IMG/VR virus record: IMGVR_UViG_3300020469_000264
Location: 1-23,899 of that record
DNA length: 23,899 bases
Strand: one strand, 5' to 3'
DNA from: a virus
Shown: piece after piece, positions 1-23,899 of the stretch
Layout of the letters: each line of letters opens with the position of its first letter
Numbering within the stretch: the stretch's first letter is position 1
Program-made: the position numbers and the translations under genes
Notes under the pieces: model-generated
The model's input: the letters and a program-made list of their open reading frames with translations, nothing else
Told to the model about the DNA's origin: nothing
Databases searched by the model: none

Positions 1-81
1 TTTATGCTTTTGATACTGATAAGCGCAATCGCTTAAAAGCATTTTAAGTACTATATCTATTTTGTTTTCTATTTCGTCCAT
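1..81 (-). CDS. partial hypothetical protein, N-terminal 27 residues
   Basis: An ATG at 81..79 opens a frame that stays open through the left edge of the window (27 codons, beginning MDEIENKIDIVLKMLL). It starts one base after the TAA stop of the dexA-like gene, the tight spacing seen throughout this operon. The visible part is charged and probably helical. No domain can be recognised from so little sequence. It is likely the next cistron of the dexA transcript. Only the start and the uninterrupted frame support it. Confidence 0.55.
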   Translation of the reverse strand, partial: MDEIENKIDIVLKMLLSDCAYQYQKHK

Positions 82-82
82 A

Positions 83-622
83 TTAAAATGTTCTTTGTAT
101 ATCCAATACATTGAATACATATTGTACACACTTACATTGAGCTACCACATCTTCAATGGCATTGTGTGCTTTAAAGTCAATCTTGGATTTAATATCGTCT
201 GGTATCAGTCCTGTTACAGTACGAGAGTCTTTTTCATTCCAAAACTTCCACGGCTGTTCCATATCATAGTGGCGATATAAATGACCAAGCATTGGAAAGT
301 CGAACGAAGGCCCTTGGCACCAAATCTTACTTACACCATCGAACCATTCATTTAAAGCGAGTAAACCATCTTTGACCTCAACTCGATCGTGCTCAGAAAA
401 AGTATCATTGCGAACTTCTTCTGATTGTGTGCCCCACCACTTAAGAGTGCCTTTATCAATTATACGACCTTTCTCCACTTGGCCAGATGTATCCAACTTT
501 AAATAAAGTTTGTCGACTGGCTCGTCAGTATTAAAAGGATTGAACTTTGCCGCTCCTATAGTTAGAACAACAGCATCTTGGGTAGTACCCAGAGTTTCTA
601 AATCAACCATTCCTTGCATCAT
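83..622 (-). CDS. dexA: DexA-like 3'-5' exonuclease (RNase H fold, DEDD type)
   Basis: Predicted 3'-5' exonuclease of the Rv2179c/DexA type. In T4, DexA degrades DNA from 3' ends. An N-terminal DxE motif (D7 and E9 in VDLETLGT), a central acidic block around CQGPSFDFPML and a C-terminal HNAIEDVVAQ (the HxAxxD motif) give the two-metal active site. At 179 aa it is shorter than T4 DexA (about 227 aa) but fits the catalytic core. ATGs occur at 622, 619 and 610. The first overlaps the stop of a tiny upstream frame, whereas many family members start just before the MVDLET position, so the start is uncertain by four codons. A sigma70-type promoter lies immediately upstream. The nuclease superfamily is confident; its RNA or DNA preference is not. 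Confidence 0.82.
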   Translation of the reverse strand: MMQGMVDLETLGTTQDAVVLTIGAAKFNPFNTDEPVDKLYLKLDTSGQVEKGRIIDKGTLKWWGTQSEEVRNDTFSEHDRVEVKDGLLALNEWFDGVSKIWCQGPSFDFPMLGHLYRHYDMEQPWKFWNEKDSRTVTGLIPDDIKSKIDFKAHNAIEDVVAQCKCVQYVFNVLDIQRTF

Positions 623-657
623 AATATATTACCTACACATTCTTTAATTTTGTTCAT
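619..657 (-). CDS. possible 12-aa leader peptide upstream of dexA
   Basis: A short frame (MNKIKECVGNIL) begins only 6 nt downstream of the -10 box TATACT and ends in a TGA that overlaps the dexA ATG as ATGA. The geometry would allow leaderless initiation on the peptide followed by translational coupling into dexA. The dexA ATG itself has only a weak upstream AGG. It could equally be an untranslated leader that happens to be open. No homologue is known to me. Confidence 0.25.
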   Translation of the reverse strand: MNKIKECVGNIL

Positions 658-663
658 ATATAT

Positions 664-692
664 AGTATACTATATTTTGGCACAAATGTAAA
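664..692 (-). promoter_or_regulatory. sigma70-type promoter of dexA
   Basis: Read on the minus strand: -35 TTTACA (692..687), 17-nt spacer, -10 TATACT (669..664). It sits directly after the stop of the upstream glycosyltransferase (696) and belongs to the family of eight such promoters in the window. Confidence 0.7.
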
Positions 693-695
693 GAC

Positions 696-1334
696 TTATT
701 TTTCTATTTTCTCTTTAATTATTGCTTTTCCTGCATCGCCAGTCCAATGAATAACTTTTGGTGGAGTTGTCCATTTTCTTTTAGTCTCAACGTCTCGACG
801 GAGCCAATTATACTCATCTGGTATTTGACTAATGTAATTATCATTGTCTTTTACTATATCCCAAAGAACTTCTTGGTCACCACGATTAGTTTGACCTATG
901 CACCTATGGGCCCATACTTCTAATAGCTTAGAATTATTTTCTACGGCAAATACACCGGTTTGCCATCTGCATCCCCAAGAATGGTATGGGTCATTAGCGC
1001 AAGCAATCTTATCGGGTTGCGTGTATTCAAATATATCTGAAATGTTTTCCATTATTTCACAATCTAAATCAATCCAACACTTCTTCACATAGTCAGCTTT
1101 AGCCAGCGCGAGTGGTTTGTAGAACCAAGTTGTAGCTTCTAGCTTAGGGAATCGAATAAATCTGTTACATCGTTTAGATGCCCACTCAGCCCAGTCTTTA
1201 GTCATACCAAAATCACAAATAACAATATCTTCTACCGAGTGATATGCTTGTATGTTCTCTAACCACCAAGGTAACATCCATTGCTGATTAGAATCTACAC
1301 CTGTAACAAAACAATGGTTATCGGAGGTACTCAT
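696..1334 (-). CDS. GT-A fold glycosyltransferase (GT8/GT32-like)
   Basis: Putative glycosyltransferase of 212 aa. The metal-binding DxD is seen as WIDLDCEIMENISDIFEY near the middle, and a C-terminal PPKVIHWTGDAGK resembles the His-containing nucleotide-sugar loop of GT8-like enzymes. The start at 1334 is chosen because GGAG lies 6 nt upstream; an upstream GTG at 1346 would destroy that spacing. The gene overlaps the end of the preceding glycosyltransferase gene by 17 nt, so the two are co-translated. Three glycosyltransferases and a methyltransferase in a row point to a glycan or base modification pathway. The acceptor (host surface glycan, virion protein or modified DNA) cannot be told from sequence. 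Confidence 0.72.
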   Translation of the reverse strand: MSTSDNHCFVTGVDSNQQWMLPWWLENIQAYHSVEDIVICDFGMTKDWAEWASKRCNRFIRFPKLEATTWFYKPLALAKADYVKKCWIDLDCEIMENISDIFEYTQPDKIACANDPYHSWGCRWQTGVFAVENNSKLLEVWAHRCIGQTNRGDQEVLWDIVKDNDNYISQIPDEYNWLRRDVETKRKWTTPPKVIHWTGDAGKAIIKEKIEK

Positions 1335-2145
1335 AAAATTCTCCACTTTCTATTTCGTTAATAGTAAATTGACAATTAGCCACCTTAGCGCTCCATGTCA
1401 TTACATCTTCTTTTGTTGGCATCTTCAGATTGTCTACGTTTTCATAAGAAGTGGCCGAGATAGATGAACATACATTTGATTTATCAACTATAGCTGGTAC
1501 TCCATTAACAAGTGCATCAATCGCGGTCAAACTCATATTAGTTACCAGGGCAGATGAGGTTTTTAAATCTTCACTGATTGGTTTATTCCACCACTTATTA
1601 TCTGGTCTAGGCTTATTTCTAAACTCTACTGAGCGAGACGTATGTGATTTTAATTTTTTTACTGCGTTGTATGTCCACTCAGATTGACTCATATTATTTT
1701 GAAAATTACATACAGAATCTGATGAGGGCGTTATTAGAATTGGCCCGTCGTTTTGAACTTCAGCTTGTTCGTATTCTAATATTTTTTTAGCATAAGGAAT
1801 GTTATCTAGTTTTAATAATTTTTTAAATCTAGTATCATCATCAGATACATCTGTTAAGTCATTATGCAAACCACCTTTACAGAATCTATAGTAAGTAGCT
1901 GTCTTTTCAAGAACTTTAGGCGTGGGATATCTGTGGATATATGTACTCAAATAGCCACAATCAACTATCCACCATTCTTCTCCTCTTTCTTTACATTTTT
2001 CAATCTCTGGTTGATTAGTAGAACCCAATCCCCAAAATAAATGTATCTTTTTTGAGCCAGCCCAACGGACATTAGCTTTTTCTACCCCTTTAAAGATTGC
2101 GTTTGAAAGACACGCCCCCCATGCTATTTTATGACAAACAAACAT
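1318..2145 (-). CDS. putative GT-B-like glycosyltransferase or capsule-synthesis-type protein
   Basis: 275-aa soluble protein. Its C-terminal third holds ALVTNMSLTAIDALVNGVP followed by AIVDKSN, which resembles the nucleotide-sugar-binding end of GT-B enzymes and KpsS-type capsule proteins (serine, then an alpha helix, then G-x-P). The N-terminal half has aromatic-rich segments (HLFWGLGS, EEWWIVDCGYL) but no motif I can name. Its ATG overlaps the TAA of the preceding glycosyltransferase as TAATG, so translation is coupled. The function is inferred from this weak C-terminal resemblance and the neighbours. Confidence 0.5.
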   Translation of the reverse strand: MFVCHKIAWGACLSNAIFKGVEKANVRWAGSKKIHLFWGLGSTNQPEIEKCKERGEEWWIVDCGYLSTYIHRYPTPKVLEKTATYYRFCKGGLHNDLTDVSDDDTRFKKLLKLDNIPYAKKILEYEQAEVQNDGPILITPSSDSVCNFQNNMSQSEWTYNAVKKLKSHTSRSVEFRNKPRPDNKWWNKPISEDLKTSSALVTNMSLTAIDALVNGVPAIVDKSNVCSSISATSYENVDNLKMPTKEDVMTWSAKVANCQFTINEIESGEFYEYLR

Positions 2146-2822
2146 TATTTACCTAACTTTAATTCATTACATTCAGCATGGTACTTGAACCAGTCTTCTG
2201 CGTAATCAATTTCTTCATAACCCTTAAAGTATGGTCCACCTTCAGTGTAATGAATATTCTTTACGTCTTCTTTACATTCATATTCATCAGCTAACCAATT
2301 CCATTCAAGTGGTAAACTACCAATTAAGTCTTCTGATTCTAACCATTTAAATTGGTGAAGTTCTAATCCACTTGCACTATTCACATAGTCTGGTGTTAGA
2401 GTTGAACACTTTTTACAATTCATTAGCATGAATGAAGACCAATTCTTTTTAGGGTAAACAGTTTGTACTTGACCTAAGAATTTAGTCTGACTCTTTGGAA
2501 TGTAATCGTGTTGACATACCTGGACAGCATACTTATCGTCACGCAATCTCCATAGCTCTGCGATGTCTGCTTTCATTAACATATCGCAATCCATAAACAA
2601 CGCCCAACCTTGGTAGTTCATTAGGTGTGGTATAATAAATCTACTGAAAGAGAACTCAGTAGAAGAAAGATTGTTTCTTTCTCGGACGAATGTATCTTTG
2701 ATATTATCAAGATATATCGGTGTAATTGCAATCGGCTGACTGCTATTTTTCAATATAGAATAAGATAGTGTATTGAATGCTACCTTTTCTTTTGAATCGT
2801 ATCCTACGAATATATTAATCAT
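2145..2822 (-). CDS. GT8-like glycosyltransferase (GT-A fold)
   Basis: 225-aa protein strongly resembling a family of short GT8-like glycosyltransferases found in marine phages and proteobacteria. It starts MINIFVGYDSKE, has SSTEFSFSRFIIPHL, then the metal-binding FMDCDMLMKADIAELW (DxD motif), QHDYIPK, KFLGQVQTVYPKKNWSS, LPLEWNWLADEY and a terminal HYTEGGPYF loop. All the family blocks are present in order, so it appears intact. It overlaps the upstream gene by 4 nt (ATGA) and the next gene by one base. The acceptor is unknown. Possible roles are modification of host lipopolysaccharide or glycan, or virion glycosylation. Confidence 0.82.
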   Translation of the reverse strand: MINIFVGYDSKEKVAFNTLSYSILKNSSQPIAITPIYLDNIKDTFVRERNNLSSTEFSFSRFIIPHLMNYQGWALFMDCDMLMKADIAELWRLRDDKYAVQVCQHDYIPKSQTKFLGQVQTVYPKKNWSSFMLMNCKKCSTLTPDYVNSASGLELHQFKWLESEDLIGSLPLEWNWLADEYECKEDVKNIHYTEGGPYFKGYEEIDYAEDWFKYHAECNELKLGK

Positions 2823-3058
2823 TTTTGATTCAACGCTCCATTTTTAATTGCTAATAAGTAAAGTTCTTTATAATCTTCATTACTTTTACTTAGTGGGTGA
2901 TGTCTAAACTGATTGCACAATTCAAGTATTTCTTTTTTGTGTCTTACCTCTATTTTCAAAAGCTCATCTTCTGTTGTCATCAATGGAAGGCGTGCTTGTT
3001 TTTCATTGGCATTTAGCCAATCTTCTGTTTCTTTTATTTTTATATCTATGAAGTCCAT
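2819..3058 (-). CDS. hypothetical 79-aa helical protein
   Basis: Small charged protein, predicted mostly helical (runs such as IKIKETEDWL and LLKIEVRHKKEILELC, possibly a short coiled coil). It overlaps the methyltransferase gene by 13 nt and the following glycosyltransferase by 4 nt, so it lies inside the same operon. No domain is recognised. It could be an accessory subunit of its modification-gene neighbours, but nothing in the sequence shows this. Confidence 0.6.
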   Translation of the reverse strand: MDFIDIKIKETEDWLNANEKQARLPLMTTEDELLKIEVRHKKEILELCNQFRHHPLSKSNEDYKELYLLAIKNGALNQK

Positions 3059-3582
3059 TTTTTTCTAGTAATAATTTTAAAGCCATGATTGTCTTGATGT
3101 ACATCTTCTATAATGTCCCAGCGCTGTTCTATCTTTGGTTTCCACCAAGCAAAATTTTCTTGTATTAAATGCGCGTTACGACCGTCTGATAATACCTTTC
3201 TTGCAGGACCTGTCGCAACTGTAAAGAAACCATATAAGCTAGTATTCTCTAACATTTCATCTAAAACATTATCGAGTAGGTTTGGCTCAATGTGTTCTAA
3301 TACATCAACACAAACTAATAAATCGTATATACCTTCTGGTATATTTCTTATATCTATAACTGCTGGGTCATAAGCAGCATACTCGCCTTTATAACCATTT
3401 TCATATAAGCCCGGCCTTAGCCTTTGTTTGCCAGCACCATAATCTAGAATTGATTTACAATTATATTTTACTGCGAACTTAGCAACTTCAGGCGAGTGCT
3501 TAATACTCATTACACCATAATTTGGATTGGCATGGAGTTGTAATTGCAAATCTAAGTATTCATCTGATATAATTTTATTCAT
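3046..3582 (-). CDS. class I SAM-dependent methyltransferase
   Basis: 178-aa protein with the Rossmann methyltransferase signature: motif I SILDYGAGKQRLRPG (about residues 44-58), an acidic second strand (AAYDPAVID) and motif IV DLLVCVDVLEHIEPN. The VLEH type of motif is typical of small-molecule or sugar methyltransferases (Methyltransf_11/23), and no DNA-methyltransferase DPPY/NPPY motif is present. The start overlaps the upstream ParB-like gene as ATGA. Lying between ParB-like proteins and glycosyltransferases, it may methylate a sugar or glycan. The substrate is unknown. Confidence 0.75.
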   Translation of the reverse strand: MNKIISDEYLDLQLQLHANPNYGVMSIKHSPEVAKFAVKYNCKSILDYGAGKQRLRPGLYENGYKGEYAAYDPAVIDIRNIPEGIYDLLVCVDVLEHIEPNLLDNVLDEMLENTSLYGFFTVATGPARKVLSDGRNAHLIQENFAWWKPKIEQRWDIIEDVHQDNHGFKIITRKKWTS

Positions 3583-3995
3583 TTTGGTATTTCTGTATGT
3601 TCTATATGAGTATGGCGTTTTACTAATTCTCTTTCATCTGTCGATGTAATCAAATAACCTTCTATAAATTCATAGCCTTTTTGTTGAGCATATAATACTC
3701 TTTTATTTCCAACATGAACGTAATAGCCTTCGATTAAAGAACCATCTTCTTTTCTGTGATGTGGATTCTTTGGTAAAATTCTTTCTGATACCCATTCAGG
3801 CTCGTGTGTTGTGACAGCAATAGGAAATTGCATTCCTGCATTTTCAAAAGATTCCGTATATCCAAACTGGTTAGAGCGATTAGTAATCCATTCATTGCTT
3901 GGTATAATTCGTATATCGGCCACTCTTAGATTTTGTAAAGGCAGATGAGTTAATCCAGTTGGATGCCACTTAGCTTTAAGTATCTTTTTCTGCAT
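3579..3995 (-). CDS. ParB/sulfiredoxin-like nuclease-domain protein (copy 2)
   Basis: 138-aa protein with a ParB N-terminal/sulfiredoxin-like layout: an N-terminal strand-turn LPLQNLRVADIRIIPSNEW, then GMQFPIAVTTHE (the substrate-proximal PI-V strand) and a C-terminal HVGNKRVLYAQQKGYEFIEG. The last matches the GxxR motif of the fold with K in GNKR. It follows a related gene (3976..4455) with a 20-nt overlap and probably arose from it by old duplication. Family members act as CTP-dependent clamps, nucleases or nucleotide-modifying enzymes. No helix-turn-helix follows, so plasmid-type partitioning is unlikely. Confidence 0.6.
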   Translation of the reverse strand: MQKKILKAKWHPTGLTHLPLQNLRVADIRIIPSNEWITNRSNQFGYTESFENAGMQFPIAVTTHEPEWVSERILPKNPHHRKEDGSLIEGYYVHVGNKRVLYAQQKGYEFIEGYLITSTDERELVKRHTHIEHTEIPK

Positions 3996-4455
3996 AAAAT
4001 TGTTGGTGAGTTTCTCTCATTGTTTTTTGCAGAGCGTGGGCAGCTTCAAAGCTTGGCATCATAGCACAATCAATATGACTATATCCTAATTCGCGAGCTA
4101 TCCAAAGTCTATTTGAACCACCCCATACTACATTCATTTTAACATTTAAATCTTCAGCCATCCAAAAGGGTAAGTCATTGATCTTATTACCCCACTTAGC
4201 TTTCTGACCTTTAAGTTCAGCTCGAGTGCAATTAACTACCATTATTGGCCAGTCCATACCGTTTTCCATTATTGATTTTTTAACTGGCTCGTAAAAATCA
4301 ATACCATTATGTATTATGGCTTTTGGAACTGAAGCCCATACTCCATCTACTCGAAGTTGTTCAATAGGGTATGTCTTACCTTTGTATGCAGGTTCTAAAT
4401 CAGATGTGATATAAAGACACCCTTGGCTGTGTAATCTACTTTTCAATATATTCAT
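3976..4455 (-). CDS. ParB/sulfiredoxin-like domain protein (copy 1)
   Basis: 159-aa protein with the same domain plan as the next gene: YPIEQLRVDGVWASVP, MENGMDWPIMVVNCT and VVWGGSNRLWIARELGYSHI (a GxxR motif as GGSNR). A central insert (ELKGQKAKWGNKINDLPFW) distinguishes it from copy 2. The start overlaps the stop of the primase-like gene as TAATG. Its role may be linked to the primase-like, methyltransferase and glycosyltransferase genes in the same operon. The fold assignment is by motif only. Confidence 0.58.
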   Translation of the reverse strand: MNILKSRLHSQGCLYITSDLEPAYKGKTYPIEQLRVDGVWASVPKAIIHNGIDFYEPVKKSIMENGMDWPIMVVNCTRAELKGQKAKWGNKINDLPFWMAEDLNVKMNVVWGGSNRLWIARELGYSHIDCAMMPSFEAAHALQKTMRETHQQFYAEKDT

Positions 4456-5396
4456 TATAATTCACTACTTAATACATATTCTAATGCTCTTTGAGCTTCT
4501 TTTTCAATTGGTCTATTCTTGTACCAGCCACCCGTTTCTAAATCTATTTGTCTACATAGAATAGTAATGTCAGTTGCTGTTATAGGATATTTATACTTGA
4601 TAGCAGACCCCGCTATTGAAATCATTATCTGAAACATTTTGTGATACCATCCCGCTTCAGATATAGTACGGTACTCGTCTACTAATCGTTTATGTACGAA
4701 CTTACAATCGTGGTATGAAGACCAGGTGTAGTCGTCGTTAGTAAGACTATCTTTTCTATGTTGAAGAATTGCTCTTTGCATTTCAACAGGAAGTTTAGAT
4801 AAGAAGGTACCACTATTATCTACATACTCGTGCCGATCCATTAGCTCTTTAGGATTTAGTTCTTTACCTTTATTGGCGAAGCAAAAGTTAAATGCATTTG
4901 GATATAATGCTGGTATATAATACATACGAGATAAGTCTTTGGTTTGTGGATCGCCAATAGAATTGAACTCTTTATTTAGTGCATACCAGAAGTGTTTAAT
5001 CTTATCTGCTTCGATATCATTTTGTAATCTGAATACGATTCTAAACTTAGCCTTTTCTTTTGTAGAAGAAGCTGTTGAGTAACATATGTATTCGAATGGT
5101 TTGAATTGTTTTACTGCTTCTTCAAAGGTAGTATCATAGTCATCAATATCTAGTGCACACCAACCTGCCCATTTGATTACATTGGCATTTGCTCGTGTAG
5201 TACCTTTATCATAAACTGCTGGTGTAATTAGAGGAGATGGTTTAAGATGAGACTTCTCACCTTTCTTTGGTTTATAACCTTCTTTCTTGCTCATACTAAA
5301 CAACGCGGCAGAGAACTTATCCCAATCTTCGAATGAGAATCGTCTATGTGTTTTATTATCAAATATGCTAGGGAATGCTGTAAACTCTATTACCAT
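4455..5396 (-). CDS. putative archaeo-eukaryotic-primase-like (VirE-N/BT4734-like) replication protein
   Basis: 313-aa protein. The core WAGWCALDIDDYDTTFEEAV supplies a DxD pair at the end of a hydrophobic strand, and ICYSTASSTKEKAKFRIVFRL resembles the second conserved block (Ser/Thr-rich turn, then an Arg strand) of AEP/VirE-N-type proteins. The canonical S-x-H histidine is not evident, so polymerase activity is doubtful. The C-terminal ~100 residues look helical (PriCT-like position). It overlaps the upstream 45-aa gene by 7 nt and precedes two ParB-like genes. A T4-type gp41/gp61 primosome may lie outside the window, so this would be an accessory replication or initiation factor. Moderate to low certainty. 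Confidence 0.45.
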   Translation of the reverse strand: MVIEFTAFPSIFDNKTHRRFSFEDWDKFSAALFSMSKKEGYKPKKGEKSHLKPSPLITPAVYDKGTTRANANVIKWAGWCALDIDDYDTTFEEAVKQFKPFEYICYSTASSTKEKAKFRIVFRLQNDIEADKIKHFWYALNKEFNSIGDPQTKDLSRMYYIPALYPNAFNFCFANKGKELNPKELMDRHEYVDNSGTFLSKLPVEMQRAILQHRKDSLTNDDYTWSSYHDCKFVHKRLVDEYRTISEAGWYHKMFQIMISIAGSAIKYKYPITATDITILCRQIDLETGGWYKNRPIEKEAQRALEYVLSSEL

Positions 5397-5527
5397 CTAT
5401 CTGTCCAATTATCGTCACCTTCTTCTAAATCATTAAACCACTTATCTAATAGTGGCCACACTACCATTCCAATAAATGCAATTCCTAGAACTACAACCCC
5501 TATAAGTATTAGTGTACTTTGGTCCAT
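5390..5527 (-). CDS. 45-aa single-pass membrane peptide
   Basis: A short frame (MDQSTLILIGVVVLGIAF at its start) with one hydrophobic helix of about 20 residues, followed by a Trp- and acid-rich tail (LDKWFNDLEEGDDNW). It fills the gap between 5397 and 5530 and overlaps the next gene by 7 nt (ATGGTAA), the spacing expected of a real cistron. No Shine-Dalgarno sequence is obvious. Function unknown. Confidence 0.55.
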   Translation of the reverse strand: MDQSTLILIGVVVLGIAFIGMVVWPLLDKWFNDLEEGDDNWTDRW

Positions 5528-5532
5528 ATTTG

Positions 5533-5673
5533 TTAATACCTTGATTCCTCGTCTTTTCTTCTAAACCGACTATCTATCCAACATTTACCCCAATATAAAA
5601 TACCAAGCCAAACTGTGAATAGGATACCATCTAAGTAAGACAGTTCATTCCATGCTGTTACTGCTCCGTCCAT
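5533..5673 (-). CDS. 46-aa membrane-associated peptide
   Basis: Starts at 5673, one base after the stop of the 96-aa gene (TAATATG). The longer upstream frame is rejected because it would overlap that gene extensively. The sequence has a hydrophobic aromatic segment (GILFTVWLGILYWG) and a basic-acidic tail (RFRRKDEESRY), consistent with a small inner-membrane peptide. Together with the neighbouring 45-aa peptide it forms a pair of tiny membrane genes. Function unknown. Confidence 0.5.
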   Translation of the reverse strand: MDGAVTAWNELSYLDGILFTVWLGILYWGKCWIDSRFRRKDEESRY

Positions 5674-5674
5674 A

Positions 5675-5965
5675 TTATTCGTCCTCTGTAAAAATTTCTT
5701 CTCCAACTGGCAAAGTCGATATACCAGCTTCGTATAGCGTACTCTCAAAAATTAGGTCGCCCCAATCATCTTCGCCCATTTCTAAAATCCAATCGGGTGT
5801 GTCGGTAAATGTATCGCCATCTTCATCTATATAATGAAGCATTGATTCGTTTGAATCTTCTTCAATACAGATGGTTAAAGGTCTACCATCAACTTCTAAC
5901 TTATAATTAGTTGTGGTTTTAAAATAAACCTCGTTAGGTTTTTCTATTAATTTAATTGTACTCAT
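5675..5965 (-). CDS. hypothetical 96-aa acidic protein
   Basis: Acidic protein, probably beta-rich in its N-terminal part (YFKTTTNYKLEVDGRPLTI) and with an Asp/Trp-rich C-terminal half (DWILEMGEDDWGDLIFE). The start overlaps the mazG stop as ATGA. I recognise no domain. The strong negative charge would suit a DNA mimic or protein-binding role, but that is speculation. It is in the mazG transcription unit. Confidence 0.6.
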   Translation of the reverse strand: MSTIKLIEKPNEVYFKTTTNYKLEVDGRPLTICIEEDSNESMLHYIDEDGDTFTDTPDWILEMGEDDWGDLIFESTLYEAGISTLPVGEEIFTEDE

Positions 5966-6372
5966 AAATCTTTTAACTTGCCATGGTTATCTTTGTGGCT
6001 TGGAGCTTTCCAACCTTCTGGTTTGATTAGGTCTGGCAATCCAAACGGATTTGGCCTCCCTGGTTTTACACCGACTTCTTTATTGATGTTCGCTCTCAAT
6101 ACTTCGTCCCATGCGTCGTCAGCATCAACACCAAACAAATCCATAGTACCAATTGCGAATACGCAAATATCGATTAGTGCATCGACTGTTTCTTCTGCAT
6201 CGATTGGTAAATTGTCGGCAGTTGCTGACTTGAGCTCGTCTACTTCTTCCTGTACACATGCTACTCTAAATCGTAAGAAAGCTTTTAGCGCTTGCTTATC
6301 CATTTTTTCAATTGCTTCATGCACTTTGAACTTCTCGTGCATGTATCTCATATCTGACGTACAGTTTCTCAT
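5962..6372 (-). CDS. mazG: MazG-like nucleotide pyrophosphohydrolase
   Basis: 136-aa all-alpha NTP pyrophosphohydrolase of the MazG/PRA-PH superfamily. The metal site is seen as VQEEVDELKSA (ExxE on helix 1, about residues 41-47) and AEETVDALIDICVFAIGTM (ExxD on helix 2). The length fits a single-domain phage MazG. Such enzymes hydrolyse (d)NTPs, and in marine phages they may lower alarmone or non-canonical nucleotide pools. A sigma70-type promoter ends 24 nt upstream, and AAGAGA precedes the ATG by 6 nt. It is the first gene of an operon reading into the 96-aa and small membrane genes. Confidence 0.78.
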   Translation of the reverse strand: MRNCTSDMRYMHEKFKVHEAIEKMDKQALKAFLRFRVACVQEEVDELKSATADNLPIDAEETVDALIDICVFAIGTMDLFGVDADDAWDEVLRANINKEVGVKPGRPNPFGLPDLIKPEGWKAPSHKDNHGKLKDL

Positions 6373-6396
6373 ATATTATCTCTTATTATGTTGACT

Positions 6397-6425
6397 ATTA
6401 TACTATAATTCATCGTGATTGTCAA
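6397..6425 (-). promoter_or_regulatory. sigma70-type promoter of mazG
   Basis: Consensus -35 TTGACA (6425..6420), 17-nt spacer, consensus -10 TATAAT (6402..6397). It is embedded in the last codons of the preceding 65-aa gene, whose stop is at 6405..6403. Confidence 0.8.
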
Positions 6426-6600
6426 TCTCATCTTGATGTATTTTCTTAAAATGTTTTGCTTTTCTATCTCCGTGGACTTTAGTTTTTGAGTTCATCAGTC
6501 CTTGGCGAGTTTTACGTACACCCGAAAAGTCGATTGCATCGTAGTTATCTTTATAGGCTTTATCGTTATAGCCTTTCTTTGGTGTCATTCCTTTACCCAT
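6403..6600 (-). CDS. hypothetical 65-aa basic protein
   Basis: Starts at 6600 (MGKGMTPKKGYNDKAYKDN), overlapping the transporter gene's end by 8 nt. A frame extending to 6657 is rejected because it runs deep into the transporter. The N-terminal and middle parts are Lys/Arg-rich and the last ten residues acidic (DEIDNHDEL), the latter also encoding the mazG -35 box. It is likely disordered and possibly nucleic-acid binding. No family recognised. Confidence 0.55.
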   Translation of the reverse strand: MGKGMTPKKGYNDKAYKDNYDAIDFSGVRKTRQGLMNSKTKVHGDRKAKHFKKIHQDEIDNHDEL

Positions 6601-6865
6601 TGTTCTTATTCTTATATTTGTAGTATACACATACCATAAAGACTGCTGAGAATCCACTTAGTACGTAATTTAAAAGTAACCAGAAGTCTAAACCAAATCG
6701 CATTACAGCATATCCAGATGCTGAAGCATAGCCTATAATAGATAATATATATAGCATAATGCTTATGTCATCTACTGACTTAGTTCTAAGTGACTTTGCG
6801 ATCTGTGGCCAGTAACAACTAATGAAACAAAAGTTATATACAAATCCTAATGTATTTTCAATCAT
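6593..6865 (-). CDS. SemiSWEET/PQ-loop (MtN3) small transporter
   Basis: 90-aa protein with three predicted membrane helices and the PQ-loop signature: LGFVYNFCFISCYWPQIAKS, then LRTKSVDDISIMLYIL, then two further helices and a basic tail (YYKYKNKNNG). This is the size and order of a bacterial SemiSWEET, a half-transporter that dimerises and facilitates sugar movement across the inner membrane. The start at 6865 gives an ATGA overlap with the polymerase stop; a longer frame to 6907 is discarded. A sugar transporter next to a phage replication gene is unusual. It may alter host carbon uptake or efflux. The substrate is unknown. Confidence 0.72.
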   Translation of the reverse strand: MIENTLGFVYNFCFISCYWPQIAKSLRTKSVDDISIMLYILSIIGYASASGYAVMRFGLDFWLLLNYVLSGFSAVFMVCVYYKYKNKNNG

Positions 6866-9324
6866 GCGAAGAATTCCTCTAGGGTTGCGATTGGTTCTGC
6901 TGACCAATCAATTGCGTTTAGTATAATCTCGATAGGGTCGAGAAAGGTTTTTTGAAATTGTAAGTCTGTATCAATCCAATCGTGTAAGCCGAGCTCTGTT
7001 GGCAGATGGTCATTAGGAAAGGCAATGACATTCTGGCGGATAGGATTGTTTTTGCGTAAGTACAAGAATTTGATCTTATCGCCATTAGTAATGTACTGAT
7101 ACTTTTTGTCAAGGCCTTGTTTCTTTAGGTTGTAGTTGTACAAGATAGAACCACGAGAATGAATAGGAGTACCTTTGCGATAGATAGTATTTCGGTCAAC
7201 ATAATCTGTAACCGAGCTGACCCCGCGGGGGAAACCAATCTGTTGAGGTGGAAGCTTCTTGAATGTATCTTTGAATGCTTTAATCGCTTTTTGTGTTTTT
7301 GCCTCGTCACCTTGTACAATAATATTGAACATCTCTTTCATCGCATCACGACAAATCATAGGAGTAGAAGACTTGACTGCTTCGATACCCATAACCTTAA
7401 GCTTCGGCTGTGCATATCGAACACCCTCTGAGTCGTGAACATTTAGAATGTAACGTTTCTTGGCTGTCCATATACCACGATCAGCAATAACTTCTCGTCC
7501 CATAACCATTCGGTTAGTATACGCATTGGAGTCTTCGGCAAATTGTTTGTATGCTTTGGCAAGTACTGGTTCGACTGCCTCTTCGCTGAACTTGTTTAGA
7601 AAGTCAACAGGATTGTCCTTACAGAACTTGTCTACCAAATCACCGACACCAACATATAAAGAATCAGTATCCATTGCAATCACTCGGTCTTTGTCGTCAC
7701 CCATTACTTTCTGCAAGTATTTATTCACGGCAGCTTCGCCATGTTGAATAACTTTCTGGCCAGTAGTAGTTACACCTTCGGCAACACGTAAGTCAAAGTA
7801 TCGAAACCATTTGTTACCCATCGCACCATAAAGTGAATTGAGTAGAATCTTAGTAGCCATCTGAGTATTCTCAAGAATGGTTGCCTCGCGAATCAGTGAA
7901 TCAGATTTGCCTTCGGTCTCAATTTGCTGTTTGACGCCGAGCATCTTTTTCTTAGTAACAACACGAGTCTCGTACATCTTCTCAACAATCTGTGGAATGA
8001 TACCTTTCTTGTCTTTGCGGAATACAGAACCATTAGCTGCTTCAGCACCTTCAGCTTTGTCGTGAGGAATCAAAGTCTCTGGCGACATGTTGTACTGAAT
8101 AATAATGTTTGGATAAAGTGAGTTAAGGTCAAAAGACATTACCCAGTCATGCATACCGACCTGGGGGTCTTTGACATATCCGCCAACGAATGCTTGAGAC
8201 TTATGTTCTTTTGGTTGTGGAACTGCAATCTTCTGTCGCATCAATTCGCGAAAGATAATAGAATCCCATATCGCAGTTGTGCCAAGAGTGTCAGCGAAGT
8301 TTACACCTGCCATATAGGCCATGGTCATAACTAAGTTAATCAGTCCGAGCTTCTCGTCAATCCGTGCAACCAGAGCTACGTCTTTAGCATTGTAATCAAT
8401 AAAGCGTTGGTGGTCTTGTTCGAACAAATCCATAAGGTCACCGACATCCGAGTAGTCAAGCTTCTTCTCACCGAGTACGACATGCGAAATGTGATTCAGT
8501 GAATATGATTCTTGGTTACCATATGTGTAAGCAAACTTTTTGAACAAATCCATATAGTCAAGCGAAGCGATACCAATCATTTCAAAGGTAACTTCCTCAC
8601 GACCACGAACACCAATCTTACGGGCCTCAATCATTCCCCAAGGCGAGAGATGTTTAGTCTCTTGTTCGCCAAGGACCCTAGCCATTCGATTGACAATGTA
8701 TGGAATATCAAAGAACCGAGTGTTCCAACCAGTAATTACGTCTGGCATATTGTATGGTTCTTTCCACCAGTCTAGAAAGGCAGCAAGTAAAAGTTTCTCC
8801 GTGTAGAACTGATGGTATTCGATATTGAGTCCAACATCAGAATCCTCAGCTGACCAATCCTTTAGGCCGAAGACAACATACTTGTTGCTCTTGGACGACT
8901 TGACTGTGATAGCAAGAATCTCCTCAGCTGCTTGGCTAGGATGTGGAAAGCCATCAGAGTACGCAGTCTCGATGTCGATTGTTACGACATTGATAAGCGA
9001 AGTATCTGCTGGAATCGTGTTTGGAAAAATTGATTGAATACACGCATGTACATGTCGAGTATTACCAAAGATTTTGTAGTTAGGTATATCGCCGTAAGAC
9101 TGAATGAAGTCTTTGCATTCTCGCATAGATGAAAGGTTTACCTTTTCAACTGGAGTGCCATCAAGTCCTCGCCATTCAGCGTTGGGGTTTTTGCTTTCGG
9201 CAAACATTGTTGGCTGATACTTTATCTTCCGTAAGTCTGGTTTGCCTTCAGTGTCATAGCCACGATACAGAATGTTGTTTCCGTATCGGCTGACATTAGT
9301 ATAGAAGTTCACGTAATTACTCAT
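6862..9324 (-). CDS. 43: family B DNA polymerase, T4 gp43 type
   Basis: Replicative DNA polymerase of 820 aa, somewhat shorter than T4 gp43 (898 aa) and like marine T4-like phages. Proofreading motifs: Exo I TIDIETAY (D117, E119), Exo II ITGWNTRFFDIPYI (about 197-210), Exo III YNAKDVALV (Y311, D315). Polymerase motifs: A SFDLNSLYPNI (D399), B KILLNSLYGAMGN (about 492-504), C AMDTDSLYVGV (D552, D554). All catalytic residues are present. The start at 9324 is chosen over an upstream TTG that lies in the -35 box. There is no Shine-Dalgarno, and the ATG is 7 nt past the -10 box, so the transcript may be leaderless. gp44/62/45 elsewhere in the window form its clamp system. Confidence 0.97.
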   Translation of the reverse strand: MSNYVNFYTNVSRYGNNILYRGYDTEGKPDLRKIKYQPTMFAESKNPNAEWRGLDGTPVEKVNLSSMRECKDFIQSYGDIPNYKIFGNTRHVHACIQSIFPNTIPADTSLINVVTIDIETAYSDGFPHPSQAAEEILAITVKSSKSNKYVVFGLKDWSAEDSDVGLNIEYHQFYTEKLLLAAFLDWWKEPYNMPDVITGWNTRFFDIPYIVNRMARVLGEQETKHLSPWGMIEARKIGVRGREEVTFEMIGIASLDYMDLFKKFAYTYGNQESYSLNHISHVVLGEKKLDYSDVGDLMDLFEQDHQRFIDYNAKDVALVARIDEKLGLINLVMTMAYMAGVNFADTLGTTAIWDSIIFRELMRQKIAVPQPKEHKSQAFVGGYVKDPQVGMHDWVMSFDLNSLYPNIIIQYNMSPETLIPHDKAEGAEAANGSVFRKDKKGIIPQIVEKMYETRVVTKKKMLGVKQQIETEGKSDSLIREATILENTQMATKILLNSLYGAMGNKWFRYFDLRVAEGVTTTGQKVIQHGEAAVNKYLQKVMGDDKDRVIAMDTDSLYVGVGDLVDKFCKDNPVDFLNKFSEEAVEPVLAKAYKQFAEDSNAYTNRMVMGREVIADRGIWTAKKRYILNVHDSEGVRYAQPKLKVMGIEAVKSSTPMICRDAMKEMFNIIVQGDEAKTQKAIKAFKDTFKKLPPQQIGFPRGVSSVTDYVDRNTIYRKGTPIHSRGSILYNYNLKKQGLDKKYQYITNGDKIKFLYLRKNNPIRQNVIAFPNDHLPTELGLHDWIDTDLQFQKTFLDPIEIILNAIDWSAEPIATLEEFFA

Positions 9325-9331
9325 TATATAT

Positions 9332-9360
9332 AATATACCACAGATTGACTGTAATGTCAA
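9332..9360 (-). promoter_or_regulatory. sigma70-type promoter of gene 43
   Basis: Consensus -35 TTGACA (9360..9355), 17-nt spacer ending TGG, -10 TATATT (9337..9332). Only 7 nt separate the -10 from the polymerase ATG, which places the predicted +1 on or next to the A of ATG. The -35 overlaps the stop of the 2OG gene. Confidence 0.78.
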
Positions 9361-9977
9361 TCAAGGAGTTTCCAAAATTTAGGGTCTAATGTTATTAGCT
9401 CGTATGGCGTTTTTGAAGTAACCATAAGATCGTATGACACCGCTAATCTTGAACCGACATGGTTTGATATTGAAGTACCGTGTTTTAATGTAGATGGAAA
9501 CATAATTAATAGACCGTCTTCTACTGGAACTTCCTTTTCAACTTTTGGCTCGTCTATGTAAAACGATTGCTTTAATGAGAACGGGAAAACCGCTTCCCAA
9601 TTCTCTACGTCTTTGAATTGAAGAGCGCACGAATCTTTAGGCGCATCGATATAAAATACACAACTAATATGCGCGTTTCTATGCCTATGCCATCCTACTT
9701 TGCCGCCATCAGTAAGTTCAACCAACCAAGACTTTTGAGCATACACATCAACTTCAGCTTCTGAATATCTGTCAGCTTTTAGATAATCAAAATATTCTAT
9801 TGCTGCAGCCTTTATCTTTTTGTTTAGCCATTCAAATGCTTCTATCGAATGTATCTGCGGGGTATTGTCAGAATCACTGAAATAAGCGTTCTGCGAAATA
9901 TTAGGTTTTTTTATTGAATTTATCGCATCAATAAAAAGTTGTTTTGGGTAATCATCAAATTTTATTTTATGTATCAT
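9357..9977 (-). CDS. putative 2OG-Fe(II) oxygenase
   Basis: 206-aa protein matching the phage family of 2-oxoglutarate/Fe(II) dioxygenases (PF13759-like). A His-rich strand GWHRHRNAHISCVFYIDAP supplies the first iron ligand. Later FPSTLKHGTSISN supplies the distal His, and SRLAVSYDLMV the Arg that binds 2-oxoglutarate. The start is placed at 9977: a frame reaching 10094 runs through the promoter and the RNA terminator. No Shine-Dalgarno precedes it, and the -10 box is 7 nt upstream of the ATG. Family members hydroxylate proteins, nucleobases or small molecules. The target here is unknown. Confidence 0.75.
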   Translation of the reverse strand: MIHKIKFDDYPKQLFIDAINSIKKPNISQNAYFSDSDNTPQIHSIEAFEWLNKKIKAAAIEYFDYLKADRYSEAEVDVYAQKSWLVELTDGGKVGWHRHRNAHISCVFYIDAPKDSCALQFKDVENWEAVFPFSLKQSFYIDEPKVEKEVPVEDGLLIMFPSTLKHGTSISNHVGSRLAVSYDLMVTSKTPYELITLDPKFWKLLD

Positions 9978-9984
9978 TATGTAT

Positions 9985-10013
9985 AATATACCACATTTGA
10001 TGCGGTTTGTAAA
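9985..10013 (-). promoter_or_regulatory. sigma70-type promoter of the 2OG gene
   Basis: -35 TTTACA (10013..10008), 17-nt spacer ending TGTGG, -10 TATATT (9990..9985), ATG 7 nt further on. The stretch from TGTGG through the start codon is nearly identical to that of the gene 43 promoter. Confidence 0.75.
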
Positions 10014-10017
10014 GAAT

Positions 10018-10060
10018 AAAAAGTCGAAAGGTAGGAGAGGAGCGACCTCTCCGAACTTTC
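10018..10060 (-). terminator. intrinsic terminator of the ncRNA
   Basis: On the minus strand GGAGAGG (10052..10046) pairs with CCTCTCC (10040..10034) around a 5-nt loop. Outer GAAAG (10060..10056) pairs with CTTTC (10030..10026) across a small internal loop, and five T residues follow (10022..10018). Confidence 0.8.
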
Positions 10061-10424
10061 TAGATATATAGCGGGATTTACTCTTTACCCACATTGCCAG
10101 AGCTGCGAACGCCTTGCAGCTAACCTTATAGTAGTTTATAATCCAACAAACTCGGTTTACTCTGTATAGCTATCACCACTTGGTCGTCACTATCGAGCTC
10201 CGATACTTTACCCACCTATAAGTAGGAGTTGTTCAGTCATATATATCTTAAATTGTCAAAAATCATGTCGCACCTCGGCTATGGTCCGAGTCCGGCTAAG
10301 GGAGTCCGAAAACTATGTGATCCCCGCGTGGCGACTTATTTTATAGATATTAGTCCAAGTTATCTCTAAGCTTTCCAGTTGTCTATTCGTATAGATGAAT
10401 AGGTACTTTCCGTCTTAAATTATG
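10018..10424 (-). ncRNA. putative ~400-nt structured noncoding RNA, family unknown
   Basis: A 430-nt stretch without a plausible protein gene, bounded by an extended -10 promoter at its 5' side (predicted start near 10424) and an intrinsic terminator at its 3' side (10060..10018). Local hairpins in transcript order: 10402..10383 (6 bp), 10290..10274 (5 GC-rich bp), 10226..10215 (4 bp, 4-nt loop), 10121..10101 (6 bp, 9-nt loop). GTCGC at 10335..10331 can pair with GCGAC at 10271..10267 to enclose a domain. The decamer GTGGGTAAAG occurs twice (10215..10206 and 10092..10083). I do not see tmRNA, RNase P, tRNA or group I intron signatures. It is compact, independently transcribed and sits between hsp20 and replication genes. 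The family and function are unknown; the transcription-unit boundaries are well supported, the fold is not. Confidence 0.68.
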
Positions 10425-10430
10425 TTAGTT

Positions 10431-10459
10431 ATTATACCAAAAACTACTCAGTAAGTAAA
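10431..10459 (-). promoter_or_regulatory. extended -10 sigma70-type promoter of the ncRNA
   Basis: -35 TTTACT (10459..10454), 17-nt spacer ending TGG, consensus -10 TATAAT (10436..10431). The spacer overlaps the last codons of hsp20. No start codon with a downstream gene follows for over 400 nt. Confidence 0.75.
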
Positions 10460-10923
10460 GACTTTTTTTTACTTTTCTTACTATTAATTTTAATAGTCTT
10501 TGGTTTCTTTTCCTCAGGCAGTTCTTTATTAATCGTAATAGTTAACATACCATTAACAAATGCGGCGCCTTCAACTACTAGGTACTCACCTAAAGTAAAC
10601 TGCTTTCTAAACTTACGTCGGGCAATTCCTTGGTGTACATACGTTTCATCTGGTTGTTCCAATTCTTCGTATGTTTCAATAGTTAACACTTGGTCTTGGA
10701 GTGTTATACTGAAGTCGTCTTCGGCATATCCTGCCAAAGCCATTTCAACCTTAAACGATTCCTTATCCTTTGAGTACACAATATTGTGCGGAGGGAAACT
10801 ATCGTTTCGTGGTTGGTTTACTTGACGTTCTATTCTTTTAAACGTCGGTTCGAATCCCAATACTCTTGGGTCTTTAATCATGCCATCCATTTGGGATAGC
10901 AGTGCATACATTGCTTGTGTCAT
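10444..10923 (-). CDS. hsp20: small heat-shock protein Hsp20 (IbpA-like)
   Basis: 159-aa alpha-crystallin-domain chaperone. The domain spans roughly residues 45-145: NIVYSKDKESFKVEMALAGY, DFSITLQDQVLTIETYEE, RRKFRKQFTLGEYLVVEGA and FVNGMLTITINKELP (the strand carrying the G-x-L motif), then a Lys-rich tail. Hsp20 genes are a hallmark of marine T4-like phages, where they are thought to protect proteins or aid virion assembly. A good Shine-Dalgarno AGGAGA stands 8 nt before the ATG. A T4-late-type TATAAATA box lies about 70 nt upstream, right after a terminator, so this gene is probably late and monocistronic. Confidence 0.92.
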   Translation of the reverse strand: MTQAMYALLSQMDGMIKDPRVLGFEPTFKRIERQVNQPRNDSFPPHNIVYSKDKESFKVEMALAGYAEDDFSITLQDQVLTIETYEELEQPDETYVHQGIARRKFRKQFTLGEYLVVEGAAFVNGMLTITINKELPEEKKPKTIKINSKKSKKKSLLTE

Positions 10924-10990
10924 ATTTATATTCTCCTATTAAGCGAGTTATTGTTGTATTGTAGACCTCGTCGTGAGCACCTACGTCTAT

Positions 10991-10998
10991 TATTTATA
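10991..10998 (-). promoter_or_regulatory. T4-type late promoter box (TATAAATA) for hsp20
   Basis: TATAAATA read on the minus strand, placed directly after the terminator's T-tract and about 68 nt before the hsp20 start. An exact match to the T4 late -10 consensus. Confidence 0.65.
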
Positions 10999-11000
10999 CT

Positions 11001-11042
11001 AAAAACCCCCAACTTTAATAAAAAAATTAAAAAAGTTGGGGG
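11001..11042 (-). terminator. strong intrinsic terminator after the 87-aa gene
   Basis: An 11-bp perfect stem (11042..11032 with 11016..11006; five G-C pairs then AAC/GTT and T-A pairs), an AT-rich loop that can pair further, and five T residues (11005..11001). It separates the 87-aa gene from hsp20. Confidence 0.85.
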
Positions 11043-11063
11043 GTCGATTTCTAGTTAATTGAC

Positions 11064-11327
11064 TTATTTCCTACTTTGTTTCCAGCCTTCTGCATGGTAT
11101 TCTTCCCAAGATTCTTGGGCAGTTTTCATTCCAATATCACGTCCAGCCTTTTCAGATTCAAGCCATTTGTGTTTAAGTATTTCTAGTTGTTCTGCTTTGT
11201 GTAGTGCAATTTCATAAGCAACATTTAACGTTTCTTTTACCCTTTTAAAAGGCCAATTTGAAACAAATGCCAATGAAACTAAACCACTCAACGCAAACCA
11301 AAGAACTACGTTTGTTAGGTTTTCCAT
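11064..11327 (-). CDS. hypothetical 87-aa membrane-anchored protein
   Basis: An N-terminal hydrophobic helix (NVVLWFALSGLVSLAFVS, about residues 6-23) is followed by a charged, probably helical cytoplasmic domain (ALHKAEQLEILKHKWLESEK) ending HAEGWKQSRK. This is a single-pass membrane protein with the tail most likely inside. It has its own TATAAATA late box 47 nt upstream and its own terminator downstream, so it appears to be a single-gene late unit. No family is recognised. A role in lysis or membrane association of assembly is possible but unsupported. Confidence 0.65.
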   Translation of the reverse strand: MENLTNVVLWFALSGLVSLAFVSNWPFKRVKETLNVAYEIALHKAEQLEILKHKWLESEKAGRDIGMKTAQESWEEYHAEGWKQSRK

Positions 11328-11373
11328 AATCTTATTGGTTGACTGTTAAAGAACGTTACCTATGTAACAAACC

Positions 11374-11381
11374 TATTTATA
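11374..11381 (-). promoter_or_regulatory. T4-type late promoter box for the 87-aa gene
   Basis: TATAAATA on the minus strand, immediately after the regA stop codon (11382). The leader that follows contains a small hairpin, GTTAC-ATAG-GTAAC. The bases after the box (GGTTTGTTACA) resemble those after the 19406..19413 box. Confidence 0.62.
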
Positions 11382-11813
11382 CTATGAATAGGCTCTACCC
11401 TTAGAATTTCCAATAGTATATTTACTTTCCAAATTCCATTCAACTTTATCTCTATGAGAAATAATCTTTATCTGTTTGAGTGGAGCTTCTTCTTTCATTA
11501 CTTCGGGGTTGACTATATCTAATAGACCCCAGTCTGAAAGAAGCGTTGTAATGGTATTACGCCGAGCTAAATCGTTGTCGGTTAGACTTGAAGGTTTACC
11601 ATCCAGGGCAAACAGCTCTTTAAAGTGAGTAATAAAGTAGTGCCCCTGCTTGTGTAGTATGTGGCAACTTTGGAAAAGAGTATTTTCTTCTTTCTGAGAA
11701 GACACTCCGATTCGTGTTAAGGTTTCTTTTATCTTTAAAAAATCATCTGGTTCATTTAGTGATACTTCAAGCATATCACTAGGTGTCCATTCTATAAGTT
11801 CATCATCATTCAT
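11382..11813 (-). CDS. regA: RegA translational repressor
   Basis: 143-aa homologue of T4 RegA (122 aa), which represses translation of early phage mRNAs by binding their start regions. Clear collinear matches to T4 RegA: NEPDDFLKIKETLTRIGVSS, LFQSCHILHKQGHYFITHFK, TLLSDWGLLDIV and the C-terminal EWNLESKYTIGN. It carries about ten extra residues at the N-terminus and a short extra tail (SKGRAYS). Gene order 45-44-62-regA is as in T4. The start has no Shine-Dalgarno and lies beside an AU-rich palindrome, a plausible autoregulatory site. Function is confident from family similarity. Confidence 0.93.
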   Translation of the reverse strand: MNDDELIEWTPSDMLEVSLNEPDDFLKIKETLTRIGVSSQKEENTLFQSCHILHKQGHYFITHFKELFALDGKPSSLTDNDLARRNTITTLLSDWGLLDIVNPEVMKEEAPLKQIKIISHRDKVEWNLESKYTIGNSKGRAYS

Positions 11814-11814
11814 A

Positions 11815-11837
11815 GTAGTATTTATATAAATTACTAC
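11815..11837 (-). promoter_or_regulatory. AT-rich palindrome at regA start (possible RegA operator or late promoter)
   Basis: Two bases upstream of the regA ATG lies a 23-nt near-perfect inverted repeat, GTAGT-A-ATTTATATAAAT-ACTAC, spanning the gp62 stop. It could fold into a hairpin abutting the start codon. It also contains TATAAATA (11826..11819), whose T4-like +1 would fall on the ATG. Confidence 0.45.
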
Positions 11838-12220
11838 TTTGAACCACCTCTATCTAACCGTTTCTTTATGTCGGAAATTGCCGACTTATCAAATAGATCA
11901 GCAACATGTTTAGCATTGCTACGACTACAACCAAGATACGCGACCAATATATCCACCTTTTTATCATCTTCCGCCTTCAACCATTTGCTGAACCTCTTTC
12001 TTTTTCTAACAGTATTCTTTAGAAAGTCATATTGCATCTTGTTATCAATATGACAATTCACGTTCATTTCGTTAGCCAACATTACCGTGTCTTGAAAGTA
12101 ACCAAGACCTCTGTTAACAATGAAAGGTACATACTCCTTTTCATCTTGAGGCTCTTTGATTAAGTTCTGCTTAGAGTAATTAATCGAGTTGAGAAAATCA
12201 AATGGACTTTTCTTACTCAT
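11834..12220 (-). CDS. 62: clamp loader small subunit gp62
   Basis: 128-aa homologue of T4 gp62, the non-ATPase subunit of the gp44/62 sliding-clamp loader. Characteristic blocks: an N-terminal SPFDFLNSINYSK, then VNRGLGYFQDTVMLANEMN, DNKMQYDFLKNTVRKRKRFSKW and a C-terminal helical segment. It is shorter than T4 gp62 (187 aa), the usual form in marine T4-like phages. It lies between a small membrane-protein gene (ATGA overlap) and regA. With gp44 it loads gp45 for polymerase gp43. Confidence 0.92.
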   Translation of the reverse strand: MSKKSPFDFLNSINYSKQNLIKEPQDEKEYVPFIVNRGLGYFQDTVMLANEMNVNCHIDNKMQYDFLKNTVRKRKRFSKWLKAEDDKKVDILVAYLGCSRSNAKHVADLFDKSAISDIKKRLDRGGSK

Positions 12221-12459
12221 CGTAATGGATAATCCCTATGTGGATTAGCTGACATTTCTCTTTCACGATACTCATCGACAGTCATTGCTCTTTCTTTCTT
12301 TACTCGTTTAATTGTTGTTGTACTTCTCTGTCTTGATAAAGTAATTATATTCGCGACCACATTGGCCAAGACTGCGATATAGATACCTGAAGCGGTATCA
12401 AATAATGCAACGACTAAAGAAGCCACTGCAAGGATTGCTACATAGTAATGTTTTTTCAT
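12217..12459 (-). CDS. hypothetical 80-aa membrane protein between 44 and 62
   Basis: The N-terminal half is two closely spaced hydrophobic segments (YYVAILAVASLVVALFDTA and GIYIAVLANVVANIITLS), followed by a basic cytoplasmic-looking tail (RQRSTTTIKRVKKERAMTVDEYRERE). It overlaps gene 44 at its start and gene 62 at its end, both by 4 nt (ATGA), so translation of the clamp-loader subunits passes through it. T4 has no gene here. Anchoring of replication proteins to the membrane is one idea; there is no direct evidence. Confidence 0.65.
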   Translation of the reverse strand: MKKHYYVAILAVASLVVALFDTASGIYIAVLANVVANIITLSRQRSTTTIKRVKKERAMTVDEYREREMSANPHRDYPLR

Positions 12460-13400
12460 TTAAATTTAAGAGACCCCATAATCTCTGTCAAACATGCGAC
12501 GATATTTAATTCTTTATCTGCCACAAACGCCGCTTTGTGTTGATAGTCAGCCAATATCAATACCAATTGTGGTATAGCCATAGGCTCTAAAAAGTCATAT
12601 GCACCATCATATAGTTTTCTAAATAACGTGCTCGAGTCAATGTCGGGGTTTTGTGCTACCCAGCCTCTCATAGATTTGAAGTTCTTTTCTTTTAGGAATC
12701 CAACGAGGCCATCGATTTGTTGACTAGACATACCGACCAATCCAGCAGCTGAGAGTTCGCCACCAGTAGAATACCGCTGAGCTTCATTAATAACCCTGCG
12801 CCAATCAGGTGCGTGGAGCATAATAAATTCTGCAAGTAATCTTTCATCATATTTAATTCCTTTCTCGTCTAATATGTTTTTTAGACGACTATGAAACTTA
12901 GCAGCTAAGCCAGCCAAATGTTTCTTAGTAGTATTAAACTCAATGACCGCACAACGCGATTGAAGTGGTTCAATAATCTTGTTTCTGAAGTTGCAAGTAA
13001 AGATGAACCGACAATTTTTACTGAACTCTTCAATAAAAGCGCGAAGTGCGGGTTGAGTCGATTGTGGATTTAAGTAGTCAGCCTCATCAAGTATTACTAC
13101 TTTGTACTGACCATCTAAAGAGATTGAAGAAGCGAATTGACGTATCCTGTTACGGAGTACGTCGATTCCACTATCTTCTGAACTGTTGATTAGAATATAA
13201 TCAAGATTGAGTTCATGGCAGAGAGCCTTCGCTACGGTAGTCTTGCCCAAGCCTGATGTGCCGGACAATAACATATTAGGTATTTCACCTGTACTAACGA
13301 CCTGCTTGAATGTAGATTTCAATTCATCAGGTAGTATACAATCATCTATTTTCTTTGGTCTGTATTCTTCGCACCAAAGGAACTCACTGCCATTACTCAT
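12456..13400 (-). CDS. 44: clamp loader large subunit gp44 (AAA+ ATPase)
   Basis: 314-aa AAA+ ATPase, almost the same length as T4 gp44 (319 aa). Walker A GTSGLGKT (47-54), Walker B VVILDEAD (about 101-108), sensor 1 FIFTCN (133-138) and the SRC motif (148-150) that supplies the arginine finger are all present. The N-terminal WCEEYRPKKIDDCILP is the usual clamp-loader opening. With gp62 it opens gp45 and places it on primer-template DNA. It is followed by the 80-aa membrane gene with an ATGA overlap and preceded by a small acidic gene. Confidence 0.96.
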   Translation of the reverse strand: MSNGSEFLWCEEYRPKKIDDCILPDELKSTFKQVVSTGEIPNMLLSGTSGLGKTTVAKALCHELNLDYILINSSEDSGIDVLRNRIRQFASSISLDGQYKVVILDEADYLNPQSTQPALRAFIEEFSKNCRFIFTCNFRNKIIEPLQSRCAVIEFNTTKKHLAGLAAKFHSRLKNILDEKGIKYDERLLAEFIMLHAPDWRRVINEAQRYSTGGELSAAGLVGMSSQQIDGLVGFLKEKNFKSMRGWVAQNPDIDSSTLFRKLYDGAYDFLEPMAIPQLVLILADYQHKAAFVADKELNIVACLTEIMGSLKFK

Positions 13401-13403
13401 ATA

Positions 13404-13694
13404 TTAATCTTCTACTTCGTTGTTACTATGTATTACGCCCGGCGCGTCTTCAACTTCTTCGTCGACCGCGGGCGGCTCATCAGCTGGTGGCTGAGGAGAG
13501 TTAGCATTAACGAACGCGACCAAACGATCACGAACTGTTCCGACTGATGAAAGCTCTTCGCCTTTCACCGCGCCTCGACCAGATACAACATCAATAATCT
13601 TAACGACATTGACAATATCCTGTACGTTCAATCCCACATCTGCGGGTGTATTTGCAGCTTCTGCAGCTGCTTCTGGTGTTTCTTGTTCACTCAT
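13404..13694 (-). CDS. conserved hypothetical 96-aa acidic protein
   Basis: A central helical block (VGLNVQDIVNVVKIIDVV then SGRGAVKGEELSSVGTVRDR) is flanked by Ala/Pro/Glu-rich, probably disordered tails. The RGA-x(4)-E-x(2)-VG-x-V-x-D/R-L pattern recalls a small protein conserved in marine T4-like phages near the replication cluster. AGGA stands 10 nt before the ATG. It may be a partner of the clamp or clamp loader, judging only from position. Confidence 0.6.
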   Translation of the reverse strand: MSEQETPEAAAEAANTPADVGLNVQDIVNVVKIIDVVSGRGAVKGEELSSVGTVRDRLVAFVNANSPQPPADEPPAVDEEVEDAPGVIHSNNEVED

Positions 13695-13721
13695 AACTAT
13701 TTTTTCCTAGGTTGTTATTTA

Positions 13722-13964
13722 TTATACTTGTTTTAATATACTTCGATTCGCTTTTCGAGTGAAGTATTTCTTGTTTTCTGAATAGGATTGGCTTGACATT
13801 ATTTCTATCGCACCACCGGTTTTATGATAATAGACCATTCGACCTTTCTTTTTAGGAGTATCGAATTGGTGAGCACAGGTTGAGCAAATCTTAAAGCCCA
13901 GCTCTATGCGACCTTGTTCTATTGGATTACCACATCCACACATCTGGTATCTATTAACCGCCAT
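13722..13964 (-). CDS. zinc-ribbon-like 80-aa protein
   Basis: Cys pairs at C9-x-C11 (MCGCGNP) and C27-x2-C30 (KICSTCAHQF) form a probable zinc ribbon in the N-terminal half. The rest is basic (TPKKKGRMVYYHKTG and KYFTRKANRS). It overlaps the 3' end of gene 45 by 11 nt. The combination of a zinc ribbon and basic residues suggests nucleic-acid or replication-protein binding. T4 gene order has no counterpart here. Confidence 0.65.
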   Translation of the reverse strand: MAVNRYQMCGCGNPIEQGRIELGFKICSTCAHQFDTPKKKGRMVYYHKTGGAIEIMSSQSYSENKKYFTRKANRSILKQV

Positions 13965-14625
13965 ATGTTGATGTACCTTCTAGTGCAATAAAGTAATTTG
14001 CGCTGTCACCTTCCCATTTTGAAATTAGTTTTGACGACAGATAAACTGTATAGTTACCCGGCATCAACTTCAAATTATTTATAAGAATGTCAAACGAAAA
14101 ACGTAAACTTTCTGCATAGGTATCTCCGCTTGAGATTTCCTGTAATGTGAAATCATTCTTACTTGCGCCAGTTGAATCGACCACTTTAATAGAACCACTA
14201 TTGGAATCTGTAAATGCGATACGTAATGTGTTATGACCAAGAGTAGAGCTTGCCTTATGGATTGCTTCAATATCTTCTTGTGTCAGATTCAATGTGTATT
14301 CTGCTGGCGGCATTGTAATATCTTTCTGTGGAGCCGTTAGAATATTCGGGTCAGCGAATACATATCGAACTTTACGTTTTCCATTTGAGATAGTACAAGA
14401 GTTCTCATTGATTGTGATGTCGCCATCGTCAACCAATCCTACAATAGATAGAAACTCATTCACGTCGTATATACTCAGTGCTTTGTCAATATCTACATCA
14501 GCTGAAGCAAGAATGTTCTTTGCCTCACTGATGGTCTTTAGTTTACCAGACCCGTCATAGACTAGGTTTGGATTTATTGATGCGAAATTTTTCAGCTTCG
14601 CTACTGTTTCTTTACTTAACTTCAT
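13954..14625 (-). CDS. 45: sliding clamp gp45
   Basis: 223-aa homologue of T4 gp45 (228 aa), the trimeric processivity clamp that in T4 also activates late transcription. It opens MKLSKETVAKLKNFASINPN, almost as in T4. Further matches: ALSIYDVNEFLSIVGLVDD, the middle PNILTAPQKDITMPPAE and the C-terminal LKLMPGNYTVYLSSK with ANYFIALEGTST. It is the first gene of its unit, driven by a consensus -10 promoter, with GAGGA about 11 nt before the ATG. The TATAAATA late boxes in the window make the dual role of gp45 in late transcription plausible here. Confidence 0.95.
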   Translation of the reverse strand: MKLSKETVAKLKNFASINPNLVYDGSGKLKTISEAKNILASADVDIDKALSIYDVNEFLSIVGLVDDGDITINENSCTISNGKRKVRYVFADPNILTAPQKDITMPPAEYTLNLTQEDIEAIHKASSTLGHNTLRIAFTDSNSGSIKVVDSTGASKNDFTLQEISSGDTYAESLRFSFDILINNLKLMPGNYTVYLSSKLISKWEGDSANYFIALEGTSTYGG

Positions 14626-14656
14626 AATTATATTTGTCCTCTTTAAATATGCCTTT

Positions 14657-14685
14657 ATTATACACTCTTTTTGGCGAGTTGTAAA
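14657..14685 (-). promoter_or_regulatory. sigma70-type promoter of gene 45
   Basis: -35 TTTACA (14685..14680), 17-nt spacer, consensus -10 TATAAT (14662..14657), about 31 nt before the gene 45 ATG. It follows the cobS-like gene's terminator. Confidence 0.8.
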
Positions 14686-14697
14686 CCATAAAATGAT

Positions 14698-14734
14698 AAA
14701 AGATTGCCCCGCCTCAAAACTTTTTGAGACGAGG
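14698..14734 (-). terminator. intrinsic terminator after the cobS-like gene
   Basis: A 13-bp stem including G-T pairs (14734..14722 with 14719..14707), a 2-base loop drawn here (so slightly larger in practice), then a T-rich tail CAATCTTTT. It lies 18 nt past the stop of the AAA+ gene. Confidence 0.78.
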
Positions 14735-14751
14735 ACTTGGGATTAGGGAAA

Positions 14752-15894
14752 TTAGGGAACGTCAACCTCAGCAGTATTAACCTCTTCGGCTTCTTCGTCG
14801 GTCAATTCACCGGCATCAATCTTGGAGTAGAGGTCACTGAAGGCAGTGATGGTATCTTCGTCGAAACGATTGATGCACATCTCAATAGACTTGGCTCGAT
14901 CGTCAAAGATTGAGAAAGTCTTAATGATGTGGCAGAGACGTCTGGTAGAAATTACCTCGTCAACTCCGTCGACCTCAAAAGTCTTTCGAATAATTGAAGC
15001 CCATGTAATAAGCTTGTCTAAAAAGTCAGTGTCGACTGAGTCGAACTTGTCCATGTGGTTACCAACGATTTTCTTTTCGATGGCTTTTGAAGGCCAAGGC
15101 TGATTGATCGCTGAAACGAAACGCTCAAGAAAAGCATCGTCAATGATTGTCGCGGCAGAGAACCTACCATCGTCAGAACCACGCCCTTTGGTATTCGCAG
15201 TGGCAATCACATTGAAACCTTCGGCAGGTGAAACTGTCTCACCAGTCTTTTTGATTAGAACTGGCTTGCCTTCAAGAACACCTTGGAGACACATAATCTT
15301 GTTTGTGCCACGGTCAATCTCGTCAATCAAAAGAAGAGCACCCTCTTCCATGGCCTTAATCACAGGGCCCTTGCAAAAAACTGTCTCACCATTGATAAGT
15401 CGGAAGCCACCAATCAAATCGTCCTCGTCAGTCTCAGGTGTAATCTGAACCCGTAGAAAAGGAACCTTTGCCTTTGCGGCTGATTGTTCGACCATCATGG
15501 TCTTACCGTTGCCAGATGGGCCGGAGATGTAAACCGGATAAAACATCCGTGATTTCATAATCGCCTCGATGTCTTTCGAGGAACCCCAACGGACGTATTC
15601 TTTTTCGACCTTTGGTATGTAAACCTCAGCAGACTTTATTGAAGTCACTGAAGAAGCTAAATTCATTTTGGCCTCAGGCGCGGCTGATACCGATTCGACA
15701 ACAGGCAGTGACCAGAGTGGTGAACCCGGCTTATTCTGTTCCAACGTTTTACGAACCACGTAATGAACCGTACTGAACGGCATGCCTGATTCGGTTGCCA
15801 AATCTTTTACCCTGTAGGTAACGCCCGGCTTGATAATCTCGAAAAGCTTTGCAGCCTCGTCGTGATACTTTCTTAGTTTTGTCATATTTCCCAT
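14752..15894 (-). CDS. cobS: CobS/MoxR-like AAA+ ATPase
   Basis: 380-aa protein. Residues 1-60 look like a winged helix (YRVKDLATESGMPFSTVHYV). A MoxR-type AAA+ core follows: Walker A GPSGNGKT (125-132), Walker B LLLIDEID (187-194), sensor-like FNVIATANT, and ISTRRLCHIIK near the C-terminus, then an acidic tail. Marine phage copies are annotated cobS after the cobaltochelatase subunit, but without the other pathway genes a cobalamin role is doubtful. MoxR ATPases usually remodel a partner through a VWA protein, and a CobT-like VWA gene lies two genes upstream. It has its own promoter and terminator. Confidence 0.85.
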   Translation of the reverse strand: MGNMTKLRKYHDEAAKLFEIIKPGVTYRVKDLATESGMPFSTVHYVVRKTLEQNKPGSPLWSLPVVESVSAAPEAKMNLASSVTSIKSAEVYIPKVEKEYVRWGSSKDIEAIMKSRMFYPVYISGPSGNGKTMMVEQSAAKAKVPFLRVQITPETDEDDLIGGFRLINGETVFCKGPVIKAMEEGALLLIDEIDRGTNKIMCLQGVLEGKPVLIKKTGETVSPAEGFNVIATANTKGRGSDDGRFSAATIIDDAFLERFVSAINQPWPSKAIEKKIVGNHMDKFDSVDTDFLDKLITWASIIRKTFEVDGVDEVISTRRLCHIIKTFSIFDDRAKSIEMCINRFDEDTITAFSDLYSKIDAGELTDEEAEEVNTAEVDVP

Positions 15895-15923
15895 AATTAA
15901 GTTTTCCCTTTCTTTCTACTACT

Positions 15924-15952
15924 ATTATACCATATTTGGCACATTTTGTACA
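15924..15952 (-). promoter_or_regulatory. sigma70-type promoter of the cobS-like gene
   Basis: -35 TGTACA (15952..15947), 17-nt spacer ending ATATGG, consensus -10 TATAAT (15929..15924). It lies inside the last codons of the 197-aa gene. The promoter and following leader (about 15904-15937) are repeated before the cobT-like gene. Confidence 0.78.
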
Positions 15953-16518
15953 GAAGTATTTTCGTTATTAAGTCCTTTGCTGTCAACGGCTTGTGTAGTA
16001 TTGGCCAAAGTTGTAGCTGTCTTATCTAAGTGATACGGCTGCAACGACTTGTGACACATGTCTTCGAATGAACTGCATCGATATTGGTCAATTATACCAT
16101 AGGTGCCCTTATTTTTGCTCCAGTAGAAGCGTATGCAGCGTTTCATAGCCATTTTTTTACCGCCGGGTCGTTTTTCCAATTCACGTATAGCACTTGGTGG
16201 AATAAAGAAATAGTCCACTCTTTCTAATATAGTATTCGCGACCACCACTCTCAGTGCACCTAGCTTAGTTTCAGTGCTGGTTATAACACCATTGTATTGA
16301 TTTCTGTTTTTTGAAATTGTGCATGTCTTAGCATCTGATAAGTCGCATGAGTAATCATAGGGTAAGTTTTCATCGCCTACCCAAGTGAGATTACCTTCTT
16401 GCGCGATTAGCTTTTCTATAATGCGTTCTACATTTAAGTCTAGCGGATCTGCTTTATCGTAACCTGGGTATCTGCCCTTTATCACTTCGTTGTATAGTAA
16501 TGTATTTTTAGAAACCAT
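15925..16518 (-). CDS. hypothetical 197-aa protein between cobS- and cobT-like genes
   Basis: Soluble protein of unknown family. The middle looks like an alternating strand core (DLSDAKTCTISKN, then KLGALRVVVANTI, RVDYFFIPPSAI), and KRCIRFYWSKNKGTYGIIDQ follows. The last 45 residues are polar. The DLSDAK plus ETK arrangement could belong to a nuclease-like fold, but I cannot assign one. Its ATG overlaps the cobT-like stop by one base (TAATG). Its final codons carry the cobS promoter, and a decayed copy of its last 43 codons lies upstream of the cobT-like gene. Confidence 0.68.
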   Translation of the reverse strand: MVSKNTLLYNEVIKGRYPGYDKADPLDLNVERIIEKLIAQEGNLTWVGDENLPYDYSCDLSDAKTCTISKNRNQYNGVITSTETKLGALRVVVANTILERVDYFFIPPSAIRELEKRPGGKKMAMKRCIRFYWSKNKGTYGIIDQYRCSSFEDMCHKSLQPYHLDKTATTLANTTQAVDSKGLNNENTSVQNVPNMV

Positions 16519-18773
16519 TAAGCAACCATTCCAATAAATTTGTTAACGAATACTCGGTCTGTCTTTCGGCCGACTTGATTCTTTGTGAAAGCTTTGGCCA
16601 ACTGATTGTCGGTCATGCCGCCAGTCTCAATATCTCCGAAGTCATTTGCATCAGTCAAGTTTTGGCTTCTGTCATTCTTGACAATAAAGACTCGGTCAAA
16701 TCCGCCTGCCGCATCTCGAGTAACAATCTTGTCTTTCTTCATAACTTTCCATTCGTCATTAGAAAGAGCATGGTACCCGGCTTGTCTTGTGCCAGCCTTG
16801 GAGTCAACCAAGAAGAAGTGAGTCATTGTCGCACCAGTCGTTTTCTTGAGGTGCTCATTCAAATCTTTTTCAATTGTATTTCTACTGGAGAGAACACATT
16901 GTTTGCCATTCAGTTTACCAATACCGGTTCCGCCATATCCAAATGATCTGCCATACACTCTAGGGTTGTGACCAGAGCCATCGGTCAAGTACATAATTGA
17001 TGTTTTCTCAATCTTGTGCTTGGCAATAAATTCTTTTGTCTTTTTCATTATAGCAATAGTAGCCAATCCTAGAGGAGTACCTCCCATACTTTCGGCTCTA
17101 CTTGGTTCTGATCTTGACTCAAACATTTCTGAGGCAACAAACATGTGGTAAAGAGCTTCTTTCCACTTTGACTTCTTCAAGTCGGATGTAAGTAACTCAG
17201 TCATGTGAAGGTCACTCATATCGAACTGGCCTTCTTGGTGATCAAATTCTGTATCTCGTGTATTAACATAAGTGGAAGTAAATCCGTAGACCTTGAAAGG
17301 AATACCAACTGCTTTGCAGAACATTGAAAGATTGATCGTTTGCTTGTAAATTGTTCCAATCACATTAGACATTGAACCAGACATATCAATTAGGAAAATC
17401 ATTCCGTGAGACTTGGCATCGGCCAATGTAGTAATTGAGTTGAAAATATCTTCACTGTACTTGTAAGCGTGGAGAGCATTAACATCGATTTTGCCAGTCT
17501 TAGCAACTGTAGCTCGCGTATATTGATAAGCCGACTTTTTCATCTCGAACTCCATCTTGAGACTGTTTACAAACCGCTTGGATGTTGAGTTGAACTTTTT
17601 GTATAACTCAATAGCAGAAGTATTATTGTCTCGGTAATAACTGTAAAAGCCATTAACAAGAGCGTCTTGAAACTCGTTGCTTGCCAATCGTGATTTGCGA
17701 ACATCTTCATAACTCACGATGGCGTCTTCAATCATTTCATTAGTGGGAGCAATGAAGTTGAAGTGTCTGACGTCATAGTTGTCTAAATCTTTGTCAAGTC
17801 TGTCATTTGAAAGATTGTCGTTTAAAGCATCTTGTGACTGAGAACCATATTGGCCAGCTCCTTTGATTGGTGTTTTGGTCTCTTCGGCCTCAGCTTCAGT
17901 ACCATCGTCTTTCCAACCGTCATCTTGTCCACCGCCAGAAGAAGCTTCGTCAGATTCGTCATCTGAGTCGGTGTCGGAATTGCTGTCACCAGATGAATCA
18001 CTGTCGGAATCGTCGGTGTCGTCATCTTCAGGCGATACCCAATCTCCGCCAGAACCAGAACCAGACTCTTCAGTTTCTGAATCGTCGGAGTAGTCATCGG
18101 CTTCACTTGGAACCCCCTCGCCATCGCCATCTGCATCAGGCTCGTCATCACTTTCGCCTGGCTCGTTATTGTCGAGATCGCCAAGTTTTTCTTTGAATAA
18201 ATTAACTGCCTCAAGAACGTCGTCGTATGATTTGCAATTGAAAGCTGCATTGACCAATTCCATTTCGTCATCTGCAAAAGGAACTTCGACCAAATCGCGA
18301 AGCTTTGCTTTGATGTTGATTCTGTCGACAAGAGTCCTTTCTGCCATTGGAATCGAGTCCAATTTGAAAAAGTCATTCTCGTGTAAAAATGTGTAACCTG
18401 CTTTGAAAGATGAAATCAGGCCAGGATATTCTTTCTGAACCATTTTCTCAATTCTGATGTCTTCAATAATATTGCAGACTGAAAAAGGAATGCCCTTACA
18501 TCTTGAAGCGAATAGCTCAGCTCCGTCAGAAGGAGTATTTAAAGCGTGGGAAATCTCGTGGCCGATAAACAAATCAAGTACGTCGTTGTTGATCGTCTCC
18601 CAAAGTGGTAATTCAAGAACTCGTGTCTTGAGATTAAATGAAGCGGTATCAAAGTTGCCCCGCTGAATAGTAATGTTTTCTCGAGCCAATAATTTAGCCA
18701 CCATAGATTTGACCTCGGTGCTCATCAATTTCTCGATTTTCCTGTTTTGAATGTTTTTAGTATCGTAATCCAT
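16518..18773 (-). CDS. cobT: CobT-like VWA protein with zinc-metallopeptidase motif
   Basis: 751-aa protein. The N-terminal domain has HEISH at 72-76 and a downstream NIIEDIRIEK (101-110), an HExxH...E zinc-metallopeptidase arrangement. Residues about 203-300 are an Asp/Glu/Ser-rich linker. The C-terminal domain is von Willebrand A with an intact MIDAS: FLIDMSGSMS (DMSGS at 463-467), a GGTPLG block and the YLTDG strand. This is the CobT-like plan found in marine phages. It is the natural partner of the MoxR/CobS-like ATPase and could be an ATPase-controlled protease or chaperone system. It starts 22 nt after a consensus -10, with AAAGGG just before the ATG. Confidence 0.85.
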   Translation of the reverse strand: MDYDTKNIQNRKIEKLMSTEVKSMVAKLLARENITIQRGNFDTASFNLKTRVLELPLWETINNDVLDLFIGHEISHALNTPSDGAELFASRCKGIPFSVCNIIEDIRIEKMVQKEYPGLISSFKAGYTFLHENDFFKLDSIPMAERTLVDRINIKAKLRDLVEVPFADDEMELVNAAFNCKSYDDVLEAVNLFKEKLGDLDNNEPGESDDEPDADGDGEGVPSEADDYSDDSETEESGSGSGGDWVSPEDDDTDDSDSDSSGDSNSDTDSDDESDEASSGGGQDDGWKDDGTEAEAEETKTPIKGAGQYGSQSQDALNDNLSNDRLDKDLDNYDVRHFNFIAPTNEMIEDAIVSYEDVRKSRLASNEFQDALVNGFYSYYRDNNTSAIELYKKFNSTSKRFVNSLKMEFEMKKSAYQYTRATVAKTGKIDVNALHAYKYSEDIFNSITTLADAKSHGMIFLIDMSGSMSNVIGTIYKQTINLSMFCKAVGIPFKVYGFTSTYVNTRDTEFDHQEGQFDMSDLHMTELLTSDLKKSKWKEALYHMFVASEMFESRSEPSRAESMGGTPLGLATIAIMKKTKEFIAKHKIEKTSIMYLTDGSGHNPRVYGRSFGYGGTGIGKLNGKQCVLSSRNTIEKDLNEHLKKTTGATMTHFFLVDSKAGTRQAGYHALSNDEWKVMKKDKIVTRDAAGGFDRVFIVKNDRSQNLTDANDFGDIETGGMTDNQLAKAFTKNQVGRKTDRVFVNKFIGMVA

Positions 18774-18794
18774 ATTCCCTTTCTTTCTACTACT

Positions 18795-18823
18795 ATTATA
18801 CCATATTTAAGGCGCTGTGTAAA
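18795..18823 (-). promoter_or_regulatory. sigma70-type promoter of the cobT-like gene
   Basis: -35 TTTACA (18823..18818), 17-nt spacer ending ATATGG, consensus -10 TATAAT (18800..18795). From the spacer end through AAAGGGAA it is identical to the cobS promoter and leader. Confidence 0.8.
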
Positions 18824-18924
18824 TAATTATCTTCATCGTTAAGGCCTTTGCTGCCAACGACTTAGGGGTAGGCACACAAAAACATACTATCTTTTTGTAA
18901 GTGATACAGCCGCAAGGACTTATG
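18796..18924 (-). pseudogene. 43-codon remnant of the 197-aa gene's 3' end
   Basis: Read from 18924 the minus strand encodes HKSLRLYHLQKDS..., then an in-frame TAA at codon 21, then VVGSKGLNDED...LNMV and a final TAA. The intact 197-aa protein ends HKSLQPYHLDKTA...VDSKGLNNEN...NMV and a stop, also 43 codons, aligned without gaps. The fragment has no start and an internal stop, so it is a non-coding copy. It accounts for most of the 164-nt gap between the 86-aa and cobT-like genes and carries the cobT promoter. Confidence 0.75.
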
Positions 18925-18937
18925 ACTTTTAGTGATT

Positions 18938-19198
18938 TTACCCCTGTTTATAGGGGTCGTTTTTGAATACTGTGGACGTTGGACCGGCGTCTTTATCAAT
19001 CTTTTTGAGTACCGAGGCCCATTCTCCACCAGCTTTTCTAGCTCTTGAGCCTGATAGCTCGGCTACAAACCCCGGTGCACCTATGAGGTATTTCCAATCG
19101 GGGCCTTCGTTTTCAAGGACTTTTTCTTTATCAGTATATGAGCAAAAGACTTCTTTTACTTCACCGGTTTTTTGATTTTCTATTTCGTATGTTGGCAT
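18938..19198 (-). CDS. FmdB-like/marine-phage conserved 86-aa protein
   Basis: It opens MPTYEIENQKTGEVKEVFCS, the beginning typical of the FmdB-type small proteins and their cysteine-poor relatives conserved in T4-like marine phages, followed by a Lys/Glu helix and WKYLIGAPGFVAELSGSRA. The zinc-binding CxxC pairs of bacterial FmdB are absent. A TATAAATA late box lies about 30 nt upstream, after the UUCG terminator of the previous unit. The role of this family is not known to me. Confidence 0.65.
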   Translation of the reverse strand: MPTYEIENQKTGEVKEVFCSYTDKEKVLENEGPDWKYLIGAPGFVAELSGSRARKAGGEWASVLKKIDKDAGPTSTVFKNDPYKQG

Positions 19199-19227
19199 AT
19201 TCTCACTTTATCATTATTAAGTATATA

Positions 19228-19235
19228 TATTTATA
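19228..19235 (-). promoter_or_regulatory. T4-type late promoter box for the 86-aa gene
   Basis: TATAAATA on the minus strand, a few bases past a terminator and 29 nt before the 86-aa gene's ATG. Confidence 0.6.
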
Positions 19236-19238
19236 ACG

Positions 19239-19269
19239 AAAAGGCAGCCGAAGCTGCCCCTTTTTTTTA
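19239..19269 (-). terminator. UUCG-tetraloop intrinsic terminator after the 19-aa gene
   Basis: On the minus strand GGCAGC (19258..19253), loop TTCG, GCTGCC (19248..19243), then TTTT (19242..19239). An A-tract (19268..19261) precedes the stem. The C(UUCG)G loop is a common phage terminator form. Because of the A-tract it could also work on the plus strand. Confidence 0.8.
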
Positions 19270-19326
19270 GTCTACTTTTACGTATTTAACGTATGTAGCA
19301 CCTCTGTAATTTAGAGTCACTTCCAT
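19267..19326 (-). CDS. 19-aa microprotein in its own late unit
   Basis: A tiny frame, MEVTLNYRGATYVKYVKVD, with an excellent Shine-Dalgarno (GGGAGG, 6 nt before the ATG). Its stop overlaps the A-tract of the terminator. The LNYRGATY core resembles the start of DUF4278 proteins of cyanobacteria and marine phages (LxYRGxxY). A late box (19413..19406) and a roughly 70-nt leader able to fold precede it. The transcription signals and Shine-Dalgarno make it a real gene despite its size. Function unknown. Confidence 0.68.
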   Translation of the reverse strand: MEVTLNYRGATYVKYVKVD

Positions 19327-19405
19327 TGTATACCTCCCAATGTTAGTGCGTTGCTTCCCACTCTATGTGGTACTTCCGAGCCGAAGCTTCAACGTGTTAC
19401 AAATC

Positions 19406-19413
19406 TATTTATA
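19406..19413 (-). promoter_or_regulatory. T4-type late promoter box for the 19-aa gene
   Basis: TATAAATA on the minus strand, abutting the stop codon of the beta-barrel gene. It is followed by GATTTGTAACA, similar to the sequence after the 11374..11381 box. Confidence 0.65.
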
Positions 19414-20574
19414 TTAAAATACCCAGCGATATCCGAAGAATACTTTATTTTTATATACGTCAGCATCTTTATTAAATAGATGCAACCCTTGGTAACCAAC
19501 TTCTGCATAATGAAATTGATTGTATTTCCAGGCAAGAGTTACACTCGAAACAAATACTTCTTCTTCGCGCTCTAATCCTAAGCCCTGATAACGATTACCA
19601 ATATCTTTATAATTAGTAATAAGGTGAGCACCCATTGCGCTTACTTCAAGTTTTGGTGTAATTGGATACTTAACGATAAGAGCAGTTTTAAGATTCTCTT
19701 TCATATTCCAATATGCTACAGATGAATCCATTACTTCGTACACAGTGTTTAACCCAATCACTGTACCTCTTTCGGTAAAATATGTTATGTTGGCGCCATA
19801 CGTTGGTGTTGAATATTCAGTTAGGTTTCCTGCTTGGTCTTTTACTAATGCATCAATACCACCATAATTTATTTTAATGATAGTCGACGGATTCATTACA
19901 TAAGAGAACTGTGCATAATACATATCAGTATCAATTGCACCACGGACTCCATTGTATTCTAAAAATGATTTCTTACCTACTAACTCTAATATGAAACGCT
20001 TACCAAGGATTTGTTCTGCTGTGAACGAATATGTATTTTTAGTAAAGTCACCATTAGTCAATTCCGTGCCACTTCCAACAGGCAAGTTGTCGGACCATCT
20101 TTTAACATAGTTTTCATACCCACCTTTAAGTTTTAAAAGATAACGAGGTTGCCATGCTAGCTCGTACGAACTCTTATTCATAAAGTACGTTACATCGATA
20201 TCGTCATCAATATCACTTGGCTCTCTTTCTGAATGAGAGAATGTGTTTGCAGAATCGAGTATGAGTTTTGGTGTTATCTCGTATTTGCTTTTGATGCCAA
20301 TGTTACCAAACACCAACGTTTTACTATCAACAGTCCTGTGTCTTATTTCTGGTTGCGCTTTTAGAGTTATTAAATCTCTAAAGAACTTGCCATCTATTCC
20401 TAGTGATTGACTGAAGTAAAAGGTTGATGTTTGGTCGGGCGTACCTGCTGCCCGCATGAAAACATTGTCATCAAAAAAGATTCGACTAAATGAAGTTAAC
20501 TTAAACTTTTTCTCTGCATAGCCAGATAACACCAGCGAGAGGCAGAATAATATAGATAATAATATAAATCTCAT
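19414..20574 (-). CDS. outer-membrane beta-barrel protein
   Basis: 386 aa with a signal peptide (MRFILLSILFCLSLVLSGYA, cleavage likely after A20) and then repeated amphipathic strands with aromatic girdles to the end. The protein finishes VFFGYRWVF, with the C-terminal Phe that BAM uses to recognise outer-membrane barrels. The N-terminal FFDDNVFM motif resembles the putative beta-barrel porin family (BBP2/PF10082-like) found with exopolysaccharide and PEP-CTERM systems. It lies 4 nt after a PEP-CTERM protein gene. A phage-encoded outer-membrane protein could block or replace a receptor or act in export. The barrel call is firm; the role is inference. Confidence 0.78.
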   Translation of the reverse strand: MRFILLSILFCLSLVLSGYAEKKFKLTSFSRIFFDDNVFMRAAGTPDQTSTFYFSQSLGIDGKFFRDLITLKAQPEIRHRTVDSKTLVFGNIGIKSKYEITPKLILDSANTFSHSEREPSDIDDDIDVTYFMNKSSYELAWQPRYLLKLKGGYENYVKRWSDNLPVGSGTELTNGDFTKNTYSFTAEQILGKRFILELVGKKSFLEYNGVRGAIDTDMYYAQFSYVMNPSTIIKINYGGIDALVKDQAGNLTEYSTPTYGANITYFTERGTVIGLNTVYEVMDSSVAYWNMKENLKTALIVKYPITPKLEVSAMGAHLITNYKDIGNRYQGLGLEREEEVFVSSVTLAWKYNQFHYAEVGYQGLHLFNKDADVYKNKVFFGYRWVF

Positions 20575-20578
20575 GCAT

Positions 20579-21139
20579 TTATTTCCGTTTTCTTAATAGT
20601 AATATTAGCGCTGCTCCGCCCATAAGTAATCCTACTGCAGCGGGTTCTGGTATTATAACCATATTTATACTTGCTCCTGTAGGACCAGATATATCAACTG
20701 TACCCGATATAGATTCTTCCAACTCATAAGAAGTAATAGCAGCCCAATACGTTGTTCCTGCTATTAGGTCTTGAGTTAATTCAAATTGATATGTGTTACC
20801 CCCATCGTAACCATCATCGTCTTCTGCTATTAGATTTTTCTTTACATCAGTTAAATCAAATGCATTTTCATAAAGATAGATAAACGTATCAGCTTCAGAA
20901 AAAAGTGTTTCGCCGGTATAGTCAAATGAATCATGTGATAAGATAGATGTATTAGTTGCAGTCCAACTACCTGATGTATCTACTGTAAAATACGCAAGGT
21001 TATAATAGAATATACCACTATCTTCGCCAGGTGGAGTCCAAGACAAAGAGGTTTCATCAAAATCAAATTCAAAAGTAGTAATTAAATCTGCATAAAGAGT
21101 TGATGCAACTAATAATAAACCTATAAGTAATTTACGCAT
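20579..21139 (-). CDS. secreted PEP-CTERM protein A (186 aa)
   Basis: Signal peptide MRKLLIGLLLVASTLYA, a beta-rich extracellular domain with DTFIYLYENAFDLTDVKKN and AGTTYWAAITSYELEE, and a C-terminal sorting signal with all three parts: PEP (IIPEPAAVG), a hydrophobic helix (LLMGGAALILLL) and RKRK. PEP-CTERM tails are cleaved by exosortases (EpsH/XrtA) in Gram-negative bacteria that make exopolysaccharide. The gene overlaps the neighbouring PEP-CTERM gene by 8 nt, with GGAG 5 nt before the ATG. It is paralogous to that neighbour. It would only mature in a host with an exosortase. Confidence 0.85.
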   Translation of the reverse strand: MRKLLIGLLLVASTLYADLITTFEFDFDETSLSWTPPGEDSGIFYYNLAYFTVDTSGSWTATNTSILSHDSFDYTGETLFSEADTFIYLYENAFDLTDVKKNLIAEDDDGYDGGNTYQFELTQDLIAGTTYWAAITSYELEESISGTVDISGPTGASINMVIIPEPAAVGLLMGGAALILLLRKRK

Positions 21140-21767
21140 GCCTTCTCCGAATTGCTACATATAAGAATGAACCAAACGCTAGCATTAACGTATAAGTTGA
21201 TGGTTCAGGTACTGTAGTAAAATATAGTTCACTGGGTCCATTTATTTCAATGTCCATTGAACCAAGAGCATCAGCAGCAAAAGAAGTAAATACTACTAAA
21301 TATTGTTTTTCTTCTAAATCAAATATACCATTAAATGCGCCTGCACCTATGCCGGTTCCTTGACCTTCTCCGCTACTTTGGCCTCCGCCCCAACCATAAC
21401 CTATACCAGAGTTAAAAATCTCTGGTGCAGTAGTTATGACATTAGTTAAATCAAAATCGTCAGTATCATATAACAATACTTGTGTATCGGTCGTTGAACC
21501 ATCTGATCCTTGTAATGAACTTGAGTAATTAGAAAAAGTAAAATTACTACCTGCGCTATCGGGTGTCATATATATCCACTCGTAATATGTGCGTTGAGTA
21601 GCTGGGCCACCAAAACCTTCAACATATTGGTCATCTTCTAAGACGACGTCTATGTCATAGTAAGAATAATTTTCGGTTTGACCAGTAAGTGGTCCTAGTA
21701 TGCTTATTGATGCATACGTTGATAATGTTGATAATAAAAAGACTATTCCCAGTAACCCCTTTTTCAT
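21132..21767 (-). CDS. secreted PEP-CTERM protein B (211 aa)
   Basis: Signal peptide MKKGLLGIVFLLSTLSTYA, then a beta-rich domain with a Gly-rich stretch (GIGYGWGGGQSSGEGQGTG), and a C-terminal tail with VPEPSTYT, a hydrophobic helix (LMLAFGSFLYVAI) and RRRHA. This is a textbook PEP-CTERM signal. The domain shares DT-x2-LY...FDLT-x-V and TS-x(7)-G-x-DI-x-I-x-GP with the next gene, so the two arose by duplication. It starts one base after the stop of the 58-aa membrane gene. The expected destination is the host's outer surface or extracellular matrix. Confidence 0.86.
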   Translation of the reverse strand: MKKGLLGIVFLLSTLSTYASISILGPLTGQTENYSYYDIDVVLEDDQYVEGFGGPATQRTYYEWIYMTPDSAGSNFTFSNYSSSLQGSDGSTTDTQVLLYDTDDFDLTNVITTAPEIFNSGIGYGWGGGQSSGEGQGTGIGAGAFNGIFDLEEKQYLVVFTSFAADALGSMDIEINGPSELYFTTVPEPSTYTLMLAFGSFLYVAIRRRHA

Positions 21768-21768
21768 T

Positions 21769-21945
21769 TTATTTTTTTCCGATTAGTTTACCCATGAGTC
21801 CAAAGATTTGGCCAAAGATTCCTAATCCTTTACCGAGCCAAGAGTCTTTAGGTATGAGTAATGTTAACATTGATAAGATACCAATCGTTGCGATTGCTAT
21901 CTCAATTAAATTTCCTTTGCATTGTTGAATTATATATTGTATCAT
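21769..21945 (-). CDS. 58-aa membrane peptide with amphipathic glycine-rich tail
   Basis: It begins MIQYIIQQCKGNLIEIAIAT, has a hydrophobic helix (IAIATIGILSMLTLLIP) and ends with a Gly/Phe/Lys amphipathic segment (GKGLGIFGQIFGLMGKLIG, then KK). AAGGA stands 6 nt before the ATG. The gene begins 10 nt after the acidic protein's stop and ends one base before PEP-CTERM protein B. The design resembles small membrane-active peptides such as holin-like or modulin-like ones, but no family match is evident. Confidence 0.6.
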   Translation of the reverse strand: MIQYIIQQCKGNLIEIAIATIGILSMLTLLIPKDSWLGKGLGIFGQIFGLMGKLIGKK

Positions 21946-21954
21946 AATTGTTCC

Positions 21955-23574
21955 TTAAATTGGTGTTGCGTCTGTATCTCCCATGTCATAACCTGGTGCG
22001 CTTGGGCCAAATATATCAGCGAAGTTTATATCACTTGCAGGGCCAGCGGGTGAAACTATAACTGTGCCGGGTGTACCTTCGATTGGGGTAAGTACCATTT
22101 CGATAACTTCTTCTTTAACCGTTTCTTCAATTACATCGTCTATTTGAACTACCTCTTCTACATTTACGGCTACTTCGATGTCATCGATTACTACATCAGC
22201 ATTTACTAAAATATCGGCAATATCTATTTCCGCCACTTCTACTTCAACTTCAGGTGTTACTTCTATTTCTGTTTCTGCTACCATTGTATGAGGTTTAATA
22301 TCGTCTATTTCGTCAATCGATATATCATCTACTTCTATTTCTACTTCATCATCAGTAGAAATGGGTGGGGCCTCCGATTCTGATTCGACTTCTGCAATCT
22401 CAATTGCAGGTTCCTCATCAGCAGATATTTCACTTTCTTCAACCACCTCCTCTTCGCTATTGTTAATACCAAATAATGCAAGAAGGCCACCACCACTAGA
22501 TTTCTTTACGCCGCCATTCGAGTTTTCATTTGAATCGTCCGCTGTCGTTTCAGCCACTTCTTCAGTCTCTGGCTCGTCAACTGCCGTTTCATCTTCTTGC
22601 TCTTCTGGTATTTGGTCATCTTGTGCTGGTTCTCCTTGTTCTTCAGAATCAGGTTCTTCATTATCGTCATCTCCGCCTGTGAGAAAACTAAAGAAACCTT
22701 TCTTCTTTTTGGGTTGTTCTTCAACCTGCTCCTCGGCTTCGGGCTCAGGTTCGTTAGATTCTTCTTCAGCTTCTGGCTCATCAGCTTCTTCAGCTTCTGG
22801 CTCTGATTCTGGCTCGGGCTCTGATTCTTCTTCGGCCTCTTCAGCCTCTTCTTCATCATCGCCTCCTAAAAGTTTTGAGAAGAAACCTTTTTTCTTTTTC
22901 TTGGGTTCTTCTTTTTCTTCCTCTACGGTTTCTTCATTCGAATTTTCGTCCTTTGTATCAGACTTATCAGAGGCTTCAGAGGGTTCTTCAGAAACTTCTT
23001 CCGTTTGAGTTTCTTCTCCGTTTGATTCTGTTCCCTTAGGTAATGTTGAAGGTTCATTTGGTTCCTTTGGTTCTGATTGAGCGGGAGGAGTAGGTGGGTC
23101 TAAATCAATCTCAATATCACCCATACCAATAATTGTGGTGAACCCCGCGAGAGGATCGTCCCAATTAATGTTTGGATGTTCGAATTTAACTTCTTCCCAT
23201 TTTTCTTCAGCAACTTGCTGAACTACTCGAGTTTCTTCAACTACGGTGTCGACTTGGAAATATGCTGCGGAGCCTAGTGCTATTACACCGGCCGGTCCTA
23301 ATGCTGCAAGTTGTGTACCTATCTGTTCTAGTGTACCGGGCGGTTTTGCTAATTCTTCGGCTATGTTTGAGCCACCACTACCACCATCATCTTCGTCTTC
23401 TTCAAATTCAAATCCAGGTTTTACCTCTCCGAGCAAGGTCGCGGACGCTTTCTTCAGTAATTCAAACTCTTCATTCTGCCTATCAGGCTTTGAGAGTTTC
23501 TGAACGATATTTGCTGCGTCTTCTACGGATAGTTCTTCCGCATCAGCCTTTGACTTTCCCTTATCTTTGGCCAT
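21955..23574 (-). CDS. 539-aa acidic low-complexity protein with repeated amphipathic motifs
   Basis: N-terminal residues 1-60 are helical and charged. A hydrophobic segment at about 85-107 (LAALGPAGVIALGSAAYF) may span or dock to a membrane. From 160 on it is dominated by Glu/Pro/Asp/Ser. Three spaced basic-hydrophobic units punctuate the acid: KKKKKGFFSKLLGGDD (about 225-240), KKKKGFFSFLTGGDDD (289-304) and a weaker KKSSGGGLLALFG (357-369). A Val/Ile/Glu/Asp-rich region follows and the end is IFGPSAPGYDMGDTDATPI. AAGGGA stands 4 nt before the ATG. Long disordered acid with membrane-binding-like motifs suggests a scaffold or tether. The family is unknown. Confidence 0.72.
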   Translation of the reverse strand: MAKDKGKSKADAEELSVEDAANIVQKLSKPDRQNEEFELLKKASATLLGEVKPGFEFEEDEDDGGSGGSNIAEELAKPPGTLEQIGTQLAALGPAGVIALGSAAYFQVDTVVEETRVVQQVAEEKWEEVKFEHPNINWDDPLAGFTTIIGMGDIEIDLDPPTPPAQSEPKEPNEPSTLPKGTESNGEETQTEEVSEEPSEASDKSDTKDENSNEETVEEEKEEPKKKKKGFFSKLLGGDDEEEAEEAEEESEPEPESEPEAEEADEPEAEEESNEPEPEAEEQVEEQPKKKKGFFSFLTGGDDDNEEPDSEEQGEPAQDDQIPEEQEDETAVDEPETEEVAETTADDSNENSNGGVKKSSGGGLLALFGINNSEEEVVEESEISADEEPAIEIAEVESESEAPPISTDDEVEIEVDDISIDEIDDIKPHTMVAETEIEVTPEVEVEVAEIDIADILVNADVVIDDIEVAVNVEEVVQIDDVIEETVKEEVIEMVLTPIEGTPGTVIVSPAGPASDINFADIFGPSAPGYDMGDTDATPI

Positions 23575-23624
23575 AGTTTCCCTTTAATTCTATTTAGGAA
23601 AACGGAGGCCTTGAAAGCCCGACT

Positions 23625-23899
23625 TTATGCTGCTTTAGTCCACCAATTTGGTGTGGGACGTTTTGTCCATACCATCTTAAAATCTTTGGCGTGGTAGTAG
23701 GTTCGGTAAGATTTGACCACATCGGGTCCTTTACAATCTTCAAACATTGCCATTCTAAAAGGTGTTAGACCATCATTTGAAATATTAGCTGGTCCATAGA
23801 AAAGGTCTTTGCGTAGAAGCGCATCTGTTTTATGTATCTTACCATATCGATAAGTATATTCATCACAAAGAGCATTGAATAGTTTCCAATGCCAACGAT
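23625..23899 (-). CDS. partial phage-conserved protein, C-terminal 91 codons
   Basis: An open frame enters from the right edge and stops at 23625. The visible part contains LFNALCDEYTYRYGKIHKTD, then TPFRMAMFEDCKGPDVVKSY and YHAKDFKMVWTKRPTPNWW. This matches the C-terminal half of a family I associate with T4-like marine phages, whose full-length members start with MNIFYLD-type sequence and carry a HxNHPxxxW block (not in view). Some annotations liken it to pyrimidine-dimer glycosylases, which I cannot confirm. A 50-nt spacer with a weak hairpin and TTTT separates it from the acidic-protein gene. Confidence 0.65.
   Translation of the reverse strand, partial: RWHWKLFNALCDEYTYRYGKIHKTDALLRKDLFYGPANISNDGLTPFRMAMFEDCKGPDVVKSYRTYYHAKDFKMVWTKRPTPNWWTKAA

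Follow-up and report, generated by a model that had tools for sequence, protein, structure and literature searches.

A mobile operon built on PEP-CTERM proteins is common to several unrelated lineages of tailed phages

Exosortase sorting is widespread, and to our knowledge the function of most exosortase substrates is poorly understood. Lc of the lambdoid phage PA-2 is a phage-borne porin, and a phage-encoded outer-membrane barrel can change the receptors of a cell. SasX of Staphylococcus is a prophage-encoded LPXTG surface protein that carries a C-terminal signal for a host sorting enzyme. The bacterial substrates of the PEP-CTERM/exosortase (EpsH) system (TIGR02595) combine a signal peptide, a diverse ectodomain, a PEP motif, a hydrophobic helix and a basic end (Haft et al., 2006, PMC1569441), and they are tied to exopolysaccharide, flocs and biofilms (PMC1569441; cited in PMC12642866). 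Llp of phage T5, a small exported phage protein able to block adsorption, is encoded next to the receptor-binding protein gene; like Cor of T1-like phages, it is an exported phage protein at the outer membrane whose gene is often found near a receptor-binding gene (PMC9586334).

The locus described here lies in a 23,899-base virus record (hereafter the window, meaning the whole stretch of DNA analyzed) and resembles each of these systems in part. Its PEP-CTERM proteins share the layout of the bacterial substrates, but they are phage-encoded, occupy a fixed place beside two further genes (named small and acid below), come from phages in whose searched contigs no exosortase was found, and exchange ectodomain alleles between phages. 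With Llp and Cor the locus would share a proposed logic, from which it departs in lacking a lipobox, in using a different sorting signal and in forming a multi-gene unit with a barrel; exclusion would apply here by analogy. Unlike Lc, to which it may be likened on general grounds, the phage barrel is an optional partner of a PEP-CTERM protein. The parallel with SasX is likewise an analogy, spanning a different enzyme, envelope type and lifestyle, and the present locus is a multi-gene unit common to unrelated phages.

The initial annotation had described four genes, encoding a small membrane peptide, two PEP-CTERM proteins and a barrel ending in Phe; all four were located on the minus strand of the window and are borne out by ORFs, profiles and a structural model. 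The span assigned to them, 19414-21945, delimits these genes correctly and was too narrow, because an acidic gene at 21955-23574 is part of the unit. This first gene, acid (21955..23574, minus strand), is an ORF of 539 aa with a net charge of -132, whose relatives, by alignment, adjoin small at the same position; the protein has a conserved, weakly hydrophobic segment, GPAGVIALGSAAYFQ, and two KKKKGFF-type motifs, and profile searches assign it to no Pfam or PHROG family. It is followed by small (21769..21945, minus strand), an ORF of 58 aa with 35 non-redundant relatives, whose product has a single hydrophobic helix at residues 13-31, with a C-terminal part that is basic and amphipathic. Then come pep1 (21132..21767, minus strand; 211 aa), a secreted PEP-CTERM protein with an ectodomain predicted to be beta-rich, and pep2 (20579..21139, minus strand; 186 aa), a second secreted PEP-CTERM protein and diverged paralogue of the first. 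The optional last gene, barrel (19414..20574, minus strand; 386 aa), encodes a predicted 18-strand outer-membrane beta-barrel with a signal peptide and a C-terminal Phe. None of the five proteins has a convincing PHROG family match. The neighboring genes in the window specify a family B DNA polymerase (Pfam), a clamp loader, a CobS-like ATPase and a phrog_459 peptidase, a setting that resembles T4-like cyanophages. An ORF at the window end was considered as a single-strand-binding protein and this was dropped, its PHROG match being phrog_624, a 'DNA binding protein'. Elsewhere in the window (696-2822), three consecutive ORFs resemble, by eye, glycosyltransferases or related sugar enzymes, which could also alter surfaces.

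The sorting tails are recognizable by two profiles, TIGR02595 (cut-off 16 bits) and PF07589 (cut-off 20.7 bits). A miss by TIGR02595 had been named beforehand as refuting the proposed envelope cassette; when the search was run, the pep1 tail (VPEPSTYTLMLAFGSFLYVAIRRRHA region, 21141..21212, minus strand) scored 18.2 bits and the pep2 tail (IPEPAAVGLLMGGAALILLLRKRK region, 20582..20653, minus strand) 25.3 bits, both above the cut-off, and the same profile matched nothing in any of 14 control genomes. With PF07589, pep1 lies above the cut-off at 23.5 bits and pep2 below it at 15.0 bits. Among related records, 15 of 21 exceed the TIGR02595 cut-off. At the other end of both proteins, a hydrophobicity profile, rather than a dedicated predictor, places the peaks of N-terminal signal peptides within residues 4-24, and neither sequence has a lipobox cysteine after the signal peptide. 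The pep1 model shows a beta-rich domain flanked by an N-terminal and a C-terminal helix, and comparison with solved structures gave no match for it at E 0.001. Other tails of this kind were seen outside the unit: a different 114-aa PEP-CTERM gene with a VPEPSTYALFAG tail, unrelated to the acid-small unit (L134:5270-5614; also L135, L144 and L160), in a locus that also holds a gene that by eye is tyrosinase-like (L134, 1542-3041), and, on a viral record of 78 kb, a secreted protein of 71 aa that is rich in RG/D and carries a PEP-CTERM-like tail (L133:1119-1334).

As modeled by AlphaFold (mean pLDDT 79), the barrel protein has 18 strands after an N-terminal signal-peptide-like helix, and by its signal peptide, closed even-numbered barrel and C-terminal aromatic residue the predicted structure is an outer-membrane beta-barrel. 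Barrel folds fill the list of PDB matches, the nearest being OprD/Occ, AlgE and TonB-dependent receptors; the likeness to AlgE and OprD-type barrels lies in strand number and overall fold (query TM-score 0.58 for AlgE, the best among the matches listed), whereas identity to the phage barrel is about 10%. The Pfam family BBP2_2 (PF10082) reaches 13.3 bits against it, below the gathering cut-off of 23.7. Its relatives comprised 22 viral contigs at 76-100% identity and two at 28%, to which later scans added more. A barrel profile found nothing in 397 other Pseudomonadota genomes, so no bacterial source of the barrel was found there; in ten further PEPSTYA contigs it also gave no match, in a search run without a positive control.

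Wherever contigs span the region, the gene order is acid, small, one or two PEP-CTERM genes and then usually the barrel, which is missing in several carriers. The conserved unit is therefore acid-small-PEP-CTERM, with the barrel as a usual but optional addition. A PEP-tailed gene directly follows small in all 27 non-redundant loci with room downstream; in the other 8 of the 35 non-redundant small genes over all fetched loci, the contig ends before the next gene. Since the arrangement recurs in dozens of contigs, it is not due to chance, and because many of the gene junctions overlap by a few bases, translational coupling within the unit is suggested. Neither barrel nor pep1 has a match among 50,697 phage genomes, and no phage-encoded PEP-CTERM protein was reported in the open-licence papers searched. 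What is new here is a phage operon built on a PEP-CTERM protein, for which we propose a role only tentatively; phage surface proteins and host sorting signals were each already known.

The operon is mobile and common to several unrelated tailed-phage lineages: T4-like phages carry it, and so do a phage of 141 kb that is not T4-like, one of 38 kb and another whose tail region is of the lambda type. The 141-kb contig, which carries L005, has a DNA polymerase matching phrog_405 and a terminase matching phrog_2, and its barrel, pep1 and pep2 are 83%, 79% and 80% identical to those of the window phage; because the two phages have no core genes in common, and a single 80-aa ORF is all that the 141-kb contig shares of the window's remaining proteins, the cassette moves as a block. 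The converse is seen in L032 and L033, which share CobS with the window phage at 70-78% identity (and in L033 a clamp loader at 81%), yet have barrels only 28% identical to its own. Three lineages without the barrel have the unit close to tail or structural genes, a placement that recalls T5 llp beside its receptor-binding protein gene (PMC9586334): it adjoins a lambda-type minor tail protein in L180, lies upstream of tail and packaging genes in L195 and L202 (with PEP fragments in L165 and L166), and occurs on the 38-kb contig in L159/L164, where a holin identity for the 135-aa neighbor in L164 was considered and not supported. The proposal of a phage-borne envelope cassette of PEP-CTERM proteins and barrel is supported, while its framing as part of a T4-like genome gives way to a mobile unit common to unrelated phages in which the barrel is optional. 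Beside the L005 cassette (L005:12603-15033, and the start of the same 141-kb contig, L070:1-3023) are several paralogous fibre-like genes with an N-terminus like MADKKISELTELT and repeat-rich bodies, and L010 and L017 show many internal repeats at the fibre-like gene region.

The timing of expression can be approached through TATAAATA, which we take to be the core of T4 late promoters. The window holds nine copies, against 2.9 expected, all on the coding strand. Eight T4-like relatives (L007, L008, L024, L172, L175, L177, L032 and L033) carry the full motif upstream of acid, at a similar distance, and the window itself has only a partial version there, CCTAAATA (23591..23598, minus strand), which lies just 5' of acid and keeps 6 of the 8 bases of this T4-type late -10 motif. 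Upstream of acid in the non-T4 carriers it is absent, and a copy directly upstream of every cassette gene was looked for and not found, the motif occurring only near acid and in part of the T4-like carriers. The unit may thus be expressed late, a suggestion limited to T4-like carriers.

The strongest functional clue is the swapping of the ectodomain, which is cleanly exchanged within DNA of otherwise about 90% identity. In L229/L231 the flanks on either side are 93% identical, and between them the secreted part has been replaced and the tail kept; in L012/L019 the barrel is 96% and the ectodomain 25% identical, with a break that extends from the signal-peptide region as far as a point shortly before the tail; and in L019/L020 the tail is 96% and the ectodomain 27% identical. 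The reverse case is found in L010/L021, with a dS of 0.11 in the ectodomain and 1.11 in the barrel. Values of dN/dS are mostly 0.05-0.3 and once 0.56, and the PEP gene and the barrel are under purifying selection; the genes are therefore maintained, with diversity arising by allele replacement, and positive selection on the ectodomain was not seen. Replacement of the ectodomain with retention of the tail suggests display on the surface of the infected cell via a host sorting enzyme, and the swapping itself suggests that the PEP ectodomain has a recognition role, although it also fits recognition roles other than blocking.

Such display would need a host enzyme, because no exosortase (PF09721) was found in any of four phage contigs, which include the 141-kb one and may be incomplete; a metagenome-assembled genome (MAG) in the same search was positive. 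Among bacterial genomes the barrel matches a single contig, which is 12 kb long, has 99% identity to the window and is binned in a Porticoccaceae MAG, and in this bin another contig (C82; L068, L116) bears an exosortase, PrsK, PrsR and a polysaccharide export protein. This exosortase scores 271 bits to XrtC, as compared to at most 99 bits elsewhere in 398 Pseudomonadota; because it is XrtC-like and set apart from the 397 other Pseudomonadota genomes, its contig may have been binned wrongly or acquired. Typically, XrtC belongs to Verrucomicrobiota. Use of a host exosortase, as originally envisaged, is supported only indirectly, by the lack of a phage enzyme in the four contigs and by the co-binned locus, but that locus looks foreign to its bin, and Porticoccaceae was accordingly not adopted as the host from the name of the MAG. 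No homology was found between the phage barrel and the barrel of the co-binned exosortase locus. A tetranucleotide comparison resolved no host, and tail style names none either, the exosortase-positive relatives of the MAG having mostly PEPASLALLGLGLAG-type tails, unlike those of the phages.

The reading that we favor, tentatively, is that this mobile operon lets the phage display a variable protein on the envelope of its host, where the protein would most likely block or mask receptors or a surface polymer. The PEP protein would be exported through its own signal peptide, and a host exosortase would recognize and cut its PEP-CTERM tail, so that the protein is either released or anchored in exopolysaccharide or the outer envelope. 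The inner membrane would be the site of action of acid and small, and the outer membrane would hold the barrel, where present. The surface of the infected cell may be remodeled in this way, the exposed domain masking or blocking receptors or surface polymer such that neither competitors nor progeny of the phage itself that encounter debris would adsorb unproductively, following the logic of T5 Llp/Cor. A hijacked host exosortase displaying a serotype-like, swappable protein that decides which competing phages adsorb is possible, though rather doubtful. Several observations count against display: the promoter hint here points to late expression, unlike the early synthesis of T5 Llp and many exclusion proteins; the only co-binned exosortase resembles XrtC, the type named for VPDSG tails, and lies on a contig that may be mis-binned; and one PEP-CTERM protein of 95 aa, on the 38-kb phage contig (L164:13191-13478), has no signal peptide and yet lies in the acid-small-PEP order.

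A rival reading is an egress cassette, in which small is membrane-active (holin-like or a holin helper), acid and the PEP protein are periplasmic and the barrel perturbs the outer membrane, so that, as infection ends, the cell is opened and the phages can leave the exopolysaccharide. Every product does look envelope-directed, the T4-type late motif precedes acid in the eight relatives, small combines a hydrophobic helix with a basic amphipathic tail, and the unit lies among late or structural genes in several lineages. We nevertheless consider this unlikely, as no lysis family in Pfam or PHROG matches any of the five proteins, allele replacement of an exposed domain is unexpected for a lysis factor, and several carriers lack the barrel. 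Less likely again is that the PEP protein is incorporated into the exopolysaccharide around infected cells and alters aggregation or dispersal, helping the next round of infection. In favor of this are similarities to floc_PepA and further PEP-CTERM families, which are weak and fall below threshold, and the known link of PEP-CTERM proteins to exopolysaccharide and floc formation (PMC1569441; cited in PMC12642866), but a matrix role itself explains neither ectodomain swapping nor the barrel.

On a par with that reading in its low probability is plain anchoring, whereby the tails only hold the proteins in the inner membrane, no exosortase takes part, and they look like sorting tails either by coincidence or as a leftover of capture from a host. 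The foreign look of the contig bearing the only co-binned exosortase favors it, as does the finding that tail dN is not below ectodomain dN; so do the degenerate tails of some carriers (PES in L007/L008, PEL in L222), which also count against display. Yet PEP, the hydrophobic helix and the basic residues are kept in most tails across diverged proteins, and the tail is retained when the ectodomain is replaced. The least probable alternative, and a very unlikely one, is that the products become part of the phage particle: tail or structural genes neighbor the unit in the three barrel-less lineages, but signal peptides and an outer-membrane barrel would take the products away from the cytoplasm, which is the site of assembly of these phages, and in T4-like carriers it is replication genes that adjoin the unit.

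That an operon under purifying selection has moved between unrelated phages indicates that displaying the protein, as we propose, would pay during infection. If the display reading is true, phages that differ only in the ectodomain should differ in what is excluded or bound. The phage operon would also point to phage-host pairs suited to measuring exosortase function.
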